64,000 nt of DNA. Origin: Marinobacter sediminicola (GTDB lineage: Bacteria > Pseudomonadota > Gammaproteobacteria > Pseudomonadales > Oleiphilaceae). The stretch lies in contig NZ_JAVIXR010000001.1 of the NCBI RefSeq assembly GCF_031157525.1, positions 1-64,000 on the forward strand, given 5' to 3'. A model generated the notes under the pieces. It ran no database searches. It was not told the origin of the DNA and worked only from the letters and a program-made list of their open reading frames with translations. Both the position numbers and the translations under genes were made by a program. Positions 1 to 64,000 of the stretch are shown here, in pieces (position 1 is the first letter of the stretch; every line of letters begins with the position of its first letter).

Positions 1-38
1 TGTGCGCTTGTCTTCGGCCGTCCTTGGCCTTCGACATT
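1..38. repeat. Dispersed repeat core, copy 1 (cut by window edge)
   Basis: The first 38 bases match the reverse complement of 47903-47940 at 37 of 38 positions. The element probably continues to the left of the window. The bases that follow it (CCCGGGG...) differ from the flank of the other copy, so only the core is shared. No function is visible; the element lies in intergenic DNA at both loci. Confidence 0.75.
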
Positions 39-187
39 CCCGGGGAAGAGCCCCCACTGCCGCACCCTACATTAGTCGTGCCTGCCAGTGATTCGTAGGT
101 GTCTGAACGCTTCGTCATTTCAACCAATCAACAACTGCATGTATTATCGATGGCAGTTAATTGAGCCACCCATACCCAGGAGTAGTA

Positions 188-1180
188 ATGGAACCCATCC
201 GTCCAGATGATGATGAGCTCAGAGCCGAACGGCCTATTGGTGCGCCGGAAAAGAAGGCGCCAACTCTGAAGAAGCCGAAATCGTCAGGCGAGAGTGTTGG
301 TAAGAGTGGAAGCAAGAGCGCAGGGGGAAATCCCAAACCACCGAAGCAAGCCAAAGGTGCCAGCAATGGCGGCGGCAGTGGTCGAGCCGGGTTGGCTGTT
401 TTGTGGTTGCTGGTGATTGCGGTAGCGGTTGCGTCAGTGGCGGGGTGGTATTCCCAGAATCAGCGTCTTCAGGTTTTGGAGGCGCAGTTGGAAGAGGCAG
501 ACTACTGGGCGCGGCAGAGTAAGTTGGCGTTGGCGCGGTTTGAGGGGGATCTTTCAGAGACTGGAGAGACTCTGGCAGAGAGCGGCGCGTCTTTGGCTGA
601 GAAGCTGGAGGCCCAGAGTAAGCAGTTGGACGCAGCGGATAGTGAGATACGGAAGCTTTGGGTTATCGCAAACGAGCGAAACAAAAAGCAGCTGGAGGAC
701 CACCAGAACCGTATTGCAGCGGCAGAAACGAGGCTTACGGAGAACAAGAAGTTATTGGCTGATACGGGTTCTACGGTTGAGAAGGTTCGAGTGTCGCTGG
801 GTGCCGATGTGGCCGCGTTAACGAAGCAAACAGAAACATCCGTGGCGGCGTTGGAAGCTGAAAATCGGCAGGCAGCAGAGCAGTTGACGACGTTGAGCAA
901 GCAGTTAGCGGATGTTGATCAGGTGATTGAGCGAAGGGTGCGGCGCTTTGAGCAGGAGCAGAAGCTTGGGATCAGCGGCATCGAGGGGCGTTTGTCTGCT
1001 ATCGAGAAGAAGCTCGCAGGCGTTTCGGGTAAAGAAAGTGAGCAGGCACTCAGGAATGAACTGGCGGCGATCAAGAGAGACATTCAGGCAATTGATTCTT
1101 CCCGCGCTCAGCTTACGTCAAGGCTTGTGCGGCTGTCACAAGAGGTGAATCAGCTTCGTAGCCAGGTCTCCGGGCAGTAA
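188..1180 (+). CDS. Single-pass membrane protein with long coiled coil, unknown function
   Basis: I do not recognise a named family. The ATG at 188 is chosen because a Shine-Dalgarno-like CCAGGAG lies just upstream; a TTG at 161 in the same frame has no such site. The 330-residue product starts with a charged, Lys/Pro/Gly-rich and probably disordered cytoplasmic tail (about 1-66). One hydrophobic segment follows (about 68-87), then some 240 residues rich in Glu, Gln, Leu, Ala and Lys with heptad-like spacing, a predicted coiled coil. The topology suggests a short tail inside and a long periplasmic rod. It stands alone, with about 150 bp before the next gene. A role as an envelope scaffold or tether is only a guess. 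Confidence 0.8.
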   Translation: MEPIRPDDDELRAERPIGAPEKKAPTLKKPKSSGESVGKSGSKSAGGNPKPPKQAKGASNGGGSGRAGLAVLWLLVIAVAVASVAGWYSQNQRLQVLEAQLEEADYWARQSKLALARFEGDLSETGETLAESGASLAEKLEAQSKQLDAADSEIRKLWVIANERNKKQLEDHQNRIAAAETRLTENKKLLADTGSTVEKVRVSLGADVAALTKQTETSVAALEAENRQAAEQLTTLSKQLADVDQVIERRVRRFEQEQKLGISGIEGRLSAIEKKLAGVSGKESEQALRNELAAIKRDIQAIDSSRAQLTSRLVRLSQEVNQLRSQVSGQ

Positions 1181-1332
1181 CGGGTCGGGGGTTTATCAGA
1201 GTGGCGTCGCACTGGCCGTGGGCGCCCGGTTTCGTAACATTTTGTTATCCATCTCTTGCGGTACCTCTCATTTATACCGAGTGGCAGTTGCTATGATCTG
1301 GCAACTCACCAAAGGATGAAGAGTTAACAAAA

Positions 1333-2217
1333 ATGAAAACCCCTGTGTCTTTTCTTGAGTCATTCAATCTGCGTACGTTTTCCCTCCGTGTGCTTTTGGT
1401 TACATCAATGCTATCTGTATCCGGGTGCACTATTTACCAGTCGATCGGGAAAAGTACCGGGTCGTTCTTGCACCCGGTGTCTGGCCATGATTTCGTGCAT
1501 ATTGATAACGACGACTGGGATCGCAAGCACGCCGTAATCTACTTTTATCGGACGCACTCTGAATGGGCCGACGATGAAATTGAGGCGCCCAGTGTTTACG
1601 TTGATGACTCACATTATTTCAATATCCGAAACGACAGTTATACCTGGCTGGTAGTCAGCCCCGGCGAGCGCCATGTTGCCATGCGCAGGCCGCTATTGGG
1701 ACTTGAGGGGTTAAACTCGTTCAGTCTTAGCCTGATTGCGGATGCCACGTTTACCGTAGAGCCGGGCGGTATCTATTATTTACGGTACAACGAGCTGTCT
1801 GAGCCCTCGCAGGCTCACCCAGGGCTGGATCCGGAGCATCCGCTTGCTCAGGGTGATCTTCAGTTGGTTACCCGGGAATACGCGATGCAGGAAGGGGAAA
1901 TAATCTCGACCCGCTTCCTGAATAGCGATTTGCTGGCACCGAACCATGCGGCTGCATCTATTGTGGAAGACAATGAAGATGCCGACTACGAGCGGCGCAT
2001 AGCGCTTTTGGAAGAAGAGCGTGAACTGGAGTTGGAGCGGTTGGAGCGTGAAGGGTTGTATGAGCCGGCGCCCTGGTACTGGCCTTTTGGTGGTACACCA
2101 TCGGTTCCATTGGAGTCGGATCAGAAAATTGCGCAGTTGGAGCAGGAGTACGCCCAGCTGGAGGAGGAGCGTAAGCGCCGTAAAGAGGAAAACTCCAGCG
2201 GTTGGTGGTTTTTCTAG
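1333..2217 (+). CDS. DUF2846-type outer-membrane lipoprotein
   Basis: The N-terminus has a hydrophobic stretch ending in a lipobox, VSGC, with the lipidated Cys at residue 32. The following segment, with the AVIYFYR motif and the VVSPGERHV stretch, resembles the DUF2846 domain found in small envelope proteins. The last 80 residues are Glu/Leu/Arg-rich and look like a charged coiled coil ending in a short aromatic tail (WWFF). The 294-residue length is greater than a bare DUF2846 domain because of this extension. It probably faces the periplasm from a membrane anchor. Its biochemical role is unknown. Confidence 0.75.
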   Translation: MKTPVSFLESFNLRTFSLRVLLVTSMLSVSGCTIYQSIGKSTGSFLHPVSGHDFVHIDNDDWDRKHAVIYFYRTHSEWADDEIEAPSVYVDDSHYFNIRNDSYTWLVVSPGERHVAMRRPLLGLEGLNSFSLSLIADATFTVEPGGIYYLRYNELSEPSQAHPGLDPEHPLAQGDLQLVTREYAMQEGEIISTRFLNSDLLAPNHAAASIVEDNEDADYERRIALLEEERELELERLEREGLYEPAPWYWPFGGTPSVPLESDQKIAQLEQEYAQLEEERKRRKEENSSGWWFF

Positions 2218-2234
2218 GGTTTCCGGAAAAAGAT

Positions 2235-2262
2235 TTGACACCGCCGAACAAATGCTTAAAAT
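2235..2262 (+). promoter_or_regulatory. sigma70 promoter of the tRNA cluster
   Basis: TTGACA (2235-2240), a 16-bp spacer and TAAAAT (2257-2262) are followed by a GC-rich discriminator (GCGCC), as is typical of stable-RNA promoters under stringent control. It lies about 85 bp before the first tRNA. Confidence 0.7.
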
Positions 2263-2348
2263 GCGCCTCTCACTTGGTTGAGCAATAGAGTCTGTTCGCA
2301 GGCAATATCAGCAAATTCAAGTGAGTGCCTTTGAAAGGTGACTGAAGT

Positions 2349-2424
2349 GGGTGGTTAGCTCAGCTGGGAGAGCATCGCCCTTACAAGGCGAGGGTCACTG
2401 GTTCGATCCCAGTACCACCCACCA
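2349..2424 (+). tRNA. tRNA-Val (anticodon TAC)
   Basis: A full cloverleaf is visible: acceptor stem GGGTGGT pairs with ACCACCC, the anticodon loop is CTTACAA with anticodon TAC, the T arm carries GGTTCGATCCC, and CCA is encoded. It is identical to the copy at 2579-2654. Confidence 0.97.
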
Positions 2425-2493
2425 CTTTCTTTCAAGGCAAGTATCGGGCTCTTGAGTTCGGTACACGATTCAGGCTTAATGCCGGATCAATGC

Positions 2494-2570
2494 GGAGCGG
2501 TAGTTCAGTTGGTTAGAATACCGGCCTGTCACGCCGGGGGTCGCGGGTTCGAGTCCCGTCCGCTCCGCCA
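2494..2570 (+). tRNA. tRNA-Asp (anticodon GTC)
   Basis: Acceptor stem GGAGCGG pairs with CCGCTCC, discriminator G and encoded CCA follow, and the anticodon stem CCGGC/GCCGG encloses a loop with GTC. It lies between two identical tRNA-Val genes and is probably processed from one transcript. Confidence 0.97.
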
Positions 2571-2578
2571 CTCTTTCT

Positions 2579-2654
2579 GGGTGGTTAGCTCAGCTGGGAG
2601 AGCATCGCCCTTACAAGGCGAGGGTCACTGGTTCGATCCCAGTACCACCCACCA
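2579..2654 (+). tRNA. tRNA-Val (anticodon TAC), second identical copy
   Basis: It is identical over its 76 nt to the gene at 2349-2424, including the encoded CCA. It is only 8 nt behind tRNA-Asp and is followed by a strong terminator. Confidence 0.97.
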
Positions 2655-2660
2655 GATACT

Positions 2661-2696
2661 AAAAAGGGCAAGTCCATCGGACTTGCCCTTTTTTTT
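2661..2696. terminator. Bidirectional intrinsic terminator
   Basis: A stem AAGGGCAAGTCC / GGACTTGCCCTT with a 3-nt loop is followed by a run of T on the + strand and preceded by a run of A, which is a U-tract on the minus strand. It ends the tRNA transcript and also the minus-strand reductase gene, whose stop codon overlaps it. Confidence 0.9.
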
Positions 2697-4101
2697 ACTT
2701 CCCGATCAGTGATTGGCCGCACACTCGTACAACGTTCCCGTTTACCCCACCGGATGCAGGACTGCAGTACCAGGCAATGGTTTCTGCTACGTCAACAGGC
2801 TGGCCGCCCTGAGACACGCTGTTCATGCGTCGACCGGCTTCGCGCAGGGTCATGGGCATGGCTGCTGTCATCTGGGTTTCAATGAAGCCAGGAGCGACTA
2901 CGTTGATGGTGACCCCGTTCTTTACCTGCTTGGCCATAGCTTCCACATAACCAATCACGCCGGATTTCGCAGCTGAATAGTTGGTCTGCCCGAAGTTGCC
3001 AGCAATGCCGCTGATAGATGAGATGCAAACAATGCGGCCATTTTCTTTAAGCAGATCGCGGCCCATGAGCTCGTCATTAATATGCTCTTCAGCCGTCAGG
3101 TTGACGGCAATGGTCATATCCCAGAAGTGTTCAGGCATATTTCCCAGGGTTTTGTCGCGGGTGATGCCGGCGTTGTGAATAACCAGATCTACACCGCCAA
3201 AGTGCTTTTCGATAAAGTCTGCGATTTTTGCTGGCGCATCTGCCGCCGTGATGTCGCAGGCCAATGCCTTGCCCTTGATGGCGCTGGTTACTTTTTCGAG
3301 CTCTTCCATGGCGGGCTCAATGTCCAGCCCGATCACTGTGGCGCCATCCCTGGAAAGGGTTTCTGCAATGGAAGCACCAATGCCCCGTGACGCGCCGGTT
3401 ACCAGTGCAATTTTTCCGGTGAGAGGCGCCACCGGGTTTGTGGTTGGTGCATCGGTGGTTTTGCCAATACGAACGACCTGGCCGGAAACATATGCAGACC
3501 TTACAGACAAAAAGAAGCGCAGGCTGGATTCCAGTTGCTTCTCGGCATTGGGTGCAATCCATAGTAAGTTGGCAGTCGCACCTTTTTTGCCGATTTCTTT
3601 ACCTACGGCGCGAGTGAAGCCCTCCAGAGCTTGCTGCGCTGCGGCCTGAGGGGCTTTGCGGCAAGTTGTCGGGTCTTGGCCTATGATCACTACTCGTGCA
3701 TTGGCTCCGAGCTTTTTGATGGTGGGATGGAAAAAGTCGTAAAGAGCGCGAAGATCATCAGGGCCTTTCAGGCCTGTGGCGTCGAATACCAGCGCTGAAA
3801 ACTTAGTTGCGTTATCTGAAGCCAAATCCAGCGCCTTTGCTTTATTCCCGGCTTTGGATGAATCTTCCAGCGATTCTTTGCCGCTGGCATGGTGCAGTGT
3901 TGCCGCGCTGGCGCCAAGCACGCCGCCAACCACCGCTATGGCTTTGCCGCCGTTGCCCGCACCAACCAGCACATCACCTTCAATAAACGGCTGGTCTGCG
4001 CGTTTGAGGCGCTTCAGCGGCACGGGTGATGGCAGGCCAAGGGTTTGTGCGGCTGTTTTGCCTACCGGGGTGTTTACGAGTTTAAGATAGATGTCAGACA
4101 T
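2695..4101 (-). CDS. High-molecular-weight 3-oxoacyl-(ACP/CoA) reductase, FabG4-type
   Basis: It is a short-chain dehydrogenase that should reduce 3-oxoacyl thioesters with NAD(P)H. At 468 residues it is about twice a normal FabG. An N-terminal degenerate Rossmann-like half (about 1-220) precedes a complete SDR domain with TGASRGIG at 235-242, the NAG motif near 310-312 and the catalytic set Ser362, Tyr375, Lys379. The start at 4101 is preferred because AAGGACG lies just upstream; longer in-frame versions lack this. It is divergent from the thiolase gene at 4338, and such pairs are common in marine gammaproteobacteria, which suggests joint work in fatty-acid or polyester metabolism. The exact chain-length substrate cannot be read from the sequence. 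Confidence 0.9.
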   Translation of the reverse strand: MSDIYLKLVNTPVGKTAAQTLGLPSPVPLKRLKRADQPFIEGDVLVGAGNGGKAIAVVGGVLGASAATLHHASGKESLEDSSKAGNKAKALDLASDNATKFSALVFDATGLKGPDDLRALYDFFHPTIKKLGANARVVIIGQDPTTCRKAPQAAAQQALEGFTRAVGKEIGKKGATANLLWIAPNAEKQLESSLRFFLSVRSAYVSGQVVRIGKTTDAPTTNPVAPLTGKIALVTGASRGIGASIAETLSRDGATVIGLDIEPAMEELEKVTSAIKGKALACDITAADAPAKIADFIEKHFGGVDLVIHNAGITRDKTLGNMPEHFWDMTIAVNLTAEEHINDELMGRDLLKENGRIVCISSISGIAGNFGQTNYSAAKSGVIGYVEAMAKQVKNGVTINVVAPGFIETQMTAAMPMTLREAGRRMNSVSQGGQPVDVAETIAWYCSPASGGVNGNVVRVCGQSLIGK

Positions 4102-4270
4102 GGGTTCGTCCTTGCGTTGATGAGATGTGTGGAGCATGTTGATGCACAGAGTAATGAATCCGCCAGCCATGTGATTGACTCAACGCTTGTGCGGCATTGT
4201 CATGCCTGCCAATGAGACGGCTGTAGTTAGCGCTAAACTGGCGTTCCTATACTGCTTATCTTGAGTGTAG

Positions 4271-4300
4271 GGGCATGAAGAAGGAGCCTTCTTCATGCCC
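4271..4300. promoter_or_regulatory. Perfect 14-bp inverted repeat in the thiolase leader
   Basis: GGGCATGAAGAAGG, a 2-nt centre, then CCTTCTTCATGCCC. It lies 37 bp before the thiolase start and downstream of a TATACT hexamer at 4248-4253, so it is probably in the 5' untranslated RNA. It could be an operator for a dimeric regulator or an RNA hairpin. No T-run follows it, so it is not a standard terminator. Confidence 0.6.
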
Positions 4301-4337
4301 TCTTACTCTGGAACTAAATTAACGAAAGGATAGCATC

Positions 4338-5675
4338 ATGGCACAGGCTCAGAAGTCCAACCAGAAGAAACCTGCAGCTACAAAAGCAGCAGAAAAGGGC
4401 GCAAGTGGCGTTCGACGCGTTGCTATTCTTGGTGGCAACCGGGTTCCTTTTGCTCGCTCCAATACCGCTTACAGCAAGATCAGCAATCAGGAGTTATTAA
4501 CTTCGGCCTTGCGCGGTTTGGTGGATCGTTTCGACCTCCAGGGCAAGCGCCTTGGTGAGGTTGTGGCCGGTGCTGTGATGAAGCACTCCCGGGATTTCAA
4601 CCTCACCCGGGAAGCAGCGCTTAGCTGCGGTCTTGCACCGGAAACTCCGGCCTACGATATTCAACAAGCCTGTGGCACAGGTTTGGAATCTGCCATTCTG
4701 GTGGCTAACAAGATTGCTCTTGGCCAGATTGAGTGTGGAATTGCAGGTGGTACCGATACAACCTCTGATGCGCCCATTGGCGTAAGCGAAGGCCTGCGGG
4801 AAATTCTTCTCGACCTGAACCGTGCCAAGACGACTGGTGACCGGTTTAAGATTCTCAGCCGTCTACGCCCAGGCCACCTGAAGCCGGATATCCCGCAAAA
4901 TGGCGAGCCTCGCACAGGCATGTCCATGGGTGCCCACGCCCAGGTTACGGCTCATGAATGGTCAATCCCAAGGGATGAGCAGGATTTGTTGGCGTGGGAG
5001 AGTCACCAGAAGCTGCTTAAGGCTTATGAGGAAGGTTTCTTTGAAGATTTGATGACGCCACTGGCGGGTCTTGAGAGAGATAACATCCTTCGCCCGGACA
5101 CCACGCTGGAAAAGCTGGCAACTCTCAAGCCGGCATTCGATCGCGAGAACGGCACCCTGACCGCTGCGAACAGCACGGCTTTAACTGACGGCGCTTCCTG
5201 CGTACTTTTGGCCAGTGAAGAGTGGGCGAAAGCCAACAATTTTGAAGTAAAGGCCTGGCTGACTTTTTCGGAGGTGGCAGCGGTTGATTTTGTGGACAAA
5301 AAAGAAGGCCTGTTGATGGCTCCAGCCTACGCTGTGCCCCGGCTTCTCGAAAAAGCAGGCATTACGCTGCAGGATTTCGACTTTTATGAAATTCACGAAG
5401 CCTTTGCCGCTCAGGTTCTTTCAACCCTTAAGGCGTGGGAAGATCCAGCGTTTTGTATAGACAAGCTAGGTCTCGATAAGCCTCTGGGCAGCATCGACCG
5501 CGCTAAACTGAACGTGAAAGGCAGCAGCCTCGCCACTGGCCACCCATTTGCCGCCACGGGTGGGCGCATTGTGGCTACGCTCGCCAAGATTCTGGAAGAG
5601 AAGGGCAGTGGCCGGGGGCTAATTTCAATCTGTGCAGCCGGTGGACAGGGCGTAACAGCCATTCTGGAGCGATAA
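4338..5675 (+). CDS. fadI: Thiolase, acetyl-CoA C-acyltransferase (FadI-like)
   Basis: It should catalyse thiolytic cleavage of 3-ketoacyl-CoA to acetyl-CoA and a shortened acyl-CoA, or the reverse condensation. The nucleophilic Cys is at residue 112 in QQACGTGLES; the His motif EIHEAFA, the GHPFAATGGR motif and the C-terminal Cys in SICAAGGQG complete the thiolase signature. The first 25 residues are a Lys/Ala-rich extension. AAAGGA lies 8-9 nt before the ATG. It faces the long reductase gene on the other strand. The length of 445 residues and the N-terminal region resemble FadI more than the shorter PhaA/AtoB thiolases, but the in vivo direction is not certain. Confidence 0.88.
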   Translation: MAQAQKSNQKKPAATKAAEKGASGVRRVAILGGNRVPFARSNTAYSKISNQELLTSALRGLVDRFDLQGKRLGEVVAGAVMKHSRDFNLTREAALSCGLAPETPAYDIQQACGTGLESAILVANKIALGQIECGIAGGTDTTSDAPIGVSEGLREILLDLNRAKTTGDRFKILSRLRPGHLKPDIPQNGEPRTGMSMGAHAQVTAHEWSIPRDEQDLLAWESHQKLLKAYEEGFFEDLMTPLAGLERDNILRPDTTLEKLATLKPAFDRENGTLTAANSTALTDGASCVLLASEEWAKANNFEVKAWLTFSEVAAVDFVDKKEGLLMAPAYAVPRLLEKAGITLQDFDFYEIHEAFAAQVLSTLKAWEDPAFCIDKLGLDKPLGSIDRAKLNVKGSSLATGHPFAATGGRIVATLAKILEEKGSGRGLISICAAGGQGVTAILER

Positions 5676-5699
5676 GTTGCCCGAAATTCGGAATAGTCT

Positions 5700-5728
5700 T
5701 TGACAGATCGGCCTCGGCTCCGTAGTAT
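5700..5728 (+). promoter_or_regulatory. sigma70 promoter of the initiator tRNA
   Basis: TTGACA (5700-5705), a 17-bp spacer, then TAGTAT (5723-5728), followed by the GC-rich discriminator GCGCGCC. It is about 39 bp before the tRNA and typical of growth-rate-regulated stable RNA promoters. Confidence 0.75.
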
Positions 5729-5766
5729 GCGCGCCACGGTGATCGAGAGACCACCAACCAGTTTGA

Positions 5767-5843
<77 letters not shown>

Positions 5844-5852
5844 TATAAAAGA

Positions 5853-5888
5853 AAGGCAGATCAGTAAGTTACTGATCTGCCTTTTTTC
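5853..5888. terminator. Bidirectional intrinsic terminator
   Basis: A 15-bp perfect stem (AAGGCAGATCAGTAA / TTACTGATCTGCCTT) with a single-base centre is followed by a T-run on the + strand and has a T-rich tail on the minus strand. It ends the initiator-tRNA transcript and could also stop the minus-strand M24 gene. Confidence 0.9.
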
Positions 5889-5926
5889 ATTTCTGATCTT
5901 CTATTTTCTTCCTTCTAAAAGAATAC

Positions 5927-7139
5927 TTACAAAAGTATTTCCTTAAGAGAAAGTGTGTTCGCAGTAATTCGTTCCGCTCCTGTCGCTGTGATCCGTACCG
6001 TTTCACTGAAGCCAATACCAAATTCACCTGGTTTGCGCAGGCAGATCGGCAAGTGGAATACCATATCCTCTTCCAGAATTGCTTCGTTGTCAGCGGCGAT
6101 GAACATCGAGCCAGCCACCCAGGAAGGAGGGAAAGCCGCGCCGACGGGATAGCCGAACACGCCGGAGAAGAAGGCGCGATCTACAAGGGGCGCAAGTTCA
6201 GCTTCACCCGCGCGTGCTGCTGATGCGAAGCTTGAACCGGCACGGGCTGCGGTCATCACCGCTTCGAGAACTGAAAGGCACACTCCATGGAACTCACGAA
6301 TTTCGGCCGAAGCTTCGCCGACTATGGCGGTGCGCATCATCGGAGCAGTATAGCGCTTGCGTACGGCACCGAATTCTGTGAATACCACATCACCCTGTGC
6401 AACCGCGTAACCCGCATGGTTTGTATGAATGATGCCGCTGCGCATGCCAGTCGTTACGATCGGCTGCATGCTCATGAATTCGCTTCCGGCGCCTAGCATG
6501 GAACTGGCGCCAGCCTGAGCGATTTCATGGTCAATTGCCCCTTCTTGTATGACGGCCGCTGCTGCATCCAGACCGGCTCCGGTGATGGCGGCGCTTTCGG
6601 CAAGATAAGTCAGTTCGGAAGGAGATTTAACCAGACGAACACGATCAATCAGTGCGCCGAAATCGATAAACGTGGCAGCGCTGAGTTCACTTTTGAGTGC
6701 TAAAAGAAGCCCCGGCTGTGGCGCGCACCTGAGCAGCCAGTTCGCAGGCTACTGCCTCGGGCGCCTGCCACGGATAGCCGATAACTGTGTCGACCCGGCT
6801 CAGATACACAGCAGGACCGATTTCAATGGCAGGGACGAACAGTGCGGTTCGGTCTAGCGCCACAAGAAGCACGCACTGAACGGAAACCTCGAAGGTGGTG
6901 TATCCGGTGAGGTAGCACAGCTCTCCGGCGTCGGTCAGGAGCAGCAGGTCTAGCCCTGCTACGGCCATTCCCTGTCGAACGGAAGCGAGCCGTGCTTCGT
7001 ATTCATCGGGTTCAAATGCCAGTACTGGCTCTGGAAACTGGTGCTGCAGCTTGTCGCGGTAGGTAATGTAGTCCATAGCCAGGTGCTCGCCGTTCCGGAA
7101 ACCAGTTTCATTAAGCGTGTATTTGAGTTCGGTTTGCAA
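5927..7139 (-). pseudogene. M24-family (creatinase / ectoine-hydrolase-like) protein, frameshifted
   Basis: Two minus-strand reading frames together encode one M24 'pita-bread' protein. The N-terminal creatinase-like domain runs to a stop near 6687, and the catalytic half continues in another frame down to 5927. Adding one base in the AAAA run at 6702-6705 joins the frames exactly, giving ...TAGASF then LALKSELSAATFIDFG and on. It may be a true frameshift or a one-base sequence error. The metal-site pattern is not that of an aminopeptidase: TEFGAV replaces the usual D motif, TAPMMRT replaces SDITRT, and GYPVGAAFPPSW replaces GHGIG. This resembles the creatinase/DoeA/DddP-type branch. The start is uncertain: TTG 7139 or ATG 7076. 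It lies just behind the sulfide:quinone oxidoreductase gene on the same strand. Confidence 0.75.
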
Positions 7140-7166
7140 GAAAATGGTTTCCAGATGCCACGTTAC

Positions 7167-8402
7167 CTAGAGCGCCTTGTGTGCGATGTCACCTTCTCGA
7201 CCTCTAAGCATGTAATCGAAGTAAAATGGGGGCAGGGCGCGCTTTTTTACCTGCCAGTAGAATGCAGATTCTTTGAAGGGACTCAGTGGCAGAGTGGGTG
7301 TTACTTTGCCGCCATACACGAACTCTGCAAGCATAACTTTCCCATAACCTGTCACGATGGGGCAGGAGGTGTAGCCGTCGTAGTTTGCCTGAAGTTGACC
7401 GCTGGCGAGCTGAGCCAGAATGTTGGCCGCTGCTACCGGCGACTGCTTGCGAACGGCAGCTGCTGTTTTTGATGTTGGCAACGAACTGCAGTCACCCAGG
7501 CTGAACACGTTGGGGAAGCGCACATGCTGCAGCGAGTGCTGGTCTACATCTACCCAACCATCGGCGTTCGCCAGTGAGCTGGCTTTCACGAAATCAGGTG
7601 CGCACTGGGGTGGCGTTACATGAAGCAGGTCGAAACGTTCGGTTATTTCCCGGCTTTCTCCATCGCTATCGGTGAAGCGGAATGTCGCTTCTTTCCTGTC
7701 ACCATTCACAGCGACCAGATTGTGGTTCATTAAAAGGCCGATGTTGTACCTGCGAGCCACTTTTTCCAGGTGCGGGACAAAATCCGGTACGCTGAAAAGC
7801 GCGCCGCCTGCAGCGTAAAACCTTAATTCACTCTGCCCGGCTGTCTGATTTTTTCGGAAGTAGTCTGCGGCTAGATAAGCAATTTTCTGGGGGGCACCGG
7901 CGCATTTGATGGGGGCCGGAGGTTGCGTGAAAAAGGCTTTCCCACCACGGAACTGTTTGATGCACTGCCAAGTGTATTCTGCCACTGACGGGTCGTAGTT
8001 GCTGCATACGCCATTGCGCCCCAAGGTTTCCCGCAAACCCTCTACTTTATCCCAATCCAGCTTCAGGCCCGGTGTGACGACCAGAATGTCGTAGCCAAGG
8101 GTGCGCCCGTCGTCAAGAGTAATCCGGTTTTGCTCCGGTTGAAGCGCCTTTGCGGCCGCTCTTATCCAGCGCGCGCCTTTCGGGAGGGTTTGTGCTTGAG
8201 GGCGAGCCGTTTTGGCAAGAGAGTAGGCGCCGCCACCCACAAGTGTGAGAGCTGGTTGATAGTAATGAACGTCGCTTGGCTCAACGATGGCGATATCCAG
8301 GCCAGGGCGTTGCCTTAGCAGCGATGCAGCAACACTGGTGCCAGCAGCACCGGCGCCGATAACGACCACTTGGTGGGTGTGTAAAGATGCACTCTGTGAC
8401 AT
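7167..8402 (-). CDS. sqr: Sulfide:quinone oxidoreductase, type II
   Basis: This membrane-associated flavoprotein oxidises sulfide to sulfane sulfur and passes electrons to the quinone pool. The N-terminal dinucleotide-binding motif VVVIGAGAAG is at 12-21, and a second FAD-contact motif NVFSLGDC ends at Cys305. The two redox Cys typical of the mitochondrial-like type II enzymes are present: Cys167 in PIKCAGAPQK and Cys347 in YTSCPIVTGYGKVMLAEF. The length of 411 is normal for this type without a transit peptide. AAGGAG lies before the ATG at 8402. It is divergent from cysJ, and the M24 gene follows within about 30 bp. No persulfide dioxygenase or rhodanese gene is adjacent. Confidence 0.92.
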   Translation of the reverse strand: MSQSASLHTHQVVVIGAGAAGTSVAASLLRQRPGLDIAIVEPSDVHYYQPALTLVGGGAYSLAKTARPQAQTLPKGARWIRAAAKALQPEQNRITLDDGRTLGYDILVVTPGLKLDWDKVEGLRETLGRNGVCSNYDPSVAEYTWQCIKQFRGGKAFFTQPPAPIKCAGAPQKIAYLAADYFRKNQTAGQSELRFYAAGGALFSVPDFVPHLEKVARRYNIGLLMNHNLVAVNGDRKEATFRFTDSDGESREITERFDLLHVTPPQCAPDFVKASSLANADGWVDVDQHSLQHVRFPNVFSLGDCSSLPTSKTAAAVRKQSPVAAANILAQLASGQLQANYDGYTSCPIVTGYGKVMLAEFVYGGKVTPTLPLSPFKESAFYWQVKKRALPPFYFDYMLRGREGDIAHKAL

Positions 8403-8487
8403 TGCTGATACTCCTTGAAGAAGCCTGCTCGAAGCTCCTTGGGCATAAGAAAAGTGGTATCAGCTTAAAAGGATTTAGATATTCTAT

Positions 8488-8507
8488 GAAATGATTAAGA
8501 TCATTTC
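8488..8507. promoter_or_regulatory. FNR/ANR-like palindrome between sqr and cysJ
   Basis: GAAATGAT-TAAG-ATCATTTC is a perfect 8-4-8 inverted repeat. Its centre, ATGAT-N4-ATCAT, differs from the FNR/ANR consensus TTGAT-N4-ATCAA only in the outermost base of each half. It lies about 86 bp upstream of sqr and 193 bp upstream of cysJ. The remainder of the 297-bp gap (8403-8699) is AT-rich and shows no other clear feature. Confidence 0.45.
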
Positions 8508-8699
8508 GATTAGAGCTATTTGGAATATCTTTAATGTATATAAAAGACAGCTAATTAGCTCTTATATCGGAATTATCGATTTATTTGTCCTGTCTATTTC
8601 ATTTTGTCACTCATTTGGCGATTCATAGAGTGCGGGGAGGTTTCATCAGGTTTGGCTGGAAACCAGTAATTTATTTACAGCCCACACGGATCATCCAAC

Positions 8700-10502
8700 A
8701 TGACGACAGATCTGAACTCATCTCCTCTCTCTGCGGATCAGCAGGCACGGTTGGCAGAGCTTCTTGACGGCATAAGTGAAGGGCAGCTTTACTGGCTGGC
8801 CGGTTTTCTGGCCGGAAAGTGCTCAGGTGGAACCGCGAGTTCGACGGCCCAAACCGCTGTTTCCGCAAGCGCGTCGACGCCTTCTGCTCCTGAACTGACG
8901 GTTTTATTCGGGTCGCAAACCGGTAACGCAGAAGAGCTTGCGCAGCAGCTAGCGGCCCGTGCTTCAGATAAAGGTATTTCCGCCAAGCTGGTGGATATGG
9001 CGGGCTATAAACCCAAGCAGCTGAAAAACGAGCAGTACCTGGCGGTGCTGGCGTCTACCCATGGAGAGGGCGACCCACCGGACAATGCGCTGGATTTGTA
9101 TGAGTTCCTTCATGGCAAAAAGGCGCCGAAACTGGAGAGGCTTCGCTACAGCGTTCTGTCGCTGGGGGATTCCAGTTACGAGCATTTTTGCAAAACCGGT
9201 CAGGATTTTGACCGCAAGCTTGCGGCGTTAGGCGCAACGGCCCTGGCCGAGCGGGTGGATTGCGATGTGGATTATGAGGATCTGGCGGAAGGCTGGATCA
9301 ACCGGGTTTTGGAAACCATTGCCAACGAAGCAGGCGCCAGCCAGCCTGCGGCTGCCCGTTCAGTAACAGCAGAGTTGACGCCAACCTCCGCCTTTAGCCG
9401 GAAGAATCCCTATTCGGCGGTCATTCTCACCAATCAACTGCTCAGTGGCCGAGGTTCCGATAAGGAGGTGAGGCACATCGAGTTGTCATTGGAAGACTCC
9501 GGCCTGGTCTATAAACCCGGTGACGCAGTGGGTGTATACCCCGAAAACAACCCGGCCCTGGTTAACGAGTTACTGAATACCCTGGGCTTTGACGGTGAGC
9601 AACGTGTCTCTGCCGATGAGCGTGATGTTCCACTGCGGGAGGCGCTCGCTTTCTACCGGGAGATTACCCTGCTTACTCCGCCGCTGATGAAACAGTGGGC
9701 AGAGCTGCTGAATGACGATGATTTAAAGGCTCTGGTGGCAGACAGCACAGAGCTGCGGGCCTGGACAGAGGGGCGCGATCTTCTTGACCTGATTCAGGCC
9801 CGGCCCATTGCCTGGCTGACACCACAGGACCTGGTGAACCTGCTGCGTAAACTGCCTGCAAGGCTGTATTCGATCAGTTCCAGCCAGGCTGCTGTGGAGG
9901 ATGAAGTACATATCACGGTGGCCGCCGTGCGCTATTCCAGCTATGGCCGGGATCGTGAGGGTGTGGCGTCGGCCTGGTTATCTGACCGGATGAACGAAGG
10001 CGACCAGGTGCGCGTCTATATCGATCCCAACAAGAAGTTTGCGCTGCCGGATGATAGCAAGCCGGTGATCATGATTGGCCCCGGCACAGGCGTAGCGCCC
10101 TTCCGTGCCTTCCTGCAGGAGCGAGAAGAACGGGAAGCGGAAGGTGAAAACTGGCTGTTCTTCGGTGATCGTCGGTTCCGCAGTGATTTTCTCTACCAAT
10201 CGGAGTGGCTCAAGTGGCGCCGTGATGGCCTGCTTACAAGGCTGGATGTGGCTTTCTCCCGGGATCAGGCTGAAAAGCGCTATGTACAACATTGCCTCAA
10301 GGAGAACGGTTCCGAGGTATGGGCCTGGTTGCAGCGCGGTGCCAGCCTGTATGTGTGCGGCGATGCCGAAAAAATGGCCCCGGATGTACACCAGGCATTG
10401 CTGGATATTGCCAGTGAACAGGGCGGGCTGAATCCGGAGCAGGCTGAGGATTACCTGCGCCAGTTAAATCGGGATAAACGTTACCAGCGGGATGTGTACT
10501 GA
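8700..10502 (+). CDS. cysJ: Sulfite reductase [NADPH] flavoprotein alpha subunit
   Basis: CysJ moves electrons from NADPH through FAD and FMN to the CysI haemoprotein for assimilatory reduction of sulfite to sulfide. The order of domains is complete: an FMN flavodoxin domain (FGSQTGN at 70-76, about 68-215), a connecting/FAD domain with RLYSIS at 388-393, and an NADPH domain with GPGTGVAPFRAF at 460-471. The typical C-terminus DKRYQRDVY is present. The N-terminus (MTTDLNSSPLSADQQARL) aligns with other CysJ proteins although no strong ribosome-binding site precedes it. It overlaps cysI by one base (TGATG), indicating coupled translation. Confidence 0.96.
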   Translation: MTTDLNSSPLSADQQARLAELLDGISEGQLYWLAGFLAGKCSGGTASSTAQTAVSASASTPSAPELTVLFGSQTGNAEELAQQLAARASDKGISAKLVDMAGYKPKQLKNEQYLAVLASTHGEGDPPDNALDLYEFLHGKKAPKLERLRYSVLSLGDSSYEHFCKTGQDFDRKLAALGATALAERVDCDVDYEDLAEGWINRVLETIANEAGASQPAAARSVTAELTPTSAFSRKNPYSAVILTNQLLSGRGSDKEVRHIELSLEDSGLVYKPGDAVGVYPENNPALVNELLNTLGFDGEQRVSADERDVPLREALAFYREITLLTPPLMKQWAELLNDDDLKALVADSTELRAWTEGRDLLDLIQARPIAWLTPQDLVNLLRKLPARLYSISSSQAAVEDEVHITVAAVRYSSYGRDREGVASAWLSDRMNEGDQVRVYIDPNKKFALPDDSKPVIMIGPGTGVAPFRAFLQEREEREAEGENWLFFGDRRFRSDFLYQSEWLKWRRDGLLTRLDVAFSRDQAEKRYVQHCLKENGSEVWAWLQRGASLYVCGDAEKMAPDVHQALLDIASEQGGLNPEQAEDYLRQLNRDKRYQRDVY

Positions 10503-12199
10503 TGAGTGGAAAATTGCCTGAAGCCGAAGTAATCAAGCGGGAAAGCAACTACCTGCGTGGAACCATTCTGGAGGGGCTGGCGGATCGTACCACCGGTGCC
10601 TTGCCGGAAGACGACACCAAGCTGACGAAATTCCACGGATCTTACCAGCAGGATCACCGGGAAGTGCGAGATGAACGTCGGCGCCAGAAGCTCGAGCCGC
10701 TGTATCAGTTTATGGTGCGTTTGCGTTTGCCCGGGGGTGTTCTGACCACGGATCAGTGGTTGGGCCTCGATAAAATTGCCGACGAGTGTGCGGATTCAAC
10801 CTTGCGCCTGACCACGCGCCAAACGTTCCAGTTCCACGGCGTATTCAAGGAGCAGATGCAGCCGTTCATGCAGAAAATCCATGCTTTGGGCCTGGACAGC
10901 CGTGGAGCCTGTGGCGATGTGAATCGTAACGTGATCAGCAATGTGAACCCTCATCAGTCGCAGCTTCACGGGGAAATTCATGAGCTCTCTCTGGCAATCA
11001 GTGAGCGCTTGCGCTGGCGATCTGCCGCTTATGCCGAGATCTGGCTGGGGGAAGAGTGCGTCCAGAAACTGGGTGAGGAAGAGGAGCCGTTTTACGGGTA
11101 CAAGTATCTTCCCCGCAAGTTCAAGATTGCGCTGGCGGTTCCCCCTGAAAACGACTGCGACGTGTTTGCCAACGATATCGGCCTGATCGCAATTGTTGAA
11201 GATGACCAGATTCGCGGTTTCAACGTGGTCGTTGGCGGTGGAATGGGGCTTACCTATGGCGATCCGGCCACCTATCCGCGCCTGGCTACAATGGCGGGCT
11301 ATGTTGCGAAAGAGCAGATTGTCGATGCGTGCGAAGCAATCTGTGCCATTCAGCGGGATTTCGGTGACCGTACCAACCGCGCCCATGCTCGATTCAAGTA
11401 CACCATTGATGATTACGGCATGGACTGGTTCCAGGAGCGCTTCGAGGAATACCAAGGGCACGCCTTTGCAAAACCGCGCTCGTTCAGCTTGAGCCACAAC
11501 GGCGACCGGTTTGGCTGGGTTGAGGGCGAAGATGGCAATCAGCACCTCACGCTGCTTATTCCTACAGGTCGGGTGGCAGATACTGAAAGCGGGCTTTTGC
11601 GAACAGCGCTGCGCAAGATTGCAGAGGTTCACAACGGCAGTTTCAGGATCACCTGTAACCAGAATCTGGTGATTGCCAATGTACTGCCGGAGAAAAGGGC
11701 GGCGGTAGATGCCATCGTGGAGGAGTACAAGCTGGATGCCGGTACCCGCAGTTCGCCCCTGCGCCAGAACTCCATGGCCTGCGTTGCTCTGCCAACCTGT
11801 GGTTTGGCGATGGCAGAAGCCGAACGCTTTCTGCCGGAATTTGTAACCCGGGTTGAGAGAACCATGGCGGAAGAGGGGCTGGAGCCAGATGCCATAAATC
11901 TGCGAATTACCGGTTGCCCAAACGGCTGCGCCCGGCCATATTTAGGGGAGATTGCACTGACTGGCAAAGCGCCTGGCAAATACAACCTCTACCTGGGGGC
12001 CGATTTCTCAGGCCAGCGTATGAACAGGTTATACCGTGAGAATATTGACACGGACACCATATTGGATGAACTGCGCCCCCTGTTTCGCGCCTATCAGCAA
12101 GAGCGCGAAGCGCAGGAGCGGTTTGGTGATTTTCTGGTCAGAGTTGGTATTGTGGAACAGGAACGCACGCCGGCTATGTTGCATCAACCATTGCAATGA
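10502..12199 (+). CDS. cysI: Sulfite reductase haemoprotein beta subunit
   Basis: CysI carries sirohaem and a [4Fe-4S] cluster and performs the six-electron reduction of sulfite. The cluster ligands are Cys427, Cys433, Cys472 and Cys476, the last two in TGCPNGCARP. Spacing of 6, 39 and 4 residues is the same as in the Escherichia coli enzyme. The length of 565 is normal. The ATG overlaps the cysJ stop by one base. A small gene follows 24 bp later with its own good ribosome-binding site. Confidence 0.96.
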   Translation: MSGKLPEAEVIKRESNYLRGTILEGLADRTTGALPEDDTKLTKFHGSYQQDHREVRDERRRQKLEPLYQFMVRLRLPGGVLTTDQWLGLDKIADECADSTLRLTTRQTFQFHGVFKEQMQPFMQKIHALGLDSRGACGDVNRNVISNVNPHQSQLHGEIHELSLAISERLRWRSAAYAEIWLGEECVQKLGEEEEPFYGYKYLPRKFKIALAVPPENDCDVFANDIGLIAIVEDDQIRGFNVVVGGGMGLTYGDPATYPRLATMAGYVAKEQIVDACEAICAIQRDFGDRTNRAHARFKYTIDDYGMDWFQERFEEYQGHAFAKPRSFSLSHNGDRFGWVEGEDGNQHLTLLIPTGRVADTESGLLRTALRKIAEVHNGSFRITCNQNLVIANVLPEKRAAVDAIVEEYKLDAGTRSSPLRQNSMACVALPTCGLAMAEAERFLPEFVTRVERTMAEEGLEPDAINLRITGCPNGCARPYLGEIALTGKAPGKYNLYLGADFSGQRMNRLYRENIDTDTILDELRPLFRAYQQEREAQERFGDFLVRVGIVEQERTPAMLHQPLQ

Positions 12200-12223
12200 A
12201 CCGGGCTGTGTAAAAGGAGCATT

Positions 12224-12442
12224 ATGAGTGACGCAGAAACCAGAGAGTGTGAGCGTCTTGCCTTTGTAGCGGGGCGGGATGGTGTGCCTGCTGCATTGGC
12301 ATTTGCTCAGCAAGGTTTCCGGCAATACAGCGCAGCTATTCGTGAAGCGGAATCGGAAGGCAATCAATACGGCGCGGCTTATCGAGACAGCTTGAATGCG
12401 TCGCTTGCCGTTTATCAGTCCTATATCGCAAAGAATGAGTAA
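12224..12442 (+). CDS. Small conserved-looking protein of unknown function behind cysI
   Basis: The 72-residue product has AAAAGGAG before its ATG and codon use like its neighbours, so it is probably a real gene. It is soluble, mostly helical in composition, rich in Ala, Glu and Tyr, and has one Cys (residue 9). No family is recognised. Its place 24 bp behind cysI and before a strong hairpin suggests it is the last gene of cysJI, but a link to sulfite reduction is only inferred from position. Confidence 0.7.
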   Translation: MSDAETRECERLAFVAGRDGVPAALAFAQQGFRQYSAAIREAESEGNQYGAAYRDSLNASLAVYQSYIAKNE

Positions 12443-12455
12443 GCGATAACAAAAA

Positions 12456-12497
12456 CCTCTGAATAATACGGCCGAAGTCGGCGGTATTATTCAGAGG
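12456..12497. terminator. Long stem-loop between convergent genes
   Basis: A 14-bp stem CCTCTGAATAATAC / GTATTATTCAGAGG closes an inner GCCG/CGGC stem. It lies between the cysJI unit and the convergent RIC-like gene. On the minus strand it is followed by GTTTTTG, a plausible U-tract; the + strand tail is poor. It probably acts in both directions. Confidence 0.65.
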
Positions 12498-12544
12498 TTG
12501 GCTATTATTCGCTTAACACAGTTTGCCGCTGTGCCGGCTGAACG

Positions 12545-13165
12545 TCAGGCCTGGAACCGTGGCGACAGAATGTCCCGCTCCAGGTACATCTGCTCCGATA
12601 AGCTGAAATCCAGGCTTTTAAGCTCATCATACAATCTGCGCCATGAGCGACAGGCGGCTTCGGGCGCTGTGTATTTGCCGGTAAGCTCTCGCAGTCCGCG
12701 GAGTTGCAGTTTGAGAAGGTCATGCTGCAGGCAGCAGAGCTTCCCGCCTTCCTGGTGTTGAATATGATCGGCCAGTATTTGCTCAATCTGCTTTACCGCC
12801 CGGGTTATTCCCAGAGGGACGCCGGGAGTTGCTCGGTGCACTGCTTCAATCTTTCTTGCAAGGCGGTGCAGGGCGGGCATTTGCTCAAGGTGAACGGCGT
12901 AATATTCGGTGTTCAACAGTTCCAGTAAGGTCTCTGTTTCCATTTTCTCCAGAGGCTTGTGTTCCATACACACATCGAACAGCTCTCTGCATAAGGTTTT
13001 CCCCGGTATACCCGCTTGCGCTGCAGCTTCTTGCACAGTCTTGTTGTGATCGTTGTTCACATCAAGGCTGTGGCTTTGAAACACTGTGGATGTTTCCGGG
13101 CATTGTTTAACCATGCCGCCTATGGTTGTTTCGCTGCAGTTTCCTAGAATGCTTTGGTATCTCAT
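12545..13165 (-). CDS. Degenerate RIC (YtfE/ScdA)-like haemerythrin-domain protein
   Basis: RIC proteins help to repair iron-sulfur clusters after nitric oxide or oxidative damage and bind a di-iron centre. The overall order fits: an ScdA_N-like segment (about 15-60) followed by a haemerythrin-like four-helix region (about 85-205) with YYAVHLEQMPALHRLARKIEAVH, AACRSWRRLYDEL and YLERDILSPRF. However, the CCGG motif is replaced by NNDH (37-40). By alignment from memory two of six iron ligands also appear changed (Gln138 and Gln192). GGAGGTGAG precedes the ATG. The gene has a 95-bp leader after the amidase. The protein may have lost or changed iron binding. Confidence 0.7.
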   Translation of the reverse strand: MRYQSILGNCSETTIGGMVKQCPETSTVFQSHSLDVNNDHNKTVQEAAAQAGIPGKTLCRELFDVCMEHKPLEKMETETLLELLNTEYYAVHLEQMPALHRLARKIEAVHRATPGVPLGITRAVKQIEQILADHIQHQEGGKLCCLQHDLLKLQLRGLRELTGKYTAPEAACRSWRRLYDELKSLDFSLSEQMYLERDILSPRFQA

Positions 13166-13260
13166 GACTCACCTCCCATCTATCGATAACTAATATAATA
13201 GATGAATGTTTAAGATTTGAAATGAGAATGATACTTATTACCGGGCTTTTTTTGTGAGCT

Positions 13261-14736
13261 TCAAAACCCGTTCGGAATCTCGAATCCTGCCAGCCCGGCC
13301 TCCTCAAGCAAGCGTGCGAAACCAATGGTGGTCAGGTCCATTCCCGGTGCGCCGATAATCTGCACGCTGAACGGCAGTCCGTCCCTGGTGCGCCCGATGG
13401 GCACGGACGTTGCTGGTAAGCCGAGCACGGTGGCGAAGGCGATCCAGCAGAACTGGTCCAGATAGGCCCGGGGTTTGCCATCAACGGTAATACGGCGCTT
13501 GAACATGGGTTGGGAGTGGTCATGTAGGATAGCGGCCGTGGGGGTAATGGGCGTTAGCAGCACGTCCACATCCTTGAACAGGGTTTCGATTTCTGCTCGC
13601 ATCTTTTCCCGTCTCTCGCTCATGGCCATCCACTGGTAGGCAGGCTGGGTAGCACCGCGGCCGTATTCTCCGATGAATGGCGTAACCGGGCCGAAGAGAT
13701 GGAGCCACTTTTCCAGCAGGGCCATCCATTTCAGTTGGCGCCGCTGGGCCGGTTTGAAGGAGGTGCTCAGCAGGCTGCCCAGCAGATTCATGTAGGCGGG
13801 CAATGGGTGTTCAAGGCTTAAAAGCGGGTGTTTGGCATCGGATACAAGAGCGCCGTGATCCGCGAGTTGCTTGCCCAGCTTGCGGTATCCGTCGGTCAGC
13901 TCCTGTTCCACCGGGCACAGCGGGTCTTCCAGCCATAGCCCCACCCGTGCCTGCTTCAGGGATTTCAGTCTTGAAGGAGCCAAATTCAGCTGCCAGCAAC
14001 GGCTATCAACCGGTTTTGGTCCGGCAATGACTTTCAACAAAAGTTCCAGGTCCCTGGCGCTGCGGGCCAGAGGGCCACCCTCTGCCAGATCCGGTTGCGA
14101 CTGCGTGCCTGGCGGCCCTGGAATGTGCCCGCGAAAGGACACCAGCGTTCGCGACGGCTTGTGCCCGAACACCCCGCAAAAGTGCGCGGGAATACGAATC
14201 GAACCCGCCAGGTCACTGCCCACTTCCAGCGGCGTCATTCCTGCAGCCAGAGCCGCAGCGGCGCCACCGGAGGATCCACCGGAGGTGTGATCGGTATTGA
14301 AGGGATTGTTGGTTACACCAAACAGTTTGTTATAGCTTTGCAGATCGCTGGCGTAGACCGGCACATTGGTTTTGCCCAGAATAATGGCGCCGGCATCTTC
14401 CAGGCGCTGTACTACATCTGCGTGGCGTTCAGGCTTGTGGTTTTGCAATGCTCTGGCACCGGCGGTGCAGGTCATTCCCGCCACTTCCCAGATATCTTTC
14501 AGGGTGAGGGGCAGGCCGTGCAAGGGGCCGACTTCCGCGCCGGAAGCCCGTGCCTGATCGGCTTCCCTTGCTTGCTCAAGGGCGCGGGGTTCATCGAGGG
14601 TAACAATGGCGTTCACCGCCGGGTTGTGTTCGCGGATTCTTGCGAGCAGGGCCGTCACCAGCTCTTCGCTGCTCAGAGTGCCGGCTTCAAGTTGTGCAAG
14701 CAGCTCATGGGCTGGCTGATAATGCAGTAAATCCAT
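13261..14736 (-). CDS. Amidase, amidase-signature family
   Basis: It hydrolyses an amide bond with the Ser-cisSer-Lys triad of the amidase-signature family: Lys80 (PLTLKD), Ser155 in the TSGGSSGGAAAAL motif, and Ser179 in GSDLAGSIRIPAHFCG. The length of 491 is typical. It is not GatA by context, since no gatB/gatC genes are near, and the C-terminal half is divergent, so the substrate is unknown. It follows the voltage-sensor-like gene on the same strand with an 18-bp gap, so the two may be cotranscribed. Confidence 0.88.
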   Translation of the reverse strand: MDLLHYQPAHELLAQLEAGTLSSEELVTALLARIREHNPAVNAIVTLDEPRALEQAREADQARASGAEVGPLHGLPLTLKDIWEVAGMTCTAGARALQNHKPERHADVVQRLEDAGAIILGKTNVPVYASDLQSYNKLFGVTNNPFNTDHTSGGSSGGAAAALAAGMTPLEVGSDLAGSIRIPAHFCGVFGHKPSRTLVSFRGHIPGPPGTQSQPDLAEGGPLARSARDLELLLKVIAGPKPVDSRCWQLNLAPSRLKSLKQARVGLWLEDPLCPVEQELTDGYRKLGKQLADHGALVSDAKHPLLSLEHPLPAYMNLLGSLLSTSFKPAQRRQLKWMALLEKWLHLFGPVTPFIGEYGRGATQPAYQWMAMSERREKMRAEIETLFKDVDVLLTPITPTAAILHDHSQPMFKRRITVDGKPRAYLDQFCWIAFATVLGLPATSVPIGRTRDGLPFSVQIIGAPGMDLTTIGFARLLEEAGLAGFEIPNGF

Positions 14737-14754
14737 GGTACGTCTCTTATTTGG

Positions 14755-15762
14755 TTAGGGGAGCTGCTCTCGCCAGCGTTTGACTTTGACCTGGCCCTTG
14801 ATGGCGTCAATGATCTCGACAATCAGCGCGATTAGCGCTTCGTTTCTTGCTTCCACGCTGTCGGCTTCGCCTGGCCCGCGAATAAAGGCGTTTACTATAT
14901 CTTCAATAAACGCATGGTTTGCAGAAGAGGCCAGGTCCTCCAAAATCTGCTGGATAACGTTGGCCACAATATCGCCCACAGCATCTTCCAGGGTTTCCTG
15001 AATGGTTGAACCCACGATCGGCAGGTATTTGAGCCGCGACAGTTCCACGTTCTGTTTCAGCGCATGATCAACCCGGTCTTCAAGGTAGTTTCTTAGTGCC
15101 CCGCGGTTGGGCACATAACCTTCTTTTGCAGCTTGCGCTACCCGTTGAGATATCCAACCGGACAGCATCTCCCGTCGTGGATACAGAATGTCGTTCTGGA
15201 CCTTCTCGAAAAGCGGCGAGCCCAGTGTTATTTCGTGCTGCACTCCGCTCAGGACCTTGGTCACGATGCGATCAGATAGCTCTTCCATAAAGGCTTCGTA
15301 GTAGAAATTGACGAAGCGGTAAATTCCGGTGCTGGTAACATCGATTATCTTGTACTGATGCAGGCGGTACACGATGGAAATAATCCGCAAAATCCGCAGG
15401 AAGCGCAGGCTTCCCACGGGTATACAGCCCACCAGATCATACCAGTGGATAAAGGGGTAAAAGTACCAGCGGTCGTACACTTTGGCCTTGATTGCATAGG
15501 CCCAGCGCACAAAAAACTCTGCCAGGAAAACCGCGACGAACATGGCGTCGTAGAAAATGAAGTTTTCGTGAATGGGATGGTAGGCGGCCTGAAAAGCCGG
15601 AAGGTGCTCTTTCAACACATTCTGGATAGCAACGAAGTTATAAACAGAATCCCAGACAATAAGCGCGAGGTTGATGATAATCAGGCCCAGCATCAGGAAA
15701 TCGATAATCAACCAGGTAAGCTGGTGGCTGGACTTCAGGTTCTCACGGTTAATTTTCAGCAT
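14755..15762 (-). CDS. Membrane protein with voltage-sensor-like S1-S4 segment and soluble C-domain
   Basis: The start at 15762 is chosen because the longer in-frame version (to 15870) has a Cys/Arg-rich leader unlike a membrane protein, and GAGGAC lies upstream of this ATG. The 335-residue product has hydrophobic segments at about 16-38, 68-91 and 101-116, then an S4-like helix with Arg at 120, 123 and 126 and again at 133. Asp110 and Glu82 could be countercharges. No pore segment or selectivity filter follows; instead there is a 190-residue cytoplasmic-looking helical region. It resembles an isolated voltage-sensor domain of the ion-transport superfamily. The function is unknown. Confidence 0.75.
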   Translation of the reverse strand: MLKINRENLKSSHQLTWLIIDFLMLGLIIINLALIVWDSVYNFVAIQNVLKEHLPAFQAAYHPIHENFIFYDAMFVAVFLAEFFVRWAYAIKAKVYDRWYFYPFIHWYDLVGCIPVGSLRFLRILRIISIVYRLHQYKIIDVTSTGIYRFVNFYYEAFMEELSDRIVTKVLSGVQHEITLGSPLFEKVQNDILYPRREMLSGWISQRVAQAAKEGYVPNRGALRNYLEDRVDHALKQNVELSRLKYLPIVGSTIQETLEDAVGDIVANVIQQILEDLASSANHAFIEDIVNAFIRGPGEADSVEARNEALIALIVEIIDAIKGQVKVKRWREQLP

Positions 15763-15935
15763 TCGCTGGTGTCCGTCCTCTATGGTGTAATAGCGTTCGC
15801 AACTATTTCGACAGGTTAGCGCATTTACACCGGGTCGACGACTTGTCTGAGGGCGGATTAACTTGACCACCCGTCGTTAAACTCTCAGGCTTGAGCGATA
15901 ATCACTTCTGTTACGAGCAACATTGAAACAGCCGG

Positions 15936-17690
15936 ATGCTATCACTTGAACACATTTTGAAATCGGGACATATCCGGCTTCTGGGCCTGCTGCTTTTGCT
16001 GTGGTCTTCCACGGGCCTGGCGCAACAGGTTGAGGTGCGGGTCAAAGGCGACTATCCGGCGCTCAAAGAAAACGCCGAAGCCTTCATTGGTGAGGTAGAG
16101 GGCCGCAGTGCCGGTAACCTTCGACGCTATGCCTCTACGGCGGTTAGCCAGGCTCGCAAAGGGTTGCGGGCACTAGGCTATTACAGTCCAATTGTGGACT
16201 GGCAGGTCGATGAGGGGGATTCCGAAGAAACGGCGCACCTGACTCTGGAAATAACACCTGGCGAGCCGGTTCGTATCAAGACTCGTACCGTTGAAATCCG
16301 CGGGGCTGCATCGACCGATCCGCGGTTTACCGACAATCTGCCTGTTCATCCTGCCGAAGGCGACATACTGAACCACGGCGACTACAGCAATCTTAGGAAC
16401 ATTCTGCAAACCCGTGCCCGGCGCCGAGGGTATTTTGATGGCCGGCTTGTTACCCGCAGCCTGGAAGTGAACCCGGAAACCCTGGAGGCTAACATCACTC
16501 TCGTGTTCGACAGTGGCGACAGGTACCGGCTGGGAGCGGTTACCTTTGAAGATGGGCACTGGTTCGAAAGTGACCTCCTTCACGATTTTGTTACGTTTGA
16601 GCCGGGCATTCCATATCACGCTGATGAAATTGCAAAGCTCAACAGCGACCTGCTCAGTAGTGGCTACTTCTCAGGTGTAGACATTGATGCGGCCCCCTCG
16701 AGCGCAGAGGATGGTGTCATCCCCGTTCGCATCAGCCTGACCCGCCGGGATGGCCGCTCCATTGCCACAGGCCTCGGATTTTCCACAGACGTGGGGCCGC
16801 GCTTCAGGGCTACTTGGCGGGAGCACTGGATCAATCCGATGGGGCACACCCGCGGTGCAGAAACTGAACTATCTGAGCCAAGGCAGAACCTGAGCACCTG
16901 GTATGAGCTGCCGCTGGACCCGCCCATGACCGACCTCATTCGTTTTACGGCGGGTTACCAGCGTGAAGATATCGAGAATATCGAATCAGAGCTGCTGACG
17001 TTTGGGCAGCAATGGCAGCATCAGCTGGATAATGAATGGTTGCAGGTTTTGTCTTTGAGTTGGGAGGGGGAGCGCTTTAGCATTGGTGATGATGAGCAGG
17101 ATACGAGTACGCTGCTGCTGCCGGGGCTTGGTTATTCCAAGCTGCACGTCAACTCACCTCTGGATCCCAGCAAGGGGTATCGTTTGCAGGTTAACGTTAC
17201 TGGCTCTCACCGGGCGGCCCTTTCCAGTGTGGATATTCTGCATGTGAATGCCATTGCCAAAGGCCTATATACGCTTGCTGGAAAACATCGATTCTTGTCA
17301 CGGCTTCAGATCGGTGGTGTAGGGACAAACCAGTTTGAAGATGTGCCGCCTTCTTTGCGATTCTTCGCGGGTGGTGACCAGAGTGTGCGCGGTTATGGTT
17401 ACCAGACGCTCTCACCGGAAAACGATAGCGGCGTTCCGGAGGGGGGGCGCTACACGGTGGTGGGTAGCGCTGAATACCAGTATCAGTTTGCGCAAAAGTG
17501 GCGAGCCGCCGTTTTTGTTGACCATGGCAACGCAGTTAATGACCTGTTCGACCCTCTTGCCACAGGCGTCGGCGCTGATATTCGCTGGATCAGCCCCTTG
17601 GGGCCTTTGCGTCTGGACCTTGCCAAGGGCTTGAATCCTGAATTTGGTGGTGAGTGGCGGATTCACTTCTCAATGGGGCCTGAGTTGTGA
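15936..17690 (+). CDS. tamA: Translocation and assembly module outer-membrane protein TamA
   Basis: TamA is an Omp85-family barrel which, with TamB, helps outer-membrane protein assembly or lipid transport. A signal peptide (LLGLLLLLWSSTGLAQQ) is followed by POTRA-like repeats to about residue 280 and a 16-strand barrel domain. The barrel has a conserved RFFAGGDQSVRGYGY motif (about 474-488), the lid-lock signature of the Omp85 family. The length of 584 is normal. The gene overlaps tamB by four bases. The start ATG at 15936 has only a weak ribosome-binding site. Confidence 0.94.
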   Translation: MLSLEHILKSGHIRLLGLLLLLWSSTGLAQQVEVRVKGDYPALKENAEAFIGEVEGRSAGNLRRYASTAVSQARKGLRALGYYSPIVDWQVDEGDSEETAHLTLEITPGEPVRIKTRTVEIRGAASTDPRFTDNLPVHPAEGDILNHGDYSNLRNILQTRARRRGYFDGRLVTRSLEVNPETLEANITLVFDSGDRYRLGAVTFEDGHWFESDLLHDFVTFEPGIPYHADEIAKLNSDLLSSGYFSGVDIDAAPSSAEDGVIPVRISLTRRDGRSIATGLGFSTDVGPRFRATWREHWINPMGHTRGAETELSEPRQNLSTWYELPLDPPMTDLIRFTAGYQREDIENIESELLTFGQQWQHQLDNEWLQVLSLSWEGERFSIGDDEQDTSTLLLPGLGYSKLHVNSPLDPSKGYRLQVNVTGSHRAALSSVDILHVNAIAKGLYTLAGKHRFLSRLQIGGVGTNQFEDVPPSLRFFAGGDQSVRGYGYQTLSPENDSGVPEGGRYTVVGSAEYQYQFAQKWRAAVFVDHGNAVNDLFDPLATGVGADIRWISPLGPLRLDLAKGLNPEFGGEWRIHFSMGPEL

Positions 17691-20600
17691 CGGAACTGGA
17701 AAGTAACAATAACAGAGCTGACGCCCCGGCTGATCCCCGACGCAAGCGGATGAGCCGACTTCGATTCTGGACAGTGTTACTGCTGGGCCTGCTTGTGCTT
17801 CTCCCGATAGTTTTGGTCGCTGCGGTTTTGCTCGCGCTGCGCTCAGAAACAGGCACCGCCTGGGTTATTGACCAGGTGCCGGGTCTTGAAGCCGTGAACG
17901 ACCAAGGCTCCCTGTTCGGAACCTGGCAAGCAGACCGAATCGAGTGGCACGGCTATGGGGTGGATGTAAGGGTTCAAGCCCCTCTCATAGACTGGTCACC
18001 CTCCTGTCTTTTTGATCTGCAGCTTTGCCTTGAAACCCTGCATCTGGAACAGCTGGACGTTAATGTGCAGCCTTCTGACGATCAGCAGAGCTCCCCGGAG
18101 GACATCAGTTTGCCGAGGCTTGAGTTGCCACTTGGACTCAGGGTAAGTGATGTGCGGCTAGGCACGTTTACCTTCAATGGCAGCAAAGTGTGGGACAGAT
18201 TCGAGCTTGATTCCAAGGGTTCCGGTACGGACTGGACGCTCGAACGGGTTTACTACGAGCGTGATGAATACACAGTGGTGGCCTCTGGTCGTGTCGAAAC
18301 ACGACGGGACTGGCCCGTAAATCTTGACGTTAGCGCTTCACTGCCGCCGCCCTATGGCACGGATTGGGTGATTGATCTGGTTTTGTCGGGGAGTGTAAGG
18401 GATCTTGCAGTTACGGGTCAGAGCCGCGGTTATTTGAATGCTGCGCTGGAAGGAAAGGTAGAGCCTCTGGCAGCCAGCCTGCCAGCGCGCTTACGGGTAA
18501 CCTCTGAATCTTTCCGGGCGGTAGAGGCTTTGCCAGACACACTGGTGCTGAAAAACTGGTTCGCGGAGGCTCAGGGAAGCTTGCAAAGCGGATTCAGGAC
18601 GAAAGGCCAGGCCACATTGCCTGGTACCGAAGGGCCGGTTGAGTTGAAACTGGCGGGATTGGTTACAACCGCTAACGCCAAAGACATACGCCTGGCGCTG
18701 ACGGCAGCCAGTAAAGACGCGAAGAACCAGGCAGAGAGCGCACCTAAAACCGTTGTAGTGACCGGCAGTACCCAATGGCAAGGCGGCCTGAGCGCGGAAG
18801 CAGACATACAGCTCCGGCAGTTTCCCTGGTATTCGCTGATTGCTGGCTTGGAAAAGCCGCCGGTTGATCTGCGCAGACTCGATGGAAACGCCTCATGGCG
18901 CGACGGGCGTTATCAGGCAAACTTCACCGCCGAAGTGGATAGCTCCCAAGGCAGTACAGAATTGGCGGCCTCGGTTGATGGCGACACTTCCCAGGTCCGG
19001 CTGACCGAGCTCTCTGCGGTTACTGAGGCAGGCTCACTCTCAGGCGAGGGCGCTGTCAGGTTTGCTGGACCGCTGAGTTGGCAAGCGGCGCTGGAGCTGG
19101 AGAACTTTAATCCGGGCTATTGGGTTCCGTTTCTGGAAGCTAGTCTCAGCGGTGGTGTTACCACAGAGGGCCAGCTTACTGATGGCCCTGTCCCTGATAT
19201 GACGGCCAGTTGGGACCTTGCGGGACAGTGGCGCGCCAGCCCCACGGTGATTGCAGGCAGCCTTGATACCTCAAGCGGTGACTGGGACGTTCCGGAACTG
19301 AAACTGATTATTGGTGATAACCGTGTTGAAGGTAGCGGGCGTTGGGGTAATCAATTAACAGCCAGCCTTAACCTTATGCTGACGGAGCCGGAGAAAATTT
19401 TACCGGGCCTTGGTGGGCAAGCCGATCTTCAGCTACGGCTTGCCGGTACACCCGATGACCCGCGAGGAACCTTGACGGCCAGCGCAACCGAACTGCGCTG
19501 GCAAGACCTGCTGGTTGTTGAAACTCTGGATGTAAATGCACAGTTGGACCAGGGATTCCGTCTCAACAGTGAGGTACAGGGGAAAGGCGTTTCCGTCGGT
19601 GGGCAAACTATTGAGTCACTAGCCGTGAAGGCGCAAGGTACCCAAGGGGGGCACACGGTCACCCTTGATGCTCAGCATGAAGAAGCAAGGCTGCAGCTGG
19701 ATTTCAAAGGTTCGGCTACGGATAGCTGGAAAGGTTGGGAGGGCGAGCTTGCGCGCGGTGTGATTGATGTGCCTGGGCAGGAGCAGAGTTGGAGGCTGGA
19801 AGCGCCCGCCGGGCTTGTCTATGAAGAAAACGGCGAACTCAATTTTGCTGCACATTGTTGGCGCTGGCAGCAAAGCTCGGTTTGCGCTGACGACCAAACC
19901 TTGCTGCCAGTGCCTAGTGTTGCCTACCGCGTTGACAGTTTCCCGGCTGCGGCCTTGGCGCCGCTTATGCCAGAGTCCTTGCGCTGGCATTCCAGCATCA
20001 ATGGCGAAATTGCCTTCACCTCTGCCGATGCAGGTCCGGATGGCCGGATAGTGCTTGATGCGGGCGAAGGCCGCTTCGAAATGCTGCTGGATGGCGATTG
20101 GGAGACCTTGAGTTACACAACCCTGAGGACAGAGCTGGAGCTGAAACCCGAACAGGCAGATCTGGCCGTGCGGCTGTCGGGGCCTGAACTTGGCAATCTT
20201 TCGGTTGATATGATCCTGGACCCTATGGCCGCAGACCGGTCAGTTGAAGGTAGCTTCAAGCTGGAAGGGCTCGGTATTGCTCTGGCCGGCTTGTTTACCG
20301 GGCTAGAGGAAATTGCTGGCGAGGTTAACGGCGAGGGTACAATTTCCGGGCCACTGATGAAACCGGCAGTGAAAGGTGAGATTGCATTGACCAATGGGCG
20401 GGTGGTAGATCCACGTTTACCGCTGCCTATGGAAGAAGTGATCGTTAGCGTTGAGCTCAACGGCTATTCCGCTGATATTCGTGGTCGAATTCATAGTAAT
20501 GCCCGCAGCGAAGCCGTTATCGAGGGGGAAGTCGACTGGCAGGGGGCTCCCGGGGGCCAGATTCGCATTACCGGAGAGCGGTTACCCTTTAGCCTGGAAC

Positions 20601-21472
20601 CCTACGCGCACGTCGAAGTGGCGCCAGATCTCACCATTGCCTTCCGTGAAAGCACGCTGAGCGTGGAAGGCCGGATTGAGGTGCCCCGAGGAAGTATCGA
20701 GATTAAAGGTCTGCCTGCTCAGGCGGTGTCCGTATCTGAAGACGAAGTGATTGTGGGCGTGGAGCAGGAGGAGCCTCTTATCCGCTCACTGGATATGGAT
20801 GTCACGGTGGTGGTCGGTGATGATCAGGTGACCTTTAAGGCATTCGGCGTGACCGGTGATCTGGAAGGTTCGTTGCGAATCCATAGCGACATGGACACAA
20901 GAGGCACACTGCAGTTGGTCAACGGCCAATACGAGGCCTATGGGCAGGAGCTTGAGCTGCGTCGGGCGCGATTACTGTTTGTTGGTAATCTGGTTCAGCC
21001 GTACCTGGATATTGAAGCGATCCGGCAGGTGGATACCGTTGTAGCAGGGATTCGATTAAGTGGGCCGGTTCAATCGCCCACAACGGAAGTGTTTTCCAGC
21101 CCTTCCATGCCGCAATCAGATGCACTGTCTTATGTGATTCTTGGCCGCGCCCCCGGTGGCCAAAGCGATGATGGCCAAATGAGTCGTGCTGCCATTTCCC
21201 TTGGCCTGAACCAGGTAAACCGGGTGACAGGCCAGATTGGAGAAGAGTTCGGCATACGCCAGCTAACCCTGGAAGCCGAGGGCAGTGGCGATCAAACATC
21301 GGTGGTGGCCAGTGGTTACCTGACCGACGAACTCAGTGTTCGTTACGGGGTCGGAATTTTTGAGCCGATCAGTACAGTGGCGTTGCGTTATGATCTGGGC
21401 AAATACTTCTATCTGGAAGCCGCTAGCGGGCTGGCTGCATCTCTGGATATTTTCTATACCCGGGATTTCTAG
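17687..21472 (+). CDS. tamB: Translocation and assembly module inner-membrane protein TamB
   Basis: TamB spans the periplasm from an N-terminal inner-membrane helix (about 26-53) to the outer membrane, with a long beta-taco or groove body and a C-terminal DUF490/TamB domain (about 900-1261). The final residues, YTRDF, are typical of the family. The GTG start overlaps the tamA stop (GTGA), which indicates translational coupling. The length of 1261 is normal. The 3' end overlaps the convergent glutamine amidotransferase gene by four bases. Confidence 0.95.
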   Translation: MTELESNNNRADAPADPRRKRMSRLRFWTVLLLGLLVLLPIVLVAAVLLALRSETGTAWVIDQVPGLEAVNDQGSLFGTWQADRIEWHGYGVDVRVQAPLIDWSPSCLFDLQLCLETLHLEQLDVNVQPSDDQQSSPEDISLPRLELPLGLRVSDVRLGTFTFNGSKVWDRFELDSKGSGTDWTLERVYYERDEYTVVASGRVETRRDWPVNLDVSASLPPPYGTDWVIDLVLSGSVRDLAVTGQSRGYLNAALEGKVEPLAASLPARLRVTSESFRAVEALPDTLVLKNWFAEAQGSLQSGFRTKGQATLPGTEGPVELKLAGLVTTANAKDIRLALTAASKDAKNQAESAPKTVVVTGSTQWQGGLSAEADIQLRQFPWYSLIAGLEKPPVDLRRLDGNASWRDGRYQANFTAEVDSSQGSTELAASVDGDTSQVRLTELSAVTEAGSLSGEGAVRFAGPLSWQAALELENFNPGYWVPFLEASLSGGVTTEGQLTDGPVPDMTASWDLAGQWRASPTVIAGSLDTSSGDWDVPELKLIIGDNRVEGSGRWGNQLTASLNLMLTEPEKILPGLGGQADLQLRLAGTPDDPRGTLTASATELRWQDLLVVETLDVNAQLDQGFRLNSEVQGKGVSVGGQTIESLAVKAQGTQGGHTVTLDAQHEEARLQLDFKGSATDSWKGWEGELARGVIDVPGQEQSWRLEAPAGLVYEENGELNFAAHCWRWQQSSVCADDQTLLPVPSVAYRVDSFPAAALAPLMPESLRWHSSINGEIAFTSADAGPDGRIVLDAGEGRFEMLLDGDWETLSYTTLRTELELKPEQADLAVRLSGPELGNLSVDMILDPMAADRSVEGSFKLEGLGIALAGLFTGLEEIAGEVNGEGTISGPLMKPAVKGEIALTNGRVVDPRLPLPMEEVIVSVELNGYSADIRGRIHSNARSEAVIEGEVDWQGAPGGQIRITGERLPFSLEPYAHVEVAPDLTIAFRESTLSVEGRIEVPRGSIEIKGLPAQAVSVSEDEVIVGVEQEEPLIRSLDMDVTVVVGDDQVTFKAFGVTGDLEGSLRIHSDMDTRGTLQLVNGQYEAYGQELELRRARLLFVGNLVQPYLDIEAIRQVDTVVAGIRLSGPVQSPTTEVFSSPSMPQSDALSYVILGRAPGGQSDDGQMSRAAISLGLNQVNRVTGQIGEEFGIRQLTLEAEGSGDQTSVVASGYLTDELSVRYGVGIFEPISTVALRYDLGKYFYLEAASGLAASLDIFYTRDF

Positions 21473-22236
21473 CATCCATCAGTGTTGGTGGTTTCGCTTG
21501 GTGACGATTCGGTGGCTGTGCCACTCGACAAACGGGCCAGCTTGAATGACATGGCGGCCTCCAGAAATTGACCGAAGATGCGCCTGTGCCCACCGTGGTA
21601 AAGCAGGTATTCCGGGTGCCATTGAAGCCCCATAAGCCATTGCCCCCGGGAGCTTTCAATGGCCTGAACAAACAGGTCGTTATCCACTGCGGTGACCTTC
21701 AGGTTTTTACCAAGCTGCTTTATTGCCTGGCTGTGGATGCGGTTGGCACCTATTACGGGCGCTCTCATAACCTGCCCCAGCAGGCTTGTTGCTACAAGTC
21801 GCACGGTTTGCATTGGTAGCAACAAAGGACGGTGCCTGGTGTTTACCCTCAGGGGCGTTACGTTCTGGCACAGGGAGCCGCCATGGAATATGTTGATGAA
21901 CTGCGCACCCCTGCATATGCCCAATACAGGGATTCCTATCGACTCCGCTTGCTCCAGCAGCAGCTGATCTGTGCTATCTCGTGCTTTGTCGTACTTGGCG
22001 CTCACCTGGGGTTGCTGGCCATAACGTTCAGGGTGAACGTGAGTTCCGCCGGAAAGCACCAGGCCGTCAAGCAGGGACACATCCACTCTTGCGCCTGGGC
22101 GAATGTAGTAAGTGTGCGCACCCTTCAAGCGAAGCGCCAGGCTAATCAAGCGTTGGGCAACACGCTTCCGGGCCGGGCCACTGATACCTATCGTTAGCCC
22201 TGGCAGGCTGTCGTCTGGATCGATGTGTTTAGACAT
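21469..22236 (-). CDS. Class I glutamine amidotransferase / peptidase C26, partner of amidoligase
   Basis: It is a PuuD-like class I glutamine amidotransferase (gamma-glutamyl hydrolase clan). The nucleophile Cys108 lies in LGICRGAQ and the His-Glu pair in LQWHPEY (His207, Glu209). The NRIHSQAIKQLG segment also matches PuuD-type proteins. It begins inside the end of the amidoligase gene (8-bp overlap), so the two proteins are probably made together. Known amidoligase systems pair a ligase that joins an amine to a carboxyl group with such a hydrolase or ammonia donor. The specific substrate here is not known; ordinary putrescine degradation is not supported by the neighbours. Confidence 0.88.
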   Translation of the reverse strand: MSKHIDPDDSLPGLTIGISGPARKRVAQRLISLALRLKGAHTYYIRPGARVDVSLLDGLVLSGGTHVHPERYGQQPQVSAKYDKARDSTDQLLLEQAESIGIPVLGICRGAQFINIFHGGSLCQNVTPLRVNTRHRPLLLPMQTVRLVATSLLGQVMRAPVIGANRIHSQAIKQLGKNLKVTAVDNDLFVQAIESSRGQWLMGLQWHPEYLLYHGGHRRIFGQFLEAAMSFKLARLSSGTATESSPSETTNTDGC

Positions 22237-23230
22237 AGCCCTTGCTTTCGAGCCAGTTTGCAGAAGTTTCCTGCCAGCTTGTAGTCAGATTGCGTAAGCT
22301 GATTTTACGGCTGTCCCTGAACAGGGTGCGCAGTTCTTTCAAATCCTCAGCATGATTTGCCAGTTGTTCGACTACGACCCAATCATTCCAGACAGTAGAA
22401 AAATGCCATTCAGGATTGTCGATGTCACAGTCCGGAAGTCTGTAGTGCAGGGTGGGCCTGCTTTTAATACGGGGGTCTTCGACGTATTCGTCGAGCAGCG
22501 ATTTGTCGAGATGCGCGAACAGGGGCAACAGATCCAGCGCCCGGTTTCGTGTGGGGTTGGATTCGAGATAATCCACCATCATCTGCCGCTGATCTGGCAC
22601 ATAGTCGTCCTCAATCAACAGGTCAGTGTACTTGCTGCTCCATGGCTCAATATATGGCGTAAATTTTCTGCTGATGTCCAGCTGATGGCGCGCCTTTAGC
22701 CATTCATATAACACTGCAAACGCCTGATAGTAGCGCACGAGTGTTGTCGGCTTGAGATCCGGCAATTCAGGGTTGAGCTGTAAGCCGAATGCAAAATAGA
22801 TCGCGTTTCTGCTACCCAGTGCACCCGCCTCCCTGAGCTCGTCGACCAGAGTCTCAATCTGGCACAAGTCTGAAAACTCCATGGGCGGGCTGACAATCTC
22901 CAGCGGCACAATCAGTTCAGCCGCTGCGTCTATAACCTCCATTGCTTGCCCGCCAAGTTCCCGAATGGGTTGGGGTAAGCGGTCGTCTGCGAGGTCCAGA
23001 TCCTTGATTGGGTCTGAGTCCAACTCGATAATAAAATGACCAAAGGGTGTTTCAAGCGTGCTTACATAGCGGGACTCCGGTTTTGATTTACCGCCCAACA
23101 ATTCGCCAGCCAGATCTACGAGCTCCTGATACCCCAAACCGGACAATTCAATCTCCACACCCACCCGGCGCTCTTTCCCGTCGGCTGTTTTGGCAGTGTC
23201 TGGCATGTTTAACGTGATGGTTCGATTCAT
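22229..23230 (-). CDS. Putative amidoligase (COOH-NH2 ligase, glutamine synthetase fold relative)
   Basis: The 333-residue product matches the pattern of the putative amidoligase family (PF12224): VGVEIELSGL near residue 24 supplies metal-binding Glu residues, FIIELDSDP near 66 follows, then PLEIVSPPMEF near 112 and YYQAFAVLYEWL near 167. The family is related to gamma-glutamylcysteine synthetase and is predicted to form amide bonds with ATP. The usual G-x-HVH motif seems to be replaced by GLQLNPE. It is the first gene of a two-gene operon with the amidotransferase. No member with this context has a product I can name, so peptide, wall or small-molecule amidation are all open. Confidence 0.8.
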   Translation of the reverse strand: MNRTITLNMPDTAKTADGKERRVGVEIELSGLGYQELVDLAGELLGGKSKPESRYVSTLETPFGHFIIELDSDPIKDLDLADDRLPQPIRELGGQAMEVIDAAAELIVPLEIVSPPMEFSDLCQIETLVDELREAGALGSRNAIYFAFGLQLNPELPDLKPTTLVRYYQAFAVLYEWLKARHQLDISRKFTPYIEPWSSKYTDLLIEDDYVPDQRQMMVDYLESNPTRNRALDLLPLFAHLDKSLLDEYVEDPRIKSRPTLHYRLPDCDIDNPEWHFSTVWNDWVVVEQLANHAEDLKELRTLFRDSRKISLRNLTTSWQETSANWLESKGYV

Positions 23231-23360
23231 GGTTCTCTCTAAAGGCGGAGTGTGAGGTTTTTAACTTTATCACACTACCAAAGCCTTACCAGTCAGGGGG
23301 CTTCAAGAAAATGAAGTGCTTGGCTTTACACTGGATAAAACACTGTATATAGTGATTTAA

Positions 23361-23376
23361 CTGTATAAAAAAACAG
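23361..23376. promoter_or_regulatory. LexA (SOS) box upstream of lexA
   Basis: CTGT-ATAAAAAA-ACAG fits the gammaproteobacterial LexA box CTGT-N8-ACAG exactly. It lies 84 bp before lexA. A weaker half-matching site begins at 23343 (CTGTATATAGTGATTT). This predicts autorepression of lexA-sulA. Confidence 0.85.
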
Positions 23377-23459
23377 GATGGTTGAATCACTGTATACGCC
23401 ATCTCTTATAAGACCCGGCTTGTATAAGCCCTGCATGCAGCAAGCGGAGCAGCGAAACA

Positions 23460-24068
23460 ATGAAGCTGACAGCAAGACAGACTCAGGTACTGGAAATTAT
23501 TCGTCGATCTGTAGACGAAACCGGCTATCCACCTACACGTGCAGAAATTGCGACAGAGATGGGGTTCCGTTCGGCGAACGCTGCGGAAGAGCACTTGCGA
23601 GCACTGGCGCGTAAGGGTGCCATCGAAATGGTTCCAGGTGCCAGCAGGGGAATCCGCTTGCCTGAAGTTGCTGAAGATCCTGGCCTGCCGGTAATTGGCC
23701 AGGTAGCTGCGGGCAGTCCTATTCTGGCGCAGGAGCACGTTGAAGAGCATTGCACACTGAAGCCGGAATTCTTCTCGCCGTCCGCTGACTATCTGCTTCG
23801 AGTCAGAGGTATGAGCATGAAGGATATCGGGATTCTTGATGGTGACCTGCTTGCTGTACACAGTACTCAGGATGTTCATAACGGCCAGGTGGTCGTGGCC
23901 CGGGTGGGTGATGAAGTGACTGTGAAACGTTTTAAAAAAGAAGGTTCGAAAGTCTATCTGATCGCCGAAAACGAAGAGTTTTCGCCGATAGAAATCGACC
24001 TGAAAGAGCAGGAATTGTTTATTGAAGGGCTGGGTGTGGGTGTTATCCGGCGTTCCGATCTGCACTGA
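23460..24068 (+). CDS. lexA: LexA SOS repressor
   Basis: LexA represses SOS genes and cleaves itself when RecA filaments form. Residues 1-65 are the winged-helix DNA-binding domain. The cleavage site is Ala84-Gly85 (QVAAGSP), and the catalytic dyad is Ser119 (GMSM) and Lys156 (VTVKRF). The length of 202 and all these positions equal the E. coli protein. GGAG precedes the ATG. sulA follows 43 bp downstream, as in Pseudomonas. Confidence 0.98.
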
Positions 24069-24111
24069 TCGGGCGGGCATAACCACAGACGCATTGAAAG
24101 GCGGGTAATTT

Positions 24112-24603
24112 ATGGAACAGTTAAGTTTTAATCAGAATATTGCGTGGCAGCAGAGCGTTATGCCAGGCCTGATATCGGAATACGCAGCCCCGAAACAGCG
24201 CACGGTTATTCGGGCTCGGCACAAGCCCGATGTGGAAAGCACCAAGCCGGCTGGCAATGTGACGGAAATCATTCTCCCGGAAGGGCAGGTAGAGAACTTC
24301 CAGTTGCTATTGCCAATGCTGACTCAGCTGAACCAGGAGAAACGCTGGCTGGCGTGGATAGACCCGCCCCAGGCGCTGGTGAGTAAGTGGCAGAAGATGC
24401 ACGGCATTGTGACCGGTGAACTGCTGGTTCTACGCTCCACCGCTGAACACCCGGCTCGCCAACTTGCTGAAATAGCTCTCAGCGCGGGTACCTGCCACGC
24501 AGTAGTTATGTGGACAGGAAAGCTGGGTAAAACAGCGTTTGCCTCCTTGCAGGAAGCAGCTGCTAAAGGTAACAGCCACGGGGTTGTTCTCAGGCAGCGT
24601 TGA
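24112..24603 (+). CDS. sulA: SOS cell-division inhibitor SulA
   Basis: SulA binds FtsZ and blocks septum formation during the SOS response. The 163-residue product has the family core LLLPMLTQLNQEKRWLAWI followed by the ATP-less RecA-like segment. The place directly behind lexA is the Pseudomonas-type lexA-sulA arrangement, so it should be induced with lexA from the LexA-controlled promoter. No separate LexA box is visible in the 43-bp gap. Confidence 0.92.
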   Translation: MEQLSFNQNIAWQQSVMPGLISEYAAPKQRTVIRARHKPDVESTKPAGNVTEIILPEGQVENFQLLLPMLTQLNQEKRWLAWIDPPQALVSKWQKMHGIVTGELLVLRSTAEHPARQLAEIALSAGTCHAVVMWTGKLGKTAFASLQEAAAKGNSHGVVLRQR

Positions 24604-24611
24604 GCCTGGTC

Positions 24612-24872
24612 TTAATGAAGGGTGTATGCGGGCTGGGTGTCTGAAATGTCCAGCTCGTCATCCTCCCAGTCGATGTCGTGAGAGACAGTTCCGGCGGCTT
24701 CTATTCCAGCTGCAATCATGGCTTTGGCCACAGACATATCCCGATCTCCCATCATTTCACGGGCTTCATCTGAAAACGAAATTTTGACCAATGGCGCGTT
24801 GTCGTCATCGATGCGCCGCAGGGCGTAATCGCCGTTGTTCAGTTGTACAATTTCAAAAAACGATGGTGACAT
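24612..24872 (-). CDS. Conserved hypothetical protein (PA3008-like)
   Basis: The 86-residue acidic protein has no recognisable catalytic motif. It starts MSPSFFEIVQLNNGDYALRRIDD, a pattern I associate with the small protein found beside lexA-sulA in Pseudomonas. AAAGG lies before its ATG. It converges on sulA with 8 bp between stop codons. The function is unknown; the conserved location beside lexA-sulA is its only clue. Confidence 0.75.
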   Translation of the reverse strand: MSPSFFEIVQLNNGDYALRRIDDDNAPLVKISFSDEAREMMGDRDMSVAKAMIAAGIEAAGTVSHDIDWEDDELDISDTQPAYTLH

Positions 24873-24922
24873 TTCAATAACCTTTTAATGTTGAGAACCT
24901 GAGGCTGTGTGCTTGGTAGGGG

Positions 24923-25423
24923 TTACCACTCGCCGTGCTGCGCTTCCAGATTGTCGGTAAACTGTTTCATGGCTTTCAGCGTTCTTCTGAGAGCTTGGGC
25001 TGAGCGGTCTGGCCCAAGCTCTGTTGAGACGGCAATAATGTTTTCTGAATTCACCGTCTTCCGTGTCGCGGGCGGGCTGTTCTGAGCAGTCTCGAGTTGC
25101 TCAATGTGGCTCCACCAGCTTCCGCTGTCCCGCTCGAGGGCGGTAAGCAACTCAATTTCTGAGGCCTCATCGCCAATAAGGCTGGCGAGTTCTGCGAGAG
25201 ACAAGGGTCCGTTTGGGCGCTTCTGGTAAAACTTGGCAATCATTACCAGCAATAACCGCTTTGCCCTCAGTAGTAGCTCGATAGAGCCTTGTGTTGCTGC
25301 TTCCTGTTGCAATTTTTGCGGTGGCGCCGAACTTCCTGTAATCGCAGTTTGGGCCGCGACATCAAGTAACGTGCTGGCAAGAAACAATTTTTGTGAAACC
25401 AGCGAATACCATTGAGAAGCCAT
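24923..25423 (-). CDS. DUF6586-like protein
   Basis: The 166-residue helical protein resembles the conserved hypothetical gene that follows the PA3008-like gene in Pseudomonas. AAGGTGAG precedes the ATG. No signal peptide, membrane segment or catalytic motif is visible. It is transcribed with the downstream 86-residue gene, 50 bp away. The role is unknown. Confidence 0.72.
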   Translation of the reverse strand: MASQWYSLVSQKLFLASTLLDVAAQTAITGSSAPPQKLQQEAATQGSIELLLRAKRLLLVMIAKFYQKRPNGPLSLAELASLIGDEASEIELLTALERDSGSWWSHIEQLETAQNSPPATRKTVNSENIIAVSTELGPDRSAQALRRTLKAMKQFTDNLEAQHGEW

Positions 25424-25601
25424 CGAGCGCTCACCTTAATTAATCAGCCATTCTACCATTTTGGTTTGCAGATTTCTTTATCCCCCTTCAGACTTGCGCC
25501 CAGGTGACAATAAAACACAATTAATGACTTGAAACGGGCGTTTGAATTTGGCAAAAAGCATGCTTCGTCTTGGGTTATTGGGTTGTCTGGAGGGGTAAGG
25601 A

Positions 25602-26960
25602 ATGCGGAGCCGATTAGTCGCATGTATGGCAGTTTTTTTGGTCGGGTACACCGGCCAGGCGCTGTCAGCAGTAACGGTAGCTGAAGCAGAACGGCTAAAA
25701 CAGGATTTGACGCCGGTTGGTGCTGAGCGGGCAGGCAATGCCTCTGGCAGCATTCCCGAGTGGACAGGCGGGCTGCGTGAGGCGCCAGGAAACTGGCGTA
25801 AGGGGCAGGTTGAGATAGACCCTTTCTCTGCAGACGATACGTTGTTCGTAATCACTGCGAACAACATGCATCTCTACAAAGACAAGCTCTCTGATGGCTC
25901 GCTCAAAATGTTGAGCCAATACGGCCCGAACTTCTTTATGCCGGTTTATCAGACTCGTCGCACCGCCGCATTTCCTGAGCATGTGTACGATAAGTTCTAT
26001 GAGAATGCTCTGACTGCAGAAGTACTGGATAATGGTAACGGCGTACGCAACACCATTATGACAAGCCCGTTTCCAATCCCGAAAAGCGGGCTTGAGGTGA
26101 TGTGGAACCACATTCTTCGTTACCGTGGCGAGGAAGTTTCCTTCCGGAGTGCCTCTGCGACGCCGCAGGTAGATGGCTCCTTCAACCCAGTGGTTAACCA
26201 CTACGACTACTACTTCCCTTACAGCAAGGAAGGCACTGAGCTTGCAGATATAGATAACAAGATCTTCTATCTCAAGACCGATACGATTTCACCATCCACT
26301 CTGGCTGGAACAATCACGCTGGTGCATGAAACACTGGATCAGGTGCGATCCCCTCGGTTGGCTTGGCGTTACGACGCTGGATCACGGCGCCTGAGGCGCT
26401 CACCGAACCTTGCGTATGAGACAGACTTGCCTAACTCTTCGTCGCTGCGTTCGGTCGACCAGAAAGATATGTATAACGGTGCGCCAAACCAGTATGACTG
26501 GGAGCTGAAGGGCAAGCGTGAATTGTTTGTTCCTTACAATGCCTACAAGCTGCATGATGAGTCGGTTAAGCCGGGTGATGTCATCCGCCCGGGGCATATC
26601 AATCAAGAACTGGCCCGCTACGAGCTTCACCGAGTCTGGGTTGTCGAAGCAACTCGTCGCACCGGCATCAAGCACATCTACGACCGTCGTGTTTTCTATG
26701 TGGACGAAGACAGTTGGCAAATCCTGATGTCGGAAGAGTATGACGAGGCTGGTAACTTATGGCGTGTGTCCGAAGCTCACAACATCAGCTATTACCAGGT
26801 ACCAGTATTCTGGACTACCATGGAGATGACGTACGACCTCAAGGCGAAACGCTATTATATTGATGGTTTGAACAATAACTATCCTGCGTATAATTTCGAG
26901 CCCGGGTTCCGTGGCAGCGAGTTTACGGCTTCCTCAGCGAGGCGGGACGCTCGCCGCTGA
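25602..26960 (+). CDS. DUF1329 periplasmic/outer-membrane protein
   Basis: A signal peptide (residues 1-23, ending ALSA) leads a 452-residue protein with DUF1329 features: the LTPVGAERAGNASGSIPEWTGG start, the LRAPGN-like LREAPGN segment, the AWRYDAGSRRLRRSPNLAYE motif and the C-terminal YDEAGNLWRVSEAHN. The family is related in fold to lipoprotein-sorting LolA/LolB proteins and is often found with RND-type or hydrocarbon/steroid uptake systems. No such transporter is adjacent here. AAGGA precedes the ATG. It sits before the fliT-like gene without an obvious terminator. Confidence 0.85.
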   Translation: MRSRLVACMAVFLVGYTGQALSAVTVAEAERLKQDLTPVGAERAGNASGSIPEWTGGLREAPGNWRKGQVEIDPFSADDTLFVITANNMHLYKDKLSDGSLKMLSQYGPNFFMPVYQTRRTAAFPEHVYDKFYENALTAEVLDNGNGVRNTIMTSPFPIPKSGLEVMWNHILRYRGEEVSFRSASATPQVDGSFNPVVNHYDYYFPYSKEGTELADIDNKIFYLKTDTISPSTLAGTITLVHETLDQVRSPRLAWRYDAGSRRLRRSPNLAYETDLPNSSSLRSVDQKDMYNGAPNQYDWELKGKRELFVPYNAYKLHDESVKPGDVIRPGHINQELARYELHRVWVVEATRRTGIKHIYDRRVFYVDEDSWQILMSEEYDEAGNLWRVSEAHNISYYQVPVFWTTMEMTYDLKAKRYYIDGLNNNYPAYNFEPGFRGSEFTASSARRDARR

Positions 26961-27050
26961 TTATGGTGTAAATGGTTGAGCCGCTAGCGTTTGCCGGTGG
27001 CTTGTCCCGGGTCGTCCGTATTCTATCCCTTGCTTCCAGGAGAACACGCT

Positions 27051-27404
27051 GTGGCCGACCCTCAAACTCCCCCTTCAACCGCACTCCAGACATACCTGGA
27101 TAGCTTCGATCAACTTATGGCAGACCTCGGTCGCGCGCTCGCCGAGCAGGACTGGGATGCCTTGGTTCGGCTCAATGAGCAGGTTAAGCCTACAATAGAG
27201 CCACTTATGACTTCGCTCGAAGCCGGGCAGGCGGATCCGGAACTGGTTCGGACACGGCTTGAAGAGTTGCGCCAGTTTATGGACGCAGCAGGCGAGGGCG
27301 CTACCCGAGCCAAGGCCGAAGCGGAACAGGCCTTGAAGGGCGTGAATCGAAACCGCAGTGCCGCCAAGGCCTATCAGAACGTTTCAACAACCCAGCCTAA
27401 ATAG
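27051..27404 (+). CDS. fliT: FliT-like flagellar chaperone candidate
   Basis: The GTG at 27051 is chosen because AGGAGA lies 7 bp upstream; a longer version from 26991 would start in the leader. The 117-residue product is all-helical, with an FDQLMADLGRALAEQDWDALVRLNEQVKP segment typical of FliT-type export chaperones. Its place directly before fleQ equals that of the fliT-like gene in Pseudomonas. There it follows fliS; here the upstream gene is a DUF1329 gene instead. FliT proteins cap the filament-cap protein and can bind regulators. The assignment rests mainly on context and composition. Confidence 0.65.
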   Translation: MADPQTPPSTALQTYLDSFDQLMADLGRALAEQDWDALVRLNEQVKPTIEPLMTSLEAGQADPELVRTRLEELRQFMDAAGEGATRAKAEAEQALKGVNRNRSAAKAYQNVSTTQPK

Positions 27405-27414
27405 CGTCATAAAA

Positions 27415-27443
27415 TTGACTCTTCTGTGTTTACAGTCTTAAAT
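27415..27443 (+). promoter_or_regulatory. sigma70 promoter of fleQ
   Basis: TTGACT (27415-27420), a 17-bp spacer and TTAAAT (27438-27443) lie 33 bp before the fleQ start. A housekeeping promoter fits the role of FleQ at the top of the cascade. Confidence 0.6.
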
Positions 27444-27475
27444 ACCGCACATATCCCCCAAAGAGATGTTTGTGA

Positions 27476-28927
27476 ATGTCCAAAAATAACAAGGTGTTGG
27501 TGCTGAGTGAGGACGAGTCGAGGCGCCGGGATCTGGCGACTATTCTGGAGTTCATCGGCGAGGAGCAAGTTTTAGCAGGCAGCGAAGCCTTGGCGCTCCT
27601 CGAATCCGGCGATGCAGGAAGCTTGGCGGACATCTCGGTTGCTGTGGTAAATGGGGAAGACCCGAACATCGTCAGCACCATTGAAAAAGTGTGCAAAGCG
27701 GTTCAGGGCGTTCCTTTCCTGATGGTTGGCGACCCTGTACTCAAAGGCCTTCCGGAAGCGGATGCCGCACGCATCATTGCCCGTATGGAATGGCCGCTAA
27801 ACTACACCAAGTTTGTTGATTCGTTGTACCGCGCTCAAATATACAGCGATCAGTTCCGCCGCTCCAAGGAACGTGGTGAGCAGCGAGGCCTGCAGCTGTT
27901 TCGCAGTCTGGTTGGTACCAGCCGCAAGGTGCAGCAAGTGCGCCAGCTGATGGAGCAAGTGGCCGATAAGGATGTGAGTGTACTGATTACCGGGCCGTCT
28001 GGCACCGGCAAAGAGGTTGTTGCCAGAAACCTTCATTACCATTCCTCCCGTCGTGACAAGCCGTTTGTGCCCGTAAACTGCGGCGCCATTCCTGCGGAGT
28101 TGCTGGAAAGCGAATTGTTCGGCCATGAAAAGGGTGCATTTACCGGCGCTATTACAGCACGGGTTGGGCGTTTCGAGATGGCGGAAGGCGGCACTCTGTT
28201 TCTGGATGAAATCGGCGATATGCCCCTGAACATGCAGGTAAAAATACTGCGCGTTTTGCAGGAACGTACGTTTGAGCGGGTTGGCAGTAACCGGACGATT
28301 TCTGCGGATGTTCGTGTTATTGCGGCCACTCACAAACACCTTGAAGATATGATTGAATCCGGTGAGTTCCGGGAAGATCTTTACTATCGCCTGAATGTCT
28401 TTCCCATTGAAGTGCCGTCACTGCGGGATCGCGTGGAAGATATTCCACTGCTGATTAATGAGTTGATTTCTCGCATGGAGAAAGAGAAGCGCGGCTCTTT
28501 GCGAATGAATTCGGCGGCCATCATGAGTTTGTGCCGGCACGACTGGCCGGGCAACGTGCGGGAGCTTGCGAACCTGGTGGAGCGGCTGGCGATTATGCAC
28601 CCGTATTCGGTAATCGGGGTGCAGGAGTTGCCGAAGAAGTTCCGGTATGTGGACGATTTTGATGAGAATCGGCCAATTGAGGATTCGGGCATGCCTTCTG
28701 GTATTCCTGGTCTGGTTGGGTTGGATGCCCCGGCTTTGTTGCCGGTGAATGGTATTGATCTCAAGGATTATTTGTCGAATCTTGAGCGGCAGTTGATTCA
28801 GCAGGCTTTGGATGAAGCTGGGGGAGTGGTTGCTCGGGCGGCGGAGAAGCTTAGAGTTAGGCGGACGACGTTGGTTGAGAAGGTTCGGAAGTATGGGCTT
28901 CGGGAGGAGGAGTCTGAGGAGTCCTGA
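27476..28927 (+). CDS. fleQ: Flagellar master regulator FleQ (sigma54 enhancer-binding protein)
   Basis: FleQ activates sigma54-dependent flagellar promoters and in Pseudomonas also answers to c-di-GMP and FleN. The N-terminal atypical receiver (about 5-120) lacks the normal phospho-acceptor pattern. The AAA+ domain has Walker A GPSGTGKE (about 171-178), GAFTGA for sigma54 contact (220-225), Walker [10 protein letters not shown], and the C-terminal Fis-type helix-turn-helix with [23 protein letters not shown]. The length of 483 is normal. It has its own promoter, and targets with sigma54 sites follow in this window. Confidence 0.96.
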
Positions 28928-28960
28928 GGTGGCTGGCATTGGTGGTGGCGCGGTCGCGAG

Positions 28961-29030
28961 GTAGACCTTTTCAAAAAAGTGTCGCAAAACTCGCTTCGCT
29001 CAGACACGCGACATTTTTTGAAAAGGGCTA
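28961..29030. repeat. Large imperfect inverted repeat behind fleQ
   Basis: Arms GTAGACCTTTTCAAAAAAG and TTTTTTGAAAAGGGCTAC, extended inward by TGTCGC/GCGACA with one unpaired base, enclose about 22 nt. A folded RNA would have a stem of about 25 bp. It lies 34 bp behind fleQ. No T-run follows the outer stem, so it may be a transcript-end structure, a REP-like element or a terminator of unusual type. Confidence 0.65.
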
Positions 29031-29195
29031 CCCCACACCCGCGCATTAACTGTCGAGTTGCCTTCTTTTTTCTTGTGACAATAAGACGTCAAAGGTTTTC
29101 GGCCTTTGGCGTTTTCTCGTTTCTGGGCGACGTAAACCCGTCGCTTGCCTTTCTTCGGGTAATTCTACTCATTGATTTATATAGTAAAAGTCTAG

Positions 29196-29212
29196 TTGGC
29201 ACGATGCTCGCT
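29196..29212 (+). promoter_or_regulatory. sigma54 promoter of fleSR
   Basis: TTGGCACGATGCTCGCT has GG (29198-29199) and GC (29210-29211) at the required spacing and differs from YTGGCACGRNNNTTGCW in one base. It is 68 bp before fleS, in a 352-bp gap (28928-29279) that otherwise holds only the inverted repeat. FleQ is the expected activator. Confidence 0.85.
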
Positions 29213-29279
29213 TTGTAACCTGCAAACGAATCATCCTAAGGGTGTGGCCCGGTGTAACGGGTTAATCGGGAGTCAGGTT

Positions 29280-30542
29280 ATGAGTCAGGCACAGTTTGTC
29301 ATTCAGTCGGTGGAGCATGAGGCCCAGGCCAATGCTGCGGCGGATGCTAACGATAAGGTTAGGGCGTTGTTTCCGCAGCAGGATGATGAGGCGGTGGATT
29401 CTGCGTTGGAGATGTTTAACCAGATGTCGCGGCAGATTACCGATTCTTATCGCACGCTGGAGTCGCGGGTTAACCAGTTGTCTGGCGAATTGAGCCAAGA
29501 GTCTCTGCAGCGTCAGCAGGAACTGGAGGAGAAGGAGCAGTTGGCTGATCGGCTTTCTACTCTTTTGAAAGCTCTGCCTGCGGGTGTGGTGGTTCTGGAT
29601 AGCCAGGGTGTGGTGTCTCAGAGTAATCCGGCGGCGGCTGAGTTGTTGGGTGAGCCTTTGGAAGGTGAGCGCTGGGTAGATGTGATTCGCCGTTGTTTCT
29701 CGCCCCGCCGGGATGATGGTCACGAGGTGTCTTTGAAAGATGGGCGCCGGGTGAGCATTGAAATCCGTACCATGGAAAACCAGCCAGGGCAGCTGATTCT
29801 GCTGACCGATCAAACAGAAACTCGTCATCTGCAATCACAGCTTGCTCACGCACAGCGGCTTTCCGCCATGGGCAAAATGGTTGCGTCGCTTGCTCACCAG
29901 ATTCGTACCCCTTTGTCTGCAGCTATTCTCTACGGCGGTCATTTAACCCAGGATGATCTGGATGAGGAAATGCGCCAGCGTTGTGCTTCCCGCTTGATGT
30001 CACGGCTTACCCACCTGGAGCAGCAGGTGCGAGATATGTTGATTTTTGCCCGGGGTGAGACTCGTTTGGCGGAGGAGCTTTCTGCCGCAACACTGGTTTC
30101 AGCTCTGGAGTCGGCACTGGAAGGCATTAAGCCCGCATCCGGATCGGATGTAATGCTAAGGAATGAAGTGCCAGCGGATTGTCGGCTGATGTGTAACCGG
30201 GATGCATTGGTCGGCGCCTGTACCAATCTGGTGAATAACAGCCTTGAGGCTGGTGCAACCGCCGTTGCGGTCCAGATTACGTTGGAAACGGGCGAGTTAC
30301 TGGTCCGTGTAATGGATAACGGCCCGGGCTTTGCCAAAGCAGAAGCTGGCAGGCTTGCGGAAGCTTTTTACACAACGAAATCTCACGGCACGGGGCTTGG
30401 CTTGGCGGTTGTGCAGGCCGTTGTTAAGGCGCACCAAGGGCAGTTTTCTATTGATTCGCCAGAGCAGGGCGGCGCTATTGCAACTCTGCGCTTGCCGCTT
30501 TTGAGCAATATTTCCCGTAACCCTTCTCGTAAGACCGTTTAA
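29280..30542 (+). CDS. fleS: Flagellar sensor histidine kinase FleS
   Basis: FleS phosphorylates FleR to switch on class III flagellar genes. The ATG at 29280 is preferred over upstream in-frame codons because those would lie on the sigma54 promoter itself. The 420-residue protein has no membrane segment. It has an N-terminal coiled coil (about 40-100), a PAS domain (about 100-190), a HisKA motif LAHQIRTPLSA with His206, and an HATPase domain with NLVNNSLEA (N box), DNGPGF and GTGLGLAVV. It is 12 bp from fleR. Confidence 0.93.
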   Translation: MSQAQFVIQSVEHEAQANAAADANDKVRALFPQQDDEAVDSALEMFNQMSRQITDSYRTLESRVNQLSGELSQESLQRQQELEEKEQLADRLSTLLKALPAGVVVLDSQGVVSQSNPAAAELLGEPLEGERWVDVIRRCFSPRRDDGHEVSLKDGRRVSIEIRTMENQPGQLILLTDQTETRHLQSQLAHAQRLSAMGKMVASLAHQIRTPLSAAILYGGHLTQDDLDEEMRQRCASRLMSRLTHLEQQVRDMLIFARGETRLAEELSAATLVSALESALEGIKPASGSDVMLRNEVPADCRLMCNRDALVGACTNLVNNSLEAGATAVAVQITLETGELLVRVMDNGPGFAKAEAGRLAEAFYTTKSHGTGLGLAVVQAVVKAHQGQFSIDSPEQGGAIATLRLPLLSNISRNPSRKTV

Positions 30543-30554
30543 TCGGAGGCAACC

Positions 30555-32024
30555 ATGGCCAAGGCCCAGATACTGATTGTTGAAGATGACCGCGACCTGC
30601 GGGAGGCGCTGGTAACCACTCTGGAACTGGCAAAGTTCCGCGTGCGTGAAGCTTCCAATGCCCATGAGGCGCTGGCTCGACTGGCAGAGGCACCAGTCGA
30701 TATGGTGGTCAGCGATGTAAACATGCCGGGCCTTTCCGGCCATGAACTGTTGGGAGAGGTGCAGCGACTGTACCCGGGCTTGCCGATGATGCTGATCACA
30801 GCCTACGGCCAAATCAGCCACGCGGTTTCTGCCATGCAATCCGGTGCAGTGGATTATTTGGTCAAGCCCTTTGAGCCAAAGGTATTGGTTGATGCCGTCA
30901 CCAAGGTGGTCGGCGGCAGTCGCTCGAAGTCTGGCGATGAGCCAGTAGCTGAAGACCCGGCCAGTAAGCGCATATTTCAACTGGCAGCCAAGGTGGCTGG
31001 CAGTGATTCTACGGTGATGATTTCCGGCGAGAGCGGTACTGGTAAAGAAGTGCTGGCCAGGTACATCCATCAGCAGTCGCCCCGGGCGGAACAGCCGTTT
31101 GTGGCCATTAACTGCGCGGCTATTCCCGAGAACATGCTTGAAGCGATTCTGTTCGGCCATGAAAAAGGTGCCTTTACCGGTGCGATTGCATCAGCCCCAG
31201 GTAAATTCGAACAAGCTAATGGCGGAACGATTTTGCTGGATGAAGTGTCAGAGATGGACCCGGCACTACAATCCAAATTGCTTCGTGTTCTGCAAGAGCG
31301 GGAAGTGGAGCGGGTAGGTGGGCGCAAAACCATCTCGTTGGATGTTCGTGTGATTGCGACCACCAACCGGGATCTGGCAGATTTCGTGCGGGAAGGCCGG
31401 TTTCGGGAAGATCTTTATTACCGGTTGAGCGTATTTCCCATGCATTGGCAGCCATTGAGGGAGCGCCCTCTGGATATCCTGCCCATGGCAACTTATTTGC
31501 TTAAGAAGCACTGCCGCAAGATGAAACTTACCGGCATCAGCTTTGCTGCCGATGCCCGCAGCGCGCTGGCTCAGCATAGTTGGCCCGGGAACGTGCGGGA
31601 GCTCGATAATGCTATCCAGCGTTCTCTGGTTCTGCATCAGGGTAACGTGATTCATGCGGGCGACTTGTGCCTCGATATGGGTACTAGCGGACGCTTTGAT
31701 GGCCATGCAGTTGCACCAACATCTCCTGCCCCGGTTGCAGCGGGTATTGAAGAGCCGTTTTTGCCACACGAGGGGCTGCCAGCGCCTGCGACGGGGTATC
31801 AAGAGTCCGTCGACTCAGCCCCGTCAGCCGTTGAAGCCGGGTCACTGGGAGATGATCTGCGCCAGCAGGAGTTTCGTATCATTATCCAGACCCTCAGGAG
31901 TGAGCGCGGCCGCCGTAACAGGGCGGCGGAGCAGCTGGGCATCAGCCCCAGAACACTGAGATACAAGTTGGCTCAGATGCGCGAGGCCGGAATAGATCTG
32001 GATGCTGAGCTGGCGATGGCGTAA
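30555..32024 (+). CDS. fleR: Flagellar response regulator FleR (sigma54-dependent)
   Basis: FleR is the NtrC-type response regulator paired with FleS. The receiver has the acidic pair near 10-12 and the phospho-acceptor Asp54 (VVSDVNMPG). The AAA+ domain has GESGTGKE, GAFTGA and ILLDEVSEMD, and the C-terminal Fis-type helix-turn-helix includes RRNRAAEQLGISPRTLRYKLAQM. The length of 489 is typical. GGAG precedes the ATG, and a terminator follows at 32054. Its targets are usually hook, basal-body and rod genes. Confidence 0.95.
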   Translation: MAKAQILIVEDDRDLREALVTTLELAKFRVREASNAHEALARLAEAPVDMVVSDVNMPGLSGHELLGEVQRLYPGLPMMLITAYGQISHAVSAMQSGAVDYLVKPFEPKVLVDAVTKVVGGSRSKSGDEPVAEDPASKRIFQLAAKVAGSDSTVMISGESGTGKEVLARYIHQQSPRAEQPFVAINCAAIPENMLEAILFGHEKGAFTGAIASAPGKFEQANGGTILLDEVSEMDPALQSKLLRVLQEREVERVGGRKTISLDVRVIATTNRDLADFVREGRFREDLYYRLSVFPMHWQPLRERPLDILPMATYLLKKHCRKMKLTGISFAADARSALAQHSWPGNVRELDNAIQRSLVLHQGNVIHAGDLCLDMGTSGRFDGHAVAPTSPAPVAAGIEEPFLPHEGLPAPATGYQESVDSAPSAVEAGSLGDDLRQQEFRIIIQTLRSERGRRNRAAEQLGISPRTLRYKLAQMREAGIDLDAELAMA

Positions 32025-32053
32025 ACCCGAATTACCGTAGTACCCCTTCATTC

Positions 32054-32076
32054 GGCACCCTCTGGGTGCCTTTTTT
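32054..32076 (+). terminator. Intrinsic terminator of fleSR
   Basis: GGCACCC-TCT-GGGTGCC is followed by TTTTTT, 30 bp behind the fleR stop. It is a textbook Rho-independent terminator. Confidence 0.95.
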
Positions 32077-32282
32077 ATGGCTGCGTGCCGTGCGCTGTGC
32101 AATTTCACACCAGTTCCTTGCAGGCCCCATTCCATGGTGTTGTAGGTGACATGTCCTTGCTGTGCTAACAATCTTATCCACAGGTATTGTGGGTAATTAA
32201 ATCCTGTCAAAACTCTGTCGTTATGTAACCTTTGTCTTTGTTGTGTACCCTTAACCTGTTGTAAATGAAGCGTTATGTAATT

Positions 32283-32299
32283 CTGGCCTGACCATTGCT
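32283..32299 (+). promoter_or_regulatory. sigma54 promoter of fliE operon
   Basis: CTGGCCTGACCATTGCT has GG (32285-32286) and GC (32297-32298) at the right spacing and a perfect TTGCW part. It is 66 bp before fliE. The remaining 32077-32282 is AT-rich leader DNA in which I see no gene. Confidence 0.8.
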
Positions 32300-32364
32300 T
32301 AGTCTTAATCAATACAGATAGATCAGCAAGCCAGCCCCTACAGGGGTGGTGTCAGGAGAAAGTT

Positions 32365-32733
32365 ATGGTTCAGCGTGCCGACATCAACAGTGTTCTTTCG
32401 GATATACGCGCACTGCGTTCGCAAATGAATCAGAACCAGCGTGTTGACCAGGATTTGTCAGTGCGTGGCCGTATCGACGGGCCGCGCCGGGTTGATCAAA
32501 CCCAGGAAACAGCCAGCTTTGGCAACATGCTGAGCAAGGCCGTTAACAATGTGAACGAGGTTCAGCAGGATGCCAACGCATTGCGTACGGCCTACGATAT
32601 GGGCGACCCCACTGTGGATATTACCCGCGTGATGATTGCAGCCCAGAAATCTACTGTGTCTTTTGAAGCTTTAACCCAGGTACGTAACCGGGTGGTCAGG
32701 GCTTACGAAGACATAATGAATATGCCGATCTGA
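32365..32733 (+). CDS. fliE: Flagellar hook-basal body protein FliE
   Basis: FliE links the MS ring to the rod and is the first protein exported by the flagellar type III system. The 122-residue product has the conserved FGNMLSKAVNNVNEVQQDA and C-terminal VMIAAQKSTVSFEALTQVRN segments. CAGGAGAAAG precedes its ATG. It is the first gene of fliEFGHIJ under a sigma54 promoter. Confidence 0.96.
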   Translation: MVQRADINSVLSDIRALRSQMNQNQRVDQDLSVRGRIDGPRRVDQTQETASFGNMLSKAVNNVNEVQQDANALRTAYDMGDPTVDITRVMIAAQKSTVSFEALTQVRNRVVRAYEDIMNMPI

Positions 32734-32748
32734 TAACGGAGCACAGAC

Positions 32749-34449
32749 ATGGCCAGCGTTCCCGCAGAAACAATTCCGAATATGCCAGCCACTCAAGGTG
32801 GCGGTGGCTCCGAAAGCAACAGTGATTTGTTTCTGGGCTTTAACCGCCTGAACCTGCTGCGACAGGTTGGCCTGATGGTAGGGCTTGCTGCCAGTGTTGC
32901 CTTGGGCCTCGCAGTTGTACTTTGGGCGCAGGAGCCGAATTATCAGCCCGTGGTGGGGGACTTGTCTGCATACAACCCGCAAGACGTAACCACCATTCTC
33001 GACAGCAATGGCATCGATTATAAAATGGATACGCGCACCGGTGCTCTGTTGGTACCTTCCGATCAGGTATACACGGCTCGGCTTAAATTGGCTGCCGAGG
33101 GTGTTACAGATCAAAAAACCATGGGTTACGAACTGCTCGACAAGGATCGTGGCCTGGGTACCTCCCAGTTCATGGAAACCGTCAGCTACCGCCGTGGCCT
33201 TGAGGGCGAGTTGGCGCGCACCATTAGCAGTATGCGTGGCGTGCGCGCTGCCCGGGTTCACCTGGCTATTCCGGAGCGTTCCGTATTTGTGCGGGACGCC
33301 CGCGATCCCACCGCATCGGTTTTCCTCGAAGTGTTTGCAGGACGTCGCCCGGAACAGGAACAGATTGCAGCGATTGTGAATCTGGTTGCCGGCAGTATTC
33401 CAATGATGAACAAAGACCATGTCACGGTTGTTGATCAGAACGGGAACCTGCTGACTGGTAAAACCACTCGCGGCGATGGCGAGCGCATGCAGGATCAATA
33501 CGAATACACCTCGCGCCTGGAAGAGCGGCTGACGCGCCGCGTTGCCTCTCTAATCGCGCCTATTGTTGGCGAAGGCCGGTACCGGGCCGAAGTGTCTGCA
33601 GACCTGGATTTCTCTTCAGTTGAGCAGGCCGAGGAGCTGTTCAACCCGGAGCAACAAGCGGTGCGCAGCGAACGTGATCTCACAGAGCAACGTGTCGCCG
33701 GTTTTAACGGCGGCGTGCCGGGGGCTCTGTCCAATCAGCCTCCTGCTAACGCGACAGTGCCTGAGCAGGTTAATGCGCAAGCCGGCGATGTAGAGGGCGG
33801 CGTGCCAGTACCACCGCCAGTGAACGTGCGTAAGGAGTCTACGCGCAACTATGAGATGGATCGCACGGTTAGCTATACCCGACAGGAGCTCGGGCGCGTA
33901 AGGCGCGTAACGGTTGCACTGGCTGTAGACGACATGAAAGTGGTCAATCCGGACACCGGCGCGGTAACCTATGAAGCTTGGCCCGAGCAGGAGTTGCAGC
34001 GACTGAGCATGTTGGTGCGGGATGCTGTAGGCTATTCTGCTGCACGCGGCGACAGCGTGACCGTAATGAATACAGCGTTTGCCCCGGAAGAGACTTACGA
34101 GTTTGAAGCGCCCGGGTTCTGGGAGCAGCCCTGGTTTTGGGATCTCATGAAGCAGGTTTTGGCTGGTCTGGTAATTTTGGTACTGGTGCTAGGCCTGTTG
34201 CGACCAACATTGAAGAGCCTGTCCGGTGGTGGCCAGCGTTCCCGGGGTGGGGATTCTGATTTGGATGGGTATGATGATGAAGGTGGCAACGACGCTTTGC
34301 GGAAGGCATTGTCCTCGCAGGACGACTTGCTTTTGCCGGGCGCTACAGACAGCTATGATAGACAACTGAATGCTCTTAAAGGCCTGATTGCCGAAGATCC
34401 GGCGAGGGTCTCTCAGGTGATGCGCCAGTGGGTGAATGTTGATGACTGA
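32749..34449 (+). CDS. fliF: Flagellar MS-ring protein FliF
   Basis: FliF forms the membrane MS ring, the base of the rotor. The N-terminal membrane helix is at about 39-60 and the C-terminal helix at about 468-488. Between them lie the ring-building motifs, including the conserved region with VRAARVHLAIPERSVF and DPTASVFLEV. The last 25 residues form the FliG-binding tail. The length of 566 is normal. The gene overlaps the start of fliG. Confidence 0.96.
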   Translation: MASVPAETIPNMPATQGGGGSESNSDLFLGFNRLNLLRQVGLMVGLAASVALGLAVVLWAQEPNYQPVVGDLSAYNPQDVTTILDSNGIDYKMDTRTGALLVPSDQVYTARLKLAAEGVTDQKTMGYELLDKDRGLGTSQFMETVSYRRGLEGELARTISSMRGVRAARVHLAIPERSVFVRDARDPTASVFLEVFAGRRPEQEQIAAIVNLVAGSIPMMNKDHVTVVDQNGNLLTGKTTRGDGERMQDQYEYTSRLEERLTRRVASLIAPIVGEGRYRAEVSADLDFSSVEQAEELFNPEQQAVRSERDLTEQRVAGFNGGVPGALSNQPPANATVPEQVNAQAGDVEGGVPVPPPVNVRKESTRNYEMDRTVSYTRQELGRVRRVTVALAVDDMKVVNPDTGAVTYEAWPEQELQRLSMLVRDAVGYSAARGDSVTVMNTAFAPEETYEFEAPGFWEQPWFWDLMKQVLAGLVILVLVLGLLRPTLKSLSGGGQRSRGGDSDLDGYDDEGGNDALRKALSSQDDLLLPGATDSYDRQLNALKGLIAEDPARVSQVMRQWVNVDD

Positions 34450-35485
34450 TCAATCCGGAGCGCCAGGTGCTGATGCACCGCAAGCGCCTCAGCGGAAAAT
34501 TCCTCGGGTGGAGCAGGCGGCGATCCTGCTGATGTCTCTGGGCGAAGCAGATGCCGCCGAAGTGCTCAAGCATATGGGGCCCAAAGAGGTCCAGCGGGTA
34601 GGTGTTGCCATGGCTCAGATGAAAGATGTGAGCAAGGGCGATGTGACCTATGTGTTGAATCAGTTTGTCGATGCAGTCGGCGGCCAAACCGGGCTAGGTG
34701 TGGGCAATGACGATTATATTCGCGCCATGCTGACTCAAGCACTGGGCGACGACAAAGCCGCGAGCCTGATTGATCGCATTCTTATCGGTGGCAATACCAC
34801 CGGTCTGGACACGCTCAAATGGATGGAGCCGAGAGCTGTTGGCGATATTATCCGTTATGAGCACCCGCAAATTCAGGCCATCGTTATCTCCTACCTCGAT
34901 CCGGACCAAGCTGCTGAAATTCTGGCAACGCTGGATGAGAAGGTGCGCCTCGACGTAATGATGCGGGTGGCTTCGCTGGAAAGCATTCAGCCCCAAGCCC
35001 TGCAAGAACTCAACGATATTCTGGAAAAGCAGTTCTCCGGTGGGTCTGCGGCCCAGACCAGTCGCATAGGCGGTATAAAGCGGGCGGCGGACATTATGAA
35101 CTTTATGGATCGCAGCATTGAAGGCAGTCTGCTGGACTCCATCAAGGATATGGATCCGGACCTCGCAACCACCATAGAAGACCTCATGTTTGTGTTTGAT
35201 AACCTTAAAGATATCGACGACCGGGGTATTCAGGCGTTGCTGCGAGAGGTGTCCTCTGAAGTGCTGGTTGTTGCCCTGAAAGGTGCTGATGACGCTGTAC
35301 AGGAAAAAATCTTCAAGAATATGTCCAAGCGAGCAGCCGAGTTGCTACAGGACGATCTGGAAGCGAAAGGCCCGGTGCGGGTGAGCGAAGTGGAATCAGC
35401 TCAGAAAGACATTATTAACATTGCCCGTCGTATGGCCGAAGCGGGAGAAATCACGCTGGGCGGCGCGGGTGAAGAAATGATGTGA
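34442..35485 (+). CDS. fliG: Flagellar motor switch protein FliG
   Basis: FliG is the rotor component that meets the stator and sets torque and direction. It shows the three FliG domains: N-terminal FliF-binding part, middle domain with the conserved EHPQ motif (about 140-143), and the C-terminal torque helix region with LMFVFDNLKDIDDRGIQALLREV. The start could be ATG 34436 or ATG 34442; the second is chosen for better spacing from GGGTG. It overlaps fliF by 8 bp, and the fliH start overlaps its stop. Confidence 0.95.
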   Translation: MTDQSGAPGADAPQAPQRKIPRVEQAAILLMSLGEADAAEVLKHMGPKEVQRVGVAMAQMKDVSKGDVTYVLNQFVDAVGGQTGLGVGNDDYIRAMLTQALGDDKAASLIDRILIGGNTTGLDTLKWMEPRAVGDIIRYEHPQIQAIVISYLDPDQAAEILATLDEKVRLDVMMRVASLESIQPQALQELNDILEKQFSGGSAAQTSRIGGIKRAADIMNFMDRSIEGSLLDSIKDMDPDLATTIEDLMFVFDNLKDIDDRGIQALLREVSSEVLVVALKGADDAVQEKIFKNMSKRAAELLQDDLEAKGPVRVSEVESAQKDIINIARRMAEAGEITLGGAGEEMM

Positions 35486-36405
35486 TGAAAGACTCCTCCA
35501 AAGATACTGTTAAAGATCTCAGCCGCATTCCCAAGGAGGAACTGACCGCCTATGAACGGTGGGAGCTCCCGTTGCTGGATGCCCGTGGTAATGAGGTTGC
35601 TCGCGTGGAAGAGCGTGACCTGAAGCCTCTGACCGCTGGCGATATCGCTGAAATTCGCCAGGCTGCACATGAAGATGGCGTTAACGAAGGCCGGGAGCAA
35701 GGATTGCAGGAGGGCCGAGCTGCGGGTTTTGAACAGGGCCATAAAGAAGGCCTTGAAGCAGGACTTGCCGAAGGGAAGGAGCGCGGGCAGAGCGAAGGTT
35801 ATGACGAAACCCGCAAGGAAGTAAGCGCAAACCTTGATCGCCTTGAACAGTTGCTGGGCGAGTTACTGGTGCCTATCGGTCGGCATCAGGATGAAATTGA
35901 AACGTCACTGCTGAACCTGACCATGGTCCTTGCCCGGGCCGTTGTTTACCGCGAACTGACCATTGACTCTTCACAGATACGCAAGGTGGTGCGGCGTGCC
36001 ATAGAAGCACTGCCCACAACTGCGGAAAATGTCCGAATTTATGTTCATCCGGACGACCGAAGCGCCGTCCGCGAAGTGGCCGAGCGTTTTGAGGCGAAAG
36101 CCTCTGTTGTGGAAGATGACAAGTTACTGCCTGGCGGCTGTCGGGTTGAAACCCGCAATAGCCTTGTAGACTTTACTGTCGAAAAACGCTTTCAGCGTGC
36201 CGTTCAGAGCATGTTGGAGCAGCAGATCGGTGACGGTGAAAACGGTGAACCAGAAGAGCTGGGTGCACTTATGGATGATCTGACAGATTTTCAGCGGGAC
36301 GTGCTGAGCTCCCCGGGAGAATCGCCAAACGAAGACTCTGTTGAAGGCGCGCCCACTGAAGATAAGCCCATTGAAGGCGAACCCGATGACATCCTCCCTG
36401 GCTGA
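35485..36405 (+). CDS. fliH: Flagellar export regulator FliH
   Basis: FliH binds and restrains the export ATPase FliI and docks it at the base. It has the typical Gly-rich repeat region of FliH (about 65-110, with repeated EGxxxGxxxG pattern) and the C-terminal [15 protein letters not shown] segment. The acidic tail after residue 240 is longer than in some homologues. The ATG at 35485 overlaps the fliG stop; a GTG one codon earlier is possible. It overlaps fliI by 20 bp. Confidence 0.93.
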
Positions 36406-37783
36406 TCGCCTCGATCGATATCAGGCGTACCTCCGGGCAGATCTGGACCCCGAGCTTTCAGGGCGCCTGACCAGAATGGTCGGGCTAACGCTCGAGTGTG
36501 TCGGTTGTCCCATGGTGGTGGGCGACCGCTGCGTGATCAAAGGAGAAGGCGGCAGCACCGTTGAGGCGGAAGTGGTAGGGTTTGAGGACGATAAAGTTTA
36601 CCTCATGCCTTTAACAGCCATTGAAGGCCTTAAACCGGGCGCAAGAGTGGTTCGGTTATCCTCAGCCAGCCGCGTGCCTGTTGGCCCTCTTATGCTGGGC
36701 CGTGTAGTGGATGGCAGTGGCGAGCCCCTTGATGGCAAGGGGCCGTTGCAGGCTGAAGCCCGGGTGCCTCTTACCGGCGATATTATCAACCCTCTTAACC
36801 GCGCTCCTGTACGCCAATCCATGGATGTGGGCATCCGGGCTATTAATGCCTTGCTGACCGTTGGCCAGGGGCAGCGTTTGGGCCTGTTTGCGGGCAGTGG
36901 TGTGGGTAAGAGTATGCTGCTTGGCATGATGACCCGGTTTACAGACGCCGATATCACCGTTGTTGGTTTGATTGGTGAGCGGGGCCGGGAAGTTAAAGAG
37001 TTTATTGAAGATATACTGGGTGAAGAGGGCCTGGCGAGATCGGTTGTTGTTGCCTCTCCGGCGGATGATTCACCCTTGATGCGATTGCGTGCGGCCATGC
37101 TTACCACTCGCATTGCAGAGTACTACCGCGACAAAGGCAAACGCGTTCTGCTGTTGATGGACTCCCTCACACGGTATGCGCAAGCCCAGCGTGAAATTGC
37201 GTTGGCGGTTGGTGAGCCACCGGCAACCAAAGGCTACCCGCCTTCGGTATTTGCCAAGTTGCCACAACTGGTGGAGCGGACGGGCAATGGTTTGCCCGGG
37301 GGCGGCTCCATTACTGCGTTCTATACCGTGTTGACCGAAGGCGACGACCAGCAAGACCCCATTGCAGATGCCGCCAGAGCCATACTGGATGGTCACATTG
37401 TGCTGTCCCGCAGGCTTGCGGAAGAGGGCCATTACCCAGCCATCGACGTTGAAGCGTCTATCAGCCGGGTTATGCCACAAGTAACAGAAACCGAGCATTT
37501 TGCCCGTTCCCAGCGGTTCAAACAGGTTTATTCACGTTATCAGCAGGCACGGGATTTGATCAGTGTAGGTGCTTACGTGAAAGGCTCCGATCCCGAAACC
37601 GATTTCGCCATTACCCACATCAGCAACATGCGCCAGTTCCTGCAGCAGGATCTGAACGAGCGTGCGTCGCTACCTGAAAGTATTGAGGGCTTGTTGTCGG
37701 TGGTGCCGGAGAGGCGCTCACCGGAACGCCGGAAATCTGCCGCTCCTGACCCAACGGCCGGTGCCACTAGAGGTGCTGGTTAA
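36386..37783 (+). CDS. fliI: Flagellum-specific export ATPase FliI
   Basis: FliI is the AAA+-like, F1-beta-type ATPase that drives substrate unfolding for flagellar export. The Walker A AGSGVGKS is at 169-176, and the family motifs [45 protein letters not shown] are intact. The ATG at 36386 is chosen because GAAGGCGA lies upstream. Ring and C-terminal domains are complete (465 residues). It overlaps fliH by 20 bp and fliJ by one base. Confidence 0.96.
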
Positions 37784-38226
37784 TGCTTCGCTCCCAACGC
37801 CTCGCAGTTGTGCTCACTCTCGAAGAACGGAAGGAGAAAGAAGCGCTGGAGCAGATGGGCAAGGCTCGCGAAGTGGTGGAGCAACACAGCGAACAGGTCG
37901 ATAAGCTCAACCGTTACCAGCAGGAATACCGGGATCAGATCCGAAACAGCGCCCATGGCGTGGTGCAGGTAAATCGCTTACAAGCCTGGCAGGCATTTAT
38001 TGCCCAGCTTGATCAGGTTATCCTGCAGCAACAGAAACAGCTTGCCCAGGCTGAAGCAATGTTTGAGGCCCGCCGGCGAGAGTGGCAACAAGCCTGGGAG
38101 CGTCGGCGGGGTATGGAGAAATACATTGAAACCTGTCGCCAGCAAGAAAGCAGGGCGCAGGATGCTCAAGAGCAAAAGCATGCGGATGAGGCTGCAGGCC
38201 GGGCTTTTGCTCGCCGTCGTCAATGA
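37783..38226 (+). CDS. fliJ: Flagellar export chaperone FliJ
   Basis: FliJ is a small coiled-coil protein that sits in the FliI hexamer and links to FlhA. The 147-residue product is nearly all helix, Gln/Glu/Arg-rich, as expected for the family. The ATG overlaps the fliI stop (TAATG). A 119-bp gap separates it from hsbA. Confidence 0.9.
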   Translation: MLRSQRLAVVLTLEERKEKEALEQMGKAREVVEQHSEQVDKLNRYQQEYRDQIRNSAHGVVQVNRLQAWQAFIAQLDQVILQQQKQLAQAEAMFEARRREWQQAWERRRGMEKYIETCRQQESRAQDAQEQKHADEAAGRAFARRRQ

Positions 38227-38345
38227 CGCTTACGCTGAATTAATCTTCACTCCATGCAATCTCACAGCGCTGCGCTATCCTTGTATAAGCAAGGTTTGCC
38301 TGAACCAAGGCTGCCAGATGTTTTAACGAATGCCACCGGAGGTTT

Positions 38346-38657
38346 ATGCGGATGCCGATTGAGACTCACCGCAGTCGCGATGGACGGTCCCTGACCATCA
38401 AGATAGAAGGTCGCTTTGATTTCAGCACCCATCAGGCCTTTCGGGATGCCTATGAACATGGTGGGCGAGATGTTAGCGGTTACGTTGTGGATTTGTCAGA
38501 CGCGACCTATCTCGATAGTTCTGCGCTGGGTATGCTGCTCCTGCTCCGGGATCATGCCGGGGGAGACAGTGCCGATATTGTCATTGAGAACTGCAACAAC
38601 GATGTCCGCAAGATACTGACCATTTCCAACTTTGAGCAACTATTCACCATTCGGTGA
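38346..38657 (+). CDS. hsbA: HsbA-like STAS anti-anti-sigma factor
   Basis: STAS-domain proteins bind anti-sigma-like kinases or FlgM depending on phosphorylation. The 103-residue product has the DSSALGMLL motif with the phospho-acceptor Ser pair at 58-59. GGAGG precedes the ATG. The order hsbA-hsbR-hptB equals that of PA3347-PA3346-PA3345 in Pseudomonas aeruginosa, where HsbA links the HptB phosphorelay to FlgM and c-di-GMP control. This mapping is inferred from order and domain types. Confidence 0.88.
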   Translation: MRMPIETHRSRDGRSLTIKIEGRFDFSTHQAFRDAYEHGGRDVSGYVVDLSDATYLDSSALGMLLLLRDHAGGDSADIVIENCNNDVRKILTISNFEQLFTIR

Positions 38658-38681
38658 TCGCGCAGATCACGGAAACCTGCC

Positions 38682-40409
38682 ATGGACGAATCTGCAGCAG
38701 AGACTACCCCCCTAAATATTCTTATTGCAGACGACAGCGACAGTGACCGCCTGATACTGAAAGCCATACTGAAGCGCCTGGGCCACAGGGTAGTCGATGC
38801 GGCCAATGGGCGTGAGGCGGTGGTGCTCTTTCAGTCAGAAGCGCCGGATATTGTCTTGCTGGATGCACTCATGCCCTCCATGGATGGTATGGAAGCCGCG
38901 CGACATATCAAGACACTTGCGGGCGAGCGCCTTGTGCCGCTGATTTTTATTACCTCACTGACTGAACCCGAGGACCTGGCAGGGTGCCTTGAAGCCGGGG
39001 GGGACGGCTTTCTCAGCAAGCCCTATAACCGGATAATGATTGAAGCCAAGGTCAATGCGTTCAATCGGATGCGCCTGATGCACCGGGCGCTGTCTAATCA
39101 GCGCGATTTGATGCATGAGCGAAACCGCCAGTTGTTAAAAGAACAGCACATAGCTCGTGGGGTTTTTGATAACGTCGCTCATACCGGTTGCTTGAATGCG
39201 CCTAATATTCGCTACCATGCATCTCCCTTATCGGTGTTCAGTGGCGATGTACTGTTCGCCTCGCCACGGCCTGCCGGTGGGATGCTTGTATTCGCGGGAG
39301 ATTTTACTGGCCATGGATTGCCAGCCGCTATTGGTGCTATGCCTGTGGCCGAGTCCTTTTATGGTATGGCGGGCAAGGGTTTTAATGGCGCCGATATCCT
39401 CAGGGAGATTAACCAGAAGCTGGTCCGCATACTCCCGAAAGATATGTTCTGCTGCGGTGTTATGGTTGAAGTAGACTTTACTCTGAATCAGTTAAACATC
39501 TGGAATGGTGGTCTGCCTGATATGTGGCTGATGCGATCGCCAACAGAGCGTTTCAGCCTGCCTTCACGTCATTTGCCCTTGGGGATATTGAGCCCTGATC
39601 AGTTTAATGCAGACATGGAAACCGTCAGGTCGCGCCCAGGTGACCGGTTACTCTTGATGACTGATGGCGTGTTGGAATGCACTGACGGTGCGGGGCAGGT
39701 CTTTGGAGAGCAGGGCGTTCGTCGGGCTATAGAAAACGCTGGCTTGGACAGGCATCCCTTTGATGCACTGATGGGGGAAATACAGCGGTTTACCGGGCAG
39801 CAAAAGTTTGGCGACGATCTCACGCTCTGCTGTCTGGAAATGGTTGAAGAGGAAGGTCAGGTGGTTTTGCCTGATGCCGTTGAGCTTTCGACCCTGGCGG
39901 GGCCAACCCAGTGGCGTAGTGTGTATGAACTCCAGGGCAGCACGTTGGGGGAGTTTAACCCTCTGCCACTGCTCCTGCACATTTGTATGGAGGTGCCTGG
40001 GTTGCGGAGAAAGAGCGGAGAAATCTATACACTGCTTTCAGAGTTGTACAATAATGCGCTAGAGCACGGTGTGCTTCAGCTTCCATCGGAATGGAAGTTC
40101 ACCCCTGAGGGCTTTGACCGATACTATTCCGAGCGGGCCAAACGCCTGAACAGGGTGAAAGGTCACTATATACGGTTCAGCTTTCATCACGATTTGATGG
40201 CTTGGGGTGGGCGTTTGCGTGTTGTCTGCGAAGACAGCGGTGAAGGCTTCGACTTCCAGAACCATCCTGTTCTGCAAGCCACAGAGATGGCGCAGAGCGG
40301 TCCCCGCTACGGCGGCAGGGGCTTGGCATTAATAAAGCGACTGGCGAAGTCGGTCCAGTTTTACAAGAAAGGGAACCGGGTGGAAGTTGTTTATGAATGG
40401 TTCTTTTAA
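38682..40409 (+). CDS. hsbR: HsbR-like response regulator with PP2C phosphatase and kinase domains
   Basis: The product joins a receiver (Asp61 in IVLLDALMPS), a SpoIIE/PP2C-type phosphatase (about 170-390; GDVLFASPRPAGGMLVFAGDFTGHGLPAA carries the metal-binding Asp residues) and a C-terminal HATPase-like segment (about 440-575; SELYNNALEHG is the N box). In P. aeruginosa such a protein receives a phosphate from HptB and sets the phosphorylation state of HsbA. The length of 575 is normal. It follows hsbA by 24 bp and precedes hptB by 33 bp. Confidence 0.92.
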   Translation: MDESAAETTPLNILIADDSDSDRLILKAILKRLGHRVVDAANGREAVVLFQSEAPDIVLLDALMPSMDGMEAARHIKTLAGERLVPLIFITSLTEPEDLAGCLEAGGDGFLSKPYNRIMIEAKVNAFNRMRLMHRALSNQRDLMHERNRQLLKEQHIARGVFDNVAHTGCLNAPNIRYHASPLSVFSGDVLFASPRPAGGMLVFAGDFTGHGLPAAIGAMPVAESFYGMAGKGFNGADILREINQKLVRILPKDMFCCGVMVEVDFTLNQLNIWNGGLPDMWLMRSPTERFSLPSRHLPLGILSPDQFNADMETVRSRPGDRLLLMTDGVLECTDGAGQVFGEQGVRRAIENAGLDRHPFDALMGEIQRFTGQQKFGDDLTLCCLEMVEEEGQVVLPDAVELSTLAGPTQWRSVYELQGSTLGEFNPLPLLLHICMEVPGLRRKSGEIYTLLSELYNNALEHGVLQLPSEWKFTPEGFDRYYSERAKRLNRVKGHYIRFSFHHDLMAWGGRLRVVCEDSGEGFDFQNHPVLQATEMAQSGPRYGGRGLALIKRLAKSVQFYKKGNRVEVVYEWFF

Positions 40410-40442
40410 TAATAACCTTTAACAGGAACAAGGGAGTTGGTC

Positions 40443-40799
40443 ATGGTTGATAAACCACACCTTGATGAAGAAGCTCTGGCAGAGCTTCAGGATGTAATGG
40501 AAGATGAGTTCGAAACACTCATTAACACCTACCTCAGCGATTCGAGAGATAGAATTGAAAGCCTGAAGAAAGCGATAAGTGATGGAGATGCAGGCGCCCT
40601 GGCCCATACCGCTCACAGCTTTAAGGGCAGTTGCATCAATATTGGAGCACCGCGTCTTGGAGCCCTCAGCCGAGAAGTAGAGAAAGCCGGGCAGGACGAG
40701 CGCCTGAGTGATGCGCAGCCCGTTCTTGCGGCCATTGAAGTGGAATTTCAGCGGGTGACGGACGCCCTGCACACGCTCATGGCTGGGGGCGCGGGATAG
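40443..40799 (+). CDS. hptB: Histidine phosphotransfer protein HptB
   Basis: The 118-residue Hpt protein has the phospho-His in AHTAHSFKGSC (His58). It relays phosphate from hybrid sensor kinases to HsbR. ATG 40443 is chosen over an in-frame TTG at 40437 because AGGGAG lies upstream with 6-bp spacing. It closes the hsbA-hsbR-hptB module. Confidence 0.9.
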   Translation: MVDKPHLDEEALAELQDVMEDEFETLINTYLSDSRDRIESLKKAISDGDAGALAHTAHSFKGSCINIGAPRLGALSREVEKAGQDERLSDAQPVLAAIEVEFQRVTDALHTLMAGGAG

Positions 40800-40834
40800 T
40801 CTTCTGAGCCGGCAATAGTGCCCAAGCCTTTAGG

Positions 40835-40851
40835 CTGGCACCGCTTTTGCA
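40835..40851 (+). promoter_or_regulatory. sigma54 promoter of fliK
   Basis: CTGGCACCGCTTTTGCA has GG (40837-40838) and GC (40849-40850) at the right spacing. It keeps the full TGGCAC and TTGCA parts. It is 83 bp before fliK. Confidence 0.85.
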
Positions 40852-40933
40852 GTTATCTGGGTATGAGCCTGATAAACCGCTTTGAAGCGGACTGAATCAG
40901 GCATCCAGGGTTCAAAAGCGGCAAGAGGTTGCC

Positions 40934-42073
40934 ATGACTCAGATGGTTCTTCCCCAGACTCCCGCACCAGGGATGCAGAATGATGCCGGTGCCTCCAAAA
41001 CCGGATCAGGTCGAGACAATGTGGCCGGTGAAAGCCGGTATGATTCTGTTTCCCGTATGGAGCAAAAACGGCTGGATCGCCAACAGACCCAGCGTCGTGA
41101 CGATAACAAACAGGCCGAAACGAAAAGTGCCCGAAACGCCAACGGCGAGCCGAATGCGAACCAGGCTCAGCCTTCCGGGAAGCACGGTGAACCGGGCAAA
41201 AATGGCAAAACCGCCACAACAGACGAAGCAACTGTGGTTGGTACCGGTGCTGACGGAGCGAGCGCAGAACTTGCGCCCGAGATGGAAGCTCTCGCCATTC
41301 CTCTGACCTTTGCAGAATTGCAGGCACTGCTGGTGCCGGCGACAGGGCAGACATCTGCCTTAGGCGGATTAGCTGCTAACAATCCTGCGGTAACAGCGCC
41401 AGGTGCCGAGTTGGTTGCTGGGCTTGCCGGAGCTAAACCTGAACAGACCTCCCCTCAGTTAACCGACGCATTGATGCCTTTGGCCGGTAAATCGGCCGGC
41501 TCTGTTGATCCTTCTACGCTGCTGGCCGGAACCCGTTTCGAATCGGCGGTTGAACTGGTTTCCCAACAAAACGCCAACAACGCTGCCGGGAAACTGGCGG
41601 CAGACGCACAGGTACCCCTGAGGAGCTACGCAACATCGGTTGATGTGCCGGTAAATCATGCAGAATGGGGCGACAAGCTGATGGGCAAGCTCAGTTGGCT
41701 CACAGCCAAAAACCTGTCGGTGGCAGAGATTCACCTGACGCCTCCTGACATGGGCCCAATGGAGGTTCGGGTACGAGTTCAGAATGACCAGGCCAACATA
41801 ACCGTACATGCAGCGAACCCTGTGGTTCGTGAGCAGCTGGAACTTCATTCCCACCGGCTCCGCGACATGCTGGGTGAGCAAGGCCTTTCTCTGGCTCAGT
41901 TTGATGTGTCGGATAACTCTCGGAATTCGTCTGGAGAGCAGAATACAGACGAAGGAAACGGCTCTTCGCCCGGGACCGGCACAACACTCTCAGCTCTGGA
42001 AGGCGGTGACGAAGGGGGGCTAGCCGGCAATCTTGACCTGAGCTGGAACGGCGCTATCGATGTATTTGCCTGA
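40934..42073 (+). CDS. fliK: Flagellar hook-length control protein FliK
   Basis: FliK measures hook length and triggers the export switch at FlhB. The first about 240 residues are Ala/Gly/Pro/Gln-rich and probably extended; the C-terminal hook-length domain (about 245-320) has the conserved AEIHLTPPDMGPMEVRVRVQ and LRDMLGEQGLSLAQFDVS segments. The tail after 325 is Gly/Ser-rich. The length of 379 is within the variable range. It has its own sigma54 promoter. Confidence 0.9.
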   Translation: MTQMVLPQTPAPGMQNDAGASKTGSGRDNVAGESRYDSVSRMEQKRLDRQQTQRRDDNKQAETKSARNANGEPNANQAQPSGKHGEPGKNGKTATTDEATVVGTGADGASAELAPEMEALAIPLTFAELQALLVPATGQTSALGGLAANNPAVTAPGAELVAGLAGAKPEQTSPQLTDALMPLAGKSAGSVDPSTLLAGTRFESAVELVSQQNANNAAGKLAADAQVPLRSYATSVDVPVNHAEWGDKLMGKLSWLTAKNLSVAEIHLTPPDMGPMEVRVRVQNDQANITVHAANPVVREQLELHSHRLRDMLGEQGLSLAQFDVSDNSRNSSGEQNTDEGNGSSPGTGTTLSALEGGDEGGLAGNLDLSWNGAIDVFA

Positions 42074-42169
42074 GCATCAGCGCTAAATACTGAGTTCTGC
42101 TCGCCAAACGCCTTTGCCCAACACCTCTTGCAAGGCTAAACTGCGGGACTGAACGGAGGGTAGGGCGTT

Positions 42170-42186
42170 CTGGCCCACTCCTTGCA
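42170..42186 (+). promoter_or_regulatory. sigma54 promoter of fliL operon
   Basis: CTGGCCCACTCCTTGCA has GG (42172-42173) and GC (42184-42185) correctly spaced and a perfect TTGCA. It lies 62 bp before the fliL ATG and would drive fliLMNOPQR-flhB. Confidence 0.85.
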
Positions 42187-42247
42187 ACCAAATTTACAAA
42201 CGTCATGGGCAAGAGCGTTCATCGACGGATTTTTGGCGAAAAACACT

Positions 42248-42760
42248 ATGGCAGAAAACAGCGCAGCTGAAGCAACACCGGCCAAAAAAGGTAAACTGAA
42301 ACTGATCATTTTGCTGGTGATCGTAGTGATATTGGCAATAGCGTTATCCGTCGCAGGAACCCTGTGGTTTCTAGGTGGCACCCTACCCGGAATGGGGGGC
42401 GACGGCGCCAGCGAGGACAGTGCAGTAACCGAAGAGCCCTTTATACCCAGTGCTTATCTGGATATCGACAAAGCTTTGGTAACAACGGTTCAGGGAGAGG
42501 GGCGCCAGCGTTATGTGCAGGTGTATGTCTCGCTGGAAGCGCTGGGCCCTCAGGCTCTGGCTGCGGCCGAGCTGCACATGCCTTTGATTCGTAGCCAGTT
42601 GGTGATGGTGCTCGGGAATAGCAGCTTTGCTGAACTGCAAACGCCAGACGGTCGTAAAAATCTCGCGGCCAGTATGCTGGGTACAGTGAATCAGGTTTTG
42701 GAGCAGGAAGGCGAGCCCGCCATCACCAGGGTGTTGTTCAGGAACTTTGTAGTTCAATAG
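42248..42760 (+). CDS. fliL: Flagellar basal body-associated protein FliL
   Basis: FliL surrounds or supports the stator. ATG 42248 is chosen since a longer version from 42182 would begin on the -12 box of the promoter. The 170-residue product has a Lys-rich cytoplasmic start, one membrane helix (about 18-43) and a periplasmic domain with the family C-terminus VLFRNFVVQ. It is the first gene of a tight operon. Confidence 0.93.
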   Translation: MAENSAAEATPAKKGKLKLIILLVIVVILAIALSVAGTLWFLGGTLPGMGGDGASEDSAVTEEPFIPSAYLDIDKALVTTVQGEGRQRYVQVYVSLEALGPQALAAAELHMPLIRSQLVMVLGNSSFAELQTPDGRKNLAASMLGTVNQVLEQEGEPAITRVLFRNFVVQ

Positions 42761-42814
42761 TCAGCGCAACAGAGCCCTTTTTTTGGGCAAAGCTTTTCAG
42801 CGGCAGGACAAGGT

Positions 42815-43813
42815 ATGCAGGATTTACTGTCACAGGATGAAATTGATGCGCTCCTTCACGGCGTAGATGAAGGTGACATTGATACCTATGAAGAAAGCGA
42901 CGAAACCGGTGTAAAGTCCTACGACCTTTCCAGTCAGGATCGTATTGTCCGGGGTCGGATGCCGACGCTGGAAATGATAAACGAGCGCTTTGCCCGCTAC
43001 ACCCGTATCAGCCTGTTTAACTTGCTGCGCCGCAATGCGGATGTCTCCACTGGCGGCGTTCAGATCATGAAATTTGGCGAGTACATACACACTCTGTATG
43101 TGCCCACCAGTTTGAATCTTTGCAAGGTACGCCCGCTGCGGGGAACCTCCCTGTTTGTTCTGGATGCAAAGCTTGTATTCAAACTGGTTGATAACTTTTT
43201 CGGCGGTGAGGGGCGGCATGCAAAGATCGAAGGCCGCGAGTTCACGCCAACAGAAAACCGCATTGTTCAGATGGTCCTGAATCAGGTTTTTCAGGACATG
43301 CAGGAAGCCTGGCAAGCGGTTATCAAAGTCGATTTCGAATACCTCAGTTCCGAGGTAAACCCGGCCATGGCCAACATTGTCAGCCCCAGCGAGGTGGTGG
43401 TGGTCAGCACCTTTCATATAGAGCTTGATGGCGGCGGAGGTGAGCTACACTTTGCTTTACCCTATTCAATGATTGAGCCTATCCGTGACGTGCTCGATTC
43501 TGGTGTTCAAAGCGACGTTGATGACGTGGACGAGCGCTGGGTCAGCGCCATGCAGGAAGACATCAAAGAGGTGGAGGTCCCGATCAATACCACTGTCTGC
43601 AGGCGCCGGATTTCCCTGAGGGAGGTCGCCAAGCTGAAGGCCGGCGATATTATACCGGTAGAGGTGCCTGAGCATCTGACAGTCACCGCCAATGGTATTC
43701 CCATTTACAAGGCAACCATGGGAACCCGGGACGGAAAGCTGGCGTTGAGAATTCATGAGCGGGCGGAACGCCCAAAGGTAAAAAAACAATCGAAGGTAGG
43801 ACGCAATGGCTGA
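42815..43813 (+). CDS. fliM: Flagellar motor switch protein FliM
   Basis: FliM is the C-ring protein that binds CheY-P. The N-terminal CheY-binding peptide DLLSQDEIDALLHGV is at 3-17, followed by the CheC-like middle domain (about 45-230) and the SpoA-type C-terminal domain (about 250-325). AGGACAAGG precedes the ATG. The length of 332 is normal. It overlaps fliN by 8 bp. Confidence 0.97.
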   Translation: MQDLLSQDEIDALLHGVDEGDIDTYEESDETGVKSYDLSSQDRIVRGRMPTLEMINERFARYTRISLFNLLRRNADVSTGGVQIMKFGEYIHTLYVPTSLNLCKVRPLRGTSLFVLDAKLVFKLVDNFFGGEGRHAKIEGREFTPTENRIVQMVLNQVFQDMQEAWQAVIKVDFEYLSSEVNPAMANIVSPSEVVVVSTFHIELDGGGGELHFALPYSMIEPIRDVLDSGVQSDVDDVDERWVSAMQEDIKEVEVPINTTVCRRRISLREVAKLKAGDIIPVEVPEHLTVTANGIPIYKATMGTRDGKLALRIHERAERPKVKKQSKVGRNG

Positions 43814-44312
43814 CGACAATAAAGAAGGTCAGGAGCTGAGCGAGGACGAAAAGCTGGCTGCCGAATGGGAAGCGGCTATGGAAGAGTCCGGTGATGAAGG
43901 CTCCGAAGAGTCCACGGATGATGAGTGGGCTCAAGCTATGGAAGAGGCTGGGGAGACAGGGGCTGGTAAGGCCGCCGATAGCAGCGTCCGCACCGCTCCC
44001 ATGGAGGAGTTTGACGAAAGTGGCATCGCGACCACAGGCAGCGCTACGCCGCCAGATCTGGATGTGATTCTGGATATACCCGTCAGTATCTCTATGGAGG
44101 TCGGGAACACCCAAATACCCATTCGCAACCTGCTGCAACTGAACCAGGGCTCGGTGATCGAACTGGATCGGCTTGCAGGCGAGCCGCTGGATGTGTTGGT
44201 AAACGGAACCCTTATCGCCCACGGTGAGGTCGTTATGGTCAACGAAAAGTTCGGCATCCGCCTGACCGACGTGATCAGCCCGGGCGAACGCATCAAGCGG
44301 CTGCAGAAATAA
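43806..44312 (+). CDS. fliN: Flagellar motor switch protein FliN
   Basis: FliN is a C-ring and export-platform protein. The first about 80 residues form a long acidic, low-complexity tail. The SpoA domain (about 85-165) has the family segment VSISMEVGNTQIPIRNLLQL and ends with the conserved RLTDVISPGERIKRLQ. The length of 168 is slightly long because of the tail. Confidence 0.95.
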   Translation: MADDNKEGQELSEDEKLAAEWEAAMEESGDEGSEESTDDEWAQAMEEAGETGAGKAADSSVRTAPMEEFDESGIATTGSATPPDLDVILDIPVSISMEVGNTQIPIRNLLQLNQGSVIELDRLAGEPLDVLVNGTLIAHGEVVMVNEKFGIRLTDVISPGERIKRLQK

Positions 44313-44313
44313 T

Positions 44314-44769
44314 ATGAGGATTCAGACAGCGGTAGTGTCGCTGCTCCTGCTGGCAGTACCTGCCATTGCAGAAGAATCCGCTGAGGCCGTAAAGAGTGCC
44401 CCTGCAAAAATGACGGGCAACGCTCCGGATACCTTGGGCACCTTGCTTAGCCTGGGCGTCGGCTTGCTGGCTGTTATCGCCGTTATCTATGGTTGTGCCT
44501 GGATCATTCGCAGAATGAATGGCATGACGGGCATGAATAACAATGCCATCAAAGTTGTCTCCGTAATGGCCATTGGCGCCCGTGAGCGCATTGCGTTGAT
44601 TGAAGTGGGCGGCCAGCAGATCTTACTGGGGATCACCCCATCCGCTATACGAACACTGCAGGTGTTTGAAGAACCGGTTGTGGATGCAGGTAAAGCAAAT
44701 CCCGGAGACTTCGCCAAACGCCTGCAGGGCATGATTGGTAAATCCTGGACAGCTCCGAGCAAGGAATGA
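44314..44769 (+). CDS. fliO: Flagellar biosynthesis protein FliO
   Basis: FliO helps FliP assemble in the export gate. A signal-like N-terminus (about 1-19) is followed by one membrane helix (about 42-64) and a small cytoplasmic domain with the [29 protein letters not shown] segment typical of FliO. The start is one base behind the fliN stop region, and the 3' end overlaps fliP by 4 bp. Confidence 0.92.
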
Positions 44770-45542
44770 TTAGCCCTATGATGGTGGCCAAGCTCAAACG
44801 ACACTTTCCGCTCTTCGTTGTGCTCGCAGGCCTGCTGTGGACGCCTTTGGCGTTCGCAGATTTGCCTGGTATTCCCGCATTCACCGTTCAGCCCGGTGAG
44901 GGTGAGGGTGTTCAGGAGTACACGGTAACCCTGCAAATCCTAGCGTTGATGACGGCGCTGACGTTCCTGCCTGCCATGCTGATGATGATGACATCCTTCA
45001 CTCGCATCATCGTAGTCTTTGCAATTTTACGACAGGCTCTGGGCCTGCAGGCGACGCCTTCAAATCAGATACTGCTTGGCCTTGCACTGTTTCTCAGTAT
45101 TTTTATCATGAAACCAGTGCTGGAAGAGGCTAATCGCGCAGGGTTGCAGCCCTACCTTCAGGAGGAGGTGACTTCTCTGGAAGCCGTGGAACTGGCCAGT
45201 AAGCCGTTTAAAGAATTCATGTTGGGGCAAACCCGAGAAGACGACCTTGCGTTGTTCATGCGCATTGCAGACGTGAAGTATGATACGGCTCAGGATGTCT
45301 CGTTCTGGATACTGATGCCGGCGTTTGTGACCAGTGAGCTGAAAACAGCCTTTCAGATAGGGTTTATACTGTTTATTCCGTTTCTGATTCTCGACATGGT
45401 CGTCGCCAGTGTTTTGATGGCCATGGGTATGATGATGTTGTCACCCATCATTATCTCGCTGCCGTTCAAGATTATGTTGTTTGTTCTTGTGGACGGCTGG
45501 GCCCTGATCATGGGCACCCTCGCAGCCAGTTACGGGATATAG
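44766..45542 (+). CDS. fliP: Flagellar export gate protein FliP
   Basis: FliP forms the core pentamer of the export channel. It has a cleavable-like signal peptide (to about residue 32), four membrane segments and the conserved [35 protein letters not shown] and [14 protein letters not shown] motifs. The length of 258 is normal. Confidence 0.97.
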
Positions 45543-45569
45543 ACAGGCTATGGGAAACAGGAGAGCAGC

Positions 45570-45839
45570 ATGACTCCGGAAACCGTTATCGACATCATCC
45601 GTGAAGCCCTGTGGATGATTGTGCTTTTTGCGTCTGTCATTATCGGGCCGGGACTGGTTATTGGTCTGGTGGTGAGTACCTTCCAGGCGGCCACCCAGAT
45701 CAACGAACAAACCCTCAGCTTTCTGCCACGCCTGCTGGTAACACTTATTGTGATCATTGTTTTGGGCCCTTGGTTGCTGACCAAGCTTCTGGATCATGCA
45801 CACCGGCTGATCTCCAGCATCCCCTACCTGATTGGTTAA
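45570..45839 (+). CDS. fliQ: Flagellar export gate protein FliQ
   Basis: The 89-residue two-helix membrane protein has the conserved GLVIGLVVSTFQAATQINEQTLSFLP motif of FliQ. GGAGAGCAGC precedes the ATG. It lies between fliP and fliR as usual. Confidence 0.96.
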   Translation: MTPETVIDIIREALWMIVLFASVIIGPGLVIGLVVSTFQAATQINEQTLSFLPRLLVTLIVIIVLGPWLLTKLLDHAHRLISSIPYLIG

Positions 45840-45842
45840 TCC

Positions 45843-46628
45843 ATGACCCCCATGGAACTCAGTGCAGACATGCTCGGCCAGTGGGTTGGGCAGCACCTTT
45901 GGCCACTGTTTCGCTTGGCCAGCTTTCTGATGGTCATCCCCATTTTCGGTACCCAGTTGGTTCCGGCCAGAGTGCGCTTGGGGCTTGCGCTGTTAATGAC
46001 TATTTTGATTGTACCGATGATTCCAGAAGTGCCAAAAGTCGACGCTCTGAGTGCAGACGCGGTCGTTATCACTCTGCAGCAAATACTGATCGGCGTAGGC
46101 ATGGGATTCGCGTTGACGGCGCTCTGGCAGCTGTTCGTTGTTGCCGGCCAGATGATCGCCATGCAAATGGGCCTCGGCTTCGCCTCCATGGTCGACCCTG
46201 CCAACGGCGTTAACGTGCCTGTACTGGCGCAAATCTACACCATAACCGTTACCTTACTGTTCCTTGCCATGAACGGTCATCTGGTGGCGTTTGAGGTGTT
46301 TATTGAAAGCTTCCGAACCATGCCCATCGGCATGGAAGGCTTGGGCCAGGTAGGTGTATGGGAACTGGCGCACCGCATAAGCTGGATGTTTACGTCTGCC
46401 ATGCTGCTCGCACTACCGGCAGTGACTGCGGTGCTTATTGTCAGCATATCCTTCGGCGTAATGACCCGGGCCGCCCCTCAAATGAACATCTTTGCGTTGG
46501 GCTTCCCAATTGGCCTGATTTTTGGATTGTTTGCTATATGGGTGCTGCACGCCAACTTTCTGCCGCATTTCCAGAACTACACTGAGCAAACCTTTGAGTT
46601 CATGCGGGGCCTTCAGGGGCAACCCTAA
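45843..46628 (+). CDS. fliR: Flagellar export gate protein FliR
   Basis: FliR completes the FliP-FliQ-FliR gate. The product is 261 residues with about six hydrophobic segments and the motif MQMGLGFASMVDPANGVNVPVLAQ. The start is 3 bp behind fliQ, and flhB follows after 22 bp. Confidence 0.95.
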   Translation: MTPMELSADMLGQWVGQHLWPLFRLASFLMVIPIFGTQLVPARVRLGLALLMTILIVPMIPEVPKVDALSADAVVITLQQILIGVGMGFALTALWQLFVVAGQMIAMQMGLGFASMVDPANGVNVPVLAQIYTITVTLLFLAMNGHLVAFEVFIESFRTMPIGMEGLGQVGVWELAHRISWMFTSAMLLALPAVTAVLIVSISFGVMTRAAPQMNIFALGFPIGLIFGLFAIWVLHANFLPHFQNYTEQTFEFMRGLQGQP

Positions 46629-46650
46629 CTGATACGCCAAGAGTTTTAGC

Positions 46651-47787
46651 ATGGCTGAAGAAAACGACAACAGTCAGGAGAAAACCGAAGAGGCCACCCC
46701 CCGAAGGCTCGAAAAAGCCAGGGAGGATGGCCAAACTGCCCGATCAAAAGAGCTGGCCACCATGGCGGTCCTGATTGCTGGGGCTGGCGGTCTGCTGATG
46801 TTCGGGGCGCAACTGGGTGCCTCAATGGAAGCCATCATGCGTGATGCCTTTACTCTGGAACGCTCAGCCATATTCGACACCCGGCACATGAGCATTCAGC
46901 TGATGGCGTCCGCCAAAGAAGCAGCTTGGGCGCTTTCGCCCATTCTTGTTCTCTTGGTCATCGCCGCTATCGCTGGCTCTATAGGCATTGGGGGATTGCT
47001 GTTCAGCGGCAAGGCCATAGCCCCCAAACTCAATCGCATGGACCCCATCAAGGGTCTGGGCCGGATGTTTTCCGCACGCTCCCTGATCGAGCTGGTCAAA
47101 GCCATCGCCAAAGTGGGCCTGGTAATGGCCTTGGCGCTCCTGATTCTGAACGTTCGCACCGAAGATTTACTCTCTATCGCCAATGAGCCGGCAGTGCCCG
47201 CCATGGAGCACGTGCTCTGGACATTGGGTTGGAGTTTTTTCCTGCTCTCGTGTGCCACCATCATCATTGCCATGATCGACGTACCATTCCAGATTTTCGA
47301 CCATCAGAAAAAGCTGCGAATGACCAAGCAGGAAATAAAAGATGAGTACAAAGACAGTGAAGGCAAGCCTGAGGTCAAAGGCAAAATCCGCCAGCTCCAG
47401 CGCGAAATGGCCCAACGCCGCATGATGCAGGACGTGCCCACGGCCGACGTGGTCATCACCAACCCGACTCACTATGCGGTAGCGCTGAAATACGATCCGG
47501 ACTCCATGGGGGCTCCAATGGTTGTGGCAAAAGGCAATGACCAGACGGCCTTCAAAATTATGGAAATTGCCCGCGAGCACAAAGTCGAAATCCTCCGCAC
47601 GCCTCCGCTAACCCGAGCCGTGTACCACAACAGCGACATAGGCGACGAAATCCCCGATGGCCTCTACATGGCCATAGCTCAGGTTCTGGCTTATGTGTTC
47701 CAGCTCCGGCAGTTCCGCAAGGGGCGAGGGCCCAAGCCTGGGATGCCTGATTTGCCGATTCCTTCTGATTTGCGGCGGGATATTTGA
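46651..47787 (+). CDS. flhB: Flagellar export switch protein FlhB
   Basis: FlhB switches export from rod/hook to filament proteins after self-cleavage. Four membrane helices lie at about 30-210, and the cytoplasmic domain carries the autocleavage motif NPTH at 271-274. The N-terminus KTEEATPRRLEKAREDGQ is typical. The length of 378 is normal. It is the last gene of the fliL operon; the repeat element follows. Confidence 0.97.
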   Translation: MAEENDNSQEKTEEATPRRLEKAREDGQTARSKELATMAVLIAGAGGLLMFGAQLGASMEAIMRDAFTLERSAIFDTRHMSIQLMASAKEAAWALSPILVLLVIAAIAGSIGIGGLLFSGKAIAPKLNRMDPIKGLGRMFSARSLIELVKAIAKVGLVMALALLILNVRTEDLLSIANEPAVPAMEHVLWTLGWSFFLLSCATIIIAMIDVPFQIFDHQKKLRMTKQEIKDEYKDSEGKPEVKGKIRQLQREMAQRRMMQDVPTADVVITNPTHYAVALKYDPDSMGAPMVVAKGNDQTAFKIMEIAREHKVEILRTPPLTRAVYHNSDIGDEIPDGLYMAIAQVLAYVFQLRQFRKGRGPKPGMPDLPIPSDLRRDI

Positions 47788-47877
47788 GTTGGGTTTAGCT
47801 GGGTAGTTTTGGGGCAAAGCGGCAGTGGCGGGGCGGTTCAGGGCACGCTATGTCGAGATATCTGAGAAGCCGGATAG

Positions 47878-47985
47878 CCTACGGGTGAGTATCCCTCCCA
47901 AAAATGTCGTAGGCCAAGGACGGCCGAAGACAAGCGCACATGGATGTGCTCGTAGCGGTTTTTGGGAGGGATACTCACCTGTAGG
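47878..47985. repeat. Dispersed repeat copy 2: conserved core with 27-bp inverted arms
   Basis: The arms 47878-47904 and 47959-47985 are inverted repeats that match at 26 of 27 positions (outermost CCTAC/GTAGG, inner CTCCCAAAAA/TTTTTGGGAG). They enclose a 54-nt core that contains the 38-bp sequence also found at 1-38. The core itself holds two smaller palindromes, GGCC-N6-GGCC and GCACAT-GG-ATGTGC. It sits between flhB and the convergent uraA, within the 302-bp gene-free stretch 47788-48089. It may be a REP/MITE-like element or act as an RNA end structure. Confidence 0.8.
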
Positions 47986-48043
47986 TTATCACCCAAGATG
48001 GCAGGCTACAAAAAAGGAGGGTAGGTACAAGGAGGATGAACCA

Positions 48044-48069
48044 CCACCAGTGCCCGAAGGCACCAGTGG
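48044..48069 (-). terminator. UUCG-loop hairpin behind uraA
   Basis: On the minus strand an 11-bp stem CCACTGGTGCC / GGCACTGGTGG (two G-U wobbles in RNA) closes a TTCG tetraloop, 20 nt behind the uraA stop. The T-rich tail is delayed to about 30 nt later, so it may protect the transcript end rather than be a strict intrinsic terminator. Confidence 0.5.
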
Positions 48070-48089
48070 GGCAACAATTAACGCTGAGG

Positions 48090-49346
48090 TCAGTCTTCTT
48101 TGTGTTCGTAAATCGCCTTACCCCATGCTTCGCGGCTGCCCGGAAGAATCAGGTTCAAGATGATGGCCGCAACCGCGCACAGGGCGATACCTTCGAGATG
48201 GCCCAGAACCATGCCGCCAATGCCGAACACCAGAGTTACGCCTACGATAACCAGATTCCGCGCCTGGGATAGATCAACTTGATGGCGGATCAGAGTGCTC
48301 ATGCCTACCACGGCAATAGAACCGAACAGCAAGCACAGAATGCCCCCCATTACCGGTACCGGAATAGTCTGCAGAACCGCACCGAACTTGCCTACGAAGG
48401 CCAACACGATCGCAGTGCAGGCGGCCCACCACATAACCTTCGGGTTAAAGTTACGGGTCAGCATCACAGCGCCGGTTACCTCGGAGTATGTAGTATTCGG
48501 CGGCCCGCCCAGCATGGCGGCAGCACTGGTAGCAAGGCCATCGCCCAGCAGCGTGCGGTGCAGCCCGGGCTTTTCCAGATAGTTTTTGCGGGTCACGTTA
48601 CCGATCGCCAGAACATCCCCGATGTGCTCAATGGCCGGAGCAATGGCCACCGGAATCATGAATAAAATCGCCCCCCAGCTAAACGCTGGTGCCACAAAGT
48701 TGGGAACGGCAAACCAAGGGGCTTGCTGTATAGGCGTAGTATCAACAATGCCTGCAAGTGCAGATAATACATAGCCAACAATCACACCAAACATAATGGG
48801 AATCAGGCGGAAAATGCCCTTAGCCCATACCGAGGCAACAATCGTCACAACCAGTGACGTCATTGCAATCCAAAGAGCTGTAGCCTCTGGTATCAACTGC
48901 ACAGCACCATCGCCGGTGCGGCCTGCCGCCATGTGCACAGCAACAGATGCTAGCCCAAGGCCGATCACCATGATCACCGGGCCGATCACCACAGGGGGCA
49001 ATAGGCGGGTTACAAAGCCGGTTCCTCGCAGCTTTATGGCGCCACTCAGGATGATATAAAGAATACCTGCCGCCATCAGGCCACCCAGGGTTTCCTCAAG
49101 GCCAAACTTGCCCTTGGACGCGATAACAGGCGCGATAAAAGCGAAAGACGAGGCCAGGAAAATAGGAATCTGGCCGCCAGTAACGATATGGAAAATCAGA
49201 GTGCCCACACCGGCAGTGAAAAGGGCAACGTTCGGGTCAAGGCCTGTGATCAGTGGCATCAGAACCAGCGCGCCAAATGCTACGAGGAGCATCTGCGAGC
49301 CGGCAATCGCCTGCTTCCAGACAGGATCCTTAGTGTGGTCTTCCAT
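48090..49346 (-). CDS. uraA: Uracil permease (NCS2 family)
   Basis: It imports uracil with protons across the inner membrane. The 418-residue protein has about 14 hydrophobic segments and family motifs: FLASSFAFIAPV near the start of the transport core, the IAPAIEHIGDVLAIGNVTRKNY segment with the conserved Glu, and GGPPNTTYSEVTGAVMLTR. It lies 2 bp behind upp and is cotranscribed with it, opposite to the flagellar genes. Confidence 0.94.
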   Translation of the reverse strand: MEDHTKDPVWKQAIAGSQMLLVAFGALVLMPLITGLDPNVALFTAGVGTLIFHIVTGGQIPIFLASSFAFIAPVIASKGKFGLEETLGGLMAAGILYIILSGAIKLRGTGFVTRLLPPVVIGPVIMVIGLGLASVAVHMAAGRTGDGAVQLIPEATALWIAMTSLVVTIVASVWAKGIFRLIPIMFGVIVGYVLSALAGIVDTTPIQQAPWFAVPNFVAPAFSWGAILFMIPVAIAPAIEHIGDVLAIGNVTRKNYLEKPGLHRTLLGDGLATSAAAMLGGPPNTTYSEVTGAVMLTRNFNPKVMWWAACTAIVLAFVGKFGAVLQTIPVPVMGGILCLLFGSIAVVGMSTLIRHQVDLSQARNLVIVGVTLVFGIGGMVLGHLEGIALCAVAAIILNLILPGSREAWGKAIYEHKED

Positions 49347-49348
49347 GA

Positions 49349-49987
49349 TTAAACGTCCTTCTGCTTGGTGCCGAAAATTTTGTCGCCGGCATCGCCAAGC
49401 CCGGGCAGGATGTAGCCTTTCTCGTTCAGGCCATCGTCTACAGACGCGGTGTAAATGGATACATCCGGGTGCGCGTCCAGAACCTTCTTGATACCCTCGG
49501 GCGCTGCTACCAGTACCAGGGCACGAATTTCAGTGCTTCCGGCTTTTTTGAGAACGTCGATGGTGGAAATCATTGAGCCACCCGTCGCAACCATAGGGTC
49601 TACGATCAAAGCCATGCGCTGATCCAATTCACCCACCAGCTTTTCCAGATAGGTATTGGCTTCCAGAGTTTCCTCATTACGGATCTGGCCTACCACGCTC
49701 ACTCGGGCAACCGGAATCAGGCTGAGTACACCATCCAGCATGCCGAGCCCAGCTCGCAGAATGGGAACGATAGTGATTTTTTTGCCCTGAATTTGTTCAA
49801 CGCTAACCGGGCCAGCCCAGCCATCTATCGTTTTTTCCTGCAGGCTGAAATCCTTGGTTGCTTCATACGTCAGCAAAGCCCCGACTTCCTGGGCCAATTC
49901 ACGAAAATTCTTGGTGCTGATCTCTGCGCGGCGCATCAAGCCGAGTTTGTGTCTGATCAGGGGGTGTCTTACCTCGTGGACTGGCAT
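49349..49987 (-). CDS. upp: Uracil phosphoribosyltransferase
   Basis: Upp makes UMP from uracil and PRPP in pyrimidine salvage. The PRPP-binding motif is [13 protein letters not shown], and the C-terminal uracil-binding [17 protein letters not shown] segment is complete. The length of 212 is normal. It is the first gene of upp-uraA and is divergent from flhA. Confidence 0.97.
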
Positions 49988-50112
49988 GGGCTCACCTGTT
50001 TTCTGGGTCTGGGGTTAAAGGGTTGTGTTGCAGTTTAGTGGCGCAAGGATACCGCATCTTACAGGGTGAGTCAGGCACCGGAAGTCAGCTTGTGAATGAA
50101 ATACTGTGCAGG

Positions 50113-50129
50113 CTGGTACGGATCTTGCG
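50113..50129 (+). promoter_or_regulatory. sigma54 promoter of flhA operon
   Basis: CTGGTACGGATCTTGCG has GG (50115-50116) and GC (50127-50128) at the right spacing with two mismatches to consensus. It is 84 bp before flhA and would drive flhA-flhF-fleN-fliA. Confidence 0.75.
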
Positions 50130-50212
50130 GTAACAGGGTAAAAGATACGTATGTGTCAGAATCTCGACCATGAAAACGCCTTCAGAATCAGTAAATCGGA
50201 GTAGCTTAGGGC

Positions 50213-52393
50213 ATGGACAGAGCTTTAGTCCTCAGTAACGTCAAATCCCTGACGCGGGGTAACCTCGGCGTACCCATTATGCTGATGGGATTGCTGGGCA
50301 TGATGATACTGCCCATGCCGGCGTTTTTGCTGGACGTATTCTTCACCTTCAACATTACGCTCTCCATAGTCATTCTTCTGGTGTGTGTTTATGCCTTGCG
50401 CCCCATGGAGTTTGCGTCTTTTCCAACGGTACTGCTGGTTGCGACTCTGTTGCGGCTTGCCCTGAACGTGGCATCTACCCGAATTGTATTGCTGGAGGGG
50501 CATGAGGGCGGTGATGCGGCGGGTAAGGTTATTGAATCCTTCGGTGCCGTTCTGATCGGTGGTAACTACGCGGTGGGTCTCGTGGTGTTCGCCATTTTGA
50601 TGATCATTAACTTCCTCGTGGTGACCAAAGGTGCTGGTCGGGTTTCGGAAGTGAGCGCCCGGTTCACCCTGGACGCCATGCCTGGCAAGCAGATGGCCAT
50701 TGATGCCGACCTGAACGCAGGCCTGGTTAATCAGGACGAAGCAAAACACCGTCGCGAAGAAATCGCCCAAGAGGCGGATTTCTACGGCTCCATGGACGGT
50801 GCCTCGAAGTTTGTTAAAGGTGATGCGGTTGCCGGTTTGCTGATTCTTGCAATCAACATCATTGGCGGTGTTGCCATTGGCATGATTCAGCATGGCCTCG
50901 ATTTTGGGCTTGCAATGGAACGCTACGCCTTGCTCACCATTGGTGACGGCCTGGTTGCCCAGATCCCTTCACTGCTGCTCTCTACCTCCGCTGCCATCAT
51001 GGTTACCCGTGTTACTTCCAGCCAGGATATGGGTGGGCAGATACTTCAGCAGATGTTCAGTGCGCCAAAAGCCCTGGCGATTGCTGCCGGCATTCTGATA
51101 TTGCTTGGTTTGATTCCCGGTATGCCCCACGTGGCCTTCCTTGGTCTTGGCGGGATTGCAGCGGGGAGTGCCTGGTATATCTGGAAAAAAGACAGTCAAA
51201 CAGTGGAAGAGGGGGGTATGTTTCCTAGCCGCGGAGGCGCGGGTGTTGTGTCTGGCCCTGGTGGGCGTGACTTGCCGCTAACCGGTGATATGGGTGGTGA
51301 TCCGGGGCGTCAGTTACCCGCGCCGGGCGAAACTCGCGAGCTGGGTTGGGACGACGTAGCTACGGTTGATATTGTCGGGCTGGAGGTGGGTTACCGCCTG
51401 ATTCCGTTGGTCGATAGAACCCAGGGCGGTCAGTTGCTTAGCCGTATAAAAGGCGTGCGTAAAAAACTGTCTCAGGATTTGGGGTTCCTGATGCCCTCCG
51501 TGCATATTCGCGACAACCTGGATCTGATGCCGAACGTTTACCGCATCACGTTGATGGGAGTAACCATCGCGGAGGCGGATATCCACCCTGATCGCGAACT
51601 GGCGATCGATCCGGGTCAGGTGTTCGGAAAAATCGAAGGTATAGAGGGAAAGGATCCTGCTTTTGGTCTGGATGCGAGCTGGATTGAGCCTGAAAAGAAA
51701 GATCAGGCGCAGACGCTCGGTTATACAGTGGTGGATGCCAGCACGGTTGTTGCAACCCATCTGAATCAGGTTCTGCAAAAGCATGCCCACGAACTGTTGG
51801 GGCACGAAGAAGTGCAGAAGTGGCTGGATCAGCTCGAAAAGGCCTCGCCCAAGCTGGCAGAGGAGCTGGTGCCGACCACTGTGTCTATCAGCCTCCTGCT
51901 GAAAGTTCTGCAGAACCTCCTCAAAGAAGAAGTCCCCATCCGGGATATGCGTTCCATTGCTGAATCCATGGTGAACGTGCATCCAAAGAGCCAGGATCCA
52001 AAATTATTGACCACGGTGGCGCGTCAGTCTCTGCGCAGGATGATTATCCAAAGCATCTGTGGCAACGACTCGGAGATACCGGTAATTACCTTGGATCCGG
52101 ATTTGGAACAGTTATTGCTTAAGTCTGTTCAGCAGAGTCAACAATCTGGCGGGTTGGAAGATATAGGCCTGGTTCTGGAACCGAATATGGTGGAGAAGCT
52201 GCAACGCTCATTACAAGACAGCGTGCAGCGCCAGGAGATGCTGGGTAAGCCCGCCATCCTGCTGGTATCCGGGCCCTTGCGGCCAGTGCTCGCAAAGTTT
52301 GCCAGTTACGGTGTGGAGCGGCTGCATGTGCTCTCCTACCAGGAAATACCGGATAACAAACAAATAACGATCGTGGCGTCCGTGGGCCAATAG
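50213..52393 (+). CDS. flhA: Flagellar export gate protein FlhA
   Basis: FlhA is the large nonameric export gate component that uses proton motive force and docks chaperones. It has eight hydrophobic segments in the first about 330 residues with the conserved FHIPEP signature region (FASFPTVLLVATLLRLALNVASTRIVL) and a large cytoplasmic domain. The length of 726 is a little above the usual 690-710, largely from a Gly-rich linker near residues 335-375. Confidence 0.96.
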   Translation: MDRALVLSNVKSLTRGNLGVPIMLMGLLGMMILPMPAFLLDVFFTFNITLSIVILLVCVYALRPMEFASFPTVLLVATLLRLALNVASTRIVLLEGHEGGDAAGKVIESFGAVLIGGNYAVGLVVFAILMIINFLVVTKGAGRVSEVSARFTLDAMPGKQMAIDADLNAGLVNQDEAKHRREEIAQEADFYGSMDGASKFVKGDAVAGLLILAINIIGGVAIGMIQHGLDFGLAMERYALLTIGDGLVAQIPSLLLSTSAAIMVTRVTSSQDMGGQILQQMFSAPKALAIAAGILILLGLIPGMPHVAFLGLGGIAAGSAWYIWKKDSQTVEEGGMFPSRGGAGVVSGPGGRDLPLTGDMGGDPGRQLPAPGETRELGWDDVATVDIVGLEVGYRLIPLVDRTQGGQLLSRIKGVRKKLSQDLGFLMPSVHIRDNLDLMPNVYRITLMGVTIAEADIHPDRELAIDPGQVFGKIEGIEGKDPAFGLDASWIEPEKKDQAQTLGYTVVDASTVVATHLNQVLQKHAHELLGHEEVQKWLDQLEKASPKLAEELVPTTVSISLLLKVLQNLLKEEVPIRDMRSIAESMVNVHPKSQDPKLLTTVARQSLRRMIIQSICGNDSEIPVITLDPDLEQLLLKSVQQSQQSGGLEDIGLVLEPNMVEKLQRSLQDSVQRQEMLGKPAILLVSGPLRPVLAKFASYGVERLHVLSYQEIPDNKQITIVASVGQ

Positions 52394-52453
52394 GCTGGCG
52401 GATGAAAGAACGGGCAGCTCAGATAGAGTGTGGCCGGTGGAGGATGCAATATC

Positions 52454-53770
52454 ATGAAAGTTAAACGTTTTTTTGCCAAAAGCATGGCCGAGGCGCTAAA
52501 GCAGGTTAGCGAGCAAATGGGGCCTGATGCTGTCATCCTTTCCAATCGCCGTGTAGACGGTGGCGTCGAGATCGTCACTGCGCTGGACTACGACGAGAAT
52601 ATGGCGCGCCAGAGTTTGGGCGCCGAGGCCAGTGAGGCCACCAATGGCGCCCGCCTTGCAGAAATGCAGGCAGAGCGACATCGCCGGTTGGAGGATGAGC
52701 TGAGCCGTTCCCGTTCCCGTATTCGCGACGTGCGTGAAAGTCGCGCCGCGCGAGGTCAGGGCTATGCTGATGCGTCATTTGCAGAGCTGCACGGGGGTGC
52801 GAGTGACGATTTTTCAGAGCCGCTGAGCCAAAGTCCCGCTAATACAAACTATTCCGATGAGCTTGCGCGCATGCGTGCGGAAATCAGCTCGTTGCGGGAT
52901 CTAATGAGTGGCCAGCCTGGTGAGCCGGAGAAACCCGGTATCAATGCGGTTCAGCAGCGGCTTGCAGAACGACTTCAGGAATTTGGTCTTGGTACGGACC
53001 TGGCAGGTTCGCTCTCCCGTCGCCACAAAGGCGGCAAGCTGGAAGACGGATGGAAGCAGTCACTGAAAATGCTCGTTGCGGGCATACGCACTCCCAGTCA
53101 GGAATGGCTTGACGAAGGCGGTGTATACGCATTGGTTGGCCCTACAGGTTCTGGAAAAACAACCACCATAGGTAAGCTTGCAGCGCGTTATGTGCTGAAA
53201 CACGGTGCCGATTCAATCGCCCTGGTTACGACAGATAGATATCGGGTTGCGGCCCATGAACAGCTTTTTGTATTTGGTCGTATTTTGAATGTGCCGGTGC
53301 GAGTGGTGGATGAAAGCAACACCCTTGACGATATTCTTGATGAGCTGTCAGACCGGCACTTGGTGTTGATTGATACTGCGGGTCTAACCAGCACAGATAG
53401 AGGGTATCAGGAGCAGTTGGCAGAGTTGGCCCGTAGTCATCATAAGATCCGGACACACTTGGTGGTTTCTGCAACCAGCCAGCCGCGTATTATGAAATCC
53501 GTCTGGCATTGCTATAAGATGGCAGGTCTTACAGGCTGTGTGATGACCAAGATTGACGAAGCCCTGACTCTGGGCGAATCTTTGGGCTTTGTGATGGAAA
53601 CAGGGTTGCCGGTTGCCTACTACACAGATGGACAAAAAATCCCGGGGGATCTGCATCATGCCGAAGCAGTTCCGCTTGTTCGTTTAGGCGTCGAGCGCCT
53701 GAAAATGCTTCAGCAGCAGGCAGCGGCAGAGACGTTGCCTGGCACAGAGCGCCCGCGGGAAATTGCGTGA
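52454..53770 (+). CDS. flhF: Polar flagellar GTPase FlhF
   Basis: FlhF, an SRP-type GTPase, places the flagellum at the cell pole. ATG 52454 is chosen with GGAGG 10 bp upstream. The N-terminal MKVKRFFAKSMAEALKQVSEQMGPDAVILSNRR is characteristic; a variable linker (about 60-170) follows, then the NG domain with G1 GPTGSGKTT at 229-237, VTTDRYRVAAHEQL and LIDTAGL. The length of 438 is normal. fleN follows 72 bp later. Confidence 0.96.
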   Translation: MKVKRFFAKSMAEALKQVSEQMGPDAVILSNRRVDGGVEIVTALDYDENMARQSLGAEASEATNGARLAEMQAERHRRLEDELSRSRSRIRDVRESRAARGQGYADASFAELHGGASDDFSEPLSQSPANTNYSDELARMRAEISSLRDLMSGQPGEPEKPGINAVQQRLAERLQEFGLGTDLAGSLSRRHKGGKLEDGWKQSLKMLVAGIRTPSQEWLDEGGVYALVGPTGSGKTTTIGKLAARYVLKHGADSIALVTTDRYRVAAHEQLFVFGRILNVPVRVVDESNTLDDILDELSDRHLVLIDTAGLTSTDRGYQEQLAELARSHHKIRTHLVVSATSQPRIMKSVWHCYKMAGLTGCVMTKIDEALTLGESLGFVMETGLPVAYYTDGQKIPGDLHHAEAVPLVRLGVERLKMLQQQAAAETLPGTERPREIA

Positions 53771-53842
53771 GGCTCTGAAGTTCCGAGTTGTATCCGGCTA
53801 TGAACCATATCCGGTTAATCCTGGCGAGAGATTATAAACAGT

Positions 53843-54655
53843 ATGAGCAAAGCACATCCGGTACAGGTGATCGCGGTTTCCGGCGGCAAGGGCGGGGTCG
53901 GCAAGAGCAATATTTCAGTTAATCTTGGCATCGCTCTGGCTCAAAAAGGCAGGCGCGTTGTGTTGCTCGATGCCGATCTGGGCCTGGGAAATCTTGATGT
54001 GCTGCTCGGGGTAACCGCCAATCGTACCTTGCAGGATGTTTTGGCAGGAGAATGTGACCTCCGGGACGTTCTGGTAAATGGCCCTGGCGGGGTGAAGATT
54101 GTACCGGCATCTTCCGGAACCCAGCGCATGACTCAGCTCAGTCCCATGGAACACGCGGGCCTGATTAACGCATTCAGCGAGCTGGGCGATCAAATTGATG
54201 TGCTTATTGTGGATACAGCGGCCGGGATTTCAGAGTCTGTTGTAAGTTTTTTGCGGGCCTCGCAAGAACTGCTGTTGGTGGTGTGCGATGAGCCCACATC
54301 CATAACGGATGCCTACGCTCTGATTAAGCTGATGAACCGTGATTACGGTACTAATCGCTTCCGCATCCTTGCCAATCAGGTGAGTAGTGAGCAGGAAGGC
54401 CGCCATTTATTTGAAAAAATAACCCGGGTAACCGAACGATTTCTCGATGTGGCACTACAATATGTAGGTATGGTGCCCTACGACGAAGCTGTGAAGAAAG
54501 CCGTTCAGCGCCAGAAAGCCGTGCTGGATGCATACCCCCGAGCCAAAGCGTCGCTTGCGATCAAGGCACTGGCTGACAAGGTAGAAAGCTGGCCACTGCC
54601 TTCATCACCCCGCGGACACTTGGAGTTTTTTGTGGAGCGGCTCGTCGAAGTCTGA
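53843..54655 (+). CDS. fleN: Flagellar number regulator FleN (MinD-like ATPase)
   Basis: FleN (FlhG) limits flagellar number and restrains FleQ. The deviant Walker A SGGKGGVGKS is at 13-22, followed by VVLLDADLGLGNLDVLLG and DVLIVDTAAGIS. The length of 270 is normal. The fliA start lies 31 bp behind its stop. FlhF with FleN predicts a single or few polar flagella. Confidence 0.96.
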   Translation: MSKAHPVQVIAVSGGKGGVGKSNISVNLGIALAQKGRRVVLLDADLGLGNLDVLLGVTANRTLQDVLAGECDLRDVLVNGPGGVKIVPASSGTQRMTQLSPMEHAGLINAFSELGDQIDVLIVDTAAGISESVVSFLRASQELLLVVCDEPTSITDAYALIKLMNRDYGTNRFRILANQVSSEQEGRHLFEKITRVTERFLDVALQYVGMVPYDEAVKKAVQRQKAVLDAYPRAKASLAIKALADKVESWPLPSSPRGHLEFFVERLVEV

Positions 54656-54686
54656 AACGGATCCCGTAAAAAATAAAACCGGATGC

Positions 54687-55430
54687 ATGACATTGGCGAA
54701 AAACCTGGGAATTTATCATCAGGCTGGTGTGAAAAGTCCCTCGGACCTCATAGAAACTCACGCCCCCCTGGTAAAGAAAATCGCACTTCATCTTTTGGCT
54801 CGGCTACCGGCCTCGGTGCAGCTCGACGACCTCATGCAGGCGGGCATGATCGGGTTGTTGGAGGCCGCACAGCGCTATAGTTCGACCAAAGGCGCAACCT
54901 TTGAAACCTATGCAGGAATTCGCATCCGTGGATCCATGGTGGATGAAATTCGCAAAGGCGACTGGGTGCCGCGCTCTGTTCACCGAAACGCCCGTCGTGT
55001 CGCCCGTGCAATCAAGGCCGTAGAAGATCGAGAGGGTCGCGAAGCCCAAGACTTTGAAGTGGCCGAAAAGCTCGATATGGAGCTTTCGGAGTACCACGCC
55101 ACTCTGGCCGACACCAATAGCGGACGGCTTTTTAGTCTTGATGAGCTCAATGAATCCGGTGAGCTGCCGATAGAAGAAACAGAGGCCCGGGATAATCCGC
55201 TGGATGATCTCACATCTGATTCGTTTCGCAGCAACCTGGCGGCCGAGATTGAGCTGCTTCCCGAGCGGGAAAAGCTTGTGCTGAGCCTGTATTACACGGA
55301 AGAGCTCAACCTCAAAGAGATTGGCGCTGTGTTGGGTGTCAGTGAAAGTAGAGTTAGCCAGATTCACAGTCAGGCCGCGTTGAGATTGCGTGGAAGGCTG
55401 TCCGAGTGGCGCCTTGAGGAGCACAGCTAG
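54687..55430 (+). CDS. fliA: Flagellar sigma factor FliA (sigma28)
   Basis: FliA directs RNA polymerase to late flagellar and chemotaxis promoters. ATG 54687 is chosen because the longer version would start inside fleN. The 247-residue product has region 2 (LDDLMQAGMIGLLEAAQRYSSTKGATFETYAGIRIRGSMVDEIRKGDWVPRS), region 3 and region 4 (LNLKEIGAVLGVSESRVSQIHSQA). A candidate target is present in this window before parC. Confidence 0.96.
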   Translation: MTLAKNLGIYHQAGVKSPSDLIETHAPLVKKIALHLLARLPASVQLDDLMQAGMIGLLEAAQRYSSTKGATFETYAGIRIRGSMVDEIRKGDWVPRSVHRNARRVARAIKAVEDREGREAQDFEVAEKLDMELSEYHATLADTNSGRLFSLDELNESGELPIEETEARDNPLDDLTSDSFRSNLAAEIELLPEREKLVLSLYYTEELNLKEIGAVLGVSESRVSQIHSQAALRLRGRLSEWRLEEHS

Positions 55431-55592
55431 GCGTGGCAGGAGACTTCAGGGTTCTGATGAAGTGTAGTATTTGGTAACCGATGCTTTACAAGCGCGATAA
55501 AGATCAGACAATACATGGTTAAATCAGCGGCCTGCTACACTTTAAGCGCAAAGGTCAAAACGAATTCCGGGTCTTAATAACTGGAGGTCCCT

Positions 55593-55976
55593 TTGGACAA
55601 AAACATGAAAATTCTCATTGTGGATGACTTCTCCACAATGCGACGGATCATCAAAAACCTGCTCCGTGATCTGGGCTTCACCAATACGGATGAAGCGGAT
55701 GACGGCAATACGGCTTTGCCCATGCTGAAAAGTGGCAAGTACGACTTTCTTGTGACGGATTGGAACATGCCGGGAATGTCTGGCTTTGATCTGCTCAAGG
55801 CCGTGCGGGCCGATGAAAACCTGAAAACCCTTCCTGTTTTGATGGTTACCGCCGAAGCCAAACGTGACCAGATTGTTGCAGCGGCTCAGGCTGGCGTAAA
55901 TGGGTACGTGGTAAAACCATTTACTGCAGCCGTTCTAAAAGAAAAAATCGAGAAGATTTTTGAACGAATTCAGTAA
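55593..55976 (+). CDS. cheY: Chemotaxis response regulator CheY
   Basis: CheY-P binds FliM and changes rotation. The 127-residue receiver has acidic residues Asp11-Asp12, phospho-acceptor Asp56 (VTDWNMPG), Thr87 and Lys108 (VVKPF). The TTG at 55593 is preferred over ATG 55605 because GGAGGT lies 5-9 bp before TTG but is too far from the ATG. The 162-bp leader to fliA shows no clear promoter. Confidence 0.94.
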
Positions 55977-55987
55977 CTGGAAATTGG

Positions 55988-56782
55988 ATGGGTCGTATGA
56001 GCGATAACAAGAAGATCCATCGGGGTCTTGAGCCAGAAGTGACCGAAAAGCTCCGGCACCAGGCAGCAGAGCTCGCCCAAAGCGTTGAGCGCGGTGATTA
56101 TGCCAGCGCTATGAACCTGATCAACGAGTTAAGCGAGGTCAGGGACCAGAGTCTTTATCGTGAAGTCGGCCGTTTGACGCGAACGCTTCATGAGGCAATT
56201 CGCAACTTCCAGATAGATCCGCGCAGCCCGGAGCAGAAAGAAGTCCTGTCCCTGATGACCGATGCGTCCGACAGGCTGGCTTACGTTGTTCAAATGACTG
56301 GCCAGGCTGCCAATCGCACTATGGATCTGGTTGAAGAGAGCATGCCTCTTGCTCAAACCCTGCGCGAAGAAGCTACGTCATTGAGCCAGGAGTGGCAGCG
56401 ATTGCGCCGCCGCGAAATGCAGCCCGCTGAATTCCGTGATTTGTATGGCCGTATCGACGCCTTTTTTCTGAGCGTAACCAACGATGCGGACACCCTCTAT
56501 AACGGTCTTTCTGAAATTTTGCTGGCGCAGGATTTCCAGGATCTGACCGGCCAGGTGATACAGCGAGTGACCGCGTTGGTGAAGGAAGTTGAGGAGCAGA
56601 TGCTCAGCCTGGTGGTTATGGCCAGCCATGTTGATCAACTTACCGGCACAGTGCACCAGATTGAAAGTGAAGAAGTCTCCGCCGAACAGGGTGTGGGACC
56701 TCAGATGAAGGCAGAAGAGCGCGAAGATGTAGTCTCGGGACAAACTGACGTAGACGATCTGTTATCCAGTCTCGGTTTCTGA
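55988..56782 (+). CDS. cheZ: CheY-P phosphatase CheZ
   Basis: CheZ speeds CheY-P dephosphorylation. The long helical core has the catalytic region with LLAQDFQDLTGQVIQRV (the active Gln lies in this segment), and the C-terminal CheY-binding peptide VDDLLSSLGF is intact. The length of 264 is typical for Pseudomonas-type CheZ. ATG 55988 or 55997 are both possible; the first is given. It is 11 bp behind cheY. Confidence 0.93.
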   Translation: MGRMSDNKKIHRGLEPEVTEKLRHQAAELAQSVERGDYASAMNLINELSEVRDQSLYREVGRLTRTLHEAIRNFQIDPRSPEQKEVLSLMTDASDRLAYVVQMTGQAANRTMDLVEESMPLAQTLREEATSLSQEWQRLRRREMQPAEFRDLYGRIDAFFLSVTNDADTLYNGLSEILLAQDFQDLTGQVIQRVTALVKEVEEQMLSLVVMASHVDQLTGTVHQIESEEVSAEQGVGPQMKAEEREDVVSGQTDVDDLLSSLGF

Positions 56783-56799
56783 ACAGAAGAGGTTAACCC

Positions 56800-58884
56800 A
56801 TGGCGTTTGATGCCGATGATGAGATCCTGCAAGACTTCCTGGTGGAGGCTGGGGAGATCCTTGAGAAGCTGTCGGAACAGCTTGTTGATCTTGAGCAACA
56901 TCCAGACGACAGCAATTTGCTCAACGCCATTTTCCGTGGATTCCACACCGTAAAAGGCGGTGCAGGCTTTCTGCAGTTGGATGCTCTGGTGAACTGTTGC
57001 CACTCCGCTGAGAACGTGTTCGATATTTTGCGCAACCATAAGCGCGCGGTGGATTCCGAGCTGATGGATGTTGTGCTGGAAGCTTTGGACCATGTGAATG
57101 CCATGTTCGAGCAGGTGCGTAACAGGGAAGAGCTGACCCCTGCGCCTGATGAATTGATTGCGGCTCTGGATGCCTTGGCACTGCCTCAAGTTACTGGCGA
57201 AGTGGTGAGCACCGAGCGAGCAGACGTTCCTGCCGCCCCTGAGAGCGATCAGGACGGTGGCGATATTACTGATGAAGAGTTCGAGCAATTGCTGGATGCG
57301 TTGCATGGCGATGCACCGGTGTCTGGTGCAGCCGATAGCTCCGCGCCTGATCAGCCCGCCGGAAGCAGCGGCTCAGGGGACGAAATTACAGATGATGAGT
57401 TTGAAGCCCTGCTGGATGAGCTGCATGGTAAGGGTAAATTTGCCGCAAAAGCAGCCGCAGCTGACGATACTCAGGCAGCGTCAGGTGCTGCCAGCCCGGC
57501 CGTGGGCAATGATGGCGAACTGATCACTGACGACGAATTTGAAAAACTGCTCGACGAGTTGCATGGCAAGGGCGGAAGCCCTACCACTGGCGGCCCCGCC
57601 GAAAAGACATCACAGCCGAAAGCTGAGCCAGCAAAAGTGCTACCTGAACAGGTGCCTGAGACGAAGCCAGCTGCTCCAGCACCTGCCGGTAAAGCGGCCC
57701 CTCCCAGAGATTCAGCACCAGTGGCCGAAACCACTGTGCGTGTCGACACCAAGCGTCTCGACGACATCATGAACATGGTGGGCGAATTGGTGCTGGTGCG
57801 AAATCGACTTCAGAGGCTGGGCTCCGACAGTGAAGACGAGCACATGCACAAGGCGGTATCCAGCCTTGATGTGGTGACCACAGATCTTCAGGCTGCAGTG
57901 ATGCAGACTCGCATGCAGCCAATCAAAAAAGTTTTCGGTCGCTTCCCGCGGGTTGTTCGTGACCTGGCCCGGGGCATGAAAAAAGAAGTGAATCTGGTGA
58001 TGATTGGCGAAGAGACCGATCTCGACAAAAACCTTGTTGAAGCCCTGTCGGACCCGCTCGTTCACCTGGTACGAAATTCTGTTGACCATGGTATTGAAAC
58101 GCCGGATGTTCGTGAAAAGGCGGGTAAGCCGCGGCAAGGCACGGTCACCCTCTCTGCTGAACAGGAAGGCGACCATATCCTCCTGTCTATCGATGATGAT
58201 GGTGCAGGTATGGACCCGGAAGTATTGCGCCGCAAAGCGGTGGAAAAAGGGATTTACGATCAGGACGCTGCCGATCGCCTCACGGATACAGAGTGTTTTA
58301 ACCTGATTTTTGCCGCCGGGTTTTCCACCAAGGAGCAGATTTCTGACGTGTCCGGGCGCGGCGTGGGCATGGATGTGGTGAAAACCAAAATAAATCAGCT
58401 CAATGGTCAGCTCAGCATTGTTTCAGCTTTAGGCAAGGGTTCTCGCATTATCATTAAAGTGCCCCTGACTCTGGCGATTATGCCAACCCTGATGATCAAA
58501 CTTGGTGATCAGTCTTTTGCTCTGCCGCTGGTGAATGTGGTGGAGATATTCCATTTGAATCTGACTCGCACCAATGTTGTAGATGGTCGTGAGTGTGTTG
58601 TTGTACGGGACAAGGTGTTTCCGCTTTTCCATATAAAGCGCTGGTTGGTGAAAGGGTCTACTGGCGTAACGGGCCCTGAAAGCGGGCACGTGGTAATCGT
58701 TGCCATGGGCACCAACAAGGTTGGTTTTGTTGTTGACCAGCTCGTCGGTCAGGAAGAGGTGGTTATCAAGCCTCTCGGGCGAGGGTTACAGGGCACACCG
58801 GGTATGGCAGGAGCCACAATTACCGGTGATGGCCGTATTGCGCTGATTATCGATGTTCCTAGCTTGCTGCAGCACTACAGCTGA
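56800..58884 (+). CDS. cheA: Chemotaxis histidine kinase CheA
   Basis: CheA phosphorylates CheY and CheB under receptor and CheW control. The Hpt (P1) domain has phospho-His49 in GFHTVKGGAGF. From about 130 to 310 there is a low-complexity linker that contains three near-identical motifs: ITDEEFEQLLDALHG (156-170), ITDDEFEALLDELHG (196-210) and ITDDEFEKLLDELHG (242-256). No standard P2 domain is evident. Dimerisation (about 310-370), HATPase (LVHLVRNSVDHGIE; GRGVGMDVV) and CheW-like P5 domains follow. The length of 694 is normal. Confidence 0.96.
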   Translation: MAFDADDEILQDFLVEAGEILEKLSEQLVDLEQHPDDSNLLNAIFRGFHTVKGGAGFLQLDALVNCCHSAENVFDILRNHKRAVDSELMDVVLEALDHVNAMFEQVRNREELTPAPDELIAALDALALPQVTGEVVSTERADVPAAPESDQDGGDITDEEFEQLLDALHGDAPVSGAADSSAPDQPAGSSGSGDEITDDEFEALLDELHGKGKFAAKAAAADDTQAASGAASPAVGNDGELITDDEFEKLLDELHGKGGSPTTGGPAEKTSQPKAEPAKVLPEQVPETKPAAPAPAGKAAPPRDSAPVAETTVRVDTKRLDDIMNMVGELVLVRNRLQRLGSDSEDEHMHKAVSSLDVVTTDLQAAVMQTRMQPIKKVFGRFPRVVRDLARGMKKEVNLVMIGEETDLDKNLVEALSDPLVHLVRNSVDHGIETPDVREKAGKPRQGTVTLSAEQEGDHILLSIDDDGAGMDPEVLRRKAVEKGIYDQDAADRLTDTECFNLIFAAGFSTKEQISDVSGRGVGMDVVKTKINQLNGQLSIVSALGKGSRIIIKVPLTLAIMPTLMIKLGDQSFALPLVNVVEIFHLNLTRTNVVDGRECVVVRDKVFPLFHIKRWLVKGSTGVTGPESGHVVIVAMGTNKVGFVVDQLVGQEEVVIKPLGRGLQGTPGMAGATITGDGRIALIIDVPSLLQHYS

Positions 58885-58941
58885 GTTGTTTACAGGCAGC
58901 GCAAAGCTTTATGGATCAAAGCATTTTGGTAGGAGAAACGG

Positions 58942-60084
58942 ATGACAGTTTCTGTCCTGGTCGTTGATGATTCAGGTTTTTTTCGCAAGCGACTAACAGA
59001 GATACTCACCTCGTCGGGCCAGATCCGTGTGGTGGGCGTGGCAGCCAACGGCCGGGAAGGTGTTGAGTTGGCGGGATCGCTGCGCCCGGATGTTATTACC
59101 ATGGATTACGAAATGCCGATTATGGACGGTATTTCGGCGGTGCGGGAAATCATGCAAAAGCACCCGATACCGGTGCTCATGTTTTCTTCACTCACCTACG
59201 AAGGCGCCAGAATTACACTGGACGCCCTGGAAGCCGGTGCGGTGGATTTCTTGCCCAAAAACTTCGAGGAAATCGCGCGGGATGGCAGCCAACTGCAAAA
59301 GATTCTGATCGATCGCGTACTTGATGTTGCGCGCAGTCGACCAGCCAGCAGGGCACAGCCAGCTTCGCCTTCTCCCAGGGCACCTCAACAATCTGCACCT
59401 GCCGCACCTGCCAGGCCTGCAACGTCAGGGCGCCCTGTGGTGCCCAGGCGCCAGGCTGTTCAGCCAACGCAAGATGACACGCTCAAGCGCACTGCGCGAA
59501 AGAGCCCGGCACGACAATTCGCTGTTGTGGGTATTGGTACCTCAACCGGCGGGCCAGTGGCGCTGCAGCGTGTGCTTTCGGCTTTGCCGGCCGGTTTCCC
59601 GTCGCCAATTGTTCTGGTGCAGCACATGCCTGCAAGCTTTACGCCGGCCTTTGCTGAGCGCCTCAACAAGCTGTGCAAGATTGAAGTCCGGCAGGCAGAA
59701 GACGGCGATATCCTTCACCCTGGATTGGCACTGCTTGCCCCCGGCGGCAAACAGATGATGATTGAAAACCGGGGTGGTCAGCCCCGGGTTCGTATTCTGC
59801 CGGGCGACGAGCGCCTGAACTACCGGCCCTGTGTGGACGTTACCTTTGGGTCCCTTGCCCGCGCATTTCCCGGGAAAACGCTAGGCGTTATCCTTACGGG
59901 AATGGGGTCTGACGGGAAAGAGGGGTGCCGAATGATGAAGCAAAGCGGCTCACCCATCTGGTCTCAGGATGAAAGATCGTCTGTCATTTATGGTATGCCC
60001 ATGGCGGTTGCTAAAGCAGGCTTGAGTGATGAGGTTTTATCGTTGGAGGAAATAGGGCCCAGATTGCTTGAGGGCGTTTGCTGA
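58942..60084 (+). CDS. cheB: Chemotaxis methylesterase CheB
   Basis: CheB demethylates or deamidates receptors for adaptation. The receiver has Asp9-Asp10 and phospho-acceptor Asp55 (VITMDYEMP). A Pro/Ala-rich linker (about 130-185) leads to the methylesterase domain with GIGTSTGGP (active Ser), the His in LVQHMPASF and the Asp in TGMGSDGKEG. The length of 380 is normal. No cheR is in the window. The stop overlaps the motC start (TGATG). Confidence 0.95.
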   Translation: MTVSVLVVDDSGFFRKRLTEILTSSGQIRVVGVAANGREGVELAGSLRPDVITMDYEMPIMDGISAVREIMQKHPIPVLMFSSLTYEGARITLDALEAGAVDFLPKNFEEIARDGSQLQKILIDRVLDVARSRPASRAQPASPSPRAPQQSAPAAPARPATSGRPVVPRRQAVQPTQDDTLKRTARKSPARQFAVVGIGTSTGGPVALQRVLSALPAGFPSPIVLVQHMPASFTPAFAERLNKLCKIEVRQAEDGDILHPGLALLAPGGKQMMIENRGGQPRVRILPGDERLNYRPCVDVTFGSLARAFPGKTLGVILTGMGSDGKEGCRMMKQSGSPIWSQDERSSVIYGMPMAVAKAGLSDEVLSLEEIGPRLLEGVC

Positions 60085-60824
60085 TGGATATACTCAGCCT
60101 GCTCGGTGTCGTTCTGGCTTTTGCTGCTATTCTTGGCGGCAACCTGCTTGAAGGCGGAGCACTGAGCTCACTGTTTAATGGCCCAGCTGCCATTATTGTG
60201 ATTGGTGGCACCTTGGCCGCGACCATTCTCCAGACCTCCTGGCCGGTTCTGAAACGGGCTGCTGCCCAAGCACGCTGGGTGTTTGTTCCCCCATTTATCA
60301 GCATTGAAGACGGAATTGGCAAGGTAATCGATTGGAGCGTGAAGGCCAGAAAACAAGGACTTTTAGGGCTTGAAGGTTTGGCGGAAAATGAGCCGGAAAC
60401 CTTTGCTCGCAAAGGCCTTCAGTTGTTGGTAGATGGTGCTGAAACCGAAACAATCCGCAGCATCATGGAGATAGATCTCGATTGCCGCGAGCAGCGAAAT
60501 CTTGAATCTGCTCGAGTGTTTGAGGCCATGGGTGGTTATTCACCGACCATCGGTATTATTGGCGCTGTCATGGGGTTGATACAGGTGATGACGAACCTCG
60601 AAGACCCGGCGTCCCTGGGCAGCGGAATTGCCACTGCCTTTGTAGCAACCATCTATGGCGTGGCACTGGCCAACCTCCTGTTTTTCCCGGTTGCCAATAA
60701 GCTGCGCGGGCTGGTCAAGGAACGTTCACGGTACGAAGATATGATGATCGACGGTCTCATTGCCATTGCAGAGGGTGAGAACCCCAAATCCATTGAATTG
60801 CGGCTGCGGGGCTTCCTGCAGTAA
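60084..60824 (+). CDS. motC: Stator protein MotC (MotA paralogue)
   Basis: MotC is the proton-channel stator subunit of the second stator set (MotCD). The 246-residue product has four membrane segments and the MotA motif GGYSPTIGIIGAVMGLIQVMTNLEDP. The ATG at 60084 overlaps the cheB stop. In Pseudomonas MotCD supports swimming in viscous media and swarming; whether motAB also exists cannot be seen here. Confidence 0.94.
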   Translation: MDILSLLGVVLAFAAILGGNLLEGGALSSLFNGPAAIIVIGGTLAATILQTSWPVLKRAAAQARWVFVPPFISIEDGIGKVIDWSVKARKQGLLGLEGLAENEPETFARKGLQLLVDGAETETIRSIMEIDLDCREQRNLESARVFEAMGGYSPTIGIIGAVMGLIQVMTNLEDPASLGSGIATAFVATIYGVALANLLFFPVANKLRGLVKERSRYEDMMIDGLIAIAEGENPKSIELRLRGFLQ

Positions 60825-60842
60825 GCAAAACCGGTTCCTAAT

Positions 60843-61625
60843 ATGCGGCGTCGCAGGCAACCTCAGGATGATTTGCACAACAAAGAGCGTTGGCTGATTT
60901 CCTATGCGGATTTCATAACGCTGTTGTTTGCTTTTTTTGTAGTGATGTACTCGGTCTCATCGGTGAATGAGGGTAAGTACAAGGTACTGTCTGAGACACT
61001 TACAGGCGTCTTCAACGCACCGCAGCGCTCCTTTCAGCCTATTGAAATTGGTGACCAGACTCCACGACCGGAAACCCAACCTTCAGAGGATGTGATACCC
61101 CCGGCGGTAACAGAGGCACCCAGAAATTCAGAACAGGATACACAGGCCCGCACAGAAGCCTTGCGCACCATGGCAGATCAGTTGGCGATAGAGTTTGACG
61201 AACTGATCGATCGTGGGGTGGTTACCCTTGAAGTCAATGACCGCTGGCTTTCACTCAACCTGCCGGATAGCCTGCTTTTTGGCAGTGGCGATGCGGAGCC
61301 TCACTATGATGCGTTTGATGTGATGGATAAGGTGGCGCGGGTTCTCAGGAACCGGGATAACGCGGTAAAGGTTGAAGGTTTTACCGATAACCAGCCCATT
61401 CGCACGTCGCGCTTCCCTTCCAACTGGGAACTTTCCACAGCACGGGCAGCGGCGGTAGTCCGTATGTTGAGCATGGAGGGTATTGAGCCGGAACGGCTGG
61501 CTGCGATTGGTTATGGGGAGCATCAGCCCCTGGCCCGTAACGACACTGAGGAAGGTCGCCGTCGCAATCGGCGGGTAGTGCTGCTTATTTCCCGTGATGC
61601 CAGTATCCGGGGAGTCATGCGCTAG
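60843..61625 (+). CDS. motD: Stator protein MotD (MotB paralogue)
   Basis: MotD anchors the stator to peptidoglycan. The N-terminal membrane helix contains the channel Asp23 (SYADFITLLFAFFVVMYS), followed by a plug/linker and an OmpA-like domain with VEGFTDNQPI and the C-terminal NRRVVLLI segment. The length of 260 is normal. It follows motC by 18 bp. Confidence 0.95.
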   Translation: MRRRRQPQDDLHNKERWLISYADFITLLFAFFVVMYSVSSVNEGKYKVLSETLTGVFNAPQRSFQPIEIGDQTPRPETQPSEDVIPPAVTEAPRNSEQDTQARTEALRTMADQLAIEFDELIDRGVVTLEVNDRWLSLNLPDSLLFGSGDAEPHYDAFDVMDKVARVLRNRDNAVKVEGFTDNQPIRTSRFPSNWELSTARAAAVVRMLSMEGIEPERLAAIGYGEHQPLARNDTEEGRRRNRRVVLLISRDASIRGVMR

Positions 61626-61732
61626 GGGATTTCTGCGAGAGTCCTTGCTGGCACGGTTTCTGTATAACTCACCCCGTATTTCGTCAGGCGGCAACCGACT
61701 GCCGGTACTTAACCTGCTGGTACTACACCTGC

Positions 61733-61759
61733 TTAAGTTACATAAGAAACGGCCGATAA
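61733..61759 (+). promoter_or_regulatory. sigma28 (FliA) promoter of parC
   Basis: TTAAGTTA (61733-61740), an 11-bp spacer and GCCGATAA (61752-61759) fit the FliA consensus TAAAGTTT-N11-GCCGATAA, with a perfect -10 part. It lies 57 bp before parC. fliA itself is about 7 kb upstream. Confidence 0.82.
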
Positions 61760-61815
61760 ACGGGATACGTTCCTGTTTTTAGCGGGTCGCAACACAGTAG
61801 TTTCGGAGTATAAAC

Positions 61816-62613
61816 GTGCGAATCTGGGCTATAGCCAATCAGAAGGGTGGCGTGGGTAAAACCACCTCGGTGGTCGCGTTAGGCGGCCTGCTGGCGGAGC
61901 GTGGCAAGCGTGTTCTGGTGGTTGATCTTGACCCTCACGGTTCACTGACCAGCTGGTTCGGATACGATCCGGATACCATCGCGCACAGCCTTTTTGATCT
62001 GTTTCAGCACCAGGGCAAGGTGCCTGATGGGCTTCCGGCCCAGCTTATTACAGAAACCAGTTGCCCCGGATTGGATCTTTTGCCTGCCAGTACAGCGTTG
62101 GCGACACTGGAGCGCCGAATGGTGGGCGCGGAAGGCATGGGGCTCATTGTTTCCCGGGCGCTTACCCAGCTGTGGGATGATTATGATTTCGTCCTTCTTG
62201 ATAACACGCCCTCGCTGGGTGTGCTCATGGTCAATGCATTGGCAGCGGCACAACACCTGATTATTCCCGTGCAAACCGAGTTCCTTGCCATCAAAGGCCT
62301 TGAGCGCATGTTGCACACTCTGCAGATGATCATGCGCTCACAAAAAAATCAGCTGCCTTACACCATCGTGCCCACCCTGTTTGACCGGCGCACTCAGGCG
62401 TCGATGCAAAGCCTTAATCTGCTGCGTAAAACTTATCAGGACAACCTTTGGAGGTTTGCAGTGCCGGTAGATACCAAGTTCCGCGACGCCAGTCAGGCAG
62501 GTATAGTACCGTCAAAGCTGGAAGCCCAGACACATGGCGTTCGGGCTTACAGGCACTTGCTGGATGATTTGCTGGCAAGAACAGGCGCACAGAAGGAACG
62601 TCAGCATGGCTGA
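61816..62613 (+). CDS. parC: ParC-like ParA-family ATPase for chemotaxis array positioning
   Basis: ParA-type ATPases place cargo in the cell; the ParC branch recruits chemotaxis arrays to the pole. The Walker A is KGGVGKTT (10-17), with LLDNTPSLGV as the Walker B region. The GTG start has CGGAG upstream. The gene overlaps parP by 8 bp and lies between motD and cheW, the diagnostic location of parC/parP. The length of 265 is normal. The name rests on context and partner. Confidence 0.87.
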   Translation: MRIWAIANQKGGVGKTTSVVALGGLLAERGKRVLVVDLDPHGSLTSWFGYDPDTIAHSLFDLFQHQGKVPDGLPAQLITETSCPGLDLLPASTALATLERRMVGAEGMGLIVSRALTQLWDDYDFVLLDNTPSLGVLMVNALAAAQHLIIPVQTEFLAIKGLERMLHTLQMIMRSQKNQLPYTIVPTLFDRRTQASMQSLNLLRKTYQDNLWRFAVPVDTKFRDASQAGIVPSKLEAQTHGVRAYRHLLDDLLARTGAQKERQHG

Positions 62614-63295
62614 CGAGAAATTGACAAAATTGGCCGATCCAGCCAGCGCGATTGCCAGTTATCTGGATGAGTTGCTGCACACAGCAACGACAACAGCGCA
62701 GCATGAAGCGTTGGCTGCGCCAGAATTTGCCGTAAAGGCAGAGCCTGAACCTGAAGCGCCCCCAATAAAGAGGCAGGTGGTGGCCACCACGCCAGCGCCT
62801 ACGCCAGGGTATGAAGTTCCTGCGGCGCGCCCCGAGTGGTCAGAGCGCCCGTTCGAGTGCCTGATTTTCACGGTGGCTGGGCTGCAGCTTGCGGTACCTT
62901 TGGTGCTGTTGGGTGCTATATATCAGATTGAAGAGAGTATTCGGCCTATTCCCGGTAGCCCTCGCTGGTACATGGGTATTCGCATGGGAGCCCATCAGAA
63001 CTTGAGGGTTGTAGACACGGCTGAGTGGATTATGGCCGGGCGAGTGCCGGCGAATGCCCGTGATAATTATCGCTTTGTTATTCGCCTGGACAACAGTGAG
63101 TGGGGCCTTGCATGCGATAATGTGGCCCAGTCATTCACTCTGAGCCCGGATGATGTGCGCTGGCGCACGGCCCGCAGCAAGCGGCCCTGGCTGGCTGGCA
63201 CAGTCATTGAGCAAATGTGTGCTCTGGTTGATGTCCGTACCATGGCAGATTTGTTGGTGCGCGCAGAACAAGAGCAGCATCTTGACCTGAGTTGA
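62606..63295 (+). CDS. parP: ParP-like CheW-domain protein
   Basis: ATG 62606 is chosen because AGAAGGAACG precedes it. The 229-residue product has a Pro/Ala/Glu-rich N-terminal half (about 25-85) and a C-terminal CheW-like domain (about 90-225: ECLIFTVAGLQLAVPLVLLGAIYQI, MGIRMGAHQNLRVVDT). ParP couples ParC to CheA and prevents array loss. It overlaps parC, and cheW follows 137 bp later. Confidence 0.87.
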   Translation: MADEKLTKLADPASAIASYLDELLHTATTTAQHEALAAPEFAVKAEPEPEAPPIKRQVVATTPAPTPGYEVPAARPEWSERPFECLIFTVAGLQLAVPLVLLGAIYQIEESIRPIPGSPRWYMGIRMGAHQNLRVVDTAEWIMAGRVPANARDNYRFVIRLDNSEWGLACDNVAQSFTLSPDDVRWRTARSKRPWLAGTVIEQMCALVDVRTMADLLVRAEQEQHLDLS

Positions 63296-63332
63296 CCGGA
63301 GAAACCCGGTTACCTAATGAAACCTTGTCGTA

Positions 63333-63349
63333 CTGGCACGGTTTGTGCC
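63333..63349 (+). promoter_or_regulatory. Possible sigma54 promoter before cheW
   Basis: CTGGCACGGTTTGTGCC has the GG (63335-63336) and GC (63347-63348) at the right spacing, but the -12 part is GTGCC rather than TTGCW. GGCAC-N5-GTGCC is also a hairpin, so it may be a chance match. Confidence 0.35.
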
Positions 63350-63432
63350 CTTAATTATAGTATTGGGCACTGATGATGTTTTTTTGACGATCAGGCTGCC
63401 CGCCCGGGTAAGCCGTACAGGAGAGACTGGTT

Positions 63433-63921
63433 ATGGCATCCCCGAGCGGACCGCAAAAACAGGCCAAAGACGATCAGGTACTGCAGTATGTGACCTTCCG
63501 GCTGGATAACGAGACCTATGGTCTGGATGTTATGCAGATTCAGGAAGTGCTGAGATACACGGAGATTGCGCCGGTGCCGGGTGCTCCGGACTATGTACTC
63601 GGTATCATCAACCTGCGGGGCAATGTGGTGACGGTAATAGACACCCGTCGCCGTTTCGGGTTGGCAGATGCAGAAATGACAGACGCCACCCGAATTGTAG
63701 TGATGGAATCTGCTGACCAGGTGATGGGTATTCTGGTGGATTCAGTAGCCGAAGTTGTGTACCTGAAAGCCAGTGAAATTGAGACTGCACCGAACGTGGG
63801 TAATGATGAAAGTGCCAGATTTATCCAGGGTGTGTGTAATAAGGATGGCGAACTGATCATATTGGTTGAGTTCGATAAAATGCTGTCAGACCACGAATGG
63901 GCAGAGATCGCAGGACTGTAA
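63433..63921 (+). CDS. cheW: Chemotaxis coupling protein CheW
   Basis: CheW joins receptors to CheA. The 162-residue protein has the VTFRLDNETYGLDVMQIQEVLRY and VLGIINLRGNVVTVIDTRRRFGL segments of the SH3-like CheW fold. CAGGAGAG precedes the ATG. It follows parP, and a further gene begins at the window end. Confidence 0.96.
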   Translation: MASPSGPQKQAKDDQVLQYVTFRLDNETYGLDVMQIQEVLRYTEIAPVPGAPDYVLGIINLRGNVVTVIDTRRRFGLADAEMTDATRIVVMESADQVMGILVDSVAEVVYLKASEIETAPNVGNDESARFIQGVCNKDGELIILVEFDKMLSDHEWAEIAGL

Positions 63922-63988
63922 ACCGGCGCCATACCGGCCAGACCTGATGATGGATGCCTCAAGTGGCTAATAACCGGAGACATCCATC

Positions 63989-64000
63989 ATGTTTACTGAA
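63989..64000 (+). CDS. Start of next gene, cut by the window edge
   Basis: CGGAGA lies 7-12 bp before an ATG (63989) that reads M-F-T-E and then leaves the window. In Pseudomonas a DUF2802 gene follows cheW, which would fit, but four residues cannot prove it. Confidence 0.45.

Follow-up and report, generated by a model that had tools for sequence, protein, structure and literature searches.

A conserved pair of amidoligase and Peptidase_C26 genes in Marinobacter sediminicola: a proposed make-and-break module for gamma-glutamyl amides

What do two overlapping minus-strand genes, one for a putative amide-forming ligase and one for a protein with the triad of a glutamine amidotransferase, do together in Marinobacter sediminicola? 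The stretch of DNA analysed here, the whole of which is called the window, comprises positions 1 to 64,000 of contig NZ_JAVIXR010000001.1 (GCF_031157525.1), and its relevant features are collected in Table 1. An earlier sequence-only reading had described the two genes as an amide-forming system. The 8 bp overlap that it noted is borne out by the ORF coordinates, and the ExE, LEIVSPPM and YYQAFAVLYEW strings that it saw in the ligase were all found. Proteins with the ligase domain (PF12224, Amidoligase_2), reportedly predicted by Iyer et al. in 2009 to be COOH-NH2 ligases, are found in annotations of bacterial, plasmid and phage sequences; for example, 10 of 11 plasmid relatives of the window protein are annotated as amidoligase and the remaining one carries no annotation. 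Among the papers listed in the literature searches, none was seen to report an experimentally tested reaction for a member of PF12224.

Table 1 Features of the gene pair and its surroundings in the window
Feature	Position	Strand	Basis or remark
tamB, convergent neighbour (name from the sequence-only reading)	17687..21472	+	4-bp overlap with the C26 gene
C26 protein, Peptidase_C26 (PF07722), class-I-GATase-like, 255 aa, predicted gamma-glutamyl hydrolase	21469..22236	-	profile, alignment, model, fold comparison
8-bp overlap ATGTCTAA, hydrolase start and ligase stop	22229..22236	-	ORF coordinates, stops included
Amidoligase, Amidoligase_2 (PF12224), 333 aa, predicted ATP-dependent gamma-glutamyl amide ligase	22229..23230	-	profile, alignment, model, fold comparison
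LexA-box-like palindrome CTGT-N8-ACAG, between lexA and the amidoligase gene	23361..23376	.	sequence
lexA (presumed), divergent neighbour	23460..24068	+	context

Families, residues and folds of the two proteins

As had been proposed from its motifs, the ligase is a member of PF12224, which it matches at 183.4 bits (cut-off 22) over profile positions 1-245 of 245. The acidic residues E26, E28, E69, D71 and E111, candidate metal ligands, are invariant in 59/59 aligned rows, and the rows from outside Marinobacter are about 31-52% identical to the window protein (the fragments L114 and L104 and the duplicate L106 were excluded from the amidoligase or C26 alignments, A1 and A2). The sequence-only reading took GxHVH, presumably the motif expected of such ligases, as its reference and saw in GLQLNPE an alteration that might mean a different chemistry. 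That claim fails, since the motif of this subgroup is GxHxN, with Asn in all 59 rows and the His position filled by His (40 rows) or Gln (19 rows), and GLQLNPE is the same motif with an ordinary His to Gln variation. The window ligase is like other Amidoligase_2 proteins by profile and fold class but differs in belonging to a subgroup with GxHxN and a C26 partner.

The AlphaFold2 model of the amidoligase (pLDDT 90.6) predicts a fold of the glutamine-synthetase/glutamate-cysteine-ligase type. The best Foldseek match is the plant glutamate-cysteine ligase 2gwc (E 9.6e-4, prob 1.00), the one match that reaches E 0.001, with a low TM-score (0.39); YbdK is ranked sixth (E 0.025), and the comparison with glutamine synthetase (VIA) gives Z 13.5 over 215 residues at 3.6 A. 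The fold is common to the amidoligase and the glutamate-cysteine ligases (plant GCL, YbdK and GshA), but hhalign detected no relation of its sequence to GshA or YbdK, and glutamate-binding residues can therefore not be transferred to it. PDB sequences gave no match to the amidoligase up to E 10, and the best match to its profile was an unrelated protein (E 0.01). GshA itself (PF04262) is encoded separately in all 24 genomes searched, the window's own included.

The partner had been called a class I glutamine amidotransferase on account of Cys108, His207 and Glu209. These residues are present and, together with G106, R109, G110 and Q112 of the GxCRGxQ motif, invariant in 53/53 aligned rows, but the label itself does not hold up as well. 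Class I GATases also have a Cys-His-Glu triad, and the best family of the window protein is Peptidase_C26 (141.6 bits, cut-off 20.5, profile positions 56-219 of 219), against a weaker score of 50 bits for the class I GATase family PF00117 (cut-off 22.8). The model (pLDDT 90.7) superposes on PuuD with Z 29.9 over 224 residues at 1.9 A, and Lin1909 (Z 29.8) and the glutamyl thioester of SpuA H221N (Z 29.0) are effectively tied with it, while the best GATase subunit among the matches listed reaches Z 22.8. A C26 profile run against PDB sequences gives the same picture, with 165 bits for Lin1909, 130 for SpuA, 115 for PuuD and 47 for GMP synthase. By sequence profile and predicted structure, the partner is thus most like the gamma-glutamyl hydrolases, and the amidotransferase label is likely a misannotation. 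Although PuuD, SpuA and Lin1909 are its closest relatives by both measures, with the same triad and nucleophile motif, the window protein is no PuuD equivalog: it scores 51.7 of the 266 bits required by NCBIfam NF008471, its partner is an amidoligase and not PuuA, and no polyamine genes are seen adjacent to it.

Conservation of the pair and exchange of its cleaving enzyme

The amidoligase is found in 36/36 same-genus genomes searched, and because of this its occurrence is not a matter of chance. Its relatives were compared in a set of 173 loci, which an 85% identity filter for redundancy reduced to 143; setting aside the 33 rows that resembled Marinobacter (>=60% identity) left 110. The searches with the A1 alignment scored at most 5 candidates per genome, and their tallies may be low. 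A C26 gene directly follows the amidoligase gene in 94 of the 110; among 54 Marinobacter-type loci, which include some from the same species, 53 have C26. The pair is therefore kept in related genomes, and its conservation suggests that the two proteins act together, as the sequence-only reading had supposed. Among 147 loci, C26 lies downstream in 132, in the same direction in every case and often overlapping; in the nine Marinobacter-type loci where the gap between the two genes was measured, that of the window among them, it is always -8, with start codons picked by a script that favours the start used in the window.

Of the 110 loci, 16 have an amidoligase without a C26 partner. A gene for a gamma-glutamylamine cyclotransferase, GGACT (PF06094), lies directly upstream on the same strand in 10 loci from six genomes, and none of the 10 has C26. 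The GGACT profile was built from three of these loci; the GGACT case L187 shares its amidoligase with L090, and L253, L260 and L285 each repeat a locus that was already in the set. All three GGACT cases that fall among the 110 loci are within the 16 that lack C26 (hypergeometric 0.0026, uncorrected), and at two additional loci GGACT is divergent and C26 is present. In six genomes (five of the 110 loci, and L263), a gamma-glutamyltransferase gene (GGT) is directly upstream. Thirteen of the 110 loci, and L135 as the one such case of the Marinobacter type, have an amidoligase with no recognised gamma-glutamyl enzyme beside it.

The frequency of these neighbours can be set against their abundance. 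Pfam was run on 70 upstream genes (18 of 88 upstream ORFs, mostly short and doubtful, were left out; one of them, L185, had been identified by profile as a partial GGT) and recognised GGT in four. With 1.23 GGT and 0.94 GGACT copies per genome (95 genomes) and an assumed 3,500 genes per genome, 0.025 and 0.019 would be expected among the 70, where four and three were observed, kinship being ignored. Those GGACT and GGT cases that were placed on the tree all belong to a single clade, made up of 18 amidoligase rows. Well-supported branches by themselves force just one change each for GGACT and GGT; a larger quick tree gives two for GGACT. The Marinobacter rows lie outside this clade, and what it suggests therefore reaches the window by homology only.

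The occurrence of GGT and GGACT, both gamma-glutamyl-cleaving enzymes, beside one amidoligase clade is new here. Together with C26, this makes three enzyme types, unrelated to one another, that stand beside one ligase and cleave the same bond. Their exchange points to a gamma-glutamyl amide as the probable product, so that the open prediction of an "unusual amide" can be replaced by a concrete assay.

The pair as a make-and-break module and its alternatives

From its likeness to the hydrolases and its absence in the six genomes with an upstream GGACT, C26 more likely cleaves a gamma-glutamyl amide than supplies ammonia, which speaks against the earlier picture of an amide-forming system. We consider it reasonably probable that the pair is a make-and-break module for gamma-glutamyl amides, rather than an amidating system fed by glutamine. 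This reading rests on families, folds, invariant catalytic residues and gene order, and it is supported by related loci in which C26 is absent and another gamma-glutamyl-cleaving enzyme is present. In such a module, the amidoligase would join the gamma-carboxyl group of glutamate to an amine with ATP, giving gamma-Glu-NH-R, and C26 would hydrolyse this product through a glutamyl thioester at its Cys-His-Glu triad to yield glutamate and R-NH2. Release of R-NH2 may come after R has been modified or moved, or when it is no longer needed. We infer that glutamate is the acyl part, that the reactions run in these directions and that both enzymes act on one metabolite.

A special case of the module would be the use or detoxification of polyamines or ethanolamine, in which an amine is glutamylated, processed and then freed by C26. 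The enzyme logic would be that of E. coli puuA-puuD, which are divergent neighbours (reviewed in PMC9397018). Both systems consist of neighbouring genes for a glutamine synthetase-superfamily ligase and a C26 hydrolase, but the window pair has a ligase of another family and overlapping genes on the same strand. An aldehyde dehydrogenase gene is directly upstream of the pair on an alphaproteobacterial plasmid (L196), although this is the only one in the 70 upstream genes scanned. By reading of the ORFs at the window locus, no oxidase, dehydrogenase or polyamine transport gene accompanies the pair, whose direct neighbours are tamB and lexA. Such a role is possible but doubtful.

Modification of the envelope is somewhat unlikely as the role of the pair. 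It is partly compatible with the module, for which it would name R: gamma-glutamyl or other amide links would be added to, or removed from, the stems of peptidoglycan or another surface polymer. A YqaA/DedA-type membrane gene is directly downstream in at least 21 of the 110 loci, and a VTT domain was found in 22 of 61 downstream genes by Pfam scan. The GGT copies start with lipoprotein-like signals (by eye), and the GGACT copies carry an N-terminal hydrophobic segment, a putative membrane anchor. By hydropathy, however, neither the amidoligase nor the C26 protein has a membrane segment. The 4-bp overlap with tamB, from which an envelope link had been suggested, does exist, but the link is not fixed: tamB is convergent in 54/54 Marinobacter-type loci and directly next (<300 bp) in 12, with another gene nearby in 41, and the overlap is lineage-specific.

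The combination of amidoligase, gamma-glutamyl cyclotransferase and amidotransferase is already known from phages (RIO-1, phiEco32 and LUZ24-like), whose cassettes are described as peptidoglycan-modifying (PMC5498523, PMC3890496). These phage genes are distant. A tblastn search with the window amidoligase against 50,697 phage records (E 0.001) gave no match, and no relatives were confirmed in viral contigs; BFVD holds 28 fold matches at E <=0.001 with 10-16% identity, many of them named amidoligase. In phage UFV-P2, the amidotransferase is of class II (PF13522) and is joined by an ATP-grasp protein and a second COOH-NH2 ligase (PMC3890496). The window ORFs between 19500 and 28500 that are 80 aa or longer show, by reading, no obvious resemblance to any of these three.

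Alternatively, C26 might be a true glutaminase subunit whose ammonia, drawn from glutamine, is used by the amidoligase to make a primary amide on the carboxylate of a metabolite. We regard this as unlikely. The protein passes the PF00117 cut-off, the genes are co-directional wherever C26 is downstream, and phage PF12224 genes lie near GATase genes, though of class II (PMC10580990, PMC3890496). Against this stand the closeness of C26 to gamma-glutamyl hydrolases in structure and sequence, the 16 loci where the ligase has no C26 partner and the six genomes that have a cyclotransferase in its place, an enzyme that should not supply ammonia for amidation.

The make-and-break module may also be extended to a shuttle, though this is quite improbable. 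The amidoligase would cap an amine, an amine-bearing lipid or a carrier with glutamate in the cytoplasm, the YqaA/DedA-type protein would move the capped molecule across the inner membrane, and uncapping would take place outside (lipoprotein GGT, membrane-anchored GGACT) or inside (C26), with Marinobacter keeping a minimal ligase-hydrolase core. Two other neighbours were considered and set aside. In E. coli, yqaA adjoins gshA, and the YqaA proteins of the clusters are 36-46% identical to E. coli YqaA (8/8 compared). This parallel was dropped because gshA is found at only one (L310) of 50 other yqaA loci, which comprise the 30 best matches, the place in the window's own genome and 19 picked from stronger matches, excluding yqaA places beside amidoligases already in the set. 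An AI-2E/PerM transporter is upstream in 6 of the 70 genes scanned by Pfam, 6 of the 110 loci and 7 of the 147, and was rejected as a functional partner because four of the seven cases come from one family code (f23).

Control of the pair by the SOS response, through the LexA box that lies between it and lexA, is very improbable and was rejected. Of 20 Marinobacter loci, 19 have CTGT-N8-ACAG somewhere in the 4-kb locus. In the 400 bp scanned before the amidoligase gene, 30/55 Marinobacter-type loci have the box (mostly 135-160 bp away) and 25/55 have no strict copy of it; of 151 other loci, 150 lack the strict box upstream of this gene, the exception (L162) being a mislabelled Marinobacter. 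The gene that we take, from its protein sequence, to be lexA is divergent and near in 49/54 Marinobacter-type loci, and a box is expected at lexA itself, to which the palindrome probably belongs.

The amidoligase–C26 pair and its surroundings

The overlapping gene pair claimed in the sequence-only reading was confirmed in the window, which corresponds to contig C11 in a genome of 3.88 Mb: the Amidoligase_2 and Peptidase_C26 (C26) genes share 8 bp at their junction, both on the minus strand. A convergent tamB overlaps the C26 gene by 4 bp, and lexA, at 23460, is divergent from the amidoligase gene. The window's group is labelled Marinobacter-type since its closest named matches are Marinobacter.

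Features of the amidoligase–C26 region
Feature	Position	Strand	Basis or location
Amidoligase_2 gene	22229-23230	minus	PF12224 profile
Peptidase_C26 gene, downstream of amidoligase	21469-22236	minus	PF07722 profile
LexA-box-like palindrome	23361-23376		lexA–amidoligase intergenic region

A C26 gene comes after the amidoligase in 55 of 60 neighbourhoods, lies downstream on the same strand in 132 of 147 loci and, with redundant and Marinobacter-like loci removed, comes next in 94 of 110, which bears out the expectation that the pair is conserved together in related genomes. The distance from amidoligase stop to C26 start, measured on start codons that a script picked, is between -67 and +78 bp. 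Because neighbouring genes differ among the loci that keep the pair, the association is more than conserved synteny.

The LexA-box-like palindrome is widely conserved among Marinobacter loci (19 of 20 in one set). A gene for a small secreted-looking protein, presumably SIMPL/DUF541-like, is found near tamB in 41 of 54 Marinobacter-type loci (e.g., L110:7706-8386); it separates the C26 gene from tamB in the loci checked and is absent at the window. L135 (near 5971-10809), from a Marinobacter MAG, is a natural single-gene case, having no C26 and an amidoligase directly convergent with tamB. Seven loci (L065, L071, L074, L078, L082, L166, L176) carry an AI-2E/PerM-type transporter gene immediately upstream of the amidoligase, whose start it overlaps or abuts in several of them.

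Predicted chemistry of the two proteins

The sequence-only interpretation was partly right: the pair is conserved, but its view of the partner as a class I amidotransferase and of the ligase motif as altered was not borne out. The C26 protein scores 141.6 bits with PF07722 and 50 bits with PF00117. Against PDB chains, the C26 family profile scores 165, 130 and 115 bits with the gamma-glutamyl hydrolases Lin1909, SpuA and PuuD, and 47 bits with GMP synthase GATase subunits. Its structure model (pLDDT 90.7) likewise aligns best with PuuD (Z 29.9), Lin1909 (29.8) and SpuA (29.0), the next best match reaching 22.8. The protein falls below the PuuD equivalog cut-off and is thus C26-like rather than PuuD itself.

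The amidoligase model (pLDDT 90.6) has a glutamine-synthetase/glutamate-cysteine-ligase fold; its Foldseek scores are modest and its VIA Z is about 13. Ten residues are invariant in 59/59 rows (E26, E28, E69, D71, E111, N153, R188, R228, H262, R264). The motif taken as altered reads GxHxN in this subgroup, with Gln in place of His in 19 of 59 rows, all Marinobacter rows among them. A normal gshA was found in 24/24 genomes searched, so the amidoligase need not be a glutathione enzyme.

Taken together, the partner, fold and neighbour evidence leads us to read the pair as a ligase and a hydrolase for one gamma-glutamyl amide, which we consider reasonably likely. The amidoligase would make the gamma-glutamyl amide of an amine, R-NH2, and the C26 protein would cleave that same amide, the make-and-cleave logic of E. 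coli PuuA/PuuD as it appears in an excerpt of PMC9397018. Since a purely futile cycle would be wasteful, the capped molecule probably undergoes some step before it is cleaved: this could be chemistry on R, movement across a membrane, or storage. Movement across a membrane is weakly favoured by YqaA neighbours and by exported-looking gamma-glutamyltransferase (GGT) and gamma-glutamylamine cyclotransferase (GGACT).

The founding prediction of the amidoligase family is reportedly that of Iyer et al. 2009. An exchange of C26 for GGACT in bacteria was found in none of the literature matches listed, a scope outside which that paper lies. Phage cassettes of amidoligase, gamma-glutamyl cyclotransferase and glutamine amidotransferase are described in excerpts of PMC5498523 and PMC3890496, the latter naming PF12224; phage amidoligase cassettes also appear in those of PMC11318856 and PMC10945688, and within this group of four one phage amidoligase is termed gamma-glutamyl. 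The gamma-glutamyl reading gives a sharper, testable chemistry for an already known type of system.

Gamma-glutamyl enzymes beside other amidoligases

GGT is a gamma-glutamyl-bond enzyme of unrelated fold. C26 is absent from 16 of the 110 loci, and in three of these (L090, L091, L192) a GGACT with an N-terminal hydrophobic segment lies directly upstream of the amidoligase. The search was extended to the families of two GGACT genomes, at 79 genomes per family, of which 7 and 25 gave matches, and partners were rescanned by profile in 206 loci, some redundant. Twelve carried GGACT: same-strand, directly upstream and without C26 in 10, from six genomes, and divergent with C26 present in 2. GGT is directly upstream in 5 of 110 loci, all with C26; L263, from a sixth genome, again combines GGT in that position with C26, and its genome shares genus code g60 with three of the GGACT genomes. 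Base rates are 1.23 GGT and 0.94 GGACT copies per genome (95 genomes each). Among 70 upstream genes, 4 GGT were found against 0.025 expected and 3 GGACT against 0.019, expectations that rest on an assumed 3,500 genes and treat the loci as independent, which the tree shows they are not.

In the amidoligase tree (n=46), a single supported clade of 18 rows (99/98) takes in every GGACT and GGT row and also holds three rows with C26 alone; recruitment is thus a feature of one lineage. The tree needs 4 changes for GGACT in either orientation, 3 for GGT and 5 for C26 presence, and well-supported branches alone force fewer. Switches of gamma-glutamyl enzyme inside this lineage are probable. Marinobacter amidoligases lie outside the clade, and the step from it to the window's pair is one of homology. 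The window's genome has one GGT (contig C36) and one weak GGACT match (C2), neither near the pair.

Membrane neighbours and spread

A YqaA/DedA-family membrane protein gene is adjacent downstream in 21 of 110 loci, and directly follows the amidoligase in L082, L094 and L095, which have no C26. YqaA-type genes lie on the same strand at most 2.5 kb downstream in 35 of 147 loci, none Marinobacter-type. All eight cluster proteins compared are 36-46% identical to E. coli YqaA, and 22 of 61 downstream genes scanned encode a VTT domain. The one YqaA-like place in the window's genome (contig C38) is not near the pair, and the profiled partners were absent from the stretch examined there. Some DedA proteins are reported, in an excerpt of PMC10127716, as undecaprenyl-phosphate flippases. 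E. coli yqaA is directly upstream of gshA (L288, MG1655 record 2814883-2816940), an arrangement that recurs in 1 of 50 other yqaA loci.

The distribution of the amidoligase is patchy. In one sample it occurs in 36/36 same-genus genomes versus 1/21 others of the order; across the order, PF12224 matches occur in 74 of 293 genomes, representing 37 of 118 genera, at one place per genome save one (G206) whose match is split in two. With the amidoligase alignment as query, 22 of 398 genomes in the phylum gave matches, as did 18 of 369 in the class, G922 at two places; both tallies may be undercounts. Matches also come from metagenome assemblies labelled Balneolales and Polyangia, which suggests horizontal transfer, provided that the bins are clean. 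Eleven records are alphaproteobacterial plasmids; of seven inspected, C26 adjoins the amidoligase in three but not in another three, and one is unannotated. In plasmid loci L198 and L202, the amidoligase lacks a C26 partner and lies near transposase or recombinase genes, which suggests that the ligase is mobile on its own; relaxase and secretion genes are also near that of L198.
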